Below are positions 1 through 64,000 of a stretch of 64,000 bases of DNA, piece by piece. Positions within the stretch are counted from its first letter, which is position 1; each line of letters begins with the position of its first letter. Source of the stretch: Ensifer canadensis (lineage in GTDB: Bacteria; Pseudomonadota; Alphaproteobacteria; Rhizobiales; Rhizobiaceae); the NCBI RefSeq assembly GCF_017488845.2, contig NZ_CP083371.1:310001-374000 (forward strand). The letters run 5' to 3'. Made by a program: the position numbers and the translations under genes. Under the pieces are notes generated by a model. The model was given only the letters and a program-made list of their open reading frames with translations. It made no database searches and was not told the DNA's origin.

Positions 1-980
1 GGGGCGTAGTCGTCGAGCGCCTTGTCGATTTGCTTCTGGTCGGCAAGGAATTTCGCGCTTTCCGTGAGCGCGCGCACAGCACCGCCGCCGAGCCAGGTTT
101 CGGACGCCTGCTCCTGCGCTGTCGGGAACGAGAGCAAGTTCAGCGCTTCGACGGTGCCGGCGCCATCGCCGCCGATGAGCTTGACGATGTTCTGGACCGG
201 TGCGGAGTCTGCCGTCCAGCTTGCGCCGTTTGCCTTGTAGTCGGCATAGGCTTCGGCCAGCACCTTGGTGAAGGCGGCCATGAACTTCGGATTTTCAGCT
301 GCCCATTTCTTGTCGACCACCAGACCGTCGAAGGTCGGGACGCTGGCTGCGCCGATCGCCTCGGAATCTGAAATCACCTTGCCGGATTTCAGCAGTTCCG
401 ACAGGGCCGGAGGCCAGACATAGGCGGCATCGATATCGCCGCGCTGCCAGGCGGCCACGATCTGCGGTGGCTTCATGTTGAGGATGTTGACTTCGCGGGG
501 ATCGACCTTCCACACCTGCTCAAGGCCGACAAGGAGATGGAAGTGGGACGTCGAGACGAAGGGGACGCCGACGGAGCGGCCGACCAGATCTTCCGGCTTC
601 TCGATGCCCGAACCTTCGCGGGCGACAAGCGCTTCCGACTTGCCGATATTGTCGAGGATCCAGAACAGCTCGAGATCGACGCCGCGCGTTGCCGCGGCCG
701 TGGTGCCGGTGGAGCCGATGACGCCGATCGGCACGTTGCCCGATGCAAGCGCCGTCGAGATATCGCCGCCAGAGCTGAACTGCCGCCAGTCGACGAGATA
801 GCCAGCCTCTTTCGCGGCGGCGTCGAAACGGCCGTCGGCGATGGCGGCAATGAACGGGCCGACGATCTGCTGGTAGCCGATGATCACATTGGTCTCGGCG
901 CGGGCAAGACTTGAGGTCAGGAGGCCGGCCGCAATCGTGGCCGCCCCCGCCATGGTTTTCAAGGCGTTGGAATAGAACAT
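1..980 (-). CDS. tauA: Taurine ABC transporter substrate-binding protein (partial, C-terminus outside window)
   Basis: Periplasmic binding protein of the TauA/SsuA (NMT1-like) family, expected to capture taurine for a TauBC importer. The chain starts at the ATG at 978-980 with an N-terminal signal peptide (MFYSNALKTMAGAATIAAGL, cleavage near SLARA). Visible family features are an early GYQQIVGPF strand, the IGVIGSTGTTAAATRGVDLE segment and a KSEALVAREGSGI stretch, which resemble TauA. About 326 residues are visible; the few last residues lie beyond position 1. The gene diverges from a TauR-type regulator, which supports taurine over other sulfonates. The tauB and tauC genes would be expected just left of the window. 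An aliphatic-sulfonate binding protein is the main alternative. Confidence 0.85.
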   Translation of the reverse strand, partial: MFYSNALKTMAGAATIAAGLLTSSLARAETNVIIGYQQIVGPFIAAIADGRFDAAAKEAGYLVDWRQFSSGGDISTALASGNVPIGVIGSTGTTAAATRGVDLELFWILDNIGKSEALVAREGSGIEKPEDLVGRSVGVPFVSTSHFHLLVGLEQVWKVDPREVNILNMKPPQIVAAWQRGDIDAAYVWPPALSELLKSGKVISDSEAIGAASVPTFDGLVVDKKWAAENPKFMAAFTKVLAEAYADYKANGASWTADSAPVQNIVKLIGGDGAGTVEALNLLSFPTAQEQASETWLGGGAVRALTESAKFLADQKQIDKALDDYA

Positions 981-1056
981 TTGTTTCCCTCTGGTTCCGA
1001 CCCCGTTTTTCGGGATCTGTCGACTGTTATGCCGATCTCATTTTCGACCATAAGGG

Positions 1057-1115
1057 ATAAAGCAGCTTTCCGGTTTGCTTTATAGCCAGATTGAAAGTTA
1101 GATAAGTCCAGATTG
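1057..1115. promoter_or_regulatory. Putative TauR operator region between tauA and tauR
   Basis: The divergent spacer holds two copies of ccagattg (1086-1093 and 1108-1115) exactly 22 bp apart, two helical turns. Read on the minus strand they become CTGGCTATAA and CTGGACTTAT, close to the direct-repeat CTGGACTTAA-type site recalled for TauR in Rhodobacter. An inverted repeat, ATAAAGCA (1057-1064) and TGCTTTAT (1076-1083), lies beside them. Binding is inferred, not shown. Confidence 0.55.
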
Positions 1116-1133
1116 GCCGATAGGGGATCGGAC

Positions 1134-2606
1134 GTGGCACGCATCTCGGTTTCGGAAACCATTTTCTTCATCGACCGGGCGAGCCGTACGAGCCTGCAGG
1201 CGCAGATCCGCGAGACGGTCGTCTCCGCCGTGCTGTCAGGGCGGCTGCCACCCGGTGCCCTGCTGCCGTCGACGCGCAAGCTTGCGAGCTATCTCAACAT
1301 TTCGCGCCTCACCGTCACGCTTGCCTATCAGGAGTTGGCGACCCAGGGCTATCTCGATGCGGCCGACCGCAGCAGCTACCGCGTTGCCGACAAGCCGCCG
1401 TTCAACGTGCTTGATGCGGACGTGGCGAAGCCGGGGGCGGATGCGGTGGATTGGTCGTCCAAGCTGCGCTCGACCTTTCGCGTTGCCAAGCAGATGCGCA
1501 AGCCGCTCGACTGGCGGCGGTATCCCTATCCTTTCCTCTATGGCCAGATGGACCCGTCGCTGTTCGATCTCACCGCCTGGCGCGACTGCGCCCGGCGCGC
1601 GCTGGCGCGCGAAGATTTCGAACTCATGGCAGGCGATTTCGCCGCGTCTGACGATGTGCAACTGGTCAACTACATCTGTTCGCGCACGCTGCCGGGGCGC
1701 GGCATCCGGGCCAATCCCGACGAGATCCTGGTGACGGTGGGAGCGCAGAATGCGCTCTGGATCGTCATTCAGCTGTTGCTGCGGCGCGGGTCCCATGCTG
1801 TGTGCGAAAACCCCTGCCACCCGGATATGAGCGCCTCGCTGCAACTGAGCGGCGCAAAGGTGACGGTGCTTGACGTCGATGAAGGCGGGCTACCGCCGGC
1901 GGCCCTGCCGCATGAGATCGATGCCGTGTTTGTGACGCCGAGCCATCATTCGCCGACGGGTGCGACCATGCCGATGGATCGCCGTGTAGCACTGCTCGAA
2001 GCCGCCTCAAGCAGGGACTTCGTCATCATCGAGGACGATTACGAGTTCGAGATGAGCTTTCTCGCGCCACCGTCGCCGGCGCTGAAGGCCTTCGACAGAA
2101 ACGGGCGGGTCTTTTACATCGGCAGCTTTTCGAAGTCGCTTTTCCCCGGCCTGCGGCTTGGCTATCTCGTCGCACCGGCGCCCGTCATCCGGGAGGCGCG
2201 GGCGCTCCGTGCCCTGATGCTGCGCCATCCGCCCGGCCACCTCCAGCGCACCGCTGCCTATTTTCTGGCGCTCGGTCACTATGACGCCGTGCTTCACAGG
2301 ATGCGGGAAGAGTACCACCTGCGCCATCGGGTAATGGCAGACGCGCTCAACGCCAACGGGCTTAAGATCGCCGGTTCGGCAGCGTTCGGCGGAACCTCCT
2401 TCTGGATCGAAGGCCCTGACGGTCTCGATGCGGACAGGCTGATGGCCGATCTGCGGGAAGACGGGGTTCTGATCGAATCCGGATCGCCGTTCTTTCCGAA
2501 CGACGAGGAAAGCTGCCGCTTTTTCCGCATGGGATACTCGTCGATCGGCAGAGACCGCATAGCCGAAGGCGTGAAGCTGACGGCAAACAGAATGGCGCAG
2601 TCTTGA
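1134..2606 (+). CDS. tauR: MocR-family transcriptional regulator, TauR-like
   Basis: Regulator with an N-terminal GntR-type winged helix (about residues 10-75, LQAQIRETVVSAVLSG, LPSTRKLASYL) and a large class I aminotransferase-like domain from about residue 115 that should bind PLP. The PLP lysine is in the GSFSKSLFPGLRLGYL segment and the aspartate in IIEDDYEFE. About 490 aa, normal for MocR proteins. Two starts are possible: TTG at 1113 or GTG at 1134. GTG 1134 is chosen because the TTG lies inside the repeated operator-like site. It diverges from the taurine binding-protein gene, so it most likely activates taurine uptake and catabolism. A PdxR or GabR-like role is the alternative. Confidence 0.8.
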   Translation: MARISVSETIFFIDRASRTSLQAQIRETVVSAVLSGRLPPGALLPSTRKLASYLNISRLTVTLAYQELATQGYLDAADRSSYRVADKPPFNVLDADVAKPGADAVDWSSKLRSTFRVAKQMRKPLDWRRYPYPFLYGQMDPSLFDLTAWRDCARRALAREDFELMAGDFAASDDVQLVNYICSRTLPGRGIRANPDEILVTVGAQNALWIVIQLLLRRGSHAVCENPCHPDMSASLQLSGAKVTVLDVDEGGLPPAALPHEIDAVFVTPSHHSPTGATMPMDRRVALLEAASSRDFVIIEDDYEFEMSFLAPPSPALKAFDRNGRVFYIGSFSKSLFPGLRLGYLVAPAPVIREARALRALMLRHPPGHLQRTAAYFLALGHYDAVLHRMREEYHLRHRVMADALNANGLKIAGSAAFGGTSFWIEGPDGLDADRLMADLREDGVLIESGSPFFPNDEESCRFFRMGYSSIGRDRIAEGVKLTANRMAQS

Positions 2607-2652
2607 AACCGGTCCTCACTTCTCGCCGTTGCGGCGACCCGGCGAACGGTTG

Positions 2653-2844
2653 CTATCCGTTCGACAGCAGGGCCAGGATTTCTGTGCGATTGAGTTTTTT
2701 CCCGGTGGCGACGTCGAAAATCCGGAGCGCGATCTTGTTGGCGGGCGGGTCCGATTGCGTGCAGTTGTTCTGCGTGCACCACTCCGCCAGCGCCTCACGC
2801 ATCTCTACGACATCGGTTACAGGCGGATTGCGTGTGTCTGTCAT
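2653..2844 (-). CDS. Small conserved-looking hypothetical protein (63 aa)
   Basis: A 63-residue soluble acidic protein starting at the ATG at 2842-2844, with a GAGG ribosome site about 8 nt upstream on the minus strand. It holds two cysteines in EWCTQNNCTQ and ends in a KLNRTEILALLSNG helix. No domain is recognised and no signal peptide or membrane segment is visible. It lies between tauR and the GntR gene, on the opposite strand to tauR. The codon pattern and ribosome site favour a real gene, but function is unknown. Confidence 0.55.
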   Translation of the reverse strand: MTDTRNPPVTDVVEMREALAEWCTQNNCTQSDPPANKIALRIFDVATGKKLNRTEILALLSNG

Positions 2845-2948
2845 GGCTGAACCTCAATTTCGGCCCAAGCTTAGGTTCTGTGCGGTAGCGCCACAACTCT
2901 GAGAAATCAGGGGGATTCGGCGGTTTTGCCCCCAGAAAGCGCTGGGCG

Positions 2949-3620
2949 TCATGCTTGGCGCGCAACGCTTTCAGCTGGGGCAACATCCCCCGTCTGGCGG
3001 ATATGCGCCTCGATCAGGCGTTTGAGGCCGGCGACATCGCGGGCTTCGAGCGCATCGACCATCATATGATGCTCGCGTGCGGACCGCTCGACGCGGGCTC
3101 TTGTGCGCCACTGCGAGACCGGTGCCGAAGAGGTGCGTTGGCGGATTTCGGAAACGAGGTCCACAAGCTCGTGATTGCCTGACAGAAGCAGCAGTTCGCG
3201 GTGGAAAGCGAGGTTGGACTCGTAATGCTCCAGCACCGTGCCGACCATTGTCATCTGGTCGAAATGGCTGGCGAGTTGGCGCAGCCTGGCGATGCTTTCG
3301 GGCGTGGCCCGTTCCACCATCAGATCGGCCACCGCTGTTTCGAGGATGACGCGGATATCGCTGACTTCCTGCGCACGCCGGCCGTCCGGCTGATAAACGT
3401 GATAGCCGCGATTGGGCACGTGCTCGACCAGCCGCTTCTGCGACAGGCGGTCGAGAGCCCGGCGAACCTCCGGCCGGGTGCAATCGTATCGCTTTTCGAG
3501 ATCGATTTGCTTGAGCCAGGTGCCGGCCGGCAGCACCCCGGTCAGAATGTCCTCGAGAACGAGATCGGTGACGTCCCGCTCCTTGGCCGCAGTCTCGATC
3601 AAACTTTGCATTTCGGTCAT
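2949..3620 (-). CDS. GntR-family regulator, FadR/FCD subfamily
   Basis: A 223-aa repressor-type protein: winged helix-turn-helix at about residues 15-75 (VLEDILTGVLPAGTWLKQIDL, TRPEVRRALDRLSQKRLVEHVPNRGYHV), then an all-helical FCD ligand-binding domain with the metal-site histidines in NLAFHRELLLLSGNHEL and REHHMMVDALEARD. The open frame extends 60 codons further, but the ATG at 3618-3620 has an AGGA site 6 nt upstream while the longer start has none. It diverges from the amidohydrolase/ABC operon at 3794 and most likely controls it in response to the substrate or product. The operator candidate is the overlapping palindrome at 3753-3769. Confidence 0.82.
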   Translation of the reverse strand: MTEMQSLIETAAKERDVTDLVLEDILTGVLPAGTWLKQIDLEKRYDCTRPEVRRALDRLSQKRLVEHVPNRGYHVYQPDGRRAQEVSDIRVILETAVADLMVERATPESIARLRQLASHFDQMTMVGTVLEHYESNLAFHRELLLLSGNHELVDLVSEIRQRTSSAPVSQWRTRARVERSAREHHMMVDALEARDVAGLKRLIEAHIRQTGDVAPAESVARQA

Positions 3621-3752
3621 GGACATTCCTGTTTGCTCGATTGCCGGCGAGCCTTGCGGGCCCGCCTCGTTCGGGGATCGTCTTCTTGAGTCTGCGATCG
3701 ATACCGAAAATATCCATCGCCGCCCATTGCGCAATTTATTTTTGTATCCTAA

Positions 3753-3769
3753 ATTGGCGCCAATATTGG
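3753..3769. promoter_or_regulatory. Overlapping palindromes, candidate GntR operator
   Basis: ATTGGCGCCAAT (3753-3764) is a perfect 12-bp palindrome overlapped by CCAATATTGG (3760-3769). It lies in the 173-bp divergent spacer 25 bp before the amidohydrolase start, where an operator for the neighbouring FadR-type regulator would be expected. Inferred from position and symmetry only. Confidence 0.45.
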
Positions 3770-3793
3770 TAACTATCGCATATGGGACGCTGA

Positions 3794-5251
3794 ATGCCAA
3801 TGCAGAATACCGAACTCGTATGGTCGATCGTCGAGGAAAAGAGCCCGGAATTCTTCGAGCTTAGTGACCGCGTATGGGACAGTCCCGAAACCAACTACGA
3901 GGAGCTTCAGTCCGCGAGCGAGCATGCCCGCCTGCTTGAGGCGGAGGGGTTTCGCATCGAGCGCAATGTCGCCGGCCTGCCGACGGCGCTGATCGGCGAA
4001 GCGGGCGAAGGTGGTCCGGTGATCGCCATTCTCGGCGAGTTCGATGCGCTCCCTGGCTTGAGCCAGGTTGCCGGCCTTGCCGAAGAGCGACCAGTCGTGC
4101 CGGGCGGCAACGGCCACGGCTGCGGCCACAATCTGCTCGGCTCCGGCTCCATGCTCGCCGCTGCCGCGGTCAAGGATTACCTCAAGGCCAACGGCCTCAA
4201 AGGGCGCGTGCGCTATTACGGCTGCCCCGCCGAAGAGGGCGGTTCATCGAAGGGCTTCATGGTGCGGGCCGGCGCTTTCGACGATGTCGATATCGCCATC
4301 TCCTGGCATCCGGCCGCCTTTTCCGGCGTCAACAACCCGATCTCGCTTGCCTGCAACGAGATCAACTTCCACTTCTCCGGTCGCGCTTCCCACGCCTCGG
4401 CGACGCCGCATCTCGGCCGCAGCGCGCTCGATGCCGTCGAGCTGATGAATGTCGGCGTCAACTACATGCGCGAGCACATGCCGTCGAGCGCCCGCGTCCA
4501 CTACGCCATCACCGATGCCGGTGGCGACGCGCCCAATGTCGTGCAGGCCCGTGCAACGGTGCGCTATCTCATCCGCGCCCGCACCTTGCCGGATCTGCTC
4601 GGCCTGATCGAGCGCGTCAAGAAGATCGCGCAAGGGGCAGCACTGATGACCGAGACGACCGTGCGCCACGAGGTGATCAGCGGCGATGCCAATCTCGTCG
4701 GCAATGCCCCGCTGGAAGCACGGCTCCACACCTGCCTCGAACATTTGGGTCCCGCCGCCTTCGATGCTGCCGACCTCGAAACGGCGCGAAAGTTTCAGGC
4801 GACCTATTCCCCCGACGATATCGCCGCGTCCTATGCACGCTTCGGCCTGGCGCCGCGCAAGGGGCAGCCGCTCTGCGACATGATCTACCCGCTCTATGGC
4901 GGCGACGGCAGCATCGTCGGCTCGACCGATGTCGGAACCGTAAGCTGGGTCGTCCCGACGGTTCAGATGCGCGGTGCGACCTATGCGATCGGCACGCCCG
5001 GCCATTCCTGGCAGTTGGTCGCGCAAGGAAAATTGCCGGCCGCGCACAAGGGCATGGCGCATGCGGCGAAAGCCATGGCGAGCCTTGCCATCGATCTGAT
5101 GGCGGACCCAGAACTGGTGGCGGCCGCCAAGGCGGACCATCGCAGCCGTCTCGACGACACGCCTTTCGTCAATCCGATCCCCGATGACGTCAACCCGCCT
5201 CTTCCCTCGCGCGCGGCCGGGTCCGCGGAACTGGGAGTTCAAACCTTGTGA
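3794..5251 (+). CDS. M20-family amidohydrolase, AbgB-like
   Basis: Zinc-dependent M20 amidohydrolase of 485 aa, the length of AbgB (p-aminobenzoyl-glutamate hydrolase subunit B). Metal-site motifs are AILGEFDALPG, GHGCGHNLLGSG and YYGCPAEEGGSSKGFMV. The central dimerisation domain carries NEINFHFSGRASHASATPHLG, and the last histidine is near TPGHSWQL. It would hydrolyse an amide bond of an N-acyl amino acid or related amide in the cytoplasm. Its stop overlaps the start of the first permease gene by 4 bp, so it is the first gene of a five-gene uptake-plus-hydrolysis operon. There is no AbgA partner, so the natural substrate may differ from aminobenzoyl-glutamate. A second ATG two codons downstream is also possible. 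Confidence 0.8.
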   Translation: MPMQNTELVWSIVEEKSPEFFELSDRVWDSPETNYEELQSASEHARLLEAEGFRIERNVAGLPTALIGEAGEGGPVIAILGEFDALPGLSQVAGLAEERPVVPGGNGHGCGHNLLGSGSMLAAAAVKDYLKANGLKGRVRYYGCPAEEGGSSKGFMVRAGAFDDVDIAISWHPAAFSGVNNPISLACNEINFHFSGRASHASATPHLGRSALDAVELMNVGVNYMREHMPSSARVHYAITDAGGDAPNVVQARATVRYLIRARTLPDLLGLIERVKKIAQGAALMTETTVRHEVISGDANLVGNAPLEARLHTCLEHLGPAAFDAADLETARKFQATYSPDDIAASYARFGLAPRKGQPLCDMIYPLYGGDGSIVGSTDVGTVSWVVPTVQMRGATYAIGTPGHSWQLVAQGKLPAAHKGMAHAAKAMASLAIDLMADPELVAAAKADHRSRLDDTPFVNPIPDDVNPPLPSRAAGSAELGVQTL

Positions 5252-5967
5252 CTCAGCCCGGTATCCTCGAACTCATCAGTTTCGGCCCCGGTGGCTGGGG
5301 GAACATCCTCCTTGCCGGTGCCATGATGACGATCCTGATCGCGCTGTCGGGCTATGCGACCGGTGCCGTCATCGGCGTACTCGGAGCCTGGGCCAAGGTG
5401 AGGGGCGGACCAGGGACGCGCCTCGCTGCCGACGTCTACACGACGGTGCTGCGCGGTATTCCCGATCTCTTGGTGATCTATCTGCTTTATTTCGGCGGCT
5501 CCGCTGCAATCTCCGCCGTCGGACATCTCTTCGGCGCTGAAGGCTTCATCGGCTTTCCCGGCTTCCTTGCCGGCATGCTTGCGGTCGGGATCACCTCGGG
5601 CGCGCAGCATACGGAGGTCTTTCGGGGTGCCTTCAGGGCGGTTCACCCCGGAGAGATAGAGGCGGCGATTGCCTGCGGCATGCCACGGTGGCTCCGGTTC
5701 CGCCGCATCGTCGCTCCGCTGACCCTCAGGCATGCGCTGCCGGGCCTCGGCAACGTCTGGCAGGTGGTGCTCAAGGAGAGTGCGCTGGTCTCGATCACCG
5801 GCGTCGCCGAACTCTTGCGCCAGGCGCAGATTGCTGCCGGCTCCACCGGGCTGCCCTTTGATTTCTACCTGATTGCCGGCGGCATCTATCTCATGATCTC
5901 GACGGTATCGAGCACCGTCCTGCATCGGGCCGAGCGTCATTTCAGCCGCGGCGTGAGGAGAAGCTGA
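5248..5967 (+). CDS. Polar amino-acid ABC transporter permease (HisQ/OccQ type)
   Basis: Inner-membrane permease of 239 aa with about five transmembrane helices. The cytoplasmic EAA loop is in [36 protein letters not shown], which contacts the ATPase. GTG start at 5248 overlaps the amidohydrolase stop by 4 bp, indicating translational coupling. With the next permease it should form the membrane channel of a HAAT-family importer of the octopine/histidine/arginine group. Confidence 0.87.
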
Positions 5968-6692
5968 TGGACTGGACCTTCCTTCAAGAAACCTTTGTCA
6001 GCCTCGTTTCGGCTGTTCCCATGACGCTGTTGCTGGCGGCAAACTCGATTGCCCTCGGCGCGATCCTGGCAGTCGGCATCGCTGTCGCCCGATTTTCGGC
6101 TACCGCCCCCTTGCGCTGGCTGGCGCAGGCCTATGTCTTCGTCTTTCGCGGCACGCCGCTGCTCGTGCAGATCTTCATCATCTACTACGGTCTCAGCCAG
6201 TTTCCGGCCATCCGACACAGCCTGCTTTGGCCCGTGCTCAGGGAGCCATACTGGTGTGCGGTCCTGGCGCTGGCGCTCAACACCGCTGCCTATGCCAGCG
6301 AGATTGTCCGCGGCGGCCTGCTTTCCGTGCCCTTTGGACAGGTGGAAGCGGCAAGGGCATGCGGCATGTCGCGCTTCATGATCTTCCGGCGCATCACGTT
6401 GCCGCTCGGCGTCAGGCAGGCGCTGCCCGGCTACGGCAACGAGATGATTTCGATGGTCAAGGCGACCTCACTCGCATCGATCATCACCCTGATGGAAGTG
6501 ACCGGCGTTGCGGCGCGCATCATCTCGGAGAGCTACCGCGCGATCGAAGTGTTCGTCGTCGCCGGCGCCATCTATCTCACCATCAACTTCCTGCTCACCC
6601 GCCTGGTGCAGCTCGTCGAGTTCCGGCTGAGCCCGCATCTCAGGCAGCCGGTTGCGGTGCTGCCCGCCATCATCGAAGGAGAAGCGCATTGA
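5967..6692 (+). CDS. Polar amino-acid ABC transporter permease (HisM/OccM type)
   Basis: Second inner-membrane permease, 241 aa, about five membrane helices. Conserved features are [17 protein letters not shown] near residue 65-80 and the EAA loop [20 protein letters not shown]. Its ATG overlaps the last base of the preceding stop codon. The FRGTPLLVQ motif and the pairing with an OccQ-like partner place it in the basic-amino-acid/opine transporter group. Confidence 0.87.
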
Positions 6693-7471
6693 GTTCGCCC
6701 GCGTCGTCCATTGCGCCCGTCGCCATCAGCGTTCGGGACATCCACAAGAGCTTCGGTCCGATCGAGGTCTTGAAAGGCATCTCGCTCGACGCGCGCGAAG
6801 GCGAGGTCGTCTCCATCCTCGGCTCGTCCGGTTCGGGAAAGTCGACACTGCTTCGCTGCATCAATATGCTCGAAACGCCGGATCGTGGCGAGGTCACGGT
6901 CGCGGGCGAAACGATCGAGATGCTTGCTGCCGGCAACGGCAAGAGCCGTCCGAGGGATCGTGCCCAGGTGGATCGCATCCGCTCACGGCTCGGCATGGTG
7001 TTCCAGAGCTTCGATCTCTGGTCGCACAAGACGGTGCTGGAGAACGTCATCGAGGCGCCGATCCATGTGCAGAAGCGCCCTCGCGCCGAGTGCCTCGAAG
7101 AGGCTGAAGCCCTTCTCGCCAAGGTCGGGATCGCGGCCAAGCGCAATCATTATCCGGCGCACCTGTCCGGCGGCCAGCAGCAGCGCGCGGCAATCGCCCG
7201 CGCGCTGGCGATGCGTCCGGCCGTGATGCTGTTCGACGAGCCGACATCGGCGCTCGACCCGGAACTCGTCGGCGAGGTGCTGCGCGTCATGCGTGCGCTC
7301 GCCGAAGAGGGACGAACGATGCTGGTCGTGACCCATGAAATGGGGTTCGCCCGCGATGTCTCCAGCCGGGTCATTTTTCTTCACCAGGGTCAGATCGAGG
7401 AAGACGGTCGACCGGACGAGGTATTTGGCAACGCCAAATCCGAACGCTTCCGTCGGTTCATCAAGGCGTGA
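6689..7471 (+). CDS. Amino-acid ABC transporter ATP-binding protein
   Basis: Cytoplasmic ATPase of about 260 aa. Walker A is GSSGSGKST, the signature motif LSGGQQQR and Walker [16 protein letters not shown], followed by a switch histidine in VVTHEMGFA. The open frame runs far upstream, but the real start is the TTG at 6689-6691: it has AAGGAGAAGCGC just before it and overlaps the permease stop by 4 bp. It powers the importer formed with the two preceding permeases. Confidence 0.9.
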
Positions 7472-7509
7472 ACCGGCGGCTCTAACCACTCAAAAAAGGG
7501 GAACTACCA

Positions 7510-8367
7510 ATGAACCACACCAAATCGACAATGAAGGCCCTGTGCATCGCGACGATGATGTTCGCCGCCAATGGCGCGCATGCGGAAAACAAGACCTGGA
7601 CACATGTGACGATCGCCACCGAAGGCGGCTTCAAGCCTTACAATTTCACCAAGCCCGACGGCACGCTTGACGGCTACGAGATCGAGCTCAGCAAATACCT
7701 CTGCACCCATATGAAGGTCGAGTGCGAGATCAGCGTCCAGAACTTTGACGGTATGATCCCGGCGCTGAACGCCAGCAAGTTCGATGCGATCATTTCCGGG
7801 ATGTCGGCAACAGCCAAGCGCGAGCAGGTTATCGATTTCAGCGACTCCTATGGTTCGACGGGCCAGGCGTTCGCGACGCTGAAATCCGGTCCGCTCGCAT
7901 CACTGCCTGAAAAGGGCGTGGTGTTTTCGCTCGCTTCGAACGAGGCAGGTGCTACCGCCGAGATCGAGAAGTTGAAGCCGCTGCTCGAAGGCAAGACGAT
8001 CGGCGTCCAGATCGCCTCGACCGGTGCCGCCTTCGTCGACAAATATCTGAAGGGCGTCGTCGAGGTGCGCGAATACAAGACGACCGAAGAGCACGATCTC
8101 GATCTCGCGGCTGGCCGCGTCGACCTGGTGATGGCCTCGATGGCTTACCTGACGACGGCTTCCGAAAAGCCGGGCAATGAGGACATGACCACCACCGGTC
8201 CCCGGTTCCAGGGCGGCTTTCTCGGTCGCGGCAGTTCCGTCGGCCTGCGCAAGACCGATCCGGAGCTGAAGACACTGTTCAACGAGGCAATCGCTGCCGC
8301 CAAGGCGGACGGCACGATCAAGACGCTTTCGGAAAAGTGGTTCGGCTTCGACGTCATGCCGCGATAA
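7510..8367 (+). CDS. Amino-acid/opine ABC transporter substrate-binding protein
   Basis: Periplasmic binding protein of 285 aa (SBP family 3) with a cleavable signal peptide ending near NGAHA. Ligand-site features typical of lysine/arginine/ornithine or octopine binding proteins are visible: GGFKPYNFTKPDGTLDGYEIEL, FDAIISGMSATAKREQVIDFS and the basic hinge segment. It is last in the operon, 38 bp after the ATPase gene. The link to an amidohydrolase suggests an N-acyl or amide-bearing amino acid as substrate, which is inference. Confidence 0.86.
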   Translation: MNHTKSTMKALCIATMMFAANGAHAENKTWTHVTIATEGGFKPYNFTKPDGTLDGYEIELSKYLCTHMKVECEISVQNFDGMIPALNASKFDAIISGMSATAKREQVIDFSDSYGSTGQAFATLKSGPLASLPEKGVVFSLASNEAGATAEIEKLKPLLEGKTIGVQIASTGAAFVDKYLKGVVEVREYKTTEEHDLDLAAGRVDLVMASMAYLTTASEKPGNEDMTTTGPRFQGGFLGRGSSVGLRKTDPELKTLFNEAIAAAKADGTIKTLSEKWFGFDVMPR

Positions 8368-8393
8368 AACACACGACGATTTCGCCTTTCAGC

Positions 8394-8458
8394 GGACGCC
8401 GCCGCGCATGATCGCGGCGGCGTCCGGACAGCGTGCATGAGGGGAGCTTCGCTCCTCT
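8394..8458. terminator. Two hairpins between convergent genes
   Basis: A perfect 13-bp stem (8394-8406 with 8413-8425, 6-nt loop) is followed by a second stem AGGGGAGC/GCTCCTCT (8440-8447 with 8451-8458, one G-T pair). They separate the ABC operon from the opposing peptidase gene. Neither has a strong T run, so termination is likely but unproven. Confidence 0.6.
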
Positions 8459-8461
8459 GGC

Positions 8462-9274
8462 TTAGCCCGTCACATACATGGCCTGGCCCTGTGCCAGGTA
8501 CTGAAACAGCTCGTAGCTCATCCAGATGTAACCGCCGCTGCCGTTCCATTGGCAACCCCAATCCGGTCCGAAGCTGTTCTGGATGAGGATCGCCTGCTGC
8601 GCATCGTCGTAGCCGATGATCAGCATGCAGTGGCCGACAAGCTTGCCGTTGGCGCCCCGCACCTTGTCGAGTGGCCCCGTCAATGGCCCAGGGCCGCTAT
8701 AGCTCATGAAGCCGGAATTGAGGGCCGTGCCGTAGCACAGCGCACCACCACCAGCGATGATGGCCTTGATCGCGTCGAGGTCCGATGTTTCGACGATGGC
8801 CCAACCGGGGATCTGGAAGCTGGTATCGACGGTGGCGTCGGGGTCATAGCTGGACCAAAGTTCGGGGCAGTTGGGGTAGTAGGGGGCCGTCGCCCAGTTG
8901 GGCGTGCCGCCCTGCTGCAGGATGTTGAGGTAGGATGCCAGATTCGAGCCGCTGCACGTCTTCTGTCCATCGTTGATCATGACCTCGATATAGATGTTGG
9001 CGGGGCTTGCCTGTTGCGAGGCGCCCGACGGCGACTGGCCGGATGCGGCGGCCGCCGTGTAGGTCGCAAGACCATAGGTAGACGCCCAGGCTGCGCAACT
9101 GCCGGGACTGCCGACATGCTGAGCCGTGCCCTGCGCCTGCGGTGGTGGCAGATATTGGGCGTTAACGGTTGCTGAAGCCGGTGGCGCGCCTGTCGTCTTG
9201 GGCCGAATGGTGCGCCCGACCTCGACGATCGTCGGATCATAACCGAAATCCAGGAATGCCTGGTGGAGAGACAT
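8462..9274 (-). CDS. Papain-family (C1A-like) cysteine peptidase, no signal peptide
   Basis: A 270-aa protein with the papain triad in order: Cys60 in GSPGSCAAWAS, His215 in GKLVGHCMLIIGYDD and Asn233 in IQNSFGPDWG. These match the family patterns around the catalytic Cys, His and Asn. The start is the ATG at 9272-9274, preceded by a near-perfect GGAGGT ribosome site 4 nt upstream; the frame extends further but without support. There is no visible signal peptide and only a short proline-rich N-terminal stretch rather than a long propeptide. So it is either cytoplasmic or exported by an unusual route. Neighbours give no clue to a substrate. An inactive homologue is unlikely since all three residues are present. 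Confidence 0.8.
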   Translation of the reverse strand: MSLHQAFLDFGYDPTIVEVGRTIRPKTTGAPPASATVNAQYLPPPQAQGTAQHVGSPGSCAAWASTYGLATYTAAAASGQSPSGASQQASPANIYIEVMINDGQKTCSGSNLASYLNILQQGGTPNWATAPYYPNCPELWSSYDPDATVDTSFQIPGWAIVETSDLDAIKAIIAGGGALCYGTALNSGFMSYSGPGPLTGPLDKVRGANGKLVGHCMLIIGYDDAQQAILIQNSFGPDWGCQWNGSGGYIWMSYELFQYLAQGQAMYVTG

Positions 9275-9824
9275 GAGACCTCCTTTTGGCCGGACCCTTC
9301 TGCCGGGCCAGGCGCGTGTGTTGACGAAGGGATTTCTGTCGGCCGTCTGGCCATGCTTTGCACGATGATGTCTTGACTGCGATGCTCGGCATTGCGGCGT
9401 GGTGACCCGGCTTGAGAGCAAGGACCTCTCGGCCGAAACTTTCGGTAGATCATCAAATCGGACTTTGAAAAACGAAAGCTGAGGCCGGCTCCGGATAAAT
9501 TGCCCTTGCTCCGGTTCGGCACGGCCGCCTGCCACCATGTCGGCTGCACGCAGTGGTAGAATATAGCCATGGCCACCGAGAGCAGTACCCTCAGTTTGAA
9601 GGGGTGCCGGCGAGCATTTGCTCGTATGGTGTAAACATCGTGTTGGCCGTTCGATATTGGATCGAATCCCAAGGGAGAGGAGCCCCCTTGGTCGCAGTTA
9701 CATTAACCGCGATAGTCGTCGCGCTGGACGATCTCTAAGAGAAGCTTTCGCCGTAACCTGGGTTGTAAAGCTGCAAATATTCGCCGTGATCGTTGCCGCC
9801 AGGCAGTGCTTGGTACCCCCATCA
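9275..9824. other. Intergenic stretch without a convincing gene
   Basis: About 550 bp. Several open frames cross it but none has a good ribosome site or a protein-like composition. A hairpin-forming CCAAGGG / CCCTTGG segment lies near 9670-9692. No tRNA was recognised. Confidence 0.5.
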
Positions 9825-10058
9825 TCATTCGCGGAATATGCCCTTGTAGTAGGCTCCGTTCCTGGGAGGAGGGTGGTTCACGACAACGGTGGGACGCTTG
9901 CCTCTTGCTGGAGTAGTCGCGGTTTTCGCCGGTACATCGGCATTGCGCGTTGAGCGTTCTTTGGGTGTATTTGCGGCTGCGGCGGGGTCTGTGGCGCCAA
10001 TGCCGATCGTAAATCCCACGAATGCAATGACTGACAGTCCGCTGAGCAATCTGTGCAT
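9825..10058 (-). CDS. Small putative secreted protein (77 aa)
   Basis: A 77-residue protein with an N-terminal signal peptide (hydrophobic core GLSVIAFVGFTIGIG, possible cleavage near PAAA). It is followed by a lysine/threonine-rich, proline-containing tail (ARGKRPTVVVNHPPPRNG). A GAGG segment lies about 12 nt before the ATG. The export signal argues for a real envelope or periplasmic protein, but no family is recognised and the support is moderate. Confidence 0.5.
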   Translation of the reverse strand: MHRLLSGLSVIAFVGFTIGIGATDPAAAANTPKERSTRNADVPAKTATTPARGKRPTVVVNHPPPRNGAYYKGIFRE

Positions 10059-10419
10059 TTTTCCAACCTCATGCTGCCAGAGCCTCTCCGGTTCAAACGG
10101 AGCCGCAGAAGCGCTCTATCTCCTTATTTCCAAGCATTTCATGACGGAAAACCGCTTCGCACTTTTGCTGGAAATGCTCTCCGCCACGGTAAACGATCGC
10201 ATGGTCCCGCGTTTGTCGTGTGACGCTTGCCGCGTACTCTACCGCCCGCAGTAGCCGGTGCAGGATCAGCACGACCCGCCAATCCGAATACTCACTCGGA
10301 AGTGGTACGCTTTGCAACCCAGCATGTCACAGCGTTCGGCCGCATTCTATTCTGGGTCGGCTGAACTCGAGGTGATCAAGTGTTAAGCTCGCTGCCCCGA
10401 GGGAACGGAGGCGAGTGCG
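10059..10419. other. Intergenic stretch
   Basis: About 360 bp between the small secreted-protein gene and the next plus-strand gene. No frame looks coding and no strong hairpin with a T run was found. It presumably holds promoters for the two flanking, divergent genes. Confidence 0.4.
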
Positions 10420-10785
10420 ATGCTGCGCGCAGATCAAGGCGATCAGGGGCCGTTCTGGACACGGCCCATTCCGGTGGGGCAGGCGGAACTCTGCCCGTCC
10501 GTTCTCGATGAGATCGATTCCAACGGCGGCAGAACCGGGTTCCGCGGTTACGTCCTGCAGATCTTCGATGCGCCGGGCGCGCGACCTTCGGGCATTCTCG
10601 AAATCGCGCTCAATCGAAAGCAGCGCCGCGCCTGCGGCGTCTACGAATGCGAGGCATCCGACACTGCCTCTTGGACGGATCATGCCGTTCTGACGACCGA
10701 TCCGGTCTGGTTTGCGGCTTCGACGCCTCAGGAGGCTGCAAACGTGTTGTTCCAAACCCTGGTCGACCGCGCACCTGATCTGTAG
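10420..10785 (+). CDS. Hypothetical protein (121 aa)
   Basis: A 121-aa soluble protein with codon use like its neighbours and a CGGAGGCG ribosome site just before the ATG. No signal peptide or membrane helix. Segments such as GYVLQIFDAPGARPSGILEIALNRKQRRACGVYECEA read like a folded domain, but no family is recognised. It stands alone between the small secreted-protein gene and the hydroxyproline cluster. Confidence 0.55.
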   Translation: MLRADQGDQGPFWTRPIPVGQAELCPSVLDEIDSNGGRTGFRGYVLQIFDAPGARPSGILEIALNRKQRRACGVYECEASDTASWTDHAVLTTDPVWFAASTPQEAANVLFQTLVDRAPDL

Positions 10786-10874
10786 GCGTAGGAGAGCCCT
10801 CCGCAGGCATCGCGGTTGCCTCAAGGAAAGTCACTCCGATCACGATACCTGCCGGCTTCTTGTCGGCGGTTCCG

Positions 10875-12578
10875 TTACCGGCCTGCCGGGGAGAGCCAAA
10901 TCGGCAGCCGCGCTTGAACGCGCCCGGTCAGCGCAGCCGTCACGCAATCGGCAAGGTTTCCGAGGCGCACCGCACGGCCGGAGAGGCCGGGGCCGTAATG
11001 GGCATATTTGCCGGAATTGGTCATCAGCGCGCGGGTTCGCGTCGGGAACACCGGTTCAGAGATCGAGCACCAACAGAGGTCGGGCAGGACCTGCACACCG
11101 CTTGCCTCCAGGGCGGCAAGTGTCCCTTCCGCCCGCGCAGCGGCAATCACCTGATGGCCGGCCGTAACGATCACCGCTACATCCCCGTGACGTTTGCGAC
11201 CGGCAAGCGCTGCCGCCAGAGCCCGACATTCGCTCAGCGAGGCGTGGGGGCTGCCGATGGCGACCAGGTCCACATCCTCCGGTCCGTCGTTCAACAGGGT
11301 CCAGGCGGCCGCCATCTCGGCGCGGGTGATTGCAACAGTGCCAGCTTCGCTTGACGCAGCACCTTCCGCCTCCGGCGTGACACCTTCAATGTGCAACATC
11401 GGCGCTGCCGATGTGGTGCCGAAGGCAGCGCACAGCGCCTTCAGGTCGTCGGACGAAGGCTTTGCAGCCGGGAGGCCACGCAGAAGCGGGATGCAATCGG
11501 GTGCAGCCCGCCCAGCGAGATAGCCGATGAGCGGCCAGAAAGCGTCGTCCACCCCTTCAGGCAGCTCCACGTCGATCACCCGTTGGGCCTTGCGGTGTTC
11601 GTCGAGATAGACGCCGGAGAGCGGTGCGCGGCCGGTCAGCGCGATGCAGAGGTCGAGGAAATCCGGATGCTTCGCGGTGCGGGCGCCGAGCACCGTATTG
11701 GCGTAGATGACGGCGTTGGATTCCGCCCAGGCAATTGCCTCTCCGGCCTCAGGCGCGCTGTCGAGCAGATAGGGGGAGCAGGTGAAGGTTGGACGGCAGC
11801 CCATGCGGACATAGGCGTCGGCCAGCCGCGCGGCCGGATCGCCGAACGAGGCCGGCACACCCTGCGCCTGCCAGTTGGCGCGGTCGACAGAGATGGCGTT
11901 CATTGTCGTCGGCAGCCGGACCCGCGCGCCCATATCCGCCATTTTTTCGGCGAAGGTGAGATTGGCGGGGCTGGCATAGATGCAGCCGTCGATATGCCCT
12001 TGCGTCACGCTGACGAGGCGTGTTGCGCCCTGCTGCGCCGCCATGGCGCAGATGATGCGCATGGCGACCTCAACCGCTACGCCGTTGCGGCCATCCAGCA
12101 TGGCCAGGTCCGCTTCATCAAGATCGAGCGCTGCGGTCGCAAGCGGTGCGATTTCGATCGTCAGGCCGTCGGCCACGATCGCCGTATCGGTAATGCGTGC
12201 AGTCTTCGCCTCAACGAGCGCTGCGAAGGCATCGGACGAAAGGCGCAGGACGGGCAGCGGCTTGCCGAACATCTCGGCTGCAATCAGCGCGCCGAGGGTC
12301 AGGACGTCCTCGGCTTCGGAAAAGATCAGGGCTGCCGGTGCACGGCCGGTCAGCGCGAGATCGAGCAGCACGCCCGAGCCGGTGCAGGAGCCCCGGCTCG
12401 ACGGCATCATCAGGATACTGCCCGTGAGACAGGTCCCGTGCAGCGGGTGGTGAACATCGATCACCGCTCCGGTCGCCGGATCGACACCACCCCAGAAGCT
12501 CAGCGCTTCCGGTGCGGCAACGATCGGCCCCTCGGCCGTGCCGCCAAGGATACTGCGAGCGGAGAAAGGATTGTTCAT
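10875..12578 (-). CDS. Aconitase X, probable cis-3-hydroxy-L-proline dehydratase
   Basis: A 567-aa aconitase X (AcnX) protein with the small swivelling domain and the large catalytic domain fused in one chain. The small domain is N-terminal ([40 protein letters not shown]). Large-domain markers include [12 protein letters not shown], the cysteine in [14 protein letters not shown] and [20 protein letters not shown]. AcnX proteins of rhizobia and agrobacteria were shown to dehydrate cis-3-hydroxy-L-proline to pyrroline-2-carboxylate. The setting fits: its start overlaps the hydroxyproline epimerase stop by 4 bp, and a pyrroline-2-carboxylate reductase lies in the same cluster. It is the last gene of the hypM-to-aconitase X operon. 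Confidence 0.82.
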
Positions 12579-13576
12579 TTTACGACGAAGCCGTGGGCGA
12601 AGGGATCGCGATCATCGATGAAGATCGTGTTGATCCCGGTCATGCGCGCCCATCCGGCGATGGAGGGGATGATGGCGTCGCGGTCGGCGACTTTGGTCGC
12701 GGCCTCGACCCGACCCTTGAACAGCGAGCCGATGATCGATTCATGCACAAATTCGTCGCCGACCTTCAGCTTGCCCTTGGCGGCAAGCTGCGCCATGCGC
12801 GCCGACGTACCGGTGCCGCATGGCGAGCGGTCGATGGCCTTCTCGCCGTAGAACACGGCGTTGCGGGCATGCGCCTCGGCTTGCGTCGGTTTGCCCGTCC
12901 ACTGGATGTGGCTGAGCCCCTTGATCTCCGGATGCTCGGGATGCACGAACTCGTACTTCGCGTTCAAGGCGGCGCGCAGTTTCGGGCTCCAGCCGATCAG
13001 TTCGCCGGCCGTGTGGTCGGCCATATCGCGAAAATTCTTCTGCGGCTCGACGATGGCGTAGAAGTTGCCGCCATAGGCGACGTCGACGACGATCTCTCCG
13101 AGGCCCTCGACTTCGGCCGTCAGCCCCTCGGCATAGAGGAAGCCGGGGACGTTGGTCAGGCGCACTTCCTCGACGAAGCGGCCCTCCTGGCGATAGCGGA
13201 TGTCGACCTTACCGGCAGGCGCGTCGATCGACAGCTTGCCGGGTTCGCGCGGCGTGATCAGCCCGTTCTCGATCGCCATGGTGATCGTGCCGATGGTACC
13301 GTGGCCGCACATCGGCAGGCAGCCGGAGGTCTCGATGAACAGCACGGCGACATCGCAATCGGGCCGTGTCGGCGGATAGAGGATCGAGCCGGACATCATG
13401 TCATGTCCGCGCGGCTCGAACATCAGGCCGGTGCGGATCCAGTCGAATTCTCTGAGGAAATGGGCGCGTTTTTCCAGCATGTTGGCGCCCTCAAGACGAG
13501 GACCGCCGCCGGAAACGAGGCGGACGGGATTGCCGCAGGTGTGCCCGTCGATACAGGAGAAGGTGTAGGTGGCCAT
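12575..13576 (-). CDS. hypRE: 4-hydroxyproline 2-epimerase
   Basis: Proline-racemase superfamily enzyme of 333 aa that interconverts trans-4-hydroxy-L-proline and cis-4-hydroxy-D-proline. Both catalytic bases are cysteines: Cys90 in [10 protein letters not shown] and Cys253 in [11 protein letters not shown]. This rules out the trans-3-hydroxyproline dehydratase branch, which has threonine at the second place. Cytoplasmic, no signal peptide. It lies directly downstream of the D-hydroxyproline oxidase gene and is translationally coupled to aconitase X. The name follows the recalled S. meliloti hyp locus. Confidence 0.9.
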
Positions 13577-13590
13577 GGTCGAAACCTCTG

Positions 13591-14841
13591 TCAGAACCGT
13601 TGAGGCGAGAAGGGGGCGATGTCAATCGTCGGAGCCTGGCCGGTCAAAAGATCCGCGACAAGCCGGGCGGTGCCCGCCGATTGGGTCAGGCCGAGATGGC
13701 CGTGACCGAAAGCGTAGACGACCCGCGATGTCGCGCGGGCGCGGCCGATGGCCGGAAGGCTGTCGGGCAGCGACGGGCGGAAGCCCATCCACTGCACGCC
13801 ACCTTCGGGCTTGAGTCCCGGCAGGAAGGTTCGTGCCTTCTGCAGCATGGCTTCGGACCGGCGGTAGTTCGGCGGCAGTTGCAACCCGCCGAGCTCGACT
13901 GCGCCGCCGACACGGACACCGGTCGACAGCCGGGTGACGACGAAGCCATGACCGCCGAAGGTGACCTGCGTGCGCAAGTCGAAGGCGTCTGCCGGCAGCG
14001 TGGTGTTGTAGCCGCGCTCGGTTTCGAGCGGGATGCTCTCGCCGAGAGATTTGGCAATCCGGTGGGAGAAGGCACCGGCCGCAAGCACGACCTGTGCCGC
14101 CCGCCGCGTCGCGCCACTTGTGGTCCGAATTTCGACGCCGCCATCGATTGGCGCCAGGGCCGTAACGTCGGCGCGCTCGATCGCTCCGCCCTTGGCGCGG
14201 AAGTGTTCTGCCAGCGCCAGAGTGTAGAGCTTCGGGTCGGCAATGGAAAACCAGCCCGGCGTAAAGGTGCCATGGGTGAAGCGGGGCGCCAGACCCGGCT
14301 GGATCTCAGCCATCTCGGCTGCGCCCATATGGCGGAATTCGATGCCATGGTCCGCACGCGCCCGCCATCCGGGCAGCGAAGCCTTGAGTTCGGCTTCGCT
14401 TTCATAGACCTGAAGATTGCCATCCTTGCGCAGCATCGGCAGGGTGCCGGTTGCGGCAAGGAACGGCTCCAGCTCGACCTTGGAGAGGTCCATCATCGCC
14501 GTCTGGGCGGCCGTCGAATGCGCCACCCGCTTTGGCGAGCAGGCGCGCCAGAAACGGAACATCCACGGCGCGATCTGCGCGGCGTAGGCCGGCGGGATGC
14601 TCAGCGGCCCGAGCGGGTCGAGCAGCCATTTCGGCGCCTTCTTGAGGATGCCGGGCGAGGCGAGCGGCAGGATGTCGGTGAAGGCGAAGGCCCCGGCGTT
14701 TCCAGCCGAGGCTCCAGCTGCCGGGCCTTCCCGGTCGAGCACGGTGACCGAAAGCCCCCCTGCCTGGGCCGCTATCGCGGCGGAAAGGCCGACAACGCCG
14801 GCGCCGATGACGATGACGTCAGGTTGAGCTGCATCCTTCAT
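13591..14841 (-). CDS. hypO: FAD-dependent D-hydroxyproline oxidase/dehydrogenase (DadA-like)
   Basis: A 416-aa DAO-family flavoprotein with an N-terminal ADP-binding motif (VIVIGAGVVGLSAAIAAQAGG) and the GASAGNAGAFAFTDILPLASPG segment typical of DadA-like enzymes. It should oxidise cis-4-hydroxy-D-proline to pyrroline-4-hydroxy-2-carboxylate, passing electrons to the respiratory chain or oxygen. The C-terminal GHGHLGLTQSAGTARLVADLL is the usual second FAD contact. It sits between the importer ATPase gene and the epimerase gene, with gaps of only 7 and 14 bp. D-proline or other D-amino acids are possible side substrates. Confidence 0.87.
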   Translation of the reverse strand: MKDAAQPDVIVIGAGVVGLSAAIAAQAGGLSVTVLDREGPAAGASAGNAGAFAFTDILPLASPGILKKAPKWLLDPLGPLSIPPAYAAQIAPWMFRFWRACSPKRVAHSTAAQTAMMDLSKVELEPFLAATGTLPMLRKDGNLQVYESEAELKASLPGWRARADHGIEFRHMGAAEMAEIQPGLAPRFTHGTFTPGWFSIADPKLYTLALAEHFRAKGGAIERADVTALAPIDGGVEIRTTSGATRRAAQVVLAAGAFSHRIAKSLGESIPLETERGYNTTLPADAFDLRTQVTFGGHGFVVTRLSTGVRVGGAVELGGLQLPPNYRRSEAMLQKARTFLPGLKPEGGVQWMGFRPSLPDSLPAIGRARATSRVVYAFGHGHLGLTQSAGTARLVADLLTGQAPTIDIAPFSPQRF

Positions 14842-14848
14842 GATCGGC

Positions 14849-15571
14849 TCAATGCGTCGCTGCCAGGAACTTCTGCAGTTCCGGATCTTTCGGCGCGCCG
14901 AACAGCGCTTCCGGCGGGGCGATCTCGGCCATCACGCCCTTGTGGAAGAAGGCCACCCGATCGGACACTTCGCGGGCGAACTTCATCTCGTGGGTGACGC
15001 AGATCATCGTCATGCCTTCGGAGGCGAGCATGCGCAGCGTGTCGAGCACTTCGCCGACGAGCTGCGGGTCGAGCGCCGAGGTCACTTCGTCGAACAGCAT
15101 GTAGGCCGGCGACATGGCAAGGGCGCGGGCAATCGCCATGCGCTGCTGCTGGCCGCCCGACATGCGGTTGGGATAGACCGAAAGCTTGTCGCCAAGGCCG
15201 ACATGAGTGAGCTGTTTTACGGCCATGGCCTCAGCCTGGGCTTTCGACTGGCCCAGCACCTTGCGCGGGGCGAGCATGACGTTTTCGAGCACGGTCAGAT
15301 GCGGGAAGGCGTTGAACTGCTGGAAGACGATGCCGAGCTTACGGCGCAGCTTGTTGAGGTTCGTCGCTTTTGCGTGCACATCTGTGCCGTCGACCACGAT
15401 TCGTCCGCCGTCTATGGTCTCAAGCCCGTTGATGCAGGTTAGCAGCGTTGACTTACCTGAACCGGAGCCGCCGATGATGGTCAGGACTTCGCCCTTCTTC
15501 ACGGTGAGGTCGATACCCTTCAGAACTTCCAGCGGACCGAAGGATTTGCGAACGTTTTCAATCTCAATCAT
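14849..15571 (-). CDS. hypQ: Hydroxyproline ABC importer ATP-binding protein
   Basis: A 240-aa amino-acid-type ATPase: Walker A GGSGSGKST, signature MSGGQQQR, Walker B MLFDEVTSALDPQLV. The Walker B next residue is Val where Pro is usual, a tolerated variant. The frame extends 25 codons upstream, but the ATG at 15569-15571 begins the conserved MIEIENVRKSFG and overlaps the permease stop by 8 bp. It energises the importer made with the two permeases just upstream in the operon. Confidence 0.87.
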   Translation of the reverse strand: MIEIENVRKSFGPLEVLKGIDLTVKKGEVLTIIGGSGSGKSTLLTCINGLETIDGGRIVVDGTDVHAKATNLNKLRRKLGIVFQQFNAFPHLTVLENVMLAPRKVLGQSKAQAEAMAVKQLTHVGLGDKLSVYPNRMSGGQQQRMAIARALAMSPAYMLFDEVTSALDPQLVGEVLDTLRMLASEGMTMICVTHEMKFAREVSDRVAFFHKGVMAEIAPPEALFGAPKDPELQKFLAATH

Positions 15572-16217
15572 TGGGGGACCACCGTTTTTCGAGATACCCA
15601 CCAAGCCGGGCGATGGGGAAGCTGATGAGGAAATAGATTGCACCACAGATCAGGAGAATGAACAGCGGTTCCTGCAGGCGGGTGACGAGAATCTGCGAGG
15701 CGCGCAGAAGCTCGATCAGACCGAGCCAGAGCACGAGTGCCGAGTCCTTCATGACGCCGAGCGTGAGGCCGATCCAGGACGGAAGCGAAACGCGGGTGGC
15801 AAGCGGCGCCACGATGTAGCGCATGTCCTGCCACCAGGTCATGCCCAGCGAGCGTGCCGCGCGGCGTGTGGTCGGCGGCACCGACGAGATGCCGCCGCGC
15901 ACGATCTCGGTGCAATAGGCGGCCGTGTAGAGCGACAGCACCACGCAAGAGGTCGTGAACGGCCCCCAGCCCATTTTGGCGATGGACTGGAAGGCATTGG
16001 CCAACACGAGCTGGATCAGGAGCGGAACGGAGCGAAACACGTCGAGCACGAAGGTCAGCGGCGCCGACCAGTAGGGGCCGGCTTGAACGCGGATCACCCC
16101 GAAGAGGATGCCGAGCAGCGTACCGGCGGTAACCGAAACAGCGGTGACGGCGAGCGTCATCGCCGCACCCTGTGCAAGGAAGGCGAGATCACTCCAGGTG
16201 AGGGCGGTATTGAACAT
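15564..16217 (-). CDS. hypP: Hydroxyproline ABC importer permease
   Basis: Inner-membrane permease of 217 aa, polar amino-acid family, with about five membrane helices. FRSVPLLIQLVLANAF replaces the usual RGTPLLVQ, and the EAA loop lies in VPPTTRRAARSLGMTWWQDMRYIVAPLAT. It is spaced 12 bp from the other permease and overlaps the ATPase gene. The order binding protein, permease, permease, ATPase, oxidase, epimerase matches the recalled hypMNPQ-O-RE order of S. meliloti. Confidence 0.86.
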   Translation of the reverse strand: MFNTALTWSDLAFLAQGAAMTLAVTAVSVTAGTLLGILFGVIRVQAGPYWSAPLTFVLDVFRSVPLLIQLVLANAFQSIAKMGWGPFTTSCVVLSLYTAAYCTEIVRGGISSVPPTTRRAARSLGMTWWQDMRYIVAPLATRVSLPSWIGLTLGVMKDSALVLWLGLIELLRASQILVTRLQEPLFILLICGAIYFLISFPIARLGGYLEKRWSPND

Positions 16218-16229
16218 CTCTCACCTCTC

Positions 16230-16895
16230 TCAGTAACGGAACATGCGCGAGGCGATTGCTCGGGCAGCGAGGGTCACGGCCTTGGCGATGACGTAGTAGA
16301 TCACGGCTGCCAGGGCGAAGAATTCGAAGGTGCGGAAGGACCGGGCGTTCAGTTCCTGGGTGATGCCGGCCAGGTCGGTGTTCATGCCGACGGTGACGCC
16401 GAGTGAGGTCATCAGGATTGCCCAGACCATCTGGTTGGTGGTCGGCAGGAAGGCGACGCGCAGCATCTGCGGCAGGATGATGTAGCGGAAGGCCTGCAGC
16501 GCCGTCATGCCGAGCGAACGGCCGGCACGGGTCTGCGTATCCGGGATCGCTTTCAGGGCGCCGCGGAAGTTTTCAGCCAGATAGCCCGCATTGTTGAAGG
16601 CAATGCCGACGAGCAGCGCCGTGTAGGGGCTCAGATGGATGCCGAAATTGCCGAGGCCGAAATGGGCCATGTAGATCTGGAACAGCGCGGGCGTGTTGCG
16701 CGCGATCTCGATCCAGGCGGTGGCAAAGCCACTGAGGATGCGATTGCCGGACAGGCGGAACCCGGTCAGGGCGAGCGCGCAAATGACGCCGATGAGCATC
16801 GACAGCAGCGCGATCTGCAGCGTGACCAGCGCGCCGTCAAGCATTTGCGGCAATGCTTTCAGCGCCTGGTTCCAGTGGAAGGAGTAATTGAACAT
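16230..16895 (-). CDS. hypN: Hydroxyproline ABC importer permease
   Basis: Inner-membrane permease of 221 aa with about five membrane helices. The segment EIARNTPALFQIYMAHFGLGNFG corresponds to the conserved RGTP loop, and AIPDTQTRAGRSLGMTALQAFRYIILPQ is the EAA loop. The open frame runs 72 codons further upstream through a palindromic repeat, but the ATG at 16893-16895 has an AGGTGAG ribosome site and starts a normal permease. The repeat element therefore lies between the binding-protein gene and this gene. Confidence 0.86.
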   Translation of the reverse strand: MFNYSFHWNQALKALPQMLDGALVTLQIALLSMLIGVICALALTGFRLSGNRILSGFATAWIEIARNTPALFQIYMAHFGLGNFGIHLSPYTALLVGIAFNNAGYLAENFRGALKAIPDTQTRAGRSLGMTALQAFRYIILPQMLRVAFLPTTNQMVWAILMTSLGVTVGMNTDLAGITQELNARSFRTFEFFALAAVIYYVIAKAVTLAARAIASRMFRY

Positions 16896-16923
16896 CGCCG
16901 TCTCACCTTTTCGAAAATGAGTG

Positions 16924-17192
16924 GTACCAACCTGCGCTGATATTGGCCGATTTCGCCGGAGCGATTTTAGCTTCCGGCAAGGAGACAACCGCAACCGGAC
17001 CAGACGGTCCGGTGAGGACTGTCGACGCCGTCCGGGGGCCAAAAGCGCCCGGCCCTTCGGGTGGGCCGTCTGTTGGCCACCGGCAGTGTCGCAATCCTCG
17101 ACCGATGCCAAGGCATCGCTCTAAGGTCCGCTCCTTGCCGGATGACCGCACACGGTCCCACGCAATCGGTCAATATCAGCGCAGGTTGGTAC
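16924..17192. repeat. RIME-like palindromic intergenic element
   Basis: A 269-bp element bounded by perfect 22-bp inverted repeats (16924-16945 and 17171-17192), with imperfect pairing extending about 9 bp further inward. Nested inside are a second pair of arms (16973-16984 with 17131-17142) and small palindromes such as CGATGCCAAGGCATCG (17103-17118). The whole can fold into a long branched hairpin. It resembles the RIME class of rhizobial intergenic mosaic elements, recalled without a sequence comparison. It sits inside the hyp operon between hypM and hypN. Confidence 0.75.
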
Positions 17193-17237
17193 AACGGCGC
17201 GAGACGTTTGCCTCGCGCCGCCAGAGAAACGGACAGA

Positions 17238-18044
17238 TTAGCGGTAGACGCCGTTCACCGCCAGCGAAGGCAGTTCGCCGCCGACCCACTTCTCGTAGAG
17301 TTCGGCATAGCGGCCGGTGCGGACCTGCTGATTGATGAAGAGGTTGAGGTAGTTGATGAGGCCGTATTCTTCGCGGTTGGTGAAGAGAGCCACGTAGTCG
17401 ATGTCGAACGGCGCCTTGCCGACAACCGAGATACCGGCGAACTTGCCGGTCTTCACGTTGGCCTGCGCCACGGTCGAGGTCGACACCGTTGCGTCGATCT
17501 GGCCCTGGCTAAGCGCGAGGAAGACGTCGGCCTGCGTCTGGTAAGGACGGAATTCGCCCGCACCCCATTCCTTGACCTGCTTTTCCAGCGCGATCGCTTC
17601 GAAGGTGCCGGCGGTGGCGCCGACGACCTTGCCCTTCATGTCCTCGAAGGACTTGATGCCGGTCTTGTCGTTGGCGGTAACGGCCATTTCGAAGGCGAAG
17701 TAGGGAACGGTCATGCCGACGGTCTTGGCACGCTCGAGCGTATCGGAGGTCGAGGCGACGCCGACGTCAACGCGGCCGGACATCAGCGCGGGAATGCGCT
17801 CGGGGAAGGGAGTTTCGACGATCTCGGCCGTGACGCCCAGCGCCTTGGCAAGGTCGTTGCAGTAGTCGACGTCGAAGCCGACCGGATTGTTGTTCTCGTC
17901 GCGAGAACCCATCGGCGGGAAGTCGAGAACCACTGCGCAACGCAGCGTACCCGAGCCGATGATGTCATCCAGCTTGTCGGCGTGGGCCGGGCTGGTCAGA
18001 GCAGTGGCGGCAACGAGGCCGAAGGCTAGGACCGAGGTCTTCAT
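17238..18044 (-). CDS. hypM: Hydroxyproline ABC importer substrate-binding protein
   Basis: Periplasmic binding protein (family 3) of 268 aa, with signal peptide ending at SPAHA. Ligand-pocket features include TLRCAVVLDFPPMGSRDENN, GFDVDYCNDLAKALG and RVDVGVASTSDTLERAKTVGMTVPYF. The frame extends 46 codons upstream, but the ATG at 18042-18044 has a GGGAGAG site before it and starts the signal peptide. It is the first gene of the transporter-catabolic operon. The promoter region upstream carries a TTGTATACTG site (reverse strand). Confidence 0.88.
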   Translation of the reverse strand: MKTSVLAFGLVAATALTSPAHADKLDDIIGSGTLRCAVVLDFPPMGSRDENNNPVGFDVDYCNDLAKALGVTAEIVETPFPERIPALMSGRVDVGVASTSDTLERAKTVGMTVPYFAFEMAVTANDKTGIKSFEDMKGKVVGATAGTFEAIALEKQVKEWGAGEFRPYQTQADVFLALSQGQIDATVSTSTVAQANVKTGKFAGISVVGKAPFDIDYVALFTNREEYGLINYLNLFINQQVRTGRYAELYEKWVGGELPSLAVNGVYR

Positions 18045-18130
18045 TTTTCTCTCTCCCTGAATTGGTGCGCCGTTTGACGGCGAGCGCAATATTCCGCGTT
18101 GGAGAGCGTAAATCAACTTAAAAATACAAA

Positions 18131-18150
18131 CAGTATACAAAAAGTATATG
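18131..18150. promoter_or_regulatory. Candidate HypR site upstream of hypM
   Basis: cagtatacaa (18131-18140) reads TTGTATACTG on the minus strand and is followed by a near repeat, aagtatatg. It fits the GT-NN-AC core of FadR-type GntR operators and recurs upstream of the hypH/hypS pair. It lies about 90 bp before the hypM start. Confidence 0.5.
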
Positions 18151-18225
18151 ATCGTGACGTCATTGGCCCGCAGGGATCCCATTTGTTTCGCAAAATGGGG
18201 TCCCTGCGCAGCGATCGGTCGCGGA

Positions 18226-19743
18226 TCAGTTCAGGAAATCTTCCGGCAGCAGGGCTTCCGGCAGGTTCTGGTAGGAGACCGGACGCAGGAAGCGGCGGAT
18301 CGACATGGTGCCGACGCTGGTCGCGCCAAAGTTCGTCGAGGCCGGATACGGCCCGCCATGCACCATGGAATCGACGACCTCGACACCGGTCGGGAAACCG
18401 TTGACGAGCAGGCGGCCCGCCTTGCGCTCAAGGATGGGGCGCAGGCGACGGGCCGGCTCGATGTCGCCGGCATCCATGTGCACGGTGACCGTCAGCTGTC
18501 CCTGGAGACCGCGCGCGAGCTGTTCCATCTCGGCTTCCGAATTTACCCGGACGACGAGGCCGAGCGGGCCGAAGACTTCCTCGCCGAGCGCATGGTCGGC
18601 CAGAAACTGGCTGCCGGTCGTCTCGAACAGGTTGGGCAACGCGGCGCGGTCCGACGAGCTGGTCTCGAGCAGCGGCTTGACGCTGTTGCGGGTGGTGAAA
18701 CGCTCCTGGCCGTCGCGGTAGGCCTTGGCGATGCCATCGGTCAGCATGGTCTGCGGCGCCACCTTTGCGAGCGCATCGACGGCAGCGGCCGTGAAGCGGT
18801 CAGCATCGGATCCTTCGATCACCACCGCGATGCCGGGATTGGTGCAGAACTGGCCGGCACCCATGGTCAGCGAACCGGCCCAGCCCTGTCCAAGCGCCTC
18901 GGCACGTGCCTTCAAGGCTTCCGGCAGCAGGAACATCGGGTTGACCGAGCCGAGCTCGCCGAAGAACGGGATCGGTTCGGGGCGGGCGGCGCACAGATCG
19001 AAGAGCGCGCGTCCGCCGGCGAGCGAGCCGGTGAAGCCGACGGCCTTGATCAGCGGATGCTTGACGAGCGCGTGGCCGACGTCGCGGCTGCCGCCTTGGA
19101 TCAGCGAAAAGACTCCCGGGTGAACGCCGCACTTGCGGATGGCGGCTTCGACGGCCTCAGCGACGATCTCGCCGGTGCCGGGATGGGCCGAATGACCCTT
19201 GACCACCACCGGGCAACCGGCAGCCAGCGCCGCTGCGGTATCGCCGCCTGCGGTGGAAAAGGCGAGCGGGAAGTTGGAGGCGCCAAAAACGGCGACCGGG
19301 CCGATCGGCCGCTGGATCAGCCGGATTTCCGGACGGGGCGCCGGCTGGCGCTCGGGGAGGGGCGCATCGACACGTCGGTCGAGGTAGTCGCCCGCCTCGA
19401 TATGGTCGGCAAACAGTCTCAGCTGACCGGTGGTGCGGCCGCGTTCGCCCTGCAGCCGCGCTTCCGGCAGGCCGGTTTCCTGGCTGCCAATCGCGGTAAT
19501 GGCTTCGGCCCGTGCCTCGATCTCGTCGGCGATGGCGCGCAGGAACGCTGCGCGTTCGGCCCGCGACGAATAGCCGTAGGTCCAGAACGCTTCTTCGGCC
19601 GCCTCGCAGGCGCGGTTCACCAGTTCGACCGTGCCGACGGCGAAGTCATGCGCCGGGCCGTGTGCCGGTGTCGAGGCGAAGGTGCCTGCACCGTCGAGCC
19701 ACTCGCCGGCGACGAGATGTTTTCCTTTGGGGGTGAAGACCAT
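18226..19743 (-). CDS. hypH: 2-oxoglutarate semialdehyde dehydrogenase
   Basis: NAD(P)-dependent aldehyde dehydrogenase of 505 aa, class of alpha-ketoglutaric semialdehyde dehydrogenases. General base Glu263 lies in PFFGELGSVNP and catalytic Cys300 in GAGQFCTNPG. The segment VFGASNFPLAFSTAGGDTAAALAAGCPVVVKGHSAHPGTG is typical of this subgroup. It converts the semialdehyde made by HypD into 2-oxoglutarate, feeding the TCA cycle. The ATG at 19741-19743 is preferred over one 8 codons upstream because AAGGA lies 8 nt before it. It diverges from the reductase gene at 19888. Confidence 0.9.
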   Translation of the reverse strand: MVFTPKGKHLVAGEWLDGAGTFASTPAHGPAHDFAVGTVELVNRACEAAEEAFWTYGYSSRAERAAFLRAIADEIEARAEAITAIGSQETGLPEARLQGERGRTTGQLRLFADHIEAGDYLDRRVDAPLPERQPAPRPEIRLIQRPIGPVAVFGASNFPLAFSTAGGDTAAALAAGCPVVVKGHSAHPGTGEIVAEAVEAAIRKCGVHPGVFSLIQGGSRDVGHALVKHPLIKAVGFTGSLAGGRALFDLCAARPEPIPFFGELGSVNPMFLLPEALKARAEALGQGWAGSLTMGAGQFCTNPGIAVVIEGSDADRFTAAAVDALAKVAPQTMLTDGIAKAYRDGQERFTTRNSVKPLLETSSSDRAALPNLFETTGSQFLADHALGEEVFGPLGLVVRVNSEAEMEQLARGLQGQLTVTVHMDAGDIEPARRLRPILERKAGRLLVNGFPTGVEVVDSMVHGGPYPASTNFGATSVGTMSIRRFLRPVSYQNLPEALLPEDFLN

Positions 19744-19818
19744 CTGCGGATCCTTTCTTGAGAACACCGGTGTCTTTCGGCATGAATAGCTGACAGCCGA
19801 ATTGCACTTGTCGGATCT

Positions 19819-19828
19819 TTGTATACTC
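19819..19828. promoter_or_regulatory. Candidate HypR site between hypH and hypS
   Basis: TTGTATACTC lies in the 144-bp divergent spacer, 60 bp before the reductase start, followed by the palindrome TATGCATA (19834-19841). Nine of ten bases match the site upstream of hypM. The core GT-NN-AC is the GntR-family pattern. Confidence 0.5.
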
Positions 19829-19887
19829 TATGTATGCATAACTTCAACCGCCCGCAACAGGGTCATACGCAGCCAGAAAGGTACAAG

Positions 19888-20925
19888 ATGAGTGAGACCA
19901 CCACCCTGACAATCGCCGCAGTTCAGGAGCGGGTCGAGGCGATCTTCCGCAGGGCCGGGCTCAATGCCGTCCAGGCCGGCGCCCTTGCGCGGGTGATCGT
20001 GGCAGGCGAACGCGACGCCTGCAAGTCGCATGGCATCTACCGTATCGAAGGCGCGCTGCGCACCGTCAAGGCCGGTAAGGTAAAGCCGGACGCCACTCCC
20101 GAGCTTCTGCCGCAAGAAGGCTCGGCGATCGTCAAGGTCAATGCCATGGGTGGTTTTGCCAATCCGGCCTTCGAGCTTGGCCTGCCTGTTCTCGCCGAGC
20201 GTGCCCGAACCCTGGGGCTTGCGGCCCTCGTCATCAATGACTGCACCCATTTCTCGGCGCTCTGGCCCGAGGCGGAAGGACTGACGGATATGGGCCTTGC
20301 CGGGCTCGTCATGTGCCCGAGCTATGCGACGGTCGCGCCGACCGGCGGCAACAAGCCGTTGCTCGGCACCAACCCGTTTGCCTTCGCCTGGCCGCGCGAA
20401 GGCCGTCCGCCCTATGTCTTCGACTTTGCGACCTCCGTTGCCGCACGCGGCGAGATCGAGCTGCACCGCCGTGCCGGCAAGCCGCTGCCGGAGGGCTGGG
20501 CGATCGACGCGTCGGGCAATCCGACGACCGATCCGGATGCCGCACTTGCTGGCGCCATGCTGCCGTTCGGTGGCCATAAGGGTTCGGCCATCGGCACGAT
20601 GATCGAACTCCTGGCCGGCATCATGATCGGCGACCTGACTAGCCCGGAAGTGCTCGACTATCTCGGCACCACCACATTGGCGCCGTTCCATGGCGAACTG
20701 ATCATCGCCTTCTCGCCGGAGGCATTTGCCGCCGGGCGTCCCGGCAATCCGTTCGACCGCGCCGAGGTCCTGTTTGACGCCATTCTCGGCCAGGGCGCGC
20801 GCCTGCCGTCTCAGCGCCGCTTCGCCGCCCGCGCAAAGTCTGAGGTCGATGGCATCACCCTGACGGCCGCCGAGATGGAGCAACTCGAGCGCCTGCACAC
20901 ACTTGGGCTCGATGCCGTGGCGTAA
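19888..20925 (+). CDS. hypS: Pyrroline/piperideine-2-carboxylate reductase (Ldh2/DpkA family)
   Basis: NAD(P)H-dependent reductase of 345 aa in the malate/lactate dehydrogenase 2 (DpkA) family. Hallmarks are the catalytic His in CKSHGIYR, the INDCTHFSALWPEAEGLTDMGLAG segment, GTNPFAFAWPREGRPPYVFDFATS and PFGGHKGSAIGTMIELLAG. It would reduce pyrroline-2-carboxylate to L-proline, completing the cis-3-hydroxyproline route started by aconitase X. The ATG at 19888 has an AAAGG site; the frame opens 23 codons earlier without support. The gene name follows the recalled S. meliloti locus; the enzymatic call rests on family. Confidence 0.82.
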   Translation: MSETTTLTIAAVQERVEAIFRRAGLNAVQAGALARVIVAGERDACKSHGIYRIEGALRTVKAGKVKPDATPELLPQEGSAIVKVNAMGGFANPAFELGLPVLAERARTLGLAALVINDCTHFSALWPEAEGLTDMGLAGLVMCPSYATVAPTGGNKPLLGTNPFAFAWPREGRPPYVFDFATSVAARGEIELHRRAGKPLPEGWAIDASGNPTTDPDAALAGAMLPFGGHKGSAIGTMIELLAGIMIGDLTSPEVLDYLGTTTLAPFHGELIIAFSPEAFAAGRPGNPFDRAEVLFDAILGQGARLPSQRRFAARAKSEVDGITLTAAEMEQLERLHTLGLDAVA

Positions 20926-21002
20926 AATCCAGCCGGGGGCACTCAGCCCGCTTCTGGCACTCAGTAAAACGAAAGGTCATCCCGGAGAGCCTAGCCTTTC
21001 CC

Positions 21003-21038
21003 AAAATGTGGAACCAGGTTGCCCTGGTTCCACATTTT
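21003..21038. terminator. Strong bidirectional hairpin terminator
   Basis: A perfect 16-bp stem (21003-21018 with 21023-21038) closed by a 4-nt loop, with A and T runs at its base so that each strand ends in TTTT. It lies between the convergent hypS and NIPSNAP genes. Confidence 0.85.
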
Positions 21039-21127
21039 CAGAATCTGCCGGTAACGGGTTCATTGAACGGGCATCCGGTAACAAAGGCCGCGAGATCACC
21101 GAGAAGATGCGCCCCCAACGCAATGCG

Positions 21128-21898
21128 TCACGGCAGCAGGGATCGTGCCGTCGGCGTCAGCCGCAACACCTCGTTCTGCCGCCACGTTCGCCGCTCCATC
21201 TCCGAAACGACCTCCGTGATCCAGGTCTCGGAGTGCGCAAGTTCGGCAAGATGCGTCTCGTAGGCAGCCAGACTGGGGAAAGCGGAGAACCAGACGAAGA
21301 CGGTCTCCCCTTCGCGCACAGGCAGCCTGGGGAAAGTGTTCGGGCTCTGCTCGGTGACCAATGCTGCCAACACCGTAGCCGAGGTTTGCTCCAGATATGG
21401 CCTGACAACGGCTTCAAAGAACACGGCAAACGCGTCGTCCGTGCGTGGTGCGAGATAACAGATCGTCGCAACCACAAGACCGCGCCGTACATCCGCCGCG
21501 CCAGAGGCGGCGCGCGTGACGCCCGACCGCGCAAAGCCGGTATCGGGCGATGCGGGCCGCAGGAGCAGAACGTTGTCCGAATTGATCATCGTTCCGTTCG
21601 CCTGCTCGCGGTGAGCTGCCCACACCGGGCCCGTATAGAACGAGTTCAATGCCGCTGCGCGGGACGGCATGTCGCGAAAGCCTCGCAGCCATACAAAGCT
21701 GTCGGGATCATCAAGGTCGCGGAATTGTCCCATCACGCTCATTCCCTGCGCTTCCTGGGGTTCGATGAACTCGCGATCGAACAGGTCGATCAGCGTCTCC
21801 CTGGTGTTCGGCCGAAGCCGATACCGCCGCAGTTCAACGATCGCGTTGGTCGGATCGTCCGTAGCCGTCAGTGGTTCGCTCATTGTGAATACAGTCAT
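21128..21898 (-). CDS. NIPSNAP-family protein
   Basis: A 256-aa soluble protein with an N-terminal NIPSNAP domain (VELRRYRLRPNTRETLIDLFDREF, GMSVMGQFRDLDDPDSFVWLRGFRDM) and a second, weaker copy in the C-terminal half (LEQTSATVLAALVTEQSPNTFPRLPVREGETVFVWFSAF). Such dimeric alpha-beta barrel proteins are poorly characterised and often sit with oxidoreductases or stress regulators. The start ATG at 21896-21898 has AAAGGTGG upstream. It diverges from a TetR gene and its promoter contains two TetR-type palindromes, so it is the likely regulated target. Confidence 0.82.
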   Translation of the reverse strand: MTVFTMSEPLTATDDPTNAIVELRRYRLRPNTRETLIDLFDREFIEPQEAQGMSVMGQFRDLDDPDSFVWLRGFRDMPSRAAALNSFYTGPVWAAHREQANGTMINSDNVLLLRPASPDTGFARSGVTRAASGAADVRRGLVVATICYLAPRTDDAFAVFFEAVVRPYLEQTSATVLAALVTEQSPNTFPRLPVREGETVFVWFSAFPSLAAYETHLAELAHSETWITEVVSEMERRTWRQNEVLRLTPTARSLLP

Positions 21899-21914
21899 GG
21901 CCACCTTTCCTCGG

Positions 21915-21959
21915 AACAGGACAATCGTCCTGTTTTGTAATACAGGACAGTTGTCCTGT
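21915..21959. promoter_or_regulatory. Tandem TetR-type operators
   Basis: Two palindromes with the same half-site: AACAGGAC-AATC-GTCCTGTT (21915-21934) and ACAGGAC-AGTT-GTCCTGT (21942-21959). Their centres are 26 bp apart. They lie in the spacer between the NIPSNAP and TetR genes and should be the TetR protein's own operators. Confidence 0.8.
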
Positions 21960-21998
21960 TTTGTCAACCTGTTATAACCAGGAGGAAAGGAAGGACCC

Positions 21999-22637
21999 AT
22001 GTCGGAACGACCTACCTCGTCGCATAGACGCATGAACGATCCCGAAGGACTAAGGCAGCGGCTTGTGGATGCTGCCTACGCTGCATTCTCGACCCGCGGC
22101 TACCATTCCAGTGCCCTCCACGACTTGAAGCGCGAGGCGGGCGTCACGAGTGGAGCGCTCGCCCATCATTTCCCCACCAAGAAGGCCCTTGGCCTCGCCG
22201 TTATTCAGGATCGGGTGGCGGAAGCCGTCGAGTTGACCTGGATCACGCCAGTCAATCTTGCGACGACGACGGCCGACGGTATCCAAGCGGTGTTCGCAGC
22301 CATCATTTCCGAACTGGAGCGGAAAGGGGCAGTGTCGGGCTGTCCGTTGAACAATCTCGCTCTTGAACTGTCGCGCGAGGACGAAGATTTCCAGGCCGCG
22401 ATCGAGGCGATCTTCATGCGTTGGAGGTCAGCCATCGCCGACAAGCTAAGGGGCGACCTCCGGGCGGCCCCCGTTCACGATTTCGATTCTGAGGCCATGG
22501 CAACCCTGGTCGTAGCAACCTATTCCGGTGCGATGGCGATGGCGAAAGCATCCCAGTCCGTGGCTCCCCTGAAGATCTGCGCCGCGCAGCTAACGTCGAT
22601 CATTCGAAATCAGACGTTGCTGGGGCGCGAACCTTAA
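21999..22637 (+). CDS. TetR/AcrR-family repressor
   Basis: A 212-aa regulator: N-terminal TetR helix-turn-helix (LVDAAYAAFSTRGYHSSALHDLKREAGVTSGALAHHFPTKKAL) and a ligand-binding C-terminal domain with GCPLNNLALELSREDEDF, which resembles the LmrA/YxaF branch. The ATG follows a strong GGAGGAAAGGAAGG site. Divergent from the NIPSNAP gene with two palindromic operators in between, so it most likely represses both itself and that gene until an unknown small molecule binds. Confidence 0.87.
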   Translation: MSERPTSSHRRMNDPEGLRQRLVDAAYAAFSTRGYHSSALHDLKREAGVTSGALAHHFPTKKALGLAVIQDRVAEAVELTWITPVNLATTTADGIQAVFAAIISELERKGAVSGCPLNNLALELSREDEDFQAAIEAIFMRWRSAIADKLRGDLRAAPVHDFDSEAMATLVVATYSGAMAMAKASQSVAPLKICAAQLTSIIRNQTLLGREP

Positions 22638-22685
22638 GGACGAACAGACGATGGTTCTCGCTTCCTTCAGATTTTTAAACAAAAA

Positions 22686-22718
22686 GAACCCCCTAAGTCC
22701 TTGCGGTGTAGGGGGTTC
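22686..22718 (-). terminator. Rho-independent terminator of hypD
   Basis: Stem GAACCCCCTA (22686-22695) pairs with TAGGGGGTTC (22709-22718). Read on the minus strand it is followed by CTTTTTGTTTAAA, a typical T tail. It ends transcription from hypD. Confidence 0.82.
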
Positions 22719-22758
22719 AGCAGAAACGTCACCTAAAATTCCACACGTCAGCTAAGGA

Positions 22759-22775
22759 CCCTCCCGACGGGAGGG
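22759..22775 (+). terminator. Hairpin downstream of the TetR gene
   Basis: CCCTCCC-GAC-GGGAGGG (22759-22765 with 22769-22775) followed by CCTTCTTG on the plus strand. A weak plus-strand terminator is likely, given the convergent hypD gene, but the T run is poor. Confidence 0.5.
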
Positions 22776-22805
22776 CCTTCTTGCTAACGCGCGGTCAACC
22801 GATGA

Positions 22806-23768
22806 TCAGCCCTTGTATGTCTGCACTGCGCCCGGGAGCTTGCTCCACGCGGCATACCAGCTGTTGAACAGCTTGAACTGCGCTTCGACATAGCCGCGCT
22901 GGCTTTCCGACAGGGCGTCGGTCTCGTTGAAGTGCAGCGTGTATTCCTTGTCACCCTTCAGCACCATCATGTGCTTGAAGTAGAGAACCAGATCCGGGCC
23001 TTCGTCGAAGGAGGAAAGCACGGCGAGCGCCTGTTCCAGTTCCAGCGCGCGCAGGCGTGCATCGACGTCGCCTTCGGCGGCTGCCCGCGACAGGTTGCAC
23101 ATGTGGATGACTTCCTTCGGCAGCACGCAGCCGATGCCAGTGATGGCGCCGGTTGCGCCGCAGTTGACGAAGCCGTGGAACACAGCCGTGTCGACGCCGA
23201 TCATCAGCGAGACGCCATCGTCACGGCTGGTGATGTTCTCGGCCGCATAGCGCATGTCGGCGGCGCCGCCGAATTCCTTGAAGCCGACGAGGTTCGGATG
23301 TTCGGCGCGCAGCGCGAAGAACAGGTCGGCGCGGGTGGCAAAGCCGTAGTAGGGGCTGTTGTAAATCACCGCCGGCAGGTCCGGGGCAGCCGAGAGGATG
23401 GCCTTGAAGTGGTTCTTCTGGGCGGCAACGACCGAGCCGCGCGAAAGCACGCGGGGGATAACCATCAGGCCCTGGGCGCCGACCTTCTGGGCGTGGGCCG
23501 CATGGGCGACGGCAGAAGCGGTATTGACGGCGCCGGTGCCGACGATAACCGGAATGCCGGCCTTGACCAGGCGCTCCACGCCTTCCATGCGCTGCGCGTC
23601 GGTCAAAAGCGGCCAGTCACCCATCGAACCGCAGTAGACGACTGCGGACATGCCCTGGGCGATCAGTTCCTTGCCTTTGCGCACCAGCGCATCGAAGTTG
23701 GGGCTGCGGTCGTCGTTGCACGGGGTCATCAGCGCAGGAATGACGCCGGAGAAAATCTTGGCCTTCAT
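22806..23768 (-). CDS. hypD: Pyrroline-4-hydroxy-2-carboxylate deaminase (DapA family)
   Basis: A 320-aa member of the dihydrodipicolinate synthase/N-acetylneuraminate lyase family. Schiff-base Lys164 is in LVGFKEFGG and Tyr136 in VIYNSPYYG. The usual GTTGE loop reads CGSMGDW, as expected outside true DHDPS. It deaminates and opens the pyrroline ring to 2-oxoglutarate semialdehyde, the substrate of HypH. The ATG at 23766-23768 has GAGGAG before it; the longer open frame upstream crosses an operator. It lies downstream of hypR on the same strand, with its own promoter likely in the 124-bp gap. Confidence 0.86.
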   Translation of the reverse strand: MKAKIFSGVIPALMTPCNDDRSPNFDALVRKGKELIAQGMSAVVYCGSMGDWPLLTDAQRMEGVERLVKAGIPVIVGTGAVNTASAVAHAAHAQKVGAQGLMVIPRVLSRGSVVAAQKNHFKAILSAAPDLPAVIYNSPYYGFATRADLFFALRAEHPNLVGFKEFGGAADMRYAAENITSRDDGVSLMIGVDTAVFHGFVNCGATGAITGIGCVLPKEVIHMCNLSRAAAEGDVDARLRALELEQALAVLSSFDEGPDLVLYFKHMMVLKGDKEYTLHFNETDALSESQRGYVEAQFKLFNSWYAAWSKLPGAVQTYKG

Positions 23769-23867
23769 CTCAAACTCCTCAATTGGTCTGTCGAATGGGC
23801 TGAGGCCAACGTCATCACCGACGCCGATCTCAGCCTTCGACGGTGACAATATCCTGTTGTATTTTAT

Positions 23868-23877
23868 TTGTCGACAA
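23868..23877. promoter_or_regulatory. Candidate HypR operator upstream of hypD
   Basis: Perfect palindrome TTGTCGACAA, 100 bp before hypD, in the gap after hypR. It shares TTGT-NN-AC with sites upstream of hypM, hypH/hypS and hypR. Confidence 0.6.
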
Positions 23878-23892
23878 GAAATCGACAGAAGA

Positions 23893-24597
23893 TTACAGCG
23901 CGATATCCAACCGCTCGTCGCGGGTGAAAAGCCGCTTGATCTGAGTGACGATCTGCTCGGCATGCACCTTGGCCAGCTGGTCGGCCGCTTCGACGTTGCG
24001 GGCGGCGATCACGGTGATCATGTCCTCGTGCTCGTCGACGAAGCGTTGCGGCAGCTGGTCACCATAGGACTGGTAATAGAGCCGCAGCATCCGCCGGCCT
24101 TCGTCGAGGAGCCGGTTGAAGAGGCCGCTGAAATAGGCGTTGCGGCCGGCCTCGGCGATGGCCGAATGAAAGGCGGCGTTGGTGGCGATCATCGCCAGCG
24201 CATCCTGCGCCTGCACCGCGGCTGCGAATTCAGCCTGCCGAGCGCGGATGATCTGCAGATCCTCCGGGCGATGATGCTGCGCCGCGAGCCGGGTGGTGAC
24301 GCGGTACATCAGCACGAGCGCATCGAAGAACGTGTGCATGTTGAGGAAATCGATGCTTGAAACCATCGTCGACCGGTTCGGCAGCGTATCGATCAGGCCC
24401 TCGCCGGCCAGCCGCACCAGCGCTTCGCGGATCGGCGTGCGCGACATCTTGAAGCGTTCGGCGAGTTGGACCTCGTCGATCGGGCTGCCCGGCGGCAGGA
24501 CCAGATCGAGGATTTCGTCACGCAGAAGGTCGTAGACCATCTTTACGCCGGAGCCGCGCTTGCGTTCGAGTGTGGGGTTGGAATCGGTATCGGTCAT
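23893..24597 (-). CDS. hypR: GntR-family regulator of hydroxyproline catabolism (FadR/FCD type)
   Basis: A 234-aa regulator: winged helix at about residues 18-80 (VYDLLRDEILDLVLPPGSPIDEVQLAERFKMSRTPIREALVRLAGEGLIDTLPNRSTMV), then an FCD domain with metal-site histidines in NAAFHSAIAEAGRNAYF and FVDEHEDMITVIAARN and HAEQIVTQIKRLF. The ATG at 24595-24597 has AAAAGGATT upstream; longer starts lack support. It sits beside hypD, and the matching GntR-type sites in front of every hyp promoter make it the probable repressor of the cluster, relieved by hydroxyproline or an intermediate. Confidence 0.85.
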   Translation of the reverse strand: MTDTDSNPTLERKRGSGVKMVYDLLRDEILDLVLPPGSPIDEVQLAERFKMSRTPIREALVRLAGEGLIDTLPNRSTMVSSIDFLNMHTFFDALVLMYRVTTRLAAQHHRPEDLQIIRARQAEFAAAVQAQDALAMIATNAAFHSAIAEAGRNAYFSGLFNRLLDEGRRMLRLYYQSYGDQLPQRFVDEHEDMITVIAARNVEAADQLAKVHAEQIVTQIKRLFTRDERLDIAL

Positions 24598-25053
24598 CTT
24601 TAGAATCCTTTTGTCGACACGATAAATACTTCCCCATGTCCGTGGGATCAACTCTGCATAGGCATTGGTTCGAGATCGCGAGGTTTCCCGAGCGTTGGCG
24701 TCGTTCGGTACCGGTCCTCTATTTTCGCGCGACGGATGGGTGAGATTGGCAACTTTGCGCCGGCAGTAAACGCTCGCTTCGCGTTGCGGTTTCAAAACTG
24801 GCGGAGGAAATGAAGATGTGCGATATTCGTGCCCAAGACGACTGCCACCCTGCGGCAGTTAGTAAAGCGTGACTAGCTGTTGACGCTTCGATGGCCGGTA
24901 TGTCTGTCGCCGCCCTATGGCGAATTTTCAGAGCAGCATTCACCCTACCCAACATTTTCCGCTGAGACGGCGCTATGCCGCGCAATTTCACAAGCTCATC
25001 GTCCCGAATAAATGAGGAGGAGCACCCCTATGCTGTGAGAAGGGCATCCCCCA
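24598..25053. other. Intergenic stretch with hypR promoter and operator
   Basis: TTGTCGACAC at 24611-24620 lies 14 bp before the hypR start and is a likely autoregulatory site. The rest, to 25053, shows no convincing gene: the open frames that cross it have no ribosome site. Confidence 0.5.
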
Positions 25054-25160
25054 CTACAGCGCCGCGCGTCGTATTAGACGCGCAAAGGTCGCTGTAACGC
25101 TTTGAATTGCTGCATGTTTTTATCCATAGATCGAATAGGATTTAAGAAAACACGCAGTAG
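25054..25160. repeat. Rhizobial repeated palindromic intergenic element
   Basis: Contains nested stems ACAGCG (25056-25061) with CGCTGT (25090-25095), and GCGCGTC (25064-25070) with GACGCGC (25077-25083) around a 6-nt loop. A conserved-looking tail (tttgaattgctgcatg) and a second weak palindrome ending in cacgcagtag follow. I recognise this pattern from many intergenic regions of Rhizobium and Agrobacterium, from memory. It ends 26 bp before the arylsulfatase start. Confidence 0.65.
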
Positions 25161-25186
25161 GCCAAGTTAAACGGAGGGAATGAATT

Positions 25187-26872
25187 ATGAGTGGCATGAG
25201 AAACCTTTATTTTGGTTTGCTGGCTTCCGTATTCGCGACCGCGCTGGCTGCGCCATCAGTTGCGCAGCAGCCGCAGCCAAAACCCAACATTCTTGTCATC
25301 ATGGGAGATGATGTCGGCTGGTTCAATATCGGTGCCTATCACCGGGGAATAATGTCCGGGAAGACGCCCAGCCTCGACAAGCTGGCGGCAGAGGGCATGA
25401 TGTTTACGGACTATTATGCCGAGGCAAGTTGCACTGCTGGACGGGCGAGTTTCATTACCGGTGAAATCCCGCTCCGAACGGGCCTGACGACGGTTGGCCA
25501 GGCGGGCGCAGACGTAGGAATGCCTGACAAGGCGGCAACCATAGCCGCCGCGCTGAAGACGGAGGGATACGCCACCGGCCAGTTCGGCAAGAACCATCTC
25601 GGCGATCTGAACAAGTTTCTGCCGACACTGCATGGGTTCGACGAGTTCTTCGGTTACCTCTATCACCTCGACGCGATGTCAGACCCCTATTGGTATTCGT
25701 TTCCGAACGAACAGTCGTACCGAGACAAGGTCGGGCCGCGCAATCTGGTCCACACCTTTGCTACCGATACGGACGACACATCCGAACAGCCGCGTTGGGG
25801 CAAGATCGGCAAGCAGAGGATCGTGGACGAGGGTCCCCTAGCGCCGTACCCTGACATGTCCAACGTTCCGAACATGCATGACATCATGCCCAAGGCCAAA
25901 TACGACATGGGCTCCTTCGATGAAGTCCTGGTCAAGTCGTCGTGCGATTTCATGGACAAGGCAAAGACAGACGGCAAACCGTTCTTTGTCTGGCACAATA
26001 CGACGCGAATGCACGTCTGGACTTTCCTGTCGCCAAAATACCAAGCGCTGATGAACAGCGACACCAACTATGGCCTCGAAGAAGCTGGCATGGCGCAGCT
26101 CGATGACAGCGTCGGCGCTCTCCTGAAATGCGTGCAAGATGCGGGTGAGACCGACAACACCATCGTCATTTTCACGACCGACAACGGCGCGGAGGTGTTT
26201 ACCTGGCCCGACGGTGGCATGACCCCGTTCAAGGGCACCAAGGGTACGGTAATGGAGGGCGGGTTCCGCGCGCCGGCCATTATCCGTTGGCCGGGCAAGG
26301 TTAAGGCGGGAACGGTCGAGAACGGCATATTTTCTGCCTTGGATTGGTTCCCAACGCTGGTCGCGGCGGCGGGCAACAGCGAGATTACTGACCAGTTGCT
26401 CAAGGGCGCGAAGCTGGGCGACAAGACCTACAAGAACCACCTTGATGGCTACAACCAACTCGACCTGTTGACGGGCAAAGGACCATCCGCACGGCATGAA
26501 TTCTTCTACTTCGGCGGCCCTTCTCTGGGGGCAGTTCGCATCGATGACTTCAAGTATCAGTTCTTCCAGCAGCCTCAGGGTTGGCCCGGTGCGAAGGTAA
26601 CAACGGACATGCCCACCATGGTCAATATCCGTCAGGACCCATTCGAGCGGACGCCGTCGATTGGCAGTCAAAGCCTCAATGACCTCGGTGGGGGCTACAT
26701 GAACGACTTCTATGCTCGCGAGTTCTGGCGTTTCGTCAGTGTTCAGCAGGAAGTCGGCAAACTTGCGCTCACCGCGATTGACTATCCGCCAATGCAGGAT
26801 CCGGCCTCCTTCAACCTGGATGCAGTGAAGAAACAGATCGATGCGGCGATCAAGAACAAGCCGGGGAACTAG
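25187..26872 (+). CDS. Secreted arylsulfatase
   Basis: A 561-aa alkaline-phosphatase-superfamily sulfatase with a signal peptide (hydrophobic core GLLASVFATALAAPSVA). Metal ligands are in ILVIMGDDVGW, and the formylglycine site is Cys82 in EASCTAGRASFITGE. The motif is C-T-A-G-R, with Ala where the classic sulfatase motif has Pro. The second metal site is in IVIFTTDNGAEVFTWPDGG. It would hydrolyse a sulfate ester in the periplasm after maturation by a formylglycine-generating enzyme, which is not in the window. A GGAGGGAA site precedes the ATG. It stands alone, with a palindromic repeat directly upstream. Confidence 0.85.
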   Translation: MSGMRNLYFGLLASVFATALAAPSVAQQPQPKPNILVIMGDDVGWFNIGAYHRGIMSGKTPSLDKLAAEGMMFTDYYAEASCTAGRASFITGEIPLRTGLTTVGQAGADVGMPDKAATIAAALKTEGYATGQFGKNHLGDLNKFLPTLHGFDEFFGYLYHLDAMSDPYWYSFPNEQSYRDKVGPRNLVHTFATDTDDTSEQPRWGKIGKQRIVDEGPLAPYPDMSNVPNMHDIMPKAKYDMGSFDEVLVKSSCDFMDKAKTDGKPFFVWHNTTRMHVWTFLSPKYQALMNSDTNYGLEEAGMAQLDDSVGALLKCVQDAGETDNTIVIFTTDNGAEVFTWPDGGMTPFKGTKGTVMEGGFRAPAIIRWPGKVKAGTVENGIFSALDWFPTLVAAAGNSEITDQLLKGAKLGDKTYKNHLDGYNQLDLLTGKGPSARHEFFYFGGPSLGAVRIDDFKYQFFQQPQGWPGAKVTTDMPTMVNIRQDPFERTPSIGSQSLNDLGGGYMNDFYAREFWRFVSVQQEVGKLALTAIDYPPMQDPASFNLDAVKKQIDAAIKNKPGN

Positions 26873-26947
26873 TCGAACATGTCGAGACGAGGGTTGTTCG
26901 ATTGACTGCCCTCATTCTCCCGGTCGGCCGAAATCAGCGGTGTGATA

Positions 26948-26969
26948 TTCCAGCGGACATCCGCTGGAA
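26948..26969. repeat. Palindrome after the arylsulfatase gene
   Basis: TTCCAGCGGA and TCCGCTGGAA flank a 2-nt centre. It lies between the arylsulfatase stop and the end of the opposing broken gene. It could be a weak terminator hairpin; there is no T run. Confidence 0.4.
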
Positions 26970-27074
26970 ACGACCGCTTTGCACCGGAAGTCGCGGTTGG
27001 GGGCGTTGCTCCATAAGACCGGAAAGAAGCGCGGCTGCCTGGGCCGCGCTAGAGGACATCGAGGATGTCGCGGG

Positions 27075-28222
27075 TCAAAGTGCCGGTATGTTAGCCTGCG
27101 AAAAACCCGCGAACGCCGCTGCCGGCAGCGGACCTGCGGTCATCAAGGTAAAATCGAACGGTGCGCGCACGTCCGGACCGAGCACATACTGGCGATGAAC
27201 GCGCAGGAAGTTGCGCCTGATCCGCCTATAGCGGTCAGGCGACAGCATGTGCTTGACCTTGATATAGGCGATGGACGGCTGCCTTGCCTCAGGATGCCCC
27301 GACAGGGCGACGACACGCGTCTTGTAGAAATGGATCGCATCCGTCAGGCAATGGACCTCGAACCAGAAGATTTCCTTGGCGCGGGCAATTGCCCCGACGC
27401 GGGCCCGCAGGGCATGGGCCGGCGCCATCAGCGCGCATTGCAGGATCGCGCCGCCAAGTGTTACGAACACCACCCGTTTGCCTTCGATAACATCCGGCCG
27501 CCGCTCGATCAGCATGCCGATGACATGCGCGGCGACACTCGAACCCATGCTGTGCGAGCTGATAAGATACTCGTCGGCGTCCTCGCTGAACGCCTCGCAA
27601 GCGGCATCCACACAGCTTTCGAGCCAACGGTTGAAATCGGGCCGATCCAGTCGTGCCATGGCCACGGCCATTTCCCAGTCGGCAAACAGGTGCAGCGTAT
27701 GGAACTGGCCAACGGCATCATGACCTGTCGCAGCAGGAGACCGGCCAGCGGTACGCTCCACAGCAGGTTCCAGCTCGAAAGGCTCAGCCAGTGGGGAATG
27801 AATGCAACGACTAGGGCCGCTGCCGTCATCAATCCGGCCAGCAGGAAGGGGAACAGGAAAAATAGGCCAAAGCGCCAGGCATGGCGAAAATAACCCCAAA
27901 GCCCACCGTTGAACGTTACGTTCAGCGCACTGGCAAATCCGCCGCCCAGCCGGCGTGTGAATGACTGGCGGCTCAAGGTATCGACGAGCACATCGTGATC
28001 GAAAACATGGATACGGCTTGAAGTCCGCCAGTCCGGTCCGGCACAGTCGACGTCGAAATGCGTCGCCGCGCCCGTGCTCACCAAGGGCCCGACATCGGAC
28101 TTGAAGTCCCATACCTCGGCGCTCTGCCGCGCTGAACGGGCGTAACGCCGGCGGTGCGCCTCCGCGTCGAAGGGCTCAAAGCCCGGAAAATGCAGTACGA
28201 CCCTCTTTTTCACACGGGACAT
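27075..28222 (-). pseudogene. Frameshifted membrane-anchored alpha/beta hydrolase-like protein
   Basis: Two overlapping frames encode the two halves of one protein. The first, from the ATG at 28220-28222, reads SRVKKRVVLHFPGFEPFDAE, then two membrane segments (FGLFFLFPFLLAGLMTAAAL and the LLWSVPLAGLLL region). The second continues with FHTLHLFADWEMAVAMARLD, an ISSHSMGSSVAAHV nucleophile-elbow-like motif and a C-terminal HYVLGPD-type segment (QYVLGPDVRAPFDFTL). The break is near 27703-27706, where one base (or four) is missing. Rhizobial relatives, as I recall them, are single chains of about 380 aa. Function unknown; a lipase-like activity is suggested by the S-H-S-M-G motif. It may be a true pseudogene or a sequencing error. 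Confidence 0.75.
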
Positions 28223-28668
28223 GGGAGGCTTCTGTGATGATGGTTTCGAGAGTTGCCGCCAAGCGACGCGGCGGCGATCCCGATTGGGTGACCGCTGGGC
28301 ATCTGGCGACGTAAGGCGAGGAAGGGCAGGAGGCGGAATCAGCTTGAAATTGACCGGCTCCGTATCGATGCGAACTGCGGCGCAATCGTGATCGGTCGAG
28401 CGGCCTGCGTCGGGCTCGGTGAAATAAAATGGTACCGGCAAGTGCGATCGGATGGAATGCCACGCCACTCGTCTCTAGGGGCGACATATCTGCCATCGAA
28501 ACCGCAAAGCAACTTGGCCTTGGCCGCTCAACGGGCTATCGAGGAGCGCGGTTCGATCAATGAGTTTCAGGAGCGTTGGCCCCTAAACGGCGACGAACCT
28601 GGATAAGATCATCCGTGGTCGGAGAACCCCGGGTTGCCGTTGAACGCGTTGCCGAGAAGAGTGAACCT
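28223..28668. other. Intergenic stretch
   Basis: About 445 bp between the broken hydrolase gene and the YceH-family gene, which diverge. It should hold promoters for both. No coding frame or repeat stands out. Confidence 0.4.
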
Positions 28669-29319
28669 ATGAACACTAATCCAGACACCGATTTTCCCGA
28701 ACTCAATGCGATCGAAGCCCGTGTTCTTGGCTGTCTGATCGAGAAGAAGGAAACGACGCCTGACGTCTATCCGTTGACGCTCAACTCCCTCCACTCCGCC
28801 GCCAACCAGAAGACGGCGCGCGATCCGGTGATGGCGTTGGAACAGGCCGATGTGCATCGTGCGCTCAATTCGCTCGCCCAGAAGGGATTGGTCCGGCAGG
28901 CCTTTGCATCGCGCGTCGAGCGTTATGAACATCAGGCCGCCAACCGCTTTTCGCTGACCTCGCCGCAAATCGTCGTGCTCGGGCTGCTTTTGCTGCGCGG
29001 CCCGCAGACAGCCTACGAGCTCTGGTCCCGCAGCGAGCGCATGGCGCGGTTCCAGTCAGTGGAGGATCTCAAGGATAACCTCGATCTGATGATCGGACGT
29101 CGGCCTCCGCTGATCGTGCAGCTCAACCGCGGCGCCGGCCAGCGCGAAGACCGGTTTGCGCATCTTTTGTGTGGCGAGGTCGATCAGACGATCACCGCGG
29201 CGCCGAGCATGCCGTCCTTCGCCACGTCGGGCCTGTCCGAGCTGGAACAGCGCGTACAGACGCTGGAAGAGACTGTGGCGGTGCTCCAGGCTGAAATTGC
29301 CGCGCTCAAGGGTCATTGA
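28669..29319 (+). CDS. YceH-family (DUF480) protein
   Basis: A 216-aa protein with two winged-helix-like DUF480 domains: LNAIEARVLGCLIEKKETTPDVYPLTLNSL at the N-terminus and RFSLTSPQIVVLGLLLLRGPQTAYELWSRSERM in the middle, then a C-terminal coiled coil (LSELEQRVQTLEETVAVLQAEIAALKG). The second domain carries the conserved RPPLIVQLNRGAGQREDRFAHLL. The fold suggests a DNA-binding or regulatory role; its function is not established. The ATG at 28669 begins the family's usual N-terminus; a 31-codon upstream extension is rejected. Confidence 0.88.
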   Translation: MNTNPDTDFPELNAIEARVLGCLIEKKETTPDVYPLTLNSLHSAANQKTARDPVMALEQADVHRALNSLAQKGLVRQAFASRVERYEHQAANRFSLTSPQIVVLGLLLLRGPQTAYELWSRSERMARFQSVEDLKDNLDLMIGRRPPLIVQLNRGAGQREDRFAHLLCGEVDQTITAAPSMPSFATSGLSELEQRVQTLEETVAVLQAEIAALKGH

Positions 29320-29359
29320 ACGGCCGCGGGGAAAAGACAACCTTGACGCTTGCGAATTG

Positions 29360-29387
29360 GAGGCCGGCCGCTGTGGCGACCGGCCTC
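29360..29387 (+). terminator. Hairpin after the YceH-family gene
   Basis: GAGGCCGG (29360-29367) pairs with CCGGCCTC (29380-29387) and is followed by ATGTTTACTTT. It probably ends the yceH-like transcript and abuts the stop codon of the opposing small gene. Confidence 0.6.
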
Positions 29388-29391
29388 ATGT

Positions 29392-29553
29392 TTACTTTCC
29401 CGCCGACGCCGCAGCCGTCCTTGCGGTCTCCGCTTCGCCAATGGCGGCAGCGCATTCCTCGCAGCAGACTTCTACCGTCTTGCCGCCGAGCTTGACCTTG
29501 ATGCTGTTCTGATCGAGTTCGCAGTCGCAGGCCGCGCAGGTTTTCTGGCTCAT
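29392..29553 (-). CDS. Cysteine-rich mini-protein (53 aa), possible metal-binding
   Basis: A 53-residue protein with CAACDCELD near the N-terminus and VEVCCEECAAAIGEAE in the middle: two Cys clusters around a short KVKLGGKTVEV strand, as in small TRASH/YHS-like zinc- or copper-binding modules. An AGGAG site lies 9 nt before the ATG at 29551-29553. No signal peptide. A 29-bp motif upstream is shared with the DUF1127 gene at 40188. A metal sensor or buffer role is inference. Confidence 0.75.
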   Translation of the reverse strand: MSQKTCAACDCELDQNSIKVKLGGKTVEVCCEECAAAIGEAETARTAAASAGK

Positions 29554-29613
29554 CGTCTTCGTCTCCTCTTGGTCGTGATTTCGACCATTGGAGAAGACCA
29601 TCTGCATGGCAGC

Positions 29614-29642
29614 GCCGCTGTCAGATTCTTTAGCGATCGATG
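29614..29642 (-). repeat. Upstream 29-bp element, copy 1
   Basis: Shares 27 of 29 bases with 40246-40274, and both copies lie about 60-90 bp upstream of a minus-strand small gene in the same orientation. Core is gccgctgtcagatt followed by tttagc and atcgatg. A shared promoter or operator is likely; the regulator is unknown. Confidence 0.6.
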
Positions 29643-29990
29643 CGACCGTTGGCAGGTGGCAAGGCGGCACGTCAGCTTCGATTGGGCACACAAGCTGCGG
29701 CCGCGCGCGTCTTCCGTATCCTTGCCGGCGCAGCTATGTTTGGGGAAGGGCATGTTTTCTGCCCGCCCTGGGGGTGCTGAAACAGTGCGGCAGTTTCCCA
29801 AGCGCCCGTGTCGCGCGGCGAAAAATAGCCCCATAAAAGTTGATTGATTTTCGGCTGCAAGATCGCCAGAGTAGCGAGGTAGAGCACAGCTCGTCCGCTT
29901 CAAGTCAAAAATGAGCAAAGCCGCGAACGAGGCAGTATTTCGGTGTTCCGAAACTATATTGATTGACATTTGCAAGACGAAAACAAAAAC
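29643..29990. other. Intergenic stretch downstream of the siderophore operon
   Basis: About 350 bp with no convincing gene. Weakly AT-rich towards its right end, where the asb terminator lies. Confidence 0.4.
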
Positions 29991-30031
29991 AAAAAATGGG
30001 CCCCGGCATGTACAGCCAGGGCCAATTTTTT
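29991..30031. terminator. Terminator of the asb operon
   Basis: Stem GGCCCCGGC (29999-30007) pairs with GCCAGGGCC (30015-30023) with one mismatch and a 7-nt loop. On the minus strand a run of T follows (complement of aaaaaa at 29991-29996); on the plus strand a T run also follows (30026-30031). It lies 44 bp after the asbF stop. Confidence 0.82.
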
Positions 30032-30074
30032 ATGCGTTGCACCGACAAAGACCGATGACACCGCTAAAACGCAA

Positions 30075-30923
30075 TCACGAAAAGTTGACTGTCCGCCGTA
30101 TGGGTTCACGCCCCTCGATCACGCGGCGAACCTGCCTGCGATCGCGACGCAGCACATCGAGGCAATCATTGCCGAACCATTCCAGCGATGCGTCGTGCTG
30201 TCCGTCGCCCGCGATCTCCAGGAGAAAGCCGGTATAATCGACCGTGCCTTCGAGCAACGGCGTCATGCCGTCGCGACGGCCGGCCGCGGCATAGACGTTT
30301 GCCGGTTCGAAGACCGAGAGGTCAGACCGGTCGCGGATGTTCTTCAGATGGTAATGGCGGATGTGCGGCATCATCTGGCGATGCACGGCGATTGGATCGT
30401 CGCCGCCCTCCCAGACATGGAGCGTATCGAAATTGATCGCGAAGGCGGGTTGGTCGACCTCCTCGATGAGACGCAATGTCGAGGCCGCAGTATCGGCCAG
30501 CGTCTTCGGATGTGTCTCCGCCAGCAGTTGAATGCCGTAGCTGGCAGTGATCGCGCATATCTCTCTCAGCCGCTCCACGATGCGCTGCCGCTCTTCGTGG
30601 GAGACGGAGAGACTGCCGCAATTGCCGGCGAAGGTACGGATTTTGCGGGATCTCCAGCGGCGGGCGAGCCTGCAGAGCTCGACAGTCTTGTGCCGCAGCG
30701 TCTCCTTATCGCCGTCGAGCGGCAGATAGTCGCTGATCATCGGCACATTCAGCCCGAAAGTATCGAGCCAATCGGCATTGCGGTCGGGCTGCTGCGCCAG
30801 GTTGCGTGCATGCGCACCCCAGAGCTCGATCCCCTGAAAATCGTTGGATTGCGCCCAGGCGGCGATTTCGCCGAGGGAAATCAGATGATGGCGAAACGTG
30901 ATCGTGCACAGCGATATGTTCAT
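30075..30923 (-). CDS. asbF: 3-dehydroshikimate dehydratase, petrobactin biosynthesis
   Basis: A 282-aa TIM-barrel metalloenzyme that matches Bacillus AsbF closely from the first residues (SLCTITFRHHLISL, GIELWGAHARNL, PMISDYLPL). It turns 3-dehydroshikimate into 3,4-dihydroxybenzoate, the catechol of petrobactin. Likely Mn ligands are Glu136 (LLAETHP), Asp166 (INFDTLHVWE), His192 (HYHLKNI) and Glu248 (LEWFG). Its start overlaps the asbDE stop by 4 bp. It is the last gene of the operon, followed by a strong terminator. Quinate-pathway dehydroshikimate dehydratases are the only real alternative and are ruled out by the neighbours. Confidence 0.92.
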   Translation of the reverse strand: MNISLCTITFRHHLISLGEIAAWAQSNDFQGIELWGAHARNLAQQPDRNADWLDTFGLNVPMISDYLPLDGDKETLRHKTVELCRLARRWRSRKIRTFAGNCGSLSVSHEERQRIVERLREICAITASYGIQLLAETHPKTLADTAASTLRLIEEVDQPAFAINFDTLHVWEGGDDPIAVHRQMMPHIRHYHLKNIRDRSDLSVFEPANVYAAAGRRDGMTPLLEGTVDYTGFLLEIAGDGQHDASLEWFGNDCLDVLRRDRRQVRRVIEGREPIRRTVNFS

Positions 30924-32245
30924 CGCGCAACCCTTTTCAGCGTGGGCCTCTCCAGCATGGGAATGTCGGCGGCAATGTTCTGTTCACACCAGAGATCGAA
31001 GATCTCGGCGAGCTTTCCTTTCAGTTTCGTCTCGATCCGGTCGGCTTCTGCCAGCCGCTCGAACACCGGGGTGGCCAAGGCGCGGTCGCCGGTCTGGCTC
31101 AGCTTCATGCAATCGTAGTGCAGCGATTTCAACGCCTGGACGAGCGCCTCGATCTCTTCGCACCAGCCTTCGAACTCGGCGGCCGGCAGCTTTAGGGCTC
31201 GCCAGAAGAACGCAAAGCCATGCTCGTAGGCGTATTTGCGGATGGTGATGACGGGCAGTTCGCGCACGGCCTCCGTGAGGTCGGAAAGGTCGATGCCGCC
31301 GCGTCCGTCGATATGAGCCGTGACGATCATGCGAACGGTGTCGGCCAGCGGATTGCTGGCTCTGATAAAGCAGCCCTCGAAATAGGCCTTGAGGTCTTCG
31401 GCTGCCGGTGGCCGAGCCTCTGCATTGTCGAAGACATAGCCGCCGCCGACGGTCGGCTGCATCACCGCATGGATCACCTTGTCCCGCGCGATCTCGCCTT
31501 CCCAACGGTAGTCGGGATCATGCACGAACCACGTATCGGGGTCGGCGGTTTCCTGCAGCATGAGGTAGTGCGGGAAGGGGTTCTGGTTGAACTTGTTCTC
31601 GCGCTCCGGCAGGTGGAACATGTCGAGCATGACCATGACGGAGCCGGTATCTGCGCGCCGTTTGACGAGGTCGAGCATCACGGTGAGATTTTCGCTCTTG
31701 CTGATGTCAGGGTCGTACCATTCGTAAACGGTGACGCCGTAGAGCCGCTGAAACCAGCTGCGGAAGAATTCATGGCTGATCTCGGGTGCATGATAGAGAA
31801 GCTGGAAGCGGTCGCTGAGCCCAAATTTCGCGTCCCAGACACCGAAATAGAACGGTCGGTGGTCCAGGCCCTTTCGCTTCAGCCCGTCGCAGACGCAACT
31901 GACGAAGCAGTGCACCTTGATGTCGTAATAGGCCTCGCCATGCACGCCTTCGTCTGTCGTACCGCCGGTTAATGGAAACGATGGGACGAGCGTCTCGATC
32001 GACTTCGGCTCATAGAGCGCGGCGAGATCGGCGACCGTCTGGACATCCTGGCGGGCGATCGCCTCTTCCGGAACACTCAGCCCGTATTCCAGCTCCAAAT
32101 TGAGAAAGATCTGCAGGATCAGGACGGAATCGAGATAGAGGTCCTCGTTGAGGCGAGCGTCGGGGCCGAAGCCGTCGAGATGCGGATGCATCATATGGTC
32201 GCTGAGGACCTCGTGGATCGCCTCGAGGATTTCGTTGCTGGTCAT
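30920..32245 (-). CDS. asbDE: AsbD-AsbE fusion: aryl carrier protein plus polyamine aryl-transferase
   Basis: A 441-aa chain that begins with an acyl/aryl carrier domain (residues about 1-85; phosphopantetheine Ser40 in LYLDSVLILQIFL) and continues as an AsbE-like protein (from about residue 95: EAYYDIKVHCFVSCVCDGLKRKG, HFPHYLML-type and FVHDPDYRWEGEIARDKVI segments). In Bacillus these are two genes. The carrier receives activated 3,4-dihydroxybenzoate from AsbC, and the AsbE part moves it onto the free amine of spermidine or a citryl-spermidine intermediate. Start and stop overlap asbC and asbF by 4 bp each. No stop, frameshift or ribosome site separates the two domains. Confidence 0.88.
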   Translation of the reverse strand: MTSNEILEAIHEVLSDHMMHPHLDGFGPDARLNEDLYLDSVLILQIFLNLELEYGLSVPEEAIARQDVQTVADLAALYEPKSIETLVPSFPLTGGTTDEGVHGEAYYDIKVHCFVSCVCDGLKRKGLDHRPFYFGVWDAKFGLSDRFQLLYHAPEISHEFFRSWFQRLYGVTVYEWYDPDISKSENLTVMLDLVKRRADTGSVMVMLDMFHLPERENKFNQNPFPHYLMLQETADPDTWFVHDPDYRWEGEIARDKVIHAVMQPTVGGGYVFDNAEARPPAAEDLKAYFEGCFIRASNPLADTVRMIVTAHIDGRGGIDLSDLTEAVRELPVITIRKYAYEHGFAFFWRALKLPAAEFEGWCEEIEALVQALKSLHYDCMKLSQTGDRALATPVFERLAEADRIETKLKGKLAEIFDLWCEQNIAADIPMLERPTLKRVAR

Positions 32246-33522
32246 GACGCGGCTCCGGCGATCGGTTTGGTGAACTCACCGGCGGCGTGCCGGGCGGCAA
32301 CCTCGCGGCGGCTGATCTTGCCATTGGCCTGGCGCGGGATGGTGTCGACCTGGCGGATGTCCATCGGCAATTGATGGCTGGCGAGATGCAGACTGCACCA
32401 TTCGCGGATCGCCTGCGGCGCGATGGTTTGACTGGCACTGAACAGGAGCGCCACGCGCTCCCCGGCAAAGCGGTCGCCCATGCGGAAGGCAACGGCGTCG
32501 CCGACTTCGGCCATCGCCATCACCGCATCCTCGACATCCCTCGGATAAACGTTGAGACCGGAGACATTGATCATGTCGTCCATGCGCGACACAAAGACCA
32601 GCATGCCGTCATCGCGGCGATAGCCGAGATCGCGGGTGTGGATGGCGATACCGTCGCCCTTCGTCACGACGATTTCACCTGCATTTTCCGCATTGCTGCC
32701 GGTCTGCGGCAGAAGATGCGGCAGCACGAACCCCATGTCGCCGGCGGCGGTGACATCCGGATTGATCGCGATGCATCCGGCTTCGGAGCAGCCATATTGC
32801 TGGAACATATGCCGGCTCCTGGCCCTGATCTGGGCAAACCAGGGATCCGGCAGCAGCGTGCCCGAAGTCATCGTCGCATGGATCTGCTCGCCCTCGGGCA
32901 GCAGCCGGGCAAGCGTGTGCAGGATGGCCGGCGACGAATAGAGCAGCGGCCGCTCGATCTCGCGAAGAACCTTCATGAGATATTTCGGATTGGCGGTGTT
33001 GACGATAACCGGCGTCTGGCCGCGCTTGAGCGCCACCAGGATGCCGCAGATCAGGCCATAGGAATGGGTCGTCGGGCAGGCGATGACCGGGGTCATGTCC
33101 TCCGGCGCGCGGAAGATGCCAATATAGCTTTCGATCTCGGCGTCGATATCCTCCCAGCTGCGCGCCACGCATTTCGGCGCCTCTGTCGTGCCCGAACTCA
33201 TCTGCAGCAGCGTGCCAACCGGCAAGGCGTTTGCGGGTCGTTCCAGCACTTCGGCCGTGAGGCTGTTGTAGAACAACCGGTCGCAGCCGGCCCCGATCGC
33301 AAGCTTGCGCGCGGCGGCATAGGGCGTGCCCGGATGGATCGGCAACACGCTGGCGCCGGCCTTGCGGATGGCGAAGAATAGCGCCAGCCAGTCGATGGTT
33401 TCGGCAAAGCAGACCGCGTAGCGTCCGTCGTCGCGGTCCTTCAGGCCGATCTGCCCGGCCAGGCGTGCGGATGTTTCGTCGAGATAGGCGCGATCATAGA
33501 GCCTGTCGTCGATACGGATCAT
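32242..33522 (-). CDS. asbC: 3,4-dihydroxybenzoate-AMP ligase
   Basis: ANL-superfamily adenylating enzyme of 426 aa. It activates 3,4-dihydroxybenzoate with ATP and loads it on the AsbD carrier. Motifs are the P-loop-like LQMSSGTTEAPKCVARSW, the aromatic-pocket HSYGLICGILVAL, QQYGCSEAG, and the late hinge MDDMINVSGLNVYPRDVE and PRQANGKISRRE lysine. The ATG at 33520-33522 has TTGGAGAAAG before it and starts a normal-length protein. The gene follows the IS110 element, which separates it from asbB. Other aryl-acid ligases are unlikely given asbDE and asbF directly downstream. Confidence 0.88.
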   Translation of the reverse strand: MIRIDDRLYDRAYLDETSARLAGQIGLKDRDDGRYAVCFAETIDWLALFFAIRKAGASVLPIHPGTPYAAARKLAIGAGCDRLFYNSLTAEVLERPANALPVGTLLQMSSGTTEAPKCVARSWEDIDAEIESYIGIFRAPEDMTPVIACPTTHSYGLICGILVALKRGQTPVIVNTANPKYLMKVLREIERPLLYSSPAILHTLARLLPEGEQIHATMTSGTLLPDPWFAQIRARSRHMFQQYGCSEAGCIAINPDVTAAGDMGFVLPHLLPQTGSNAENAGEIVVTKGDGIAIHTRDLGYRRDDGMLVFVSRMDDMINVSGLNVYPRDVEDAVMAMAEVGDAVAFRMGDRFAGERVALLFSASQTIAPQAIREWCSLHLASHQLPMDIRQVDTIPRQANGKISRREVAARHAAGEFTKPIAGAAS

Positions 33523-33539
33523 AGCTTTCTCCAATGAAA

Positions 33540-34960
33540 GAACACAAGGGGCGAAACGCCTTCGATTGGCGGCTTTTCCTTGGGTTCGGTTGGTTATTGA
33601 TCGGCATTTTCGCCGATCGGCTAAATCTCTTCCTTCCGCGCGACAGGCATCTGCCGTTCGGTTCTTGAACCAGTCTCCAATGCGTGACCCTGATGCCGTG
33701 CTGGCTTCGGTCACAGAGTGGCGTTCGGCTCCCGGCTTCCCATTCTCCTTGAGGAGCGCAGCCCAGTCCTGCCGGGCTCGCTAGACGACAATCAGGACAG
33801 CCGGGATATCGTCGACGCGCCTTCCGTGGTGCTGGTGCCGCGCGGCTCGTAAGCGCGCTGGTCACGCAGGATCTGGAAGGCGATCGTCAAAAGCTTGCGC
33901 GCGATCGCCACACGCGCCTTGTTGGTTCCTCTGATCTTCAGATGCTCGTACTGGTCATGAAGTTGCGCATCGCTGGCGATGGCGGGGGTGACGGCTTCGA
34001 CGAAAGCCCAGCGCAGCCACTTGTTGCCCTGCTTGATGATCTTGCCGTGAAAGGTCTTGCCGCCGGAGGAATAGGTCGAGGGCACCAGTCCGGCATAGGC
34101 GGCGAGCTTCTTCGGATTGCGAAAGCGGGATACATCGTCAATCTCCGCGTCGATCAGCCGGGCGAAGAACTCGCCGATGCCGGGGATCGTCTTCAACAGC
34201 TTGACGTTGGCATTGGCCTTGGTCATCGCCCGGATCGTTGCTTCCGACTGCTTGATCCGCACGTCAATGTCGCCGATGAAGGCGAGGCCACGGTCGATCT
34301 GGATGCGGTCGATCTCCGAGACGTTGACTTGCGCCAGCTGGACGCGGCCGGCCTTGCCAAACAGATCCCCGAGCTTCTTCAGCTGTGCCGTCTGCTCCGG
34401 ATAGCGATCAAACACCGTGACAATGCGGTTCTTCGTCATCGTGCGCAGCCGCACGTAAAACATCCGCTCGCGCAGGGCGACGCGCAGGTCTCTTGCTCGT
34501 TCGCTGGGCGCCCAGGCCTCCGGCACCAGGTCGGCCCTGAGCAGATGCGCGAGCACCGTCGCATCGATCTTGTCGGTCTTGATCTTGGCGTCGGCAATCG
34601 CCTTGACCTTCAAAGGATGGGCGAGAACGACATCATCGCAAATGTCGTCGAGCCAGTCGTACATCACCATCCAGTTGCGCGTCGCCTCGACCACGGCATG
34701 CGAGTTCTCGCGGTAGCGTTCCAGAAACCCACCGAGCGACTGGCGATCGTTCTTCACCCGACCCGATCTGAGCGTCTTGCCGCTGCTGTCCTGCACCACC
34801 AGATGACTATAGGATTTGTGGTAGTCGACGCCGATATGGTAATCATAAGAGGCAGTCATGCTTCCAACTCCCTTGTTGAGATCTTCGAAACCCCAATAAG
34901 GTAAGCCGAAAGGCCGGAAGCGTGACTGTCCCTCGATCATCACCTGCATCTCAATGGTCC
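33540..34960 (-). mobile_element. IS110-family insertion element between asbB and asbC (ends approximate)
   Basis: The transposase at 33792-34859 is flanked by non-coding DNA on both sides, about 250 bp on its downstream side and about 80-100 bp upstream. IS110 elements lack clear terminal repeats and target duplications, so the ends cannot be fixed here; the boundaries given are the limits set by asbC and asbB. A hairpin GATCGGC/GCCGATC (33599-33605 with 33612-33618) lies in the downstream flank. Orientation is the same as the asb operon. Confidence 0.65.
33792..34859 (-). CDS. IS110-family transposase
   Basis: A 355-aa DEDD recombinase. The RuvC-like N-terminal domain has Asp12 in GVDYHKS, Glu58 in AVVEATRNW, and Asp96 and Asp99 in KTDKIDATVLAHLL. 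The C-terminal Tnp20 domain holds IPGIGEFFARLIDAEI, the serine in LVPSTYSSGGKTFHG and GNKWLRWAFVEA. The gene looks intact. The ATG at 34857-34859 gives the usual IS110 N-terminus (YDYHIGVDYHK). In this family the non-coding flank encodes a bridge RNA that selects target and donor sites. Confidence 0.9.
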   Translation of the reverse strand: MTASYDYHIGVDYHKSYSHLVVQDSSGKTLRSGRVKNDRQSLGGFLERYRENSHAVVEATRNWMVMYDWLDDICDDVVLAHPLKVKAIADAKIKTDKIDATVLAHLLRADLVPEAWAPSERARDLRVALRERMFYVRLRTMTKNRIVTVFDRYPEQTAQLKKLGDLFGKAGRVQLAQVNVSEIDRIQIDRGLAFIGDIDVRIKQSEATIRAMTKANANVKLLKTIPGIGEFFARLIDAEIDDVSRFRNPKKLAAYAGLVPSTYSSGGKTFHGKIIKQGNKWLRWAFVEAVTPAIASDAQLHDQYEHLKIRGTNKARVAIARKLLTIAFQILRDQRAYEPRGTSTTEGASTISRLS

Positions 34961-36727
34961 GTTCTCTCCTGGGAGGCGGCTGCTTTCATGCCACCTCCTT
35001 CGTTGAAGCCTGTCCGCGGCCAAGGCATTGGGCACCACGTGGTGGTACTCGGGCTTGCGCGCGAAGAGCTTCCTCGTCATCAGGGATTCGGTGAGAATTT
35101 CGGGGCCGTCGTGGCCGAGCTGCGCCTGCCGGCCCGCCGTGCCATGCCTATGCGGATAGGCTGACAGCAGGCTTTCGACCCGCTGCCAGAACAGCGGTTC
35201 GCGAAGATCGTAGCAATGGTCGAGAAGATGGCTGATCTCGCTCAGATTGTAGACGAAGAGAGTGTCCATCACCAGTTCGCGCAGCGAATCCAGATTGTCC
35301 GTCCAGTAGAACTGGTCCGGCTCGGCGTCCCGGTAGAGCGGATGCAGGGATGGAAAATCGGGCGCCTTTTCCGGTTCGCGCAGAAAGCCCGGCGAGAATT
35401 CGATGCTCTCGTGGAAGTCCCGCAGGATCAACCGGACCGGCCATCCGTCGCGATGCACGAGCAGCATGTTCTGGCCATGCGCCTCGACGGCAATGCCGTG
35501 ATGGACGAGCAGATGCCAGACCGGCAAGACGGCGACTTCGAGCAACCGGTTGATCCATGGCATCAGGCCGAAGCGCCGGATCCAGTCGTCGGCAAAGGGC
35601 CGCCCGTCTGTCTCCATCATCATCAACGCGGTGAAGGGAACGACGGCTTCTCCGGTTTCCAGCGTTGCTTGCGCGCTCTGGCGCCAGATCGCGCCCACTT
35701 GTCCGGCCAACGGCTCGTCCGCATCGGCGATGATCCCGGCATATTCCTGCAGGATGGTGAGCGGGTATTGTTCGCTGAACAGCGGATCTGAAGCGACGAT
35801 CTCGCCGATCCAGCTTGAGATAACCGGCGCGGTGCAGACCGAATGCGGTTCCAGGATGCGGCGCGAGGACGTGTTGACGATGTTGAGCGGTAGCTTGACG
35901 CTTGCCGCTTGCGGTCGGTTCTCGTTGAGCAAGGAGCGTACCGACTGGGTCGCCGTGTAGGGGTCGCCCGCCGGGCCGAGGCAATGGGCATCGCCGTCTT
36001 CGAGCCAGCCGGCAAGCAGTGTTTCGCTCAGGTTGCGCCATTGCCACGGATGCAGCGGCACGAGCCCGAAATCCTCAGTGCAGACACCGAGCTGCTGTTG
36101 CATGCCCTGAAGATGCGCCCAGGTTTCCCCGCCAAGTTCGGTCCGCCAGAATGCCTCTTCTGTGTCGGGCAGCGTCTGGCGCAGATGCTTGCGCGCGACG
36201 AGCAGCCAGACGAGCTGAAACGACTGGCCGGCCTCCGGGCCGAAGAGGGCATGGTCCGCCTGGGAGAAGCCGGTGCGGGCCTTGTAGCAGGGGTGGTAGG
36301 GATGCCCCTCGTCGATTGCACCTTCGAGCTCGGCGAAGGACATCTCCCGCCGCGGACGGGCGATAAGATGACGGTCATTCCACTCGGAAAAGGCAATCGT
36401 CTGCATCATCTCGTTCAGCAGCTTGCCGCGGGTGATGCCGCTGCCGGGCAGGGCGGAAACCACAACCGAGAGCGACGCCTCGCCCCAGCTGCCGTCGCTT
36501 TCCCGCATCTGCACCGATCCCGGCAATGGCCGGATTCGCCCGAATGCGCCGAGGATGGCATCGCACCGAAAGTCGCGGCCGCCGAGCGTCCAACGAAAAT
36601 GCGTTGCACCATCGCCGCCGCCCTCGCTTTGGCGCGCTTCGATGACGCCTTCGAACAGAAGGGCGGCGGCAAGCTGGCGAAGCACCCGGTCGTCGGGGCG
36701 TCCCTGGAGATCAAGAGGCAATGGCAT
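34940..36727 (-). CDS. asbB: NIS siderophore synthetase AsbB
   Basis: A 595-aa IucA/IucC-family (NRPS-independent siderophore) synthetase. It joins the second polyamine arm to the citryl intermediate, using ATP. Motifs are GHPYHPCYKARTGFS, LVPLHPWQW, SVRSLLNENRPQAASVKLPLNIVNTSSRRILEPHS and the C-terminal domain HHGIAVEAHGQNMLLVHRDGWPVRLILRDFHESIEF. The start at 36727 lies inside the end of asbA (17-bp overlap), with GAGG about 11 nt upstream. The last residues (after HHVVPNALA) may be altered by the adjacent IS110 element, but the conserved domains are complete. Confidence 0.88.
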   Translation of the reverse strand: MPLPLDLQGRPDDRVLRQLAAALLFEGVIEARQSEGGGDGATHFRWTLGGRDFRCDAILGAFGRIRPLPGSVQMRESDGSWGEASLSVVVSALPGSGITRGKLLNEMMQTIAFSEWNDRHLIARPRREMSFAELEGAIDEGHPYHPCYKARTGFSQADHALFGPEAGQSFQLVWLLVARKHLRQTLPDTEEAFWRTELGGETWAHLQGMQQQLGVCTEDFGLVPLHPWQWRNLSETLLAGWLEDGDAHCLGPAGDPYTATQSVRSLLNENRPQAASVKLPLNIVNTSSRRILEPHSVCTAPVISSWIGEIVASDPLFSEQYPLTILQEYAGIIADADEPLAGQVGAIWRQSAQATLETGEAVVPFTALMMMETDGRPFADDWIRRFGLMPWINRLLEVAVLPVWHLLVHHGIAVEAHGQNMLLVHRDGWPVRLILRDFHESIEFSPGFLREPEKAPDFPSLHPLYRDAEPDQFYWTDNLDSLRELVMDTLFVYNLSEISHLLDHCYDLREPLFWQRVESLLSAYPHRHGTAGRQAQLGHDGPEILTESLMTRKLFARKPEYHHVVPNALAADRLQRRRWHESSRLPGENGPLRCR

Positions 36728-38495
36728 GGCTGGTCCTCAGGGTCGTCAGCGCCGCGGGTGCCCGCAAAGGGTTTGGAACGGGGCGATAAAGGACCGGCGC
36801 GTGGTCGGATTGCAGTTCGTCGACATTGAACAGCCGGGTGGTCAGGTTGGCCTTCGACGCGATCGTCGGCAGGTCCAGCACATGCCGGGCGAAATCCCGT
36901 CCGGCGCCGGTCATGCCGAACGCGCATTGCTCCAGGTGGTTCCGGAGCATCCTGAGAAGCGTGCCTTCGTCGCACAATCCGTCGTGGCCCATGCGGCTGA
37001 TCACCGAGAAGACCTGATTGACGATGAGGTAATAGGCGAAGCGGTCGCGGATTTCGCTTTCGGGAAAATAGAGCGACGGGATCGTCTCGGTTTCAGGGAC
37101 GTGGCTTGCGAGCAGGCTGCGATAGCGTTCGGAGAGATAGAAGCCCTGGTTATCGCGGTAGTAGCTGACCGTGGGGTAACTGGCGCCGATGTCGAGCAGG
37201 CTGTTTTGCTGGTGCGCTTCAAGGGCGACGCCGTAGTCGTCGTAGAGTCGGATCAGCGGCTCGACGGCGCAATCGAGATAGCGTTGGAACCAGGCGATGC
37301 AGACGTCGGCGAGACGCTCTCCATCGCTGCTGGCGAGCGTGCGCAGGAGTTTTTCGAGCCTCGACGGTGTTTGCGCAAGCGGGTCGGCCGTCAGCGCGGC
37401 CACGGTTATGACGCCCTGTCCGTTGCCGTGCGCGAAGGGGTTTTCGCGCAGGATGACCTCGAAGCCGCTCTCGCTGTGACCCGGCAAATCGAGCGTGATG
37501 TAGGCCGGGTCCTGGATGATCCTGAAGTTCGCCGCGCGTTTAGCCAGGCCGATCCGGTCGACGAGCTTGGCCATGGCGACACCGGCCTCCAGCTCCTGCC
37601 TTCGGTTCAGGCGTACGGAATTGGTGATGCGCACCGGCAGGGAAAACTTGAGCATCCAGTCTTCAGCAGCACCATAGACCGTGCGGACGGACGACGTTGC
37701 GCTGAAGAGAGAACCGGTTGGGCCGAGGTGACGCAGGATGCCGGCCCGCTGCATCGCCTGAATACCGGGATCGAGAAGCAGGGCTTCCGCCTGCAACGGG
37801 TGCATCGGCAGCAGGCATTCGTCACCGGTAAGGCCCAGCCCTTCCGCGTCAAGTCCTGACAGCGAGCGGATGATATCGGGTGCCTGTATCGAGCGGGAGG
37901 ATGCGTGACTGACGTGGTCCGCCTTCGCAGCGAAATAATGCAGCTTGAACTGGCCGCGCAGTTCCGGCGCATAGCTTTCCTGCTGCCAATAGGTCATGCC
38001 CTGCCGGCTCTTCGGCGTGGGGTGCAGCCAGTGCCCGAAGACAAGTGACTGCTCGGCCTCGAGAAAATCGTTGGCGTCTTCCTGACGCGGTTGCGCCCTG
38101 TCGACGTAGAGGGCGGTCTGCTGATAGCTTTCGAGCACCCGGATCAGAAGCTCGAGCTCGAAGCCGCGCAACGCATCTGTCTGACCGGCGTCGTCCTGAC
38201 GGTAGGCGGCCTGGACCAGCATATGGAGCGCAGACATCAGCTCGATCGGACGCCACGACCGATCGGAGACGTTGCGCCCCCAGGCCCTGCCGAAGTGAAG
38301 CGGGCCGCACAGCGACGATGAGGTGACCTCGACGCGCAGGATCATTTGCTGGCGGGGAAGCGACCATTCGATGCTGTCGCAGGATCCGCTGGCGGTCCGG
38401 TGCCTGACCGGCACGCCGGGATTGACCTCCCTGAGGTAGCAGTTGGCGAAGCTTTGAAATGTCGCAGTTTCTGCGATTTGCCTAGACGATTTCAT
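36711..38495 (-). CDS. asbA: NIS siderophore synthetase AsbA
   Basis: A 594-aa IucA/IucC-family synthetase, first gene of the operon. By family it activates citrate and couples it to spermidine. Motifs are the LMSALHMLVQAAY region, GDECLLPMHPLQAEALLL, SLFSATSSVRTVYGAAEDWMLKFSLPVRITNSVRLNRRQELEAG, and YDDYGVALEAHQQNSLLD near the C-terminus. The ATG at 38493-38495 has a GAGGAT site about 9 nt upstream. The frame opens 63 codons earlier but without support. Position, order and the partner asbF identify the product as petrobactin-like rather than aerobactin or rhizobactin. Confidence 0.88.
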   Translation of the reverse strand: MKSSRQIAETATFQSFANCYLREVNPGVPVRHRTASGSCDSIEWSLPRQQMILRVEVTSSSLCGPLHFGRAWGRNVSDRSWRPIELMSALHMLVQAAYRQDDAGQTDALRGFELELLIRVLESYQQTALYVDRAQPRQEDANDFLEAEQSLVFGHWLHPTPKSRQGMTYWQQESYAPELRGQFKLHYFAAKADHVSHASSRSIQAPDIIRSLSGLDAEGLGLTGDECLLPMHPLQAEALLLDPGIQAMQRAGILRHLGPTGSLFSATSSVRTVYGAAEDWMLKFSLPVRITNSVRLNRRQELEAGVAMAKLVDRIGLAKRAANFRIIQDPAYITLDLPGHSESGFEVILRENPFAHGNGQGVITVAALTADPLAQTPSRLEKLLRTLASSDGERLADVCIAWFQRYLDCAVEPLIRLYDDYGVALEAHQQNSLLDIGASYPTVSYYRDNQGFYLSERYRSLLASHVPETETIPSLYFPESEIRDRFAYYLIVNQVFSVISRMGHDGLCDEGTLLRMLRNHLEQCAFGMTGAGRDFARHVLDLPTIASKANLTTRLFNVDELQSDHAPVLYRPVPNPLRAPAALTTLRTSHAIAS

Positions 38496-39101
38496 GTCTG
38501 TCGATCCTCGGCACGCGACATGCAAAGTCGCGCAATCGCGTCGCGTGGGAGGCGCAACGCATTGAATTTTCGTAGTGAACGGGCTCAGGTCGGCGTGATA
38601 TGCATCACGCACGGTCTGCCAGCCGCCCGAGGAGGCGGATGGGATTGGCGCAGGATATGGCGGGCTGACAGCCGGGCGCCACATGAGGTTGGCCCAGGCG
38701 GGCGCGATTGACGACGTCCGTTTGAACGGTTGGTGCGGACGGAAGCGATATGTGTCGGCGACGCCGCGTGCCAGGTCGTGAACGTCAATGCATCGGTCGC
38801 CATCGCTCCAGGAAGAAACGAACCTGTGCGGTCACGTTTTTCCTCGAACGGCGGACGTCCGTTGCGGCATTCCGGTGAGCTCATCTTCCACCCGTCTCGG
38901 CTTCGGCGCGGTGCTTCAGCATGCGCTTTCATACAAAGACGACCGGCTCCCGATTTTTTTTCACCGATCCGGAATTTTTTATGATTATTTTTGTCCAGTT
39001 AAATCCGAGCCCGGTCCCCAAGGCGGATCGGTGCCGGGTCGCACGTCGCAATCGCCCGGCAGGGCGTGGCGACGCGGCCCTCAGGCAGGCAATTTTGGGT
39101 A
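38496..39101. promoter_or_regulatory. asbA promoter region with CRP-like palindrome
   Basis: About 600 bp without a gene. GCGTGAT-ATGC-ATCACGC at 38593-38610 has the GTGA-N6-TCAC layout of CRP/FNR-family sites, 98 bp before asbA. An AT-rich stretch at 38950-38996 could hold promoter elements. No clear Fur, RirA or Irr box was recognised. Confidence 0.45.
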
Positions 39102-39932
39102 TTAGCGCAGATGCAGGGCGCGCTGGAATTCGGCGGGCGTGCGCCCATAGGCCTGTTTGAAGGACGCACTGAAATGGCTGTGGCTGGAAAAGCCGAGGTC
39201 GAGGCCGAGTGCCGTCAGGTCATGGCAGGAGCCGAGCAGGTCCAGCGCTCGCGCAAGCCGCAGCCGCAACTGATAGCGATAGAGCGGCATGGCTTCGACC
39301 TGCTGGAAAACCTGGGTGAGATAAACAGGTGACACGCCGACCTCCGTTGCCACCTCGGCCAATGTCCAGCGGCGGGCGAGATCGGTCGAAAGAACCAGCT
39401 TCGCCCGATCGACCAGCTTTTCGCGCCCATAGGTCGTAGCAGCGCTATGCGACGTCCTCTCGCCGAGCGAACGCCGGATCAATGTCAGCGTCAGGGTCTC
39501 GGCTTCGAGCGTTTCGGCAATCCCGCGGCGAAGGCTGTAACGCAACAGCGCGACAAGCGCCTGCGCTCGTGGATCGATCCGCCGGCGCGGTCTTTTGAAC
39601 GCGGCAAGCGCCCCCGACCGCAATTGCTCCTTCGGCGCGAGTTCGCAGAGGATGGCTTCGTCCACTTGCACGTCGAGGCATGCATCGCCGCCTTCGATCG
39701 GATGACTGACGCGATAGTCTTCGCTGCGGTTGAAGAAGATCACCTGATTGGATTCAGCCACCGTATCGGCCTTGCCCACATGCCGCATGAACACGCCGCG
39801 ATAGGGATAGACGAGGCTTGTGCGGTGGGAGCATTCCTCGCCGCTTTTCCCGCGACACGCGCCATCGCAGACCACGTCCCGCAGCGAGGCGGTCGAGGTG
39901 TCGAGAAGCGTCTGGCACGAAAACTGGGACAT
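39102..39932 (-). CDS. AraC-family regulator upstream of the asb operon
   Basis: A 276-aa protein with an N-terminal cupin-like sensing part and a C-terminal AraC double helix-turn-helix (LVDRAKLVLSTDLARRWTLAEVATEVGVSPVYLTQVFQQVEAMPLYRYQLRLRLARALDLL, then LTALGLDLGFSSHSHFSASFKQAYGRTPAEF). The N-terminal part has unusual cysteines (FSCQTLLDT, VVCDGACRGKSGEEC). The ATG at 39930-39932 has an AGGA site. It lies upstream of asbA on the same strand, which recalls AraC activators of rhizobial siderophore genes such as RhrA, but no proof of that role is visible. It is 7 bp after the DUF1127 gene, so the two are probably co-transcribed. Confidence 0.82.
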   Translation of the reverse strand: MSQFSCQTLLDTSTASLRDVVCDGACRGKSGEECSHRTSLVYPYRGVFMRHVGKADTVAESNQVIFFNRSEDYRVSHPIEGGDACLDVQVDEAILCELAPKEQLRSGALAAFKRPRRRIDPRAQALVALLRYSLRRGIAETLEAETLTLTLIRRSLGERTSHSAATTYGREKLVDRAKLVLSTDLARRWTLAEVATEVGVSPVYLTQVFQQVEAMPLYRYQLRLRLARALDLLGSCHDLTALGLDLGFSSHSHFSASFKQAYGRTPAEFQRALHLR

Positions 39933-39939
39933 TGCGGTC

Positions 39940-40188
39940 CTATTCGTCGCGTTTGTAGAAATCGTTATAGGCGGCCCCGCGCGACAGGCCAATATCCTTC
40001 AGCTGATGATCGGAAAGCGCAAGCAGATCCAGGCGCCCGCGCCGCGTCTCCATCCAGCGGGATACCCGCGCAAGCAGCCGCCGGGAAAAGCCATGTGTTT
40101 CGAGTGCCGTCGAAAATCGGTCTCGTGGGCCGATCAGGCGAGTGGAGACATAGATCAGGTTGTCATGGGATGAAGCTGTGTCCGCCAT
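39940..40188 (-). CDS. DUF1127-family small protein
   Basis: An 82-aa protein whose C-terminal half is a DUF1127 motif (RRGRLDLLALSDHQLKDIGLSRGAAYNDFYKR). Start is the ATG at 40186-40188 with AAGGAGATG upstream; an ATG six codons earlier overlaps that site. DUF1127 proteins in rhizobia and agrobacteria affect phosphate and carbon metabolism and RNA turnover. Its stop lies 7 bp before the AraC gene. A 29-bp element, also found upstream of the gene at 29553, lies about 60 bp upstream. Confidence 0.82.
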   Translation of the reverse strand: MADTASSHDNLIYVSTRLIGPRDRFSTALETHGFSRRLLARVSRWMETRRGRLDLLALSDHQLKDIGLSRGAAYNDFYKRDE

Positions 40189-40245
40189 CGGATCATCTCC
40201 TTTCATTCGTTTCCGATGATGGCAGGATGACGCGTCGTGGCCGCC

Positions 40246-40274
40246 GCCGCTGTCAGATTATTTAGCAATCGATG
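40246..40274 (-). repeat. Upstream 29-bp element, copy 2
   Basis: Matches 29614-29642 at 27 of 29 positions, in the same orientation and at a similar distance from the downstream start codon (about 58 bp versus 61 bp). Probably a shared regulatory site for small genes. Confidence 0.6.
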
Positions 40275-40395
40275 GGGGCTCGCCTTGGCATTTGGCGACC
40301 GGCGTCTCGAAATACCAAGGTCGCTGCAAGGATAGGACCTTGGTCGCTTTGCAGGCCCTTGCCGCGGCGCTATTCTTCGCCCCGGAGGATCGGTC

Positions 40396-40641
40396 ATGAC
40401 CAAAATCGCTGTGCCGCTCGTCAGTCATGGACACCCGGATCGGGAGCCGGATTGCGAGAGCGCGGTTGAAGGTGCCTTCCTGGAACTGGTCGACCGTGCG
40501 GAGGCCGCGGGTTGGACTTCCGACGAAATTGCGGACTGTCTCGTCAACCTGTCGCACAAGCATCGCACGACGCTTAACGAGGACCTCCACATTCTCGAAG
40601 AGATGGCATCCTCGCAGCTGCTCTCGAGAAAACGTCACTAA
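40396..40641 (+). CDS. Hypothetical protein (81 aa)
   Basis: An 81-residue acidic helical protein (SAVEGAFLELVDRAEAAGWTSDEIADCLVNLSHKHRTTLNEDLHILEEMA). The middle segment looks like a small helix-turn-helix. CGGAGGATCGG precedes the ATG. No membrane segment or signal peptide. It resembles small hypothetical proteins common in Rhizobiaceae; function unknown. Confidence 0.7.
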   Translation: MTKIAVPLVSHGHPDREPDCESAVEGAFLELVDRAEAAGWTSDEIADCLVNLSHKHRTTLNEDLHILEEMASSQLLSRKRH

Positions 40642-40669
40642 CACCCGTCGTCTTTAAGCATCCATGGCT

Positions 40670-41113
40670 TCAGGCAGACACGAATTTTCCGTCGTAGCGC
40701 ACGCGGAAATTGCGGCGTTGGGCATCTTCCTGGAAGCAAAGGAACACGAGTTCGAGATCGTTCGCGCTGCTGCGTCGTCCAAGCAGGCTGAGCGTGATCA
40801 CAATCACGCCACCATAGGCCCGCGTCAGGTCGATGGCGGCTCTTCGAATTTCATTGGTGCCGACGTCGTCCCGGCCTTCACGCCGTTCGTAAACCTGCCA
40901 GAAACGTGCCGCCTCCCAGGCCGAACGCAGTGCTTCGGTTATCTGATCCCTGAACTCATCTGCCGACCTGCCCTTGCTCCATGAAACGGTCTGCTCGGTG
41001 TGATCGCCAAAGATGTCGAGATAGCCGTCATAGTCGTCCGGATCGGAAAAACATTGCTCGATCATCCCGAATGCCACGTCATCGGAAACCGCTGCCTTGA
41101 AGTATATCGTCAT
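40670..41113 (-). CDS. Hypothetical protein (147 aa)
   Basis: A 147-aa soluble, acidic protein with alpha-beta character (FGMIEQCFSDPDDYDGYLDIFGDHTEQTVSWSKGRSADEF, then an IDLTRAYGGVIVITLSLLGRR strand-helix). No family is recognised. It ends convergently with the 81-aa gene. Codon use matches its neighbours. Confidence 0.62.
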   Translation of the reverse strand: MTIYFKAAVSDDVAFGMIEQCFSDPDDYDGYLDIFGDHTEQTVSWSKGRSADEFRDQITEALRSAWEAARFWQVYERREGRDDVGTNEIRRAAIDLTRAYGGVIVITLSLLGRRSSANDLELVFLCFQEDAQRRNFRVRYDGKFVSA

Positions 41114-41613
41114 CGAATCGCCAACCCTGCCTTGAGCGCCTATGTTGTCAAAGCGTCGGCGGCGTATCTAGTCCCCCCGCGCGTCTGATCGGTGCTGCGC
41201 CAACGATTATCATTTCGCCGCAGTGACTTGAGCACGATTGATGCCGCGCCTCCTGACAGCCTATCCTTTGAAGAAGTCGAGAATTCCGGGAGTTGGGTGA
41301 TCACCAAGCCGCAACGGTGTCGGCTGATCGCATCGCGCACGTCGAGCGATTTCATTTATATGAGTATTGCCTTATATTAATGGGGCGTGCTATTCTCGAT
41401 TTCATTCTTGACTGGCGCAACCAACATTCTCATTTCGCTCTATGACGCACGATCTCAACGATCGTGCCCGCAGAGCCATTCGTTTCGATACTCCTATTTG
41501 CAGCATAGAAATTTGTTCAGTCCGGCGCAGCACGGAGATGCAAGGCAGGATCGGGTGAGATCCCTCCGCTCTTAACCTCCGGCGCACAAACGGTCGGAAG
41601 GAGGTGCTTTTCT
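41114..41613. other. Intergenic stretch
   Basis: About 500 bp, with an AT-rich segment near 41350-41380 that could be a promoter. No convincing coding frame, repeat or RNA was found. A GGAAGGAGGTG ribosome site at its right end belongs to the next gene. Confidence 0.4.
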
Positions 41614-42528
41614 TTGCTCGGCACGGCATTTCCACGCGAAGTGTTTTGGCGTTCAATGGTCTTCGTCTGGCTGTTGATTGGGCTGATGGCCCCGGCCGTA
41701 GCGGCTCGCGCATCACAGCCGGAAGGCGCGGAGATGCAATTTTTCGTGGTTCGCAGCGGCCAGACCGGGTGCGAGCCGACCTGCCCGGAGTGGATATCGG
41801 CCGAGGGCACGATCGTTGACGAAACCCCGGCGCTCTTCAAGAAACTGCTCAAGTCCATCGGCACCCGTCGCCTGCCGATCGTCGTAACGTCGCCCGGCGG
41901 AGATGTCGATGCTGCGCTTGCGATCGGGCGGATGATCAGAACGCGAAAACTTGAAGCGGCGGTCGGTAAGACCCGCTTCATCGGTTGTCAGCCGGAGCAA
42001 CAGGGTTGCCGTGACAATGACGGCAAGGGCGCGCGCCATATCGGCATCGCCTATTCTGGCGAAGCCTATTGCAACTCGGCCTGCCCGCTGATGCTTGCTG
42101 GCGGCACCGGACGCGTTGTCGGCGAGTGGGCGTTCCTGGGCGTGCACCAGATCACCACAACCTACGTCCAGATCGAGACGCAGTATCGGGCGAAGTATCG
42201 CGTCGTGAACGGCAAGAAGAAGATAACCAGCAAGACGGTCGTCAGTCGCAGGAATGTCGGCGGCTACAAGACCTATGAAATGAACAAGGCGACCGAGCGC
42301 AAGCTGGCGGCCTATCTCGCGGAAATGGGTGTCGGTCGTGCCGTCATCGATCTGATGAAGATCACGCCCGCCGCCGACATTCGCAAGATCGAGCCCGTTG
42401 CGATGCTGGAGATGAAGCTGACGACGAAGTTGGGCGGGGTCGAACTGCTGACGTCGGTCGAGGCTTGCAGGACGGTGCCGGCGGCCGCCAATTGCCGGGT
42501 ATTCGTGATGTCGGACCTTGAGCGTTAG
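41614..42528 (+). CDS. Secreted protein with ClpP/crotonase-like SPGGDV motif (304 aa)
   Basis: A 304-aa protein with an N-terminal export signal (MVFVWLLIGLMAPAVAARA within the first 35 residues). The TTG start at 41614 is chosen because a near-perfect AAGGAGGTG lies upstream. The fold hints at a ClpP/SppA-like protein: VVTSPGGDVDAALAIGRMIR, then a cysteine-rich loop (IGCQPEQQGCRDN, YCNSACPLMLAGGTGRVVG) in which the catalytic Ser is plausibly the one before ACPLML. No protease activity is established. A truncated paralog follows directly downstream. Confidence 0.72.
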   Translation: MLGTAFPREVFWRSMVFVWLLIGLMAPAVAARASQPEGAEMQFFVVRSGQTGCEPTCPEWISAEGTIVDETPALFKKLLKSIGTRRLPIVVTSPGGDVDAALAIGRMIRTRKLEAAVGKTRFIGCQPEQQGCRDNDGKGARHIGIAYSGEAYCNSACPLMLAGGTGRVVGEWAFLGVHQITTTYVQIETQYRAKYRVVNGKKKITSKTVVSRRNVGGYKTYEMNKATERKLAAYLAEMGVGRAVIDLMKITPAADIRKIEPVAMLEMKLTTKLGGVELLTSVEACRTVPAAANCRVFVMSDLER

Positions 42529-42555
42529 ACCCGCGGATCGTGGCTGGAGATCAGG

Positions 42556-43283
42556 ATGTCTGTATGGAGTCCGCGTGCCGACAAGAGGTTGTCCCGCCTG
42601 AGGCGGGCGGCGCTGCTGATTTGTCTCGCGGCCACCTCAAGCATGTTGATCCCACAGTCGGCAAAAACGGCAGAGCAGCAGATGCGGTTCGTCGTCGTGC
42701 GCTCGAACCAGGCCGATTGCGAGCCGACATGCACGGAATGGATATCCGCCGAGGGCATGATCGGCCCGAAAACACCGACTTTGCTGGTGGTGACATGGCC
42801 GCTGCCATGGCGATCGGCCGCCTCGTCCGCAGGAATGGGCTGAGTGTGGCTGTCGGCAGGACCGTTTTTGCCGGATGCCAGCCGGATCAGGAGGGGTGTA
42901 CGGAAAACGATAACAGAGGGGCAGACTATGTCGGCGCGGCGGTTTCGCGTGGACGCTGCGCGCAGGCATGCACTCTGGTTCTGGCGGCCGGCGTGCGACG
43001 GCTCGCCGGAGATGGAACGGCGATCGAGGCTATTCCGATCGTCGCTGCAAGCGAGGCCGGCACCAAAAAGCTGGCGGCGTATTACGGCGAAATGGGCGTG
43101 CGATACCAGGTCCTGGTCGATGGCCCGCGCAACGAGGACGGTAATCTCGGTCGCTGGCAACTGTTCAAGGCGCTTCTGGTGACGAGCACGCTCGCGGTCG
43201 ATCAACTGGTCGATGCGCAGATTTGCCGGGGCACGCCTGCGCCCAACAATTGCCGGGTATTCACCACGATGGATCTGGAATAG
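42556..43283 (+). pseudogene. Decayed tandem paralog of the preceding secreted protein
   Basis: The first frame gives a signal peptide and RFVVVRSNQADCEPTCTEWISAEGMIG, closely matching the upstream gene. At about 42785 the frame breaks, and a second frame continues with GGDMAAAMAIGRLVRRNGLSVAVGRTVFAGCQPDQEGC and ends in APNNCRVFTTMDLE. About 20 residues seen in the intact copy (KLLKSIGTRRLPIVVTSP region) are missing at the junction, and more are missing in the middle. This indicates an out-of-frame deletion in a duplicated gene. Confidence 0.78.
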
Positions 43284-43314
43284 AAGCCGGCAAGGCGCTG
43301 GACTTTCACCACCG

Positions 43315-44790
43315 TCAGCGCTCCCGTGCGTCGTTCGGCAACGCCAAGCGAGCCACGAGCACGCGACCCGCAAGAGCGATGACGACCGCCAGGAGAATGA
43401 GGCCCGCCGCGACAGCGAAGGTGACCCGCATGCCTGACGCGACGGCCTCGGTTGGTGCCGTGGCGATGTCGGATGCCGCCGATGCCAAGGCGAAGACGGC
43501 GCCCATGACGGATGCGCCGGTGACGAGCCCCAGGTTGCGCGACAGGTTGAGCATGCCCGAGATGACGCCGCGGCGATCCGGCGGCACGTCCGCCATGACG
43601 GCGGTGTTGTTGGCCGCCTGGAAGAGAGCATAGCCGGCGGTGACGACGACGATGGGCGCGAGGTAGCCCGGGATGGCGAATGTTGCCGGCAGGATGGAGA
43701 GTGCTGCGGCGCCGGCCGCGATTGCCGCAAGTCCGGCCATCATCACCGGTCGCGCGCCGAACCGGTCGACGAAGCGGCCCGCCGGTATGCCGCTCAATGC
43801 CGCCACCACCGGACCGACCGACATCACCAGCCCAATCGCTGCCGGATCGAGGCCAAGGGCGCGCGTGAGATAGAAGGGACCGACAACCAAAGTCGTCATC
43901 ATCACCGTCGAGACCAGCGCATTGCTGATCAGGCTCGTGCTCAAGGCCGGATCGCCAAACATCGCCAAGTGTATCAACGGGGATGCGACCTTCGTTTCGA
44001 CCATTGCAAAAGCCGCGACGCCCAGGGCCACGGCCAGCAGCAGAACGATATTGAGCGGGCCGAATTGGCCGCGGCCGATGGTCATGGCAAGCGCGTAGGC
44101 CGCCAGCGTCAATGCCAGCACGACGGTGCCTGGCACATCGAAGCGGGCAGGGGTGGGCGTCGTCCCTTGGCGGTCGGCAGGCAGATGGCTATGCGCAAGC
44201 ACATATGTGAGGAAACCGAGCGGCACATTGACGAGGAAAAGTGCGCGCCAGCCGAAGCCGGTGATCAGCGCGCCGCCGAGCGATGGCCCGAGCGCAGTGC
44301 CGATCGCGGACATCATTCCGAGCAGCCCCATGGCGCTGCCGGTGCGTGCCTTCGGCACCGTCTCGGCGACGAAAGCCATGGTCAGTGCCATCATGATTGC
44401 CGCGCCGAGCCCCTGCGCCGCGCGGGCGGTTATCAGCAGCCAGAGCGTCGGGGCGAAGCCGCTTAGGCCCGAGGCAAGCGTAAAGAATGCGACGCCACCG
44501 AGCAGCAGTCGGCGTCGGCCGACGATGTCGCCGAGCCGGCCGACGCCGACGATCAACGCGGTGATGGCGAGCAGATAGGCAAGCACCACCCATTGCACGT
44601 CCTGGAACGGCGCATCAAAGGTGCTGGCCAGCGTCGGCAGGCCGACATTGGCGATGCTGGTGCCAAGCGCCGACAACAACATGGAGAGCGACAGGCTGGC
44701 CAGCGCCCATCGGACCGAACGCGTCCGTCCAATGGCTCCGACATTTGGCTCGGCGGGTACTGCAATATCGCGCTTCAAGACAAGCTCCAT
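43315..44790 (-). CDS. MFS exporter, EmrB/QacA-like (14 TM)
   Basis: A 491-aa drug:H+ antiporter-2 type transporter with about 14 membrane helices. Motif A is GRLGDIVGRRRLLLGG and motif C-like GLLGMMSAIGTALGPSLGGALI. It should export hydrophobic compounds by proton antiport. It diverges from a LysR gene and may be controlled by it. The ATG at 44788-44790 is used; a longer start 18 codons upstream is possible. A role in siderophore export is conceivable but unsupported by distance. Confidence 0.85.
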   Translation of the reverse strand: MELVLKRDIAVPAEPNVGAIGRTRSVRWALASLSLSMLLSALGTSIANVGLPTLASTFDAPFQDVQWVVLAYLLAITALIVGVGRLGDIVGRRRLLLGGVAFFTLASGLSGFAPTLWLLITARAAQGLGAAIMMALTMAFVAETVPKARTGSAMGLLGMMSAIGTALGPSLGGALITGFGWRALFLVNVPLGFLTYVLAHSHLPADRQGTTPTPARFDVPGTVVLALTLAAYALAMTIGRGQFGPLNIVLLLAVALGVAAFAMVETKVASPLIHLAMFGDPALSTSLISNALVSTVMMTTLVVGPFYLTRALGLDPAAIGLVMSVGPVVAALSGIPAGRFVDRFGARPVMMAGLAAIAAGAAALSILPATFAIPGYLAPIVVVTAGYALFQAANNTAVMADVPPDRRGVISGMLNLSRNLGLVTGASVMGAVFALASAASDIATAPTEAVASGMRVTFAVAAGLILLAVVIALAGRVLVARLALPNDARER

Positions 44791-44920
44791 CTGTTGGCAA
44801 TCTCCGAAATGGAGCTGCCAGAAGCCTAGGCGTCTGCGTGACATGGCGGAAGGCGCATGATTTGCACTTTATTCATGCATCAGGCGCCACATCCCGATCA
44901 AACTGCGCTATACCAAGCGA

Positions 44921-45826
44921 ATGTCGAAACCCGATCTCAATCTGCTGGTCACCCTCGATGTTCTGCTTGCGGAAGGCAGCGTCGCGCGCGCCGCCGAGCG
45001 TCTGCGGCTCAGCCCTTCGGCGATGAGCCGGGCGCTTGCTCGGCTCAGGGCGGTGACGGGCGATCCGATTCTGGTGCGCGCCGGGCGCGGCCTCGTTCCG
45101 ACACCGCGGGCACTGGAACTGCGCGAGCGTGTCGGTCAACTCGTCGATGAAGCCGAAGCGGTCCTGCGCCCGGCCGAAATGCTCGAGGTCGGCCAGCTCA
45201 CGCGCACCTTCACGATTAGGACGAGTGAGGGGTTCGTGGAGAATTTCGGTCCGGACCTTCTCAGGCGCATCGGCGATGAAGCGCCCGGCGTCCGCCTGCG
45301 CTTTCTGCCAAAGCCGAACAAGGAAAGCGGCGCGTTGCGCGACGGCAGCGTCGATCTGGAAACCGGTGTGATCGGGCCTGCGACCGGCCCCGAAGTGCAA
45401 ACGCAGGCGCTGTTCCGGGATCGCTTCATCGGTGTCGTGCGCCGGGAGCACCCCTTGAGCCTCGGCCCGCTGACCGCAGCCGGCTATGCCGGCGGCCGGC
45501 ATGTGCTCGTCTCCCGGCGTGGTCTCGACAGGGGGCCGATCGACGACGCCCTGGAAAAGCTTGGGCTCAAGCGACAGATCGTCACCACGGTCGGGGGCTT
45601 CTCGGCGGCGCTCGCACTTGCGCGCGGATCGGACCTTATCGCCAGCGTCCCTGAACGGCATACGGGAAACCTGCGCGCCGGCATGCACAGTTTCCCTCTG
45701 CCAGTTCCGGTGCCTGAGGTTACCGTCTCAATGCTCTGGCACCCGCGGCTTGATGCCGATCCGGCGCACCGTTGGCTCCGTGCCTGCGTTCGCGAGGTCT
45801 GCCTGGCCCAGCTTGCCGATCGGTAA
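44921..45826 (+). CDS. LysR-family regulator
   Basis: A 301-aa LysR protein: N-terminal HTH (LLVTLDVLLAEGSVARAAERLRLSPSAMSRALARLRAVTGDPILVR) and a substrate-binding domain of the NodD/NahR-like subgroup (RLRFLPKPNKESGALRDGSVDLETG). Divergent from the MFS exporter with a 130-bp spacer, which is the usual arrangement for LysR control of an exporter. Inducer unknown. Confidence 0.87.
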   Translation: MSKPDLNLLVTLDVLLAEGSVARAAERLRLSPSAMSRALARLRAVTGDPILVRAGRGLVPTPRALELRERVGQLVDEAEAVLRPAEMLEVGQLTRTFTIRTSEGFVENFGPDLLRRIGDEAPGVRLRFLPKPNKESGALRDGSVDLETGVIGPATGPEVQTQALFRDRFIGVVRREHPLSLGPLTAAGYAGGRHVLVSRRGLDRGPIDDALEKLGLKRQIVTTVGGFSAALALARGSDLIASVPERHTGNLRAGMHSFPLPVPVPEVTVSMLWHPRLDADPAHRWLRACVREVCLAQLADR

Positions 45827-45997
45827 ACAACTGCGTTGGGATCACAGGACTTTCAAAGTGGCCTATCGGCAAGCCGCGCCTCCCCAACATGGCCACGCCG
45901 CTAATCGACCTTTGGCATTGCAAAGCCAGGTGATGAGACAACATATACCGCTGCTACACGTCCCGATTGCCTCGCTGATATTGTCGCTGGAGATTTC

Positions 45998-48067
45998 ATG
46001 ACCAAGTCCGTTGCCCCTCAGCTTTCGACACCTGCCGAAGACCCGCTGCTTTGGCTGGAGGATAGGACATCCAAGCCCGCGCTCGACTGGGTGCATCGCC
46101 AGAACGGGCTGACGAAAGAGAGGCTGCAAGGCGATCCTTCCTATCAGGCGCGGTTCGAAACGGCGCTGGAGCTGATGACCGCAGAGGACAACATCGCCGT
46201 CGGCTATGAACTGCGCGGCCATGTCTACAATTTCTGGCAGGACAAGGCCAACGTGCTTGGCCTCTGGCGCCGCACCACTGTGGCTTCCTACAAGACCGAA
46301 AAGCCGGATTGGCAAACGATCATCGACTTCGACGCGCTTTCGCAAAAGGAAGGCGTCAAATGGGTGTTCAGCGGCGCGCGCCGCCTCTATCCGGATTTCG
46401 ACCGTTGCCTCCTGAGCCTGTCGCCCGATGGCGGCGACGCCAGCGAGATGCGCGAGTTCGACATCGAAACCGACAGCTTTGTCGAGGGCGGGTTCCGTGC
46501 ACCCGTTTCGAAATCAAATTTCAGCTGGCTCGACATCAACACGGTCATCGTTGCGGCCGCCTTCGAGGAGGAAGAACGCACGCAATCCGGCTATCCGCGC
46601 GTCGTGAAGCTGTGGAAGCGGGGCACGGATCTCAGCGAGGCGGTGCCGATCTTCGAAGGGCAGGTCGAGGATCTTGCTGTCGGCGGCTCGCTCGAATTCG
46701 ATGGCGACGCGCAGTACCTGCTGCTGACAAGGACGATCGATTTCTATTCCGGCCATCATTTCGTCAGGCTGGCTTCGGGAGAAAAACGGCGGCTACCGCT
46801 GCCGGACGACGTCGCCGACATCGCAATTCTGAAAGGCCAGATCGTCTTCGCGGTGCGCAGCGTCTGGTCCGCGCCCGGTGGCGTGGCATGTCTGCCGGAC
46901 GGGCTCTACGCCTTCGATTTCAAGCGCTGGCTGGAAACGGGTGAACTCGGCGCCATCGAAACGGTGCTGCCGCCCGCAGAGCGTGTTTCGATTGCGCATG
47001 TCGCCAGCACGCGCGACCGCCTGTTCATCAGCCTGATGGACAATGTGCGCGGCCGCGTGGTGTTTGCCGAACGCGGCGAAGGGGGGTGGTCGCTCACACC
47101 GCTCGCTCTGCCCGAAAACGGCAATGTCGGCATCAGCCATATCAATCAGTTCGGCTCAAGCGTCTCGTTCTCCTTCACCGATTTTCTGACGCCGAGCTCG
47201 ATCATCTGGTCTGACGATGACGGCGAGACGCTGGCGACAGTCAAGGCGCAGCCGGCGCGTTTCGATGCGTCAGAGCTGATATCGGAGCAGTTCGAGGCAC
47301 GCTCGAGGGATGGCACCCTCGTTCCCTATTTTGTCGTTCGGCGTCGCGACCAGCAAAAGCCGGTGCCGGCATTGCTCTACGGCTATGGCGGCTTCGAAGT
47401 CCCGCTTCTGCCCGGCTACGCCGGCGTACGCGGCAAGCTCTGGCTTGAAAAGGGCTACGCCTATGTCCAGGCCAACATCCGTGGTGGCGGCGAGTTCGGT
47501 CCGCGATGGCATCAGGCAGCACTTAAGGACAAGCGGCAGAACGCGTTCGACGATTTTGCCGCCGTTGCCGAAGATCTGGTGCGGCGCGGGATTTCGACCC
47601 CTGCCATGCTCGGCATTCAAGGTGGGTCGAACGGCGGCTTGCTGACGGGCGTTTCCCTGACCCAGCGGCCCGAGCTTTTCGGTGCGGTGCTCATTGAAGT
47701 GCCGTTGCTCGACATGCTGCGCTATACGGAATTGCCGCCCGGAGCATCCTGGATGGCCGAATATGGCGATCCGTCCAAGCCCGAGGAAGCGGCCTGGCTG
47801 GCGACCTATTCTCCCTACCAACACGTCGCTGATGACGCCGATTATCCACCGGTGCTGCTTACGACGTCGACCGCCGACGACCGGGTGCATCCCGGCCACG
47901 CACGCAAGATGGCAGCACGGCTGCAGGCCGCCGGCCATGCCAACGCGCTGTTCTTCGAGGAAACGGAAGGCGGCCACGGCGGGCGCGGCGACCGCCGGAT
48001 CCAGGCGGCCCAGACGGCAATGAAGTACATCTTCCTTGAGCAGGCATTGAGCGGTGGAACGACGTGA
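45998..48067 (+). CDS. Prolyl oligopeptidase family serine peptidase (S9A)
   Basis: A 689-aa enzyme with an N-terminal beta-propeller and a C-terminal alpha/beta hydrolase domain. Catalytic residues are Ser544 (GIQGGSNGGLLTG), an Asp in TADDRVHPGHARKM (about 627-628) and His660 (EEGGHGG region). Conserved YGYGGFEVPLLPGY and ANIRGGGEFG segments are present. It should cleave short peptides after proline, in the cytoplasm (no signal peptide). It stands alone, 170 bp after the LysR gene. Confidence 0.88.
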   Translation: MTKSVAPQLSTPAEDPLLWLEDRTSKPALDWVHRQNGLTKERLQGDPSYQARFETALELMTAEDNIAVGYELRGHVYNFWQDKANVLGLWRRTTVASYKTEKPDWQTIIDFDALSQKEGVKWVFSGARRLYPDFDRCLLSLSPDGGDASEMREFDIETDSFVEGGFRAPVSKSNFSWLDINTVIVAAAFEEEERTQSGYPRVVKLWKRGTDLSEAVPIFEGQVEDLAVGGSLEFDGDAQYLLLTRTIDFYSGHHFVRLASGEKRRLPLPDDVADIAILKGQIVFAVRSVWSAPGGVACLPDGLYAFDFKRWLETGELGAIETVLPPAERVSIAHVASTRDRLFISLMDNVRGRVVFAERGEGGWSLTPLALPENGNVGISHINQFGSSVSFSFTDFLTPSSIIWSDDDGETLATVKAQPARFDASELISEQFEARSRDGTLVPYFVVRRRDQQKPVPALLYGYGGFEVPLLPGYAGVRGKLWLEKGYAYVQANIRGGGEFGPRWHQAALKDKRQNAFDDFAAVAEDLVRRGISTPAMLGIQGGSNGGLLTGVSLTQRPELFGAVLIEVPLLDMLRYTELPPGASWMAEYGDPSKPEEAAWLATYSPYQHVADDADYPPVLLTTSTADDRVHPGHARKMAARLQAAGHANALFFEETEGGHGGRGDRRIQAAQTAMKYIFLEQALSGGTT

Positions 48068-48091
48068 CCGTGGCTCAGCCCATACAGGCTG

Positions 48092-48772
48092 CTATCCGAT
48101 GGCTGGGTGCCGCGACGCCCCGCCATGCTGCAGCGCCTGGTGGCTGATGGTGACGAGATAGGCGCTCAGGAACAGGATGCCGACCAGCTTGAAAGCCTCC
48201 TCGAAGAAGGTGGCCCCGCCGACATGGATCGGGGCCATATCGGCGGCGAAGGACAGGCCCATCGACAGGACCGAGCCGACGAGCAGCAGTCGCGGCGTTG
48301 CTGCCCGAACCGTGTAGGCGCAGTAGCACAGGGCGCAAAGCACGAGCATGTGCGGCACGAGGACGACTTCTTCCGGGATGCCCGTGGTCGCGACCGCCTC
48401 ATGCAGCATGAGGAAATCGTCGATACCCATCAGGGCTGCAAAGAGCCCACCGGCAAGCAGCGTTCGCCTGAGAGGCGTGGTCCCTTCGGCCGCCCTTGTC
48501 GCCGCAAAAGCCTGAAGAGCTGCGGCCGCGCCGACGATCCAGAAGATAACCCCGATATTCGAGACGATGCCGAAATAGCCGGGGTTGCGGGCGATGGCGT
48601 TCGGGTCGCGCACGAGGTCGTAATAGTCGATGCCGAAGACCCGGTCGGCGACCACAAGGGACGCGAGAATGGCGACCGAAACGAGGATGACGGCGATGAT
48701 CGTGCCGGCTTCCGATCGATGCCATCTGCCGGCCTCGGCCGGCGGCGAATGCGTCTGTGCCTTGGCATTCAT
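48092..48772 (-). CDS. Multi-pass membrane protein, hypothetical
   Basis: A 226-aa protein with about six membrane segments (GTIIAVILVSVAILASLVVA, NIGVIFWIVGAAAALQAFAA and others) and a conserved-looking GIDDFLMLHEA followed by a FFEEAFKLVGILFL helix. The HE and EE pairs in membrane helices suggest a metal- or lipid-active fold, but no family is named. It lies between the convergent prolyl oligopeptidase and the LysR gene. The ATG at 48770-48772 is used. Confidence 0.7.
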   Translation of the reverse strand: MNAKAQTHSPPAEAGRWHRSEAGTIIAVILVSVAILASLVVADRVFGIDYYDLVRDPNAIARNPGYFGIVSNIGVIFWIVGAAAALQAFAATRAAEGTTPLRRTLLAGGLFAALMGIDDFLMLHEAVATTGIPEEVVLVPHMLVLCALCYCAYTVRAATPRLLLVGSVLSMGLSFAADMAPIHVGGATFFEEAFKLVGILFLSAYLVTISHQALQHGGASRHPAIG

Positions 48773-48925
48773 GGCGTCTCGTCCTCGCATTGTTGTGGCA
48801 AATCGGAACTGAACGCGGGCGATCCGGCCCTTTGTTTGTGACAGTTTTGTGACTTTGGGTGTGTCTGGGAAGATGTGGTCGGATAAATTGTATTGGACCG
48901 CGCAACGCCCCGAACACTTTCGCCG

Positions 48926-49831
48926 TCAGCTTTGCCGTTCGCCCAAGACGTCGATCAGTGCGCGGGACGCGGCGGAAAGCCGGCGATTGGGAGCGTAGAC
49001 GATCGAGATCGATCGCGTTCGCCCGTTCAGCTGCGGCAGCAGCTCGATTAGTCTCCCCTGCCGGATGGAGCGCTCGACGACAAAATCATAGGTCTGGCAA
49101 ATGCCGGCGCCTTGCTCGGCCATCGACACCACGCCGAGCACGTCATCGCTCACCTGAAGCCCGCCGGATGAGGGCGCCCAGTCGAGATCCTGGCCGTTGT
49201 CATGGAACATCCAGGGCGCGAACCTACCGGTGCTCGGCATGACGAAGGGCACGCAGTCGTGACGATCGAGATCGGCGATGCTCTGAGGGGTACCGCGACG
49301 GGCGACATAGTCGGGCGCGGCGACAAGGCACATCGCCCCGTCCTCGATCTTGCGGGCAACAAGGCCACTGTCCGGCAACTGACCCATGCGGATGGCGAGA
49401 TCGAAGCCTTCGGCAACCAGGTCGACGTTGCGGTTGGTAATGTTGAGCTCGACCTCGACCTTGGGATGGAGCGCGCGGAACCGGCAGAGTTGCGGCGGCA
49501 GGCGGAAGTGCCCGTATGTGGTCGGCACGCTGAGGCGGATGCGGCCGGCGATCTGGCCGCTGCCGCCCTGAATCGCGCGCTCGGCGTCGTCGATGGTCGA
49601 GAAGGCGGAGCGCGCCTGGTCGAGAAAATGCTGTCCGTCGTGGGTGAGACCGATGCGCCTCGTGGTGCGGCGCAGGAGCTGGCTGCCGAGCCGCGCTTCA
49701 AGCCTCGAGATGGCGCGGCTGACGACGGAGGGTGTCGTACCAAGGGCGATGGCGCCGGCCGTCAACGAGCCGTGCTCGGCCACCGCCACGAACACTTCGA
49801 CATCGGCGAGGTAATCGAAACGACGGGGCAT
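48926..49831 (-). CDS. LysR-family regulator (divergent from DJ-1 genes)
   Basis: A 301-aa LysR protein: HTH at residues 5-65 (DVEVFVAVAEHGSLTAGAIALGTTPSVVSRAISRLEARLGSQLLRRTTRRIGLT) and a sensor domain of the CrgA/AaeR type (NRNVDLVAEGFDLAIRMGQLPDSGLVARK). Divergent from the DJ-1/PfpI gene across 101 bp that contain a TTATC-N12-GATAA dyad. It probably regulates that operon in response to oxidative or electrophile stress. Confidence 0.87.
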   Translation of the reverse strand: MPRRFDYLADVEVFVAVAEHGSLTAGAIALGTTPSVVSRAISRLEARLGSQLLRRTTRRIGLTHDGQHFLDQARSAFSTIDDAERAIQGGSGQIAGRIRLSVPTTYGHFRLPPQLCRFRALHPKVEVELNITNRNVDLVAEGFDLAIRMGQLPDSGLVARKIEDGAMCLVAAPDYVARRGTPQSIADLDRHDCVPFVMPSTGRFAPWMFHDNGQDLDWAPSSGGLQVSDDVLGVVSMAEQGAGICQTYDFVVERSIRQGRLIELLPQLNGRTRSISIVYAPNRRLSAASRALIDVLGERQS

Positions 49832-49871
49832 CTTTGTCTCCGGAGAACAAATGAATTGAAGTTGAGATCAT

Positions 49872-49893
49872 TTATCGCCTCCGGTGGGGATAA
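49872..49893. promoter_or_regulatory. Candidate LysR operator
   Basis: TTATC (49872-49876) and GATAA (49889-49893) with a nearly symmetric interior, in the spacer between the LysR and DJ-1 genes. Fits a LysR-type dyad; inferred only. Confidence 0.45.
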
Positions 49894-49932
49894 TAAAGTC
49901 CTGCCAGACCAGCGAAACCAAAAGGTGATCTG

Positions 49933-50640
49933 ATGCCGGCTTCTGACCAAGGGCTGACAAAGCCCGTACTGTTCGTATTGACGAGCCACGCCACCAAGGG
50001 AAAGACGGGTGAGCCGACCGGGTATTTTCTCGGCGAGGTCACGCACCCGCTTGCCGTGCTCGAGGCGGCGGGCATCTCGGTAGAGTTCGCCTCGGTGGCA
50101 GGCGGTGAGCCGCCGGTCGACGGTCTCGACCTCAAGGACGAGATCAATGCACGCTATTGGGCCGATCCGCGCTTTCGCGCTGCTGTCGCGGCGACAACGC
50201 GCATCGCCGATATCGTCCCGTCCCGCTATCAGGCGATCTTCTTTGCCGGCGGCCACGGAACCATGTGGGACTTTCCCGAAAGCCTCGAGGCGCAAGCCGC
50301 GATCCGCGAGATCTATGAGGCGGGAGGCGTGGTCGGAGCCGTCTGCCACGGTCCCTCGGCGCTCGTGAACGCAAAGCTCAGTGACGGCCGTTATTTGGTC
50401 GCGGGCCGGAATGTCAGTGCCTTTACCGATGATGAGGAGCGCGCCGTCGGTCTCGAAGACGTCGTGCCGTTCCTGTTGGCAAGCACGCTTTCGGCGCGCG
50501 GCGCCCGCCACCAACCCGCTCCCGACTGGACGTCCAATGTCGTGGTGGATGGACGGCTGGTGACCGGCCAAAACCCGCAATCGGCCCATGGCGTCGGCGA
50601 AGCCATGCGCGATCTGCTGCTTGCCGGCCAGACAAACTGA
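49933..50640 (+). CDS. DJ-1/PfpI (Hsp31-type) family protein
   Basis: A 235-aa cytoplasmic protein of the DJ-1/PfpI superfamily. The nucleophile Cys138 is in GAVCHGPSAL, the partner Glu27 lies in KTGEPTGYF, and AIFFAGGHGTMWDFPE supplies the conserved GGHG turn. Members act as chaperones, glyoxalases or deglycases. It is first in a two-gene DJ-1 set with a secreted paralog 29 bp downstream. Confidence 0.87.
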   Translation: MPASDQGLTKPVLFVLTSHATKGKTGEPTGYFLGEVTHPLAVLEAAGISVEFASVAGGEPPVDGLDLKDEINARYWADPRFRAAVAATTRIADIVPSRYQAIFFAGGHGTMWDFPESLEAQAAIREIYEAGGVVGAVCHGPSALVNAKLSDGRYLVAGRNVSAFTDDEERAVGLEDVVPFLLASTLSARGARHQPAPDWTSNVVVDGRLVTGQNPQSAHGVGEAMRDLLLAGQTN

Positions 50641-50669
50641 CGCAGCTTCCGACTTAGAAAGTGACAATC

Positions 50670-51521
50670 ATGACCAACCCGATGAAATGGCTGCGTGGCC
50701 TTGCTGCCGCGCTCGCGCTCACCTTTGCAACTGCCGACGCAAATGCCGCAAAGGTTCTTGTGGTGCTTTCCGGCTCCGACCATCTCGATCTCAAGGACGG
50801 CAAGTTATTCCCGACTGGCTTTTATCTCAATGAATTGATGCAGCCGGTGAAGCTACTGCTGGAGGCCGGCCACGAGATCACCTTCGCCACGCCTGGGGGG
50901 CAAGTGCCGACGGTCGACAGGACATCCGTGGACCCGGCCTATTTCGGCGGCAGTGCCGATCAGATGAAAGTCTATCAGGGCCTGCTCGACGAACTGGCCA
51001 TCACCTCGCCGGAAAAATCGCCGGTGATCGGTCTCGCTCGCGTCGCTCAGATCGGCTATGCGACCTTCGATGCCGTCTACATCCCCGGCGGCCACGCGCC
51101 GATGCAGGATCTACTGCACGACAGGCAGCTTGGGCAGCTGCTCGCCTATTTCCACGAGAACGGCAAGATCACGGCTTTGGTTTGCCACGGCCCGATCGCG
51201 CTGCTTTCGACACTGGCGGAGGCAAAGGCATTTACGGACCAGCTCGAAGCCTCGCAACAGCCCGATCGACCCACATGGATCTATTCGGGCTACCGCATGA
51301 CCGTCATCAGCAACCAGGAGGAGGAACTTGCGAAGGGCCTGCTCGATGGCGGTGCGATGAAGTTCTATCCGCAGGCGGCGCTCGAAGCGGCGGGTGGAAA
51401 ATATGAGAGCAACGCGGCGCCCTGGCAGGCAAATGTGGTGGTCGACCGCGAACTGATCACCGGGCAAAATCCGGGCTCTGCCTTGCAGGTTGGTGAAATG
51501 CTTGTCGAACGGCTGAAATAA
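50670..51521 (+). CDS. Secreted DJ-1/PfpI family protein
   Basis: A 283-aa DJ-1 paralog with a signal peptide (MKWLRGLAAALALTFATADANA). After cleavage the fold matches the cytoplasmic neighbour: IPGGHAPMQDL, ALVCHGPIALL with the nucleophile Cys, and VVDRELITGQNPGSA near the end. Periplasmic location is inferred from the signal. The ATG at 50670 is preferred over a GTG three codons upstream. A terminator follows. Confidence 0.85.
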   Translation: MTNPMKWLRGLAAALALTFATADANAAKVLVVLSGSDHLDLKDGKLFPTGFYLNELMQPVKLLLEAGHEITFATPGGQVPTVDRTSVDPAYFGGSADQMKVYQGLLDELAITSPEKSPVIGLARVAQIGYATFDAVYIPGGHAPMQDLLHDRQLGQLLAYFHENGKITALVCHGPIALLSTLAEAKAFTDQLEASQQPDRPTWIYSGYRMTVISNQEEELAKGLLDGGAMKFYPQAALEAAGGKYESNAAPWQANVVVDRELITGQNPGSALQVGEMLVERLK

Positions 51522-51550
51522 CGCCGGCATCGTCATGAACGGAAAGTCGA

Positions 51551-51581
51551 CCTCGCCATCCCCTGGGACGGCGAGGTTTTT
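51551..51581 (+). terminator. Rho-independent terminator after the DJ-1 pair
   Basis: CCTCGCC (51551-51557) pairs with GGCGAGG (51570-51576), followed by TTTTT (51577-51581). It ends the two-gene DJ-1 transcript. Confidence 0.88.
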
Positions 51582-51747
51582 CGGTGCCGTCGAACCATGC
51601 GTCCTCAACCCAAGCCGCTCCCCATTAAGGACCGTTTGACGCTCGCGTGCGATTGCGACAAAAAAATGCAAGGCGATGTCGGCTCGCGAAGATTTCGCTC
51701 GTCTTATTGTCAGCGTTGCGAAAACGCGTGAAACCGCGAGGAAAGAG

Positions 51748-52614
51748 ATGATGTTTCGTACTGCCCTTATCGCAGCAGCCTTGCTCATTGCCGGGCCGGC
51801 ACTTGCCGATGGCCAGCCGGTTGGCGAGCGGGTCGAAGTCAACGGCATGAAGATGTATTACGAAGTGTCCGGCGAGGGCGAGCCGCTCATCGTCCTGCAC
51901 GGCGCCTATATGAATATTCCGTCCATGGGGGCGATCATTCCCAAGCTCGCCGAGACCAACAAGGTCTACGCGATCGAGTTCCAGGGGCATGGGCGCACCA
52001 CCGACTTCGACCGGCCGATCACCTATCCGAACCTGGCCGACGACGTGGCGGCGTTCATGGATGCCGTCGGCGTCAAGAAGGCGGATGTGTTCGGCTACTC
52101 CATGGGCGCGGCCGCCGGGCTGCAGCTCGCCATCCGCCATCCGGACAAGGTCAACAAGCTGGCGGCGGCTTCCGTCGGCTATGATGCCGAGGGCTGGCAA
52201 CCGGAATTCAAGGCATTCATCCCGCAGATGACGGTGGAGATGTTCGTCGGCATGCCGTTTGCGGACGACTACCGCAAGCTCGCCGCCAATCCGGACGGCT
52301 TCCCGGCGCTCGTCGCCAAGCTGATCGCGCTCGAGAAAGAGCCGATGGCGTGGGAAAAGGACGTGAAGGCATTGAAGACCCCGGTGCTGATCATCGCCGG
52401 CGATGCCGACGTCGCGACACTGGAACATACGGTGGCGATGTTCCGGCTGCTCGGTGGTGGCGGCATGGGCGACATGGGCAAACCGCTGCCGGCTTCGCGC
52501 CTTGCCATCCTGCCGGCGACCTCGCACACCGCCGTCATCGGCCAGCCGGAGCTGCTGGAGGCCTTGATCGTGCCGTTCTTCAAGGGCGAGACGCCGAAGG
52601 GCATGTTCCAGTAG
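51748..52614 (+). CDS. Secreted alpha/beta hydrolase
   Basis: A 288-aa alpha/beta hydrolase with a signal peptide (MMFRTALIAAALLIAGPALA). The oxyanion region is IVLHGAYMN, the nucleophile is Ser118 in FGYSMGAAAG, the acid is in LIIAGDADV and the histidine in LPATSHTAV. A GAGGAAAGAG ribosome site precedes the ATG. Substrate unknown; an esterase or peroxidase-like activity is plausible. It follows the DJ-1 pair but has its own promoter after a terminator. Confidence 0.85.
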   Translation: MMFRTALIAAALLIAGPALADGQPVGERVEVNGMKMYYEVSGEGEPLIVLHGAYMNIPSMGAIIPKLAETNKVYAIEFQGHGRTTDFDRPITYPNLADDVAAFMDAVGVKKADVFGYSMGAAAGLQLAIRHPDKVNKLAAASVGYDAEGWQPEFKAFIPQMTVEMFVGMPFADDYRKLAANPDGFPALVAKLIALEKEPMAWEKDVKALKTPVLIIAGDADVATLEHTVAMFRLLGGGGMGDMGKPLPASRLAILPATSHTAVIGQPELLEALIVPFFKGETPKGMFQ

Positions 52615-52619
52615 AAATC

Positions 52620-52657
52620 ACCAACCCGCCTCGTCTTCTCAGGCGAGGCCGGTTGGT
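52620..52657. terminator. Hairpin between convergent genes
   Basis: ACCAACC (52620-52626) with GGTTGGT (52651-52657) and inner GCCTCG (52628-52633) with CGAGGC (52644-52649), each side with one bulged C. It lies between the alpha/beta hydrolase and the opposing GMC oxidoreductase gene. No T run. Confidence 0.5.
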
Positions 52658-52708
52658 AATGTGTTGCGTGCAGCTGTCGTCATGGGGGGGCCGTCCGAAC
52701 GCTCCCGG

Positions 52709-54403
52709 TTAGGCTCGCCTTTGTGCGTCGCCGATGATCCAGCGCGCGGCTTTCTCCGCGATCATCATTGTCGGCGCGCTGGTGTTGCCGCTGGTAATGG
52801 TCGGCATCACGCTGGCATCGACCACCCGCAGTCCCCCAATCCCCCGAACCCGAAGCCGGCTGTCGACGACGGCTAGACCGTCGTCCTTGGCGCCCATCCT
52901 GGCGGTGCCGACGGGGTGAAAGATGGTGTTGGCGATATCGCCGGCGAGTTTCGCCAGTTCGCCATCGCTTTGGAACTCGATACCAGGCTTCCACTCGATC
53001 GGTTCGTATCGTGCCAGCGCCGGCTGGCTGACGATCGATCGGATCTGCCGGATACTGTCGGCGGCGATCTTGCGGTCTTCGTCCGTGCTCAGATAGTTCG
53101 GAGCAATGGCCGGCGCTTGGCCCCGGTCGCGCGACTGGATCCGCACATGGCCGCGGCTCGTCGGGTTGAGATTGCAGACGCTGGCGGTGAAGGCCGGGAA
53201 GCTGTGCAGCGGCTCGCCGAAGGCGTCGAGGCTGAGCGGCTGCACGTGATATTCCAGATTGGCATGGGCGCGGTCGGGGTCGGAGCGGGAAAAGGCGCCA
53301 AGTTGCGATGGCGACATGCTCATCGGTCCACTGCGCTTCAACACATATTCGAGCCCGATCCGGGCCTTGCCGGCGAGATTGCTCGCCAGCGTGTTCAGCG
53401 TCTTGGCATTCCTGACCTTGAAGACGGCGCGGATCTGCAGATGGTCCTGCAGGTTCTCGCCGACGCCGGGCAGGTCATGTTCGACGGAGAGACCCATGGC
53501 ATGCGACAGCGCGGCCGGTCCGATGCCTGAGAGTTGCAGGATTTGCGGCGAGCCTATCGCCCCCGCCGACAGAATGACTTCGCTCGTCGCCCGCACGGTC
53601 ACCTTGTCGCGGCCGCGATAAAGCGAGACACCGGTACAGCGCTTGGTGCCATCCGCTGTCGTTTCGATCAGCAGCTTTTCGACTTCGGCCTCCGTCCAGA
53701 CGACCAGGTTGCGGCGATGGCGCACCGGCCGCAGGAAGGCCTTGGAGGTGTTCAATCGCCAGCCCGACTTCTGATTGACCTCGAAATAGCCGACGCCCTC
53801 GTTGTCGCCGCTGTTGAAATCGGCCGAGCGCGGAATGCCCGCCTGGACCGCGGCCTCGGCAAAGGATTCCAGGATATCCCATTTCAGCCGCTGTTTTTCG
53901 ATCCGCCATTCGCCGCCGCGGCCATGCATGTCGGAAAACCGGCTGTTGTCGCCGGTGACGGGATCGGCACCGTCGTCGAGCCGGTAGTGATCCTCATGGG
54001 CCTTGAAATCCTGGAGCGAATTCTCCCAGGACCACTCGCGATCATTGGTCTGGGCCGCCCAGCTCTCATAGTCACGCGATTGTCCGCGCATGTAGATCAT
54101 GCCGTTGATCGACGAGCAGCCGCCAAGCGTCTTGCCGCGCGGATAGCGCAGCGACCGTCCGTTCAATCCTGCTTCCGGCTCGGTCTTGTAGAGCCAGTCG
54201 GTGCGCGGGTTGCCGATGCAATAGAGATAGCCGACGGGGATATGGATCCAGGGATAGTTGTCGCGCCGGCCCGCCTCTATCAGCAGGACCCGTTTGCCGG
54301 GATCGCGGCTGAGGCGGTTGGCAAGCAGGCAGCCGGCCGAGCCGGCGCCGACGACCACATAGTCGAAAACGGTGGTATCAGCAGTTGAGGTGTCGGTCTT
54401 CAT
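52709..54403 (-). CDS. GMC-family oxidoreductase (choline dehydrogenase-like)
   Basis: A 564-aa FAD flavoprotein: N-terminal VVVGAGSAGCLLANRLS, the GMC signature RYPRGKTLGGCSSINGMIYMRG, the second signature GAIGSPQILQLSGIGP, and the catalytic His in NTIFHPVGTARMG and Asn in ITSGNTSAPTMMIAEKAA. It oxidises an alcohol, feeding electrons to the respiratory chain. The ATG at 54401-54403 is preferred to the GTG three codons earlier. It diverges from a LysR gene. The true substrate is unknown; choline is only a family default. Confidence 0.87.
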   Translation of the reverse strand: MKTDTSTADTTVFDYVVVGAGSAGCLLANRLSRDPGKRVLLIEAGRRDNYPWIHIPVGYLYCIGNPRTDWLYKTEPEAGLNGRSLRYPRGKTLGGCSSINGMIYMRGQSRDYESWAAQTNDREWSWENSLQDFKAHEDHYRLDDGADPVTGDNSRFSDMHGRGGEWRIEKQRLKWDILESFAEAAVQAGIPRSADFNSGDNEGVGYFEVNQKSGWRLNTSKAFLRPVRHRRNLVVWTEAEVEKLLIETTADGTKRCTGVSLYRGRDKVTVRATSEVILSAGAIGSPQILQLSGIGPAALSHAMGLSVEHDLPGVGENLQDHLQIRAVFKVRNAKTLNTLASNLAGKARIGLEYVLKRSGPMSMSPSQLGAFSRSDPDRAHANLEYHVQPLSLDAFGEPLHSFPAFTASVCNLNPTSRGHVRIQSRDRGQAPAIAPNYLSTDEDRKIAADSIRQIRSIVSQPALARYEPIEWKPGIEFQSDGELAKLAGDIANTIFHPVGTARMGAKDDGLAVVDSRLRVRGIGGLRVVDASVMPTITSGNTSAPTMMIAEKAARWIIGDAQRRA

Positions 54404-54602
54404 TGCAGGCACTTTCCAAACACAGCCGAAAGGGCGATGGGCTGGTCGCGGCGAGCAGGGTCGCGTATCGGCCGAAGATCATCCCACCCTTTATAATTTT
54501 TGTCAGCGATCGCGGCATTGCGATCCGCCAGAAGACAGTAAAAAGCTACCGCATGACGAAATCCAATGATAAATACGCCTGAGTATTATAAGGAATATTT
54601 AT

Positions 54603-55538
54603 ATGGCTGATCATCTGGATCTGCGATTGTTGCGGGCTTTTGTCACGGTGGCGCGGGAAGGCAACGTCACGCGGGCGTCCGAACTGCTGCATCTGACCCA
54701 GCCTGCCGTCAGCCTGCAGGTGAAGCGCCTGTCGCAGGAATTGGGCCTCACCCTGTTCCATCGCACCGCCAACGGGCTCGAATTGACGCGCGACGGCGCG
54801 CTGCTGGCGGCCAAGGGCGAGCAGGTGCTGGCGTCGGTGACCGAGTTCCGGCAGACGGCGATGCACCTGACGGCGCAGCTTCGCGGCAAGCTGCGGATCG
54901 GAACGATCATCGACCCCGAATTCACGAGGCTGGGTGCCTTTCTCCAAGCCCTGGTCGAAAGCGGGCCGGGTATTGAAACCACCCTTCGCCAGGGTATGAG
55001 CGGTGAAGTCGCGATCGGTTTGAAGCGCAACGAACTCGATGTCGGGTTCTTTCTCGGCGACCTCGATGATTTCGGCACGAGCACGGATGTCCGTAGTGCG
55101 GAGGCCGAGGCGCAGTTCTTCGTCAAGCCGCTGTCGAGGCTGACCTATCGTGTCGTCGCACCGCCGGCCTTTGCCGGTATCGTCGCAGGAAGGGAGTGGA
55201 GCGAGCTTGCGGCGCTGCCCTGGATCGGAACGCCGCCGGCCTCCGTTCATCATCGGCTGCTTGCGAGAAAACTCGGCGAACTTAACCTCAAGCAGAACGT
55301 CGTCGCCCTCGTCGACCAGGAAGCGTCGATGCTGGCCATGGTTCGCACGGGGCTTGGTCTCAGCCTCTGCCGGGAGTCGATCGCGCTCAGCGAACAGCAG
55401 GCAAGCGGCCTCGTCATCGCCGACAGGGTCAAACTCGAAACCACACTCGGCTTCGTCTGTCTTCGGCCCCGACGCACCGATCCCAACGTCGCGCTCGCTT
55501 TCGAGGTCATCGACAGGATATGGCGGACGGATCATTGA
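54603..55538 (+). CDS. LysR-family regulator (divergent from GMC oxidoreductase)
   Basis: A 311-aa LysR protein. HTH: LRLLRAFVTVAREGNVTRASELLHLTQPAVSLQVKRLSQELGLTLFHRTANGLELT. The sensor domain begins near LRIGTIIDPEFTRLGAFLQAL. The ATG has AAGGA 8 nt upstream. An AATAC-N6-GTATT dyad (54572-54587) lies just before it and may be its operator. Probable regulator of the adjacent dehydrogenase. Confidence 0.87.
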   Translation: MADHLDLRLLRAFVTVAREGNVTRASELLHLTQPAVSLQVKRLSQELGLTLFHRTANGLELTRDGALLAAKGEQVLASVTEFRQTAMHLTAQLRGKLRIGTIIDPEFTRLGAFLQALVESGPGIETTLRQGMSGEVAIGLKRNELDVGFFLGDLDDFGTSTDVRSAEAEAQFFVKPLSRLTYRVVAPPAFAGIVAGREWSELAALPWIGTPPASVHHRLLARKLGELNLKQNVVALVDQEASMLAMVRTGLGLSLCRESIALSEQQASGLVIADRVKLETTLGFVCLRPRRTDPNVALAFEVIDRIWRTDH

Positions 55539-55808
55539 GGGGCGGGCATGGCGCCCTGGTTTGCGATCCGGCCGAGTTCCCTTTTGGCTCAGCGCTGCCA
55601 GCCGCTCGCTTTGACCATTCGTGGGGGCTCAACTGCTCGGCTTCTGCAGTTCCCTGGGGCACAACGATCCATGCGCGGCTTGCAGGGGTGGAGTGAAGTC
55701 TTAGCGCTGCTATCTGCGGGGGTGATCGACTATATATCCCTCATCGAAGTGAACGAAGCGCCAAGGACTGGCAGCTAGGCTTCGAAAGCCCACGGAAAGG
55801 GGATCATC

Positions 55809-55955
55809 ATGAACGTAGCACGCTCTTTCAACAACTGGCTCAAGTACCGGCAGACGGTCTCCGAACTGGGCCGCATGTCCACGCGCGAACTGCGTGACCT
55901 CGGCATCGACCGCGCCGACATCCCGAGCATTGCCCGCAATACCTTCGGCCGCTAA
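55809..55955 (+). CDS. DUF1127 mini-protein (48 aa)
   Basis: A 48-residue arginine-rich protein that is almost only a DUF1127 module (TVSELGRMSTRELRDLGIDRADIPSIARNTFGR). An AAAGGGG ribosome site precedes the ATG and a strong terminator follows. Short DUF1127 proteins of this kind are conserved in Rhizobiaceae and have been tied to phosphate and RNA metabolism in Agrobacterium. Confidence 0.9.
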   Translation: MNVARSFNNWLKYRQTVSELGRMSTRELRDLGIDRADIPSIARNTFGR

Positions 55956-55987
55956 TCGCGCCTGAGACCATCAAAGATTTCATGAAG

Positions 55988-56016
55988 CGCCCGCTCGGAT
56001 CCGAGCGGGCGTTTTT
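55988..56016 (+). terminator. Rho-independent terminator after the DUF1127 gene
   Basis: Perfect 11-bp stem (55988-55998 with 56001-56011) followed by TTTTTT. It ends the DUF1127 transcript. Confidence 0.92.
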
Positions 56017-56024
56017 TGTGTTTT

Positions 56025-56290
56025 GACCGATCGTTGGACGGAGTTGATCGCGTTCCATCGCGTCCTTGCCCTTGACCGCATTGTCCATATGCGACTTGCA
56101 TTTCTCCATGTCATTGGCTGCCATGGCATCCTTGGCCATGCTGAGTTCCTTCGCCGATTCGATCTTCTTGGCGCCATCCGAGATCGTGTTTCATCAACGA
56201 CGCCTCGTCGCAGACGACGTCGGCCTGAGAAAAAGCAGGCGTCACCAGACCGAAGACCATTTGGCAGGGAATGTCCACGTCCTGATGTAG
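56025..56290 (-). pseudogene. Remnant of a small secreted protein
   Basis: On the minus strand, a partial signal-peptide end (MVFGLVTPAFSQADVVCDEA, ATG at 56258-56260) is followed, after a one-base frame change near 56190-56200, by DGAKKIESAKELSMAKDAMA and then ANDMEKCKSHMDNAVKGKDA. Together these resemble small secreted rhizobial proteins of about 100 aa with a paired Cys and a Lys-rich helical end. The start is not intact and the frame is broken, so it is probably decayed. The downstream end runs into the DUF1127 terminator. Confidence 0.5.
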
Positions 56291-56368
56291 GACTTCTGTG
56301 TCTTCTGAACCGGGTTGCCCCCCTCTCCGAGCAGATAGGCCCGGCCCGCTCCAGCAGCGCTGAAGACG

Positions 56369-58303
56369 TCATTGTGTCTGTTGCGGCACCAGTCGTCGCC
56401 GAACCTTGGTCTTGCTGGGGGCTGCAAGCGGAACCGAGGGCCGCTTCGTCAGCGCCTCAATCGCCGCCGTCGTCATGTCTGATGCAACGAAGTCGGCGCC
56501 CACCACTTGCTCCGCACTTGTATCTGCCTTGCGCTGGCCCGCTGCACGATCGGCAGAAGTGTCCCAAATGACGATGCCGACCCTCGCCCTGGTGTTGACC
56601 CGCTTGAGGCGGCGGACGACAAATCGGGCGTGCTTGATCGAATCCCGGTTGAGAAAGCAGACGACGATCGCGTCGACGGCTTCGGTCTGGAGCTTGCGGA
56701 TATTGGCCGGTTCGATCTGGTGAAAACTCAACGCCGTTGCGGCGGCCCCTTCGGCGCGCAGCACCTGAGCGAGCATCGCGGCGGAGACATCGTCGATCTC
56801 GCCCCGGCCGCCGACGCACAGGATGGTCATGCCTTCGCCATCCGGAATGGGCTGGCTTGCCGGTTCGCCTTCCGTGTCTGCGGTCTCATTCTCATCATCC
56901 TTACTTTCCTCGATCGCAATGTCTTCGAGGTTAGAGACCAGCGACATGCCGCTTGCAGCCACGCGCAGCCGCTGCTCATCGCTCATGACACCGCGGGCGC
57001 GATCCTGTTCCGCCAAAGCCAGGGCGGGCATGGCGACCGCGCCGTAGTAGTCAACGAGGTATTCTTCTTCGAGGATCTCCTCGGCCTGATCGGTCGCTTC
57101 GTCCGGATCGCCGGCCAGAAGCCGCTGATAGAGACGCGCGTGCGGCGCGAGCACCGGATCGCTGCCGAAAAGCACCTGCAGAAATTCGAATTGCGGTACA
57201 TGTTTGCCGAGAACGACGAGACAGGCCGTCAGCGGCGTCGACAGGATCAGTCCGACAGGCCCCCAGATCCACGCCCAGAAAATCGCGGAAACGATGATCG
57301 CCAGCGGCGACAGACCGGTCTTGGAACCGTAGAGCATCGGCTCGACCACATTGTTGATCACCAATTCCATCGCAACGAACAGGCCGGCCGTCCACAGCAG
57401 CATGGACCAGCCGCTGTCGACCGCCACCGACAGGAACAGCGGCAGCACCATGGCGATGACCGGCCCGACATAGGGCACGAAGCGCAGGACGATCGCCAGC
57501 AAGCCCCACAGCATCGCGTTGGGTATGCCGATAAACCAAAGGCCAATGGCGACAGGCAGGCCATAGGTGGTGTTGACGATCAACTGCATCAGCAGGTAAT
57601 GGCCGACGCGCTTACCGGCATCCTGCAGGCCCTCGGTGGTTCGATGCAGATCGCCGAAACCGGCGAGCCGGATGAACCGGTCCCTCAGATCCTCCCGCTC
57701 CAAGAGCATGAAGATAACGACCACCACCACAAGGCCGGCCATCGCTACCGGGCCGACCAGCGGCGCGATGATATTGGTGAGGACCTGGATCGGATTGTCG
57801 CGAGAATAGATCTCGACCAGCAGCGGATCTTTTTTCGGGCTTTCGACGCTAGTCGGCGTCTCCGTGGTCGGGCGGTCTATTTCGCGGTTGATGCGTTCGA
57901 CTACGTTGCCAATGCGATCGATGATGCCGTTTTCGGAGCCGGCTTCCTTCAGGTCCTTCACCTTCATGACGATGTTGGATTGATAGGCAGGCAGGTTCTT
58001 CGCAAGTTCCGCAACCTGCAGTGTGACGATGAGACTGAAAATGCCGATCAAGGTAAAGGTGATCAACGCGGTAGAGATCACCGCAAACGCCCGTGGCAGG
58101 CCGATCCGGCGGAGGGCCGCGACGACAGGCGCAAGTGCGAAGGTCAGGAGCAGCGCGACGGCGATCGGGAGGAAGACGTCGCGCGCGAGGTAAAGCACGG
58201 CCGCGGCGCCCACAAGCGTCAGCGACGTGGGCATGGCCGGGCGCACGCCCTGCATCGAGGGCGGCGCACCGAGTTCCCGGATTTGATCGATTGCCTTGCC
58301 CAT
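56369..58303 (-). CDS. AI-2E-family transporter with added C-terminal domain
   Basis: A 644-aa protein. The first 370 residues are a standard AI-2E/PerM-family membrane domain with about eight helices (LTLVGAAAVLYLARDVFLPIAVALLLTFAL, and LRFVPYVGPVIAMVLPLFLS). They are followed by a helical linker (ARLYQRLLAGDPDEATDQAEEILEEEYL) and, from about residue 496, a Rossmann-like segment (TILCVGGRGEIDDVSAAMLAQVLRAEGA, then VDAIVVCFLNRDSIKHARFVVRRLKRVN). That end resembles a cobalamin-binding fold but lacks its DxHxxG motif. AI-2E proteins export or exchange small solutes or ions; the cargo here is unknown. It ends in a highly basic tail (KTKVRRRLVP). Confidence 0.85.
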   Translation of the reverse strand: MGKAIDQIRELGAPPSMQGVRPAMPTSLTLVGAAAVLYLARDVFLPIAVALLLTFALAPVVAALRRIGLPRAFAVISTALITFTLIGIFSLIVTLQVAELAKNLPAYQSNIVMKVKDLKEAGSENGIIDRIGNVVERINREIDRPTTETPTSVESPKKDPLLVEIYSRDNPIQVLTNIIAPLVGPVAMAGLVVVVVIFMLLEREDLRDRFIRLAGFGDLHRTTEGLQDAGKRVGHYLLMQLIVNTTYGLPVAIGLWFIGIPNAMLWGLLAIVLRFVPYVGPVIAMVLPLFLSVAVDSGWSMLLWTAGLFVAMELVINNVVEPMLYGSKTGLSPLAIIVSAIFWAWIWGPVGLILSTPLTACLVVLGKHVPQFEFLQVLFGSDPVLAPHARLYQRLLAGDPDEATDQAEEILEEEYLVDYYGAVAMPALALAEQDRARGVMSDEQRLRVAASGMSLVSNLEDIAIEESKDDENETADTEGEPASQPIPDGEGMTILCVGGRGEIDDVSAAMLAQVLRAEGAAATALSFHQIEPANIRKLQTEAVDAIVVCFLNRDSIKHARFVVRRLKRVNTRARVGIVIWDTSADRAAGQRKADTSAEQVVGADFVASDMTTAAIEALTKRPSVPLAAPSKTKVRRRLVPQQTQ

Positions 58304-58381
58304 GCCTATTTCCCCAACGATTTATCAGAAGCTATCACGAATGATCGGCCGGCAAATGCGGCGCAGTTTCCACGCCGACCG

Positions 58382-59602
58382 CTAGACGAACGGAAACAGC
58401 GAAGCGTCCGGGTCGGCATGTCCCAGGATGCTGGACGAAATGATCTCGGCGGCGATCTGGCTGAAGGTGATGCCGTTGCCGCCATAGCCCATGGTGGCGA
58501 AGGCGTTGCGCATGCAGGGGACGCGGCCGATCATCGGCAGGCCCTGAGCGGTGACGCCGAATGCCGCTGCCCAGCGGTAGTCGGGCACGCCGATCCTGAT
58601 CCCGATCAGATCGGAGAGTTTTTCGCGAAGGATGTCGGACTTGGCCTGCAGCTTTGCCGGATCCTCGAAGGCATCGTCGCTTTTCTCGTCCTCGCCGCCG
58701 ACGATGATGCGGCCGTCGGGCGTCGAGCGAAAATAGAGATACGGATCGGCGCCCTCCCAGACGAGATAGTCGTCGAGCCATTCCGGCCTTGGATGACGAG
58801 GCCTGGTCGCCATCGCCCAGGTCGAGACGATGGCATGTTTCTTGTTCGCGACGGCTTTCAGAAACTCATAGCCCGTGCAGAAGACCACATGGGTCGCTAG
58901 GATGATCCGGCCGTCGGACGTCGCAACGGCATTCCGGCCCTCGACTTCCCTGATATCGGTGATCTCGACGGTCTCGACGATGGGGATGCCGTTTGCCTGT
59001 GCGTGGCGGAGGAAGCCGGCGGTCAACTGGGCCGGATTGGCCGCTGCGGAGACATGCGTCTCGATCGCCGCGGTACGGTCGATACCGAACCTGGCGCGCA
59101 GTATGGCTTGCGGCAGAAGCGTCGCGGCGAGGCTTGCAGCCTCGCGGGCACTCACTTCCGCTTGAAGTGCGCGCGAACCATAGCTTGCGCCCGAGAGATA
59201 AAGCGTGTTCTTCCGCTCGAAATGGCAATCGATCTGCAGGGCGTCGACGAGCGATGCGAGATGCTCGACCGCCTTCGCCGAGCGCTGCCAGATGCGGGCG
59301 GCGTCAGCGGTTCCGCGCAAGCGGTTTAACTGGTGCAGCGGCACGTCGATTTCGTGCTGGATCATGGCGGTGCTAGCCATGCTGCTGCCGCCTATCGGCT
59401 TTCGGCGATCGACCATCAGCACTGACAGATTGTGGCCGATCAGAGCATTCGCAATCAGCGCACCGCTGATTCCGGCGCCGACGATCAGCACATCGACATC
59501 AAAGGTGGTGAGCCGCCTTTGTGTCCTCACCGCGTGGCGCGGGGTATCGGCCCAGAGCGGCTCGAACTTCCGAAGTGCCCGTTTTCGGGTCAGTGAATGC
59601 AA
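58382..59602 (-). CDS. FAD-dependent amino-acid oxidase-like oxidoreductase
   Basis: A 406-aa DAO-superfamily flavoprotein: FAD motif VDVLIVGAGISGALIANALIGHNLSVLMVDRR, then GGSSMASTAMIQHEID, and C-terminal PMIGRVPCMRNAFATMGYGGNGITFSQIAAEII. The open frame continues for another 178 codons into the LtrA gene, but a TTG at 59600-59602 has GGAGGGG directly upstream and gives a normal N-terminus. Substrate unknown; D-amino acids, sarcosine or glycerol phosphate are family options. It lies 104 bp downstream of ltrA on the same strand. Confidence 0.8.
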   Translation of the reverse strand: MHSLTRKRALRKFEPLWADTPRHAVRTQRRLTTFDVDVLIVGAGISGALIANALIGHNLSVLMVDRRKPIGGSSMASTAMIQHEIDVPLHQLNRLRGTADAARIWQRSAKAVEHLASLVDALQIDCHFERKNTLYLSGASYGSRALQAEVSAREAASLAATLLPQAILRARFGIDRTAAIETHVSAAANPAQLTAGFLRHAQANGIPIVETVEITDIREVEGRNAVATSDGRIILATHVVFCTGYEFLKAVANKKHAIVSTWAMATRPRHPRPEWLDDYLVWEGADPYLYFRSTPDGRIIVGGEDEKSDDAFEDPAKLQAKSDILREKLSDLIGIRIGVPDYRWAAAFGVTAQGLPMIGRVPCMRNAFATMGYGGNGITFSQIAAEIISSSILGHADPDASLFPFV

Positions 59603-59706
59603 GTGCCCCTCCAGGTCTGCGCATTCGTGAATGCGCAGGAGCCAATTAAGTTCCTCTGGGTGATTGCGACCTTTGCGGTTGGCGGGTGGCACCCGCAGCC
59701 GCCTGC

Positions 59707-60888
59707 TCAGGCGGTCGATGCCGTGAGGCGACGCAGGGCAAGGTATTCCCAAAGCGCCACGATCAACAGCACTGCGGTCGCTGCGGCCTGAACGATATAG
59801 TTGGGGGCAATTGGCACGATGAGAATAGCGACCGCGAGAAGCACGAGCCCGGCGATGTGCGAGACCGGGAACTGGCGGGTCGCGACGGCCTTGATCCAGA
59901 TGTTGCCGCCGAGGAAAAGCGCCGGGCCGCCGAGCATGGCGAGCGCATGCTTCAGCGAGCTCGATTCTTCGGCGTGAGACAAGCTGAAGTCCTCCCCGAC
60001 TGCCGTCAGGATGATGCCGGCGACGACAGGCAGGTGGCCGTAGGTGAATAGATTGAGCGCCAGGGTCTCCGGCCGTGATGTCGCCTCGGCTTTCGATGCC
60101 GCCTTTTCCTGGCCGTGGTGGAAATAGATCCACCACATGAAGCCGGTGCTGAGGAATGCGCTGCAGAACACGGCAAAGGTCATATCATCCGTCATGTGCT
60201 CCGTCGCATTGCGGCCGGTGGTCAAGATGGTCTCACCGAGGCAGATTATGACGAAGAGCGCGCAACGTTCCGCCATGTGCGCGCCGGATACATCCAAGGT
60301 CTCGTCGGGCGATTTGCCGAGAAAGGGCACGTAGTACCTGAGCGCCGGCGAGGCGTATTCGACAAGGAGGGCGAGTGTCCACAGGAGAAGGCGCCCTTCG
60401 AGCTCCATTAGCCCGCCGGCCAGCCAGAAGGCGCTGGAGAACAGCATCCAGATCGTGATCCGCAGGAAGGTCAGGAACGATCGCCCGTTGGCGTGGCGAA
60501 AGGCATAAAGCGTGAAAGCCGACCGACAGATCTGCATACCGCTGTAGATCGCCGCAAAAACCAGTCCTTGGTTGCCAAAGGCTTCGGGCAGGGCGATCGC
60601 CAGAAGTACGCCGGCAAACATTAGGCCGAACAGCAGCAGGCGGACCGGCTCCTTTTCGGTATCGAGCAGGTTAGTCACCCATGTCGTGTGGATCCAGACC
60701 CACCAGATCGCCAGGATCAGCAGGACGGCCTCGATCACGGCAGTGGCACTGAAATCGGATGCGAGCTTGTGGGCGAGCTGAATGAGCGCGAAGACGAAAA
60801 CGAGGTCGAAGAACAGTTCGGGAAAACTCGCCCGTGTCTGGTCGGCATCCGCCTTCCTGATCCAATCCCCTTTATGATTGCTTGCCAT
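59707..60888 (-). CDS. Low temperature requirement protein A (LtrA)-family membrane protein
   Basis: A 393-aa protein with about ten membrane helices and the family-typical ASFPELFFDLVFVFALIQLAH, HTTWVTNLLDTE, AERCALFVIICLGETIL and a late FHHGQEKA region. LtrA proteins were named for growth at low temperature in Listeria, but their molecular role is unclear. The gene may be co-transcribed with the downstream oxidoreductase. Confidence 0.87.
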   Translation of the reverse strand: MASNHKGDWIRKADADQTRASFPELFFDLVFVFALIQLAHKLASDFSATAVIEAVLLILAIWWVWIHTTWVTNLLDTEKEPVRLLLFGLMFAGVLLAIALPEAFGNQGLVFAAIYSGMQICRSAFTLYAFRHANGRSFLTFLRITIWMLFSSAFWLAGGLMELEGRLLLWTLALLVEYASPALRYYVPFLGKSPDETLDVSGAHMAERCALFVIICLGETILTTGRNATEHMTDDMTFAVFCSAFLSTGFMWWIYFHHGQEKAASKAEATSRPETLALNLFTYGHLPVVAGIILTAVGEDFSLSHAEESSSLKHALAMLGGPALFLGGNIWIKAVATRQFPVSHIAGLVLLAVAILIVPIAPNYIVQAAATAVLLIVALWEYLALRRLTASTA

Positions 60889-61278
60889 TCAGGTCGCCGA
60901 TGCTGTTCCGATCGAAACTCGAACGGGAACTAGGGCGCTGGCGAATTTCAACAACGGCCGCTTCCTGTTGGGACGGGCAGGAGGCGTCACGCGGCTCGCG
61001 TCAGCGAGTGCCTCCTGCTGATAGGCGCTTGCTACCATTGCGCATTGCCGGCACCAATTGCAAACAACGGACTGAACCTTCCTGTGCGAGAGGCGTTTGG
61101 CTTGGCGCTGTCATCAATCCCGGCGGGCCTTGTCGTGCCCGATCGAGAGCGTGCGCAGCGCCGGTAACCTGTTAAGTGGATTGAATAATTTTCAATTTGT
61201 TCTGATGTGAGGCAGGAACCATCGCCAAGCACTCGCGTTGTCCCAGCATCGTTCAATGACTGGATCGAGGAGACAACA
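60889..61278. other. Intergenic stretch with a nested hairpin
   Basis: About 390 bp. GCAGGAGGC (60977-60985) pairs with GCCTCCTGC (61010-61018), with an inner CTCGC/GCGAG stem (60995-60999 with 61004-61008). No coding frame stands out. It should contain divergent promoters for ltrA and the next gene. Confidence 0.5.
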
Positions 61279-61593
61279 ATGAAACGAGTAATTGTCGCGA
61301 CAGCTTTTCTGGCCGCAAGCGCGCTTAGTGCTTACGCCCAGACGCCGACCCCTTCGCCGGAGGCTGAAACGCCAGCAGTGGCCACGCCTGACACCACCAA
61401 CCCGACCGCACCTGTCGAGGGCGCCAACAGCTTCACCGAAGAGCAGGCGCGCGCACGACTTCAGGAGAACGGCTACACATCCGTGACCGGATTGAAGCTG
61501 GACGACAAGGGCATCTGGCAGGCCTCTGCCACCAAGGACGGAAAGCCCGTGACCGTCGCGCTCGATTACCAGGGCAACATCGTCGCCAACTGA
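61279..61593 (+). CDS. Small secreted PepSY-like protein
   Basis: A 104-aa protein with a signal peptide (MKRVIVATAFLAASALSAYA). A proline/threonine-rich linker follows, then a compact domain (FTEEQARARLQENGYTSVTG, then DDKGIWQASATKDGKPVTVA and LDYQGNI) with the beta-hairpin look of PepSY modules. A GAGGAGACAAC site precedes the ATG. Periplasmic, function unknown. It is first in a set of three same-strand genes often found near one another in rhizobia as envelope/stress genes. Confidence 0.78.
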   Translation: MKRVIVATAFLAASALSAYAQTPTPSPEAETPAVATPDTTNPTAPVEGANSFTEEQARARLQENGYTSVTGLKLDDKGIWQASATKDGKPVTVALDYQGNIVAN

Positions 61594-61637
61594 CGTTGGT
61601 CGAGAAACTTCAGCAGACCCATTCAAGGAAAATCGAC

Positions 61638-62240
61638 ATGAAAACTGTTTCCGGACTCTTCGATACCTATGAGCAGGCTTCCGAGGCCGTGCGTGCGCTG
61701 AAAGCGGCCGGCATTCCCGATGACGACGTCAGCATGGTCGCGAGCAATGCCGAAGGCCGTTACAAGGTTAGCGACACAGAAGGTGCGGCCGAAGGGGCTG
61801 GCACTGGCGCCGGCCTCGGTGCTGCGGTCGGCGGCGCAAGCGGCCTTCTGACCGGCCTCGGGCTGATGGCGATCCCGGGCGTCGGCCCGGTGGTGGCGGC
61901 CGGTTGGCTGGCGGCAACAGCCGCGGGCGCGGCCGCCGGTGCCGTTGCCGGTGGTGCCGTGGGCGGCATTATCGGCGCGCTGACGGATTCCGGCGTGCCG
62001 GAAGAAGATGCCCATGTCTACGCCGAGGGCGTTCGCCGCGGCGGCACACTGGTTACTGCACGCGTCGCCGACAGCGATGTCGCCGAGGCCGAGGCGATCC
62101 TCACGCGCTCGAATTGGGTCGATGTCAACGCACGCCGCTCAGCCTACCGCGCGGAGGGCTGGAGCAGGTTCGATGAGAACCTCGATCCCTATAGCCCGAC
62201 GCAGATCGAAGAGCAGCGCGCCCGATACGCCAACCGCTAA
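61638..62240 (+). CDS. General-stress-type protein with glycine-zipper membrane segment
   Basis: A 200-aa protein. The N-terminus is a GSP17M-like module (SGLFDTYEQASEAVRALKAA, then GIPDDDVSMVAS). The middle is a Gly/Ala-rich double hydrophobic stretch (GGASGLLTGLGLMAIPGVGP and AAGAAAGAVAGGAVGGIIGA) of the glycine-zipper type. The end is HVYAEGVRRGGTLVTARVAD and a basic, tyrosine-containing tail. Likely a membrane-associated general stress protein. An AAGGAAAA ribosome site precedes the ATG at 61638. Confidence 0.82.
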   Translation: MKTVSGLFDTYEQASEAVRALKAAGIPDDDVSMVASNAEGRYKVSDTEGAAEGAGTGAGLGAAVGGASGLLTGLGLMAIPGVGPVVAAGWLAATAAGAAAGAVAGGAVGGIIGALTDSGVPEEDAHVYAEGVRRGGTLVTARVADSDVAEAEAILTRSNWVDVNARRSAYRAEGWSRFDENLDPYSPTQIEEQRARYANR

Positions 62241-62362
62241 ACCCGCGGATAGCATAGCAGACGCCGGCCGATCGGCCGGCGTCTGGTTTCGCGCCGTCTC
62301 ACGAAGGCCATCCCAAAAAGGTGGGCAACGTCGGCGCGTCGAACCGTCAAGGAGATACGGCA

Positions 62363-62848
62363 GTGGCAACTCCCGAAGAACTCAAGAAGAAACTCTGGAA
62401 GACCTTGAAATCGGACATGACGGTCATGCTTGGCTTGTCCGAAAAAGAGCATGGGCACACGCGCCCGATGACGGCGCAGATCGAGGGCGAGCAGGGTCCG
62501 ATCTGGTTCTTCACCGTCAGGAGTGCCGTCGTGGCCCAGAATGTCGCCGCGAACACACCGGCCATGTTTGCTTTTGCATCCAAGGATCATGAACTGTTCG
62601 CGACCGTTCACGGGCGCCTTCGCCTCGACAATGACCGCACTGTTATCGATCGGCTGTGGAACCAGTATATCGCCGCCTGGTACGAGGGTGGAAAGGACGA
62701 CCCCGAACTGGCCCTGCTGCGTTTCGAGCCGAGCGAAGCGGAAATCTGGCTCAACGAGACCAGCCTGTTTGCCGGTATCAAGCTGCTCCTGGGCAGCGAT
62801 CCGAAGGAAGAGTACAGGGAGAAAACCGCGAAAGTGGAGCTCTCCTAG
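62363..62848 (+). CDS. Pyridoxamine 5'-phosphate oxidase-like general stress protein
   Basis: A 161-aa split-barrel flavin-binding protein (general stress protein 26 / PNPOx-like). Motifs are MTVMLGLSEKEHGHTRPMTA, GPIWFFTVRSAVVAQNVAAN and a late FEPSEAEIWLNETSL. The GTG start at 62363 is chosen because AAGGAGATACGGC precedes it; the frame opens earlier without a ribosome site. It likely binds FMN or a deazaflavin, role unknown, and follows the stress gene on the same strand. Confidence 0.82.
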   Translation: MATPEELKKKLWKTLKSDMTVMLGLSEKEHGHTRPMTAQIEGEQGPIWFFTVRSAVVAQNVAANTPAMFAFASKDHELFATVHGRLRLDNDRTVIDRLWNQYIAAWYEGGKDDPELALLRFEPSEAEIWLNETSLFAGIKLLLGSDPKEEYREKTAKVELS

Positions 62849-62864
62849 ACTGCCTGTCCAAAAC

Positions 62865-62904
62865 AAAACACCTGCAACGGGCAGATGCCCACTGCAGGTG
62901 TTTT
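62865..62904. terminator. Bidirectional terminator
   Basis: Perfect 12-bp outer stem AAAACACCTGCA (62865-62876) with TGCAGGTGTTTT (62893-62904), with an inner GGGC/GCCC stem. It lies between the convergent PNPOx-like gene and the secreted-protein gene and has T runs on both strands. Confidence 0.9.
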
Positions 62905-62935
62905 CATGATAGCCGAGCGCATTCCGCCGAGAAGG

Positions 62936-63298
62936 TTACTTGGCTTCGGTCAGCGTTTCGGTGCCGCTGCCATCCTTGCCGGTGATCGTCCAGGTGCCAT
63001 CAAGCGAACCGTCTCCGTTGACCTTGTAGACGACAAGGCCAAGGGCATCGCCGAGCACATAGGCTGCGGCGAAGGCATTGCCGTTGAGCATGCAGACGCC
63101 GGTCGATTTTACGCCGGCCGTGTCCCATTCGATGACGCAGGTGGTTTCGCTTGCAAGCGTGATTTCGGCCGTGCCGGAATAGCTGGAACCATCCAGGTTC
63201 GTGCCTTCGACGATGTATTTTCCGGCGTTGACGGTCTGGGCGTTTCCGGCCGCGGCCGCGGCGAGAAACAGCGCTGCGGTGAGCAACAATCTTTTCAT
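62936..63298 (-). CDS. Small secreted protein (120 aa)
   Basis: A 120-aa protein with a signal peptide (MKRLLLTAALFLAAAAAGNA). The mature part is beta-rich (GTNLDGSSYSGTAEITLASE, then TTCVIEWDTAGVKSTGVC, then GDALGLVVYKVNGDGSLDGT and WTITGKDG) with two cysteines able to form a disulfide. Such proteins are recurrent, uncharacterised periplasmic proteins of rhizobia. Start is the ATG at 63296-63298. Confidence 0.78.
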   Translation of the reverse strand: MKRLLLTAALFLAAAAAGNAQTVNAGKYIVEGTNLDGSSYSGTAEITLASETTCVIEWDTAGVKSTGVCMLNGNAFAAAYVLGDALGLVVYKVNGDGSLDGTWTITGKDGSGTETLTEAK

Positions 63299-63459
63299 AA
63301 GTCCCCCAAGGAAGCCGCGCGCCCCTCGCGCGGTTCGCAATTGTTACGCACAAACCATGACGTTTGAAACGGCGCGCCAGGTCCGCTCGCATTCATTTTT
63401 GGTGGGGTCGTGCGTCCTTATGGCGTGTGCCTGAAAACAGGCTGTGGCGGGCGGGGATG

Positions 63460-64000
63460 CTACGCGCCGCTTGTCGATGACAGCCTTGCTTGGTCGTCCC
63501 AGGCGGAGAGCAAAGACATGATCTCGAGCGAATCGGTGAGTTGTGGTGCCGGACGCGGGGCATCCTTCAGTCCTGCCTTCAGGCAGTTCTCCACCAGTCG
63601 CACCTGATGGCCGAAGGCGTCATGGTCGGAAAGCACGACGATTTCTTCCGGAGCGCGGCCATATTCGCAAAGCTCGAGGCGATTTTCGCCAGCCACAGGC
63701 AGCCAGGGATTGGTGAGGAACCGCAGGGCGCCGCGCTCTCCATGGATGGAAAAGGCGAAGGACATGCCGAAGCTGTCGGTGGACTGAAGCGTGGCGAGAA
63801 CGCCATTGTCGAAACGAACCGACAGGCTTGCGTCGCAGATATTGCCGTCGTGCGACGAGGCGTTTCCGAAGGCGCTGGTCGACCGGCTGGAAAAGGCATG
63901 CTGCCCGCAGGCCGTCTGGATCACGTAGTGCAGCAGCGAGGCCGGGTAGCAGCCGAGATTGAAAATCGTCCCCTTGCCCATCGGGTTCACGAACTTCCAG
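63460..64000 (-). CDS. Gfo/Idh/MocA-family oxidoreductase (partial, N-terminus outside window)
   Basis: The visible 179 residues are the C-terminal substrate-binding part of a Gfo/Idh/MocA NAD(P)-dependent dehydrogenase. The frame runs to the window edge (WKFVNPMGKGTIFNLGCYPA), with GTIFNLGCYPA corresponding to the conserved G-Y/C-P region. Later segments are DNGVLATLQSTDSFGMSFAFSIHGERGALRF and HDAFGHQVRLVENCLKAG. The Rossmann nucleotide domain lies beyond position 64000. It should oxidise a sugar or inositol-type substrate; which one cannot be told here. Confidence 0.82.
   Translation of the reverse strand, partial: WKFVNPMGKGTIFNLGCYPASLLHYVIQTACGQHAFSSRSTSAFGNASSHDGNICDASLSVRFDNGVLATLQSTDSFGMSFAFSIHGERGALRFLTNPWLPVAGENRLELCEYGRAPEEIVVLSDHDAFGHQVRLVENCLKAGLKDAPRPAPQLTDSLEIMSLLSAWDDQARLSSTSGA

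Follow-up and report, generated by a model that had tools for sequence, protein, structure and literature searches.

Results

Organisation of the asb operon

The window analysed here, a stretch of 64,000 nucleotides from Ensifer canadensis, contains a petrobactin-type operon on the minus strand. Open reading frames (ORFs) and profile searches place it between positions 38495 and 30075, in the order asbA-asbB-IS-asbC-asbDE-asbF, where IS denotes an insertion sequence. The genes are as follows.

39102..39992, minus strand: AraC-family regulator, upstream of asbA (present in 6 of 16 genomes of the genus)
36711..38495, minus strand: asbA, NIS synthetase, 594 aa (profile scan run on a longer ORF from 38684)
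34940..36727, minus strand: asbB, NIS synthetase, 595 aa (ORF, profile and structure match)
32242..33522, minus strand: asbC, aryl-acid ligase, 426 aa (profile scan run on a longer ORF from 33714)
30920..32245, minus strand: asbDE, carrier domain fused to a DUF6005 transferase, 441 aa
30075..30923, minus strand: asbF, 3-dehydroshikimate dehydratase, 282 aa

An earlier note on this DNA had recognised petrobactin-type siderophore genes in the order asbA-B-C-D-E-F, and both the order and the families are borne out, with the carrier and the transferase fused as asbDE. The two proposed IucA/IucC-family synthetases match PF04183 (191.8 bits for asbA, 222.1 bits for asbB) as well as PF06276, and AsbB aligns with the solved AsbB structure 3to3 (E=2.7e-98). 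The proposed aryl-acid ligase, asbC, exceeds the cut-off of PRK08308 (546.3 bits; cut-off 513). In asbDE, the DUF6005 region scores 498.1 bits, and the N-terminus resembles an AsbD-like carrier at 71.8 bits, which is under the equivalog cut-off of 100. AsbF, a member of the AP_endonuc_2 family, was rightly described as a near-complete match, covering residues 1-263 of 282 against the solved structure 3dx5 (E=1.4e-75). The full petrobactin asb gene set is thus present in order (two NIS synthetases, aryl ligase, carrier, DUF6005 transferase and AsbF), and a petrobactin-type pathway, as predicted from these genes, is well supported. The short overlaps of 4-17 bp described previously were found at asbA/asbB (17 bp), asbC/asbDE (4 bp) and asbDE/asbF (4 bp), but the operon is not contiguous: an IS of 1473 bp divides it after asbB, ahead of asbC. 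In the stretch separating the AraC gene from asbA, a RirA-like TGA-N9-TCA motif, in the form given in PMC8822346, had no exact match in any of the six sequences compared (the window and five relatives), and Rfam searches at gathering thresholds gave no match in positions 30000-40000.

Distribution of the siderophore system

Rarity of the operon is not supported: AsbE (DUF6005) occurs in all 16 genomes of the genus Ensifer. In a sample of the family, 29 of 297 genomes, spread over 15 of 109 genera, encode it, five of the 29 belonging to this genus. Mutants and siderophore assays have been published for the fprA-asb-fat cluster of Sinorhizobium fredii, in a study that used Ensifer adhaerens Casida A as a comparison and described the cluster as rare among other rhizobia (PMC8822346). 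Because the operon is carried by 16/16 genus genomes and has been genetically characterised in S. fredii, it is an ordinary, already-studied trait of the genus and not a surprising one, and the siderophore itself is of small value here.

The window shares its biosynthetic gene set and order with the fprA-asb-fat clusters of S. fredii CCBAU45436 and E. adhaerens Casida A, and belongs to the same group; it differs in that its fecR-fprA pair sits 32 kb from asb, its DUF2218/FatB-like pair is on another contig, an AraC gene lies ahead of asbA, and the IS parts asbB from asbC (PMC8822346). The earlier remark that no receptor or exporter gene is adjacent holds for the receptor, whose homologue was found elsewhere on the same replicon (FprA, C2:380953-383259, beside a FecR gene and non-adjacent to asb); an MFS transporter gene, in turn, lies at 43315-44844. 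The ORF preceding fecR has no Pfam match; across 130 aa it is 38% identical to the sequence that precedes fecR in G014, and it is possibly FecI. The rhodopetrobactin cluster of Rhodopseudomonas and Methylorubrum likewise has an asbF homologue, iucA/iucC genes and a conserved petrobactin-type hypothetical gene; these are the gene types named in its figure legend, to which the window adds asbC and a carrier fused to a DUF6005 protein (PMC13251462).

What might this operon make? The nspC-like decarboxylase encoded in the genome gave a strong match (406.9 bits, just below the cut-off of 409.05), and a spermidine route is therefore plausible. Petrobactin is a bis-spermidinyl citrate with two 3,4-dihydroxybenzoates, and homospermidine is made by rhizobia, which might favour a new petrobactin analogue with homospermidine arms. 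The main text of PMC8822346 contains none of the terms 'mass spectrometry', 'LC-MS' and 'spermidine', which leaves some room for such an analogue. We nevertheless consider it unlikely, given that the Asb functions are all encoded as in petrobactin producers and that the decarboxylase points to spermidine.

An insertion sequence in the asbC Shine-Dalgarno

The least ordinary thing in this interval is the insertion sequence, which the earlier note overlooked. Its features are as follows.

33528..35000, minus strand: IS110/IS1111-type insertion sequence, 1473 bp, in the same orientation as asb
34995..35000, minus strand: captured host Shine-Dalgarno (SD) AAGGAG, now before the element's ATG (AAGGAGGTGGCATG); the bases before GGAG vary among copies
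34951..34989, minus strand: leader ORF of 12 codons, opened by the captured SD; its end meets the long transposase frame in TGAGATG
33792..34949, minus strand: IS110-family DEDD transposase ORF (NF033542, 231.8 bits; cut-off 140)
33654..33787, minus strand: conserved non-coding stretch following the transposase gene on its 3′ side; candidate seekRNA or bridge RNA
33752..33756, minus strand: CTCCT, anti-SD-like candidate top-strand guide (complementarity only)
33741..33750, minus strand: AAGGAGAATG, candidate bottom-strand guide, in which the bases ahead of GGAG change together with those of the host target
33528..33534, minus strand: TTGGAGA, replacement SD before asbC

The transposase contains the DEDD_Tnp_IS110 (profile positions 1-153 of 155) and Transposase_20 (2-87 of 87) domains. 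The first 10 bp of its ORF overlap the end of asbB as now read, and in most annotated relatives the gene has been given a start equivalent to position 34859 here. We considered and rejected a protein-coding function for the 12-codon leader; its frame is lost in several copies, and translational coupling therefore stays a guess.

The element entered the SD of asbC, converting the AAGGAGAAAGCCATG of relatives into AAGGAG-IS and IS-TTGGAGAAAGCTATG, and both reading frames remain usable. AsbB, which ends in ...LQRRRKP* in L029, L039 and L045, here ends in ...LQRRRWHESSRLPGENGPLRCR*, read out of the element, so that it has lost its last two residues and gained a 17-residue tail; the start codon of asbC is kept. 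In the 15 other genomes of the genus the element is absent from this position, as judged from asbB and asbC adjoining each other, and five further copies in this genome are 99.5-99.9% identical. The insertion into this strain's operon is apparently recent. The same site is occupied in E. adhaerens NER9, by an element 88.8% identical to that of the window and 98.6% identical to a Casida A copy. The NER9 asb genes are 97.9-99.0% identical to those of the uninterrupted Casida A operon, and this is apparently an independent insertion.

Has the insertion broken the operon? Transcription or translation of asbC-asbF might stop within the 1473 bp now lying between asbB and asbC, leaving the strain siderophore-negative: polarity could cost downstream expression, and the SD left for asbC is calculated to pair less well than the original. 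We regard this outcome as unlikely. The element has the same orientation as asb, positions 33300-35200 contain no terminator-like site (shuffle mean 1.9), asbC retains its start codon and an SD, the window keeps the downstream genes intact, and 8 of 14 plasmid records show other copies placed likewise, 5-8 nt before annotated genes. With AsbB altered at its C-terminus and the asbC start codon preserved, a working pathway is the most likely outcome, perhaps at reduced asbC-F output.

Across rhizobia, an ATG follows GGAG by 4-9 nt at 74 of 76 distinct right junctions, versus 68 of 266 AAGGAG motifs taken as background from L099-L164. In the first set, 21/26 had an ATG beginning an ORF of 60 aa or more, or one still open where the locus ends, versus 3.8% of random positions; the stricter motif AAGGAGAA has a higher start-site background, with an ATG 3-10 nt on in 13/32. 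SD duplex energies, computed with an assumed anti-SD (a 16S 3′-end pattern had no match in the strain's own genome, perhaps through masking of rRNA), had medians over 50 junctions of -16.9 kcal/mol at the element's left end, -9.3 at the empty site and -6.4 at the right end, an order identical in 50/50 junctions. These values are largely dictated by the conserved ends of the element itself.

A candidate guide RNA

Within the non-coding region 3′ of the transposase gene, the candidate guide repeats the SD. The guide matches the host bases before GGAG in 48, 46 and 28 of 48 cases at positions -1, -2 and -3, respectively, and none of 10,000 shuffles scored as high, a test that is optimistic in that the element copies are related. 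The two exceptions at -2 are the left junctions L023 and L112; L114, left out as a duplicate junction, also mismatches there, and mismatches at -3 amount to 20/48. The top-strand guide deviates from CUCYU in some copies (e.g., L057, L087, L088 and L096). In a fold of the non-coding region from 34 sequences, none of the 33 consensus pairs showed compensatory changes. The mismatches and the uncompensated fold weigh against guidance, the covariation for it. We infer that an RNA is made from this 3′ region and probably guides the transposase by copying the sequence at which ribosomes land.

Alternatively, the element might recognise GGAG-like DNA only loosely, the start-codon pattern arising from selection that removed insertions within genes. 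AAGGAG is indeed common away from start sites (198/266 without an ATG 4-9 nt on), and the excess of guide matches, confined to -1 to -3 before GGAG, stops short of the ATG. Covariation between guide and host bases, however, needs a recognition step, and we judge loose recognition the less probable account, if one to be taken seriously. A guide for the GGAG motif and selection for start sites are compatible with each other.

Discussion

Our favoured reading, which we hold to be likely, is that a petrobactin-type operon was hit at the asbC SD by an IS110/IS1111-type element, probably RNA-guided, which left an SD on both sides and a pathway that most likely works. The 3′ non-coding RNA, with its SD-like stretch and adjoining anti-SD-like stretch, would direct the transposase to NAGGAG(A) in DNA. 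Because GGAG is common to the target and the element ends, an SD would stand on either side after insertion: the host AAGGAG, lengthened by the element to AAGGAGGTG, would now serve the element's own ORF, and the right end TTGGAG would serve asbC. The operon, the element, the empty and filled sites, the start-codon context and the guide-target covariation can be read in the DNA; continued petrobactin production and the translational effects are what we infer.

Is there a precedent? For IS900 of Mycobacterium avium subsp. paratuberculosis, an IS110-family element, the target has been reported as CATGNNNNNNTCTCCTT, whose reverse complement is AAGGAGANNNNNNCATG, a precedent for SD targeting (PMC8141618); here too the insertion site is an SD followed by a start codon. 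If that motif is written in the element's orientation, the IS900 transposase would run against the target gene, whereas in the Ensifer element the transposase is read in the same direction as the target gene, which receives a new SD from the right end. Among the matches listed in our literature search, we found no report of a rhizobial SD-targeting element. IS1111-type seekRNA/bridge RNA elements also have a long non-coding region 3′ of tnp, and natural redirection of their guides has been reported (PMC11187229, PMC11208160). Their top-strand match precedes the bottom-strand match (PMC11187229), as does the top-strand guide proposed here by complementarity only. In contrast, the targets described in those studies are attC sites, REP sequences or a short linear target, whereas the Ensifer element, whose guide is a candidate known from sequence alone, enters a generic ribosome-binding site.

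More broadly, we lean, with moderate confidence, towards the view that the guide RNA of a widespread rhizobial transposon mimics the ribosome-binding signal and reads the translation-start code in DNA. Such an element would slip in between the genes of an operon with little harm, upgrade the host SD to AAGGAGGTG to serve its own ORF and pass a weaker SD on to the host gene, and natural drift of its guides would track SD variants. It links RNA-guided IS110-family recombination with the older IS900 observation. Dozens of copies whose differing guides have targets to match, together with two insertions at the same asbC start, constitute a natural experiment that would allow testing of how mobile DNA arrives at safe and expressed positions via a universal sequence signal. 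Near the element ends, a 7-bp ATGAAAG/CTTTCAT pair can also be read as possible subterminal inverted repeats, which in the IS1111 group measure 7-17 bp.

The petrobactin-type operon and its surroundings

The set and order of genes reported in the earlier note, asbA-B-C-DE-F on the minus strand, were borne out, with family profiles and solved-structure matches in agreement on the assignments; the nearest PDB structure to AsbA is IucA (5jm7, E=2.9e-45). The genes do not form the uninterrupted run described there, because an IS110-family transposase ORF sits between asbB and asbC.

Features of the asb region in the window (C2:310001-374000, in a genome of 8.09 Mb)
43315-44844, same strand, MFS transporter gene, upstream of the AraC gene
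39102-39992, AraC-family regulator, upstream of asbA
38495-36711, minus strand, asbA
36727-34940, minus strand, asbB
34949-33792, minus strand, IS110-family transposase ORF
33522-32242, minus strand, asbC
32245-30920, minus strand, asbDE, fused
30923-30075, minus strand, asbF

Such an operon is not surprising in this genus. The order asbA-B-C-DE-F is found in each of the 16 genus genomes, as is AsbE/DUF6005; across the family, 29 of the 297 genomes sampled have the latter. In Sinorhizobium fredii, according to a paper whose comparison includes E. adhaerens Casida A, fprA-asb-fat is used under RirA and FecI, as studied with mutants, ChIP and siderophore assays (PMC8822346), and another paper treats petrobactin as the siderophore that this S. 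fredii strain produces itself (PMC12815270). Given these papers and the 16 genomes, the operon is expected in the genus; it is already known. The asbDE fusion is likewise nothing special among the genus genomes: in the 15 others it aligns as a single stretch from residue 1 to 429-441, in a frame open for at least 445 aa, and relatives with annotation have a single DUF6005 protein of that size. Further afield, asbB and asbC lie within a single annotated CDS of 999 aa in Roseateles sp. XES5 (L048:6177-9176). On a Neorhizobium galegae VafX2 plasmid (L047:8001-14077), the asbB and asbC matches are each in two pieces and an asbF match is absent from that stretch; judged from sequence, this copy looks decayed.

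Directly upstream of asb, fecR-fprA-DUF2218 is found in nine of the 16 genus genomes and is replaced by an AraC gene in six (the present genome, G002, G005, G007, G012 and G013; AraC matches below 40% identity were left out, and the G002 stretch spanned only 14 kb). G015 has neither within the stretch examined. The claim that no receptor gene adjoins the operon held, and a receptor candidate was found elsewhere: an FprA homologue (C2:380953-383259; 68% to a Pararhizobium query) lies next to a FecR gene outside the window, 32 kb beyond asbA. A FatB homologue (44%) adjoins a DUF2218 gene on C1 near 3.271 Mb, and a second, weaker DUF2218 match is on C4. For the exporter, the MFS gene is a possible candidate; it has relatives near asb in the G015, G005 and G007 stretches, those in G005 and G007 being truncated where the stretches end.

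An insertion sequence at the asbC ribosome-binding site

The interrupting element is 1473 bp long, of IS110/IS1111 type. This genome has five more copies, which match it over 1472-1473 bp (99.5-99.9%), and two other matches are short and weak. Its ends, 35000 and 33528, were set by comparing these six copies and that of E. adhaerens NER9 with 18 uninterrupted asb junctions (the 15 genus genomes and L044-L046; L044 is a repeat of G006, and L045 of G001). In the two closest relatives (L029, L039) the unoccupied site reads CTTCAACGAAGGAGAAAGCCATG; the filled site reads ...CTTCAACG-AAGGAGGTGGCATG... at the left junction, upstream of the transposase gene, and ...CATTGGAGA-AAGCTATG at the right. As both sides share GGAG, the exchange cannot be assigned to a particular position in that motif. 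The bases before the left GGAG and after the right GGAG differ from copy to copy, which points to their host origin.

AsbB has lost Lys-Pro at its C-terminus and gained 17 residues, and the asbC ATG and a GGAG before it are retained. When Shine-Dalgarno (SD) duplex energies were computed against an assumed anti-SD sequence, the empty asbC site gave -9.6, asbC as it now stands -6.4, and the element's own ORF -17.3. We would expect asbC-F to be still working, weakened rather than broken.

Among 72,556 plasmid records, 120 matched the element by megablast, 76 over at least 80% of its length, chiefly from Rhizobium, Sinorhizobium and Ensifer. A scan scoring at most two candidates per genome gave some match in 44 of 297 family genomes, exceeding 800 bp in only seven (G000, G001, G013, G045, G100, G142 and G161). 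In NER9 an element occupies the same asbB/asbC position. The NER9 asb genes are 97.9-99.0% identical to those of Casida A, whose operon has no element there. Between the elements, identity is 98.6% for NER9 and a Casida A copy, but 88.8% for NER9 and the copy in the window. The simplest reading of these identities is that two independent insertions occurred at the asbC site.

Position of the copies relative to start codons

Among the 26 copies first examined, an ATG lies 4-7 nt past the right end in 24 (exceptions L096 and L098; in L098 a TTG stands at 5 and an ATG at 8). In 21 the ATG is followed by an ORF of 60 aa or more, or by one still open where the locus stops, versus 3.8% of random positions (ORF-length exceptions L022, L091 and L097). 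A set of 92 loci taken up next yielded 91 non-coding cores, with the right end found in 84 and the left in 54. Over distinct right junctions, ATG follows GGAG by 4-9 nt in 74 of 76 (exceptions L096 and L116); the background is 68 of 266 AAGGAG motifs in L099-L164, elements included. For ATG 3-10 nt after GGAG, counts from the window, L052 and the 15 genus stretches were 86/590 at AGGAG, 25/143 at AAGGAG, 15/78 at AAGGAGA and 13/32 at the stricter motif AAGGAGAA. Plasmid records covering the surroundings of 14 copies were compared, and in eight of them an annotated gene starts 5-8 nt past the element (L085, L087-L090 and L093-L095); these genes include sarcosine oxidase delta and mmsB. The downstream gene is annotated from inside the element in L092 and starts further downstream in L096 and L097; L086, L091 and L098 carry no downstream annotation. 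One Allorhizobium plasmid copy lies directly before another IS110-family gene (L085:2078-2635).

There is precedent for SD targeting in IS900, of the IS110 family (PMC8141618). Among the matches listed for IS110/IS1111 and ribosome-binding or start sites, we found no report of a rhizobial SD-targeting element, of a co-oriented layout with SD replacement or of guide-target covariation at SDs. The available text of the bridge RNA/seekRNA work PMC11208160 contains neither 'Shine' nor 'start codon', and that of PMC11187229 neither 'Shine' nor 'IS900'.

A candidate guide that covaries with its target

The non-coding region 3' of the transposase gene is well conserved, with two variable parts: the bases immediately preceding GGAGAATGG and a loop beyond it. 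Over 48 distinct left junctions (duplicate removal took out L114, a mismatch, and L110, L133 and L150, with broken guides and no left end, lie outside the count), this candidate guide matches the host base before GGAG in 48 at -1, 46 at -2 and 28 at -3. The shuffle means are 40.7, 30.8 and 14.1, and none of 10,000 shuffles was as high. No excess was found at -4 to -6 (6, 7 and 9 of 48). Where the guide differs from AA at -2 and -1, ten of 11 copies match the host at both (exception L112). The ten include L116, L126 and L148, which are a single lineage at one kind of site.

By analogy with the IS1111 seekRNA, the variable segment would be the bottom-strand match. CUCCU or CUCUU precedes it in most copies and is possibly the top-strand match; the top-then-bottom order of these candidate segments is also the published one (PMC11187229). 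The consensus fold of the region leaves the guide unpaired, with no compensatory changes for any pair, and in single-sequence folds CTCC and GGAG can also pair together.

The lineage of L116, L126 and L148 has the guide TATCGGAG and occupies CATCGGAG/TATCGGAG sites; its right flank, examined in two cases, lacks a start codon, and these two flanks are alike. Its guide has perhaps been naturally redirected to a different target.
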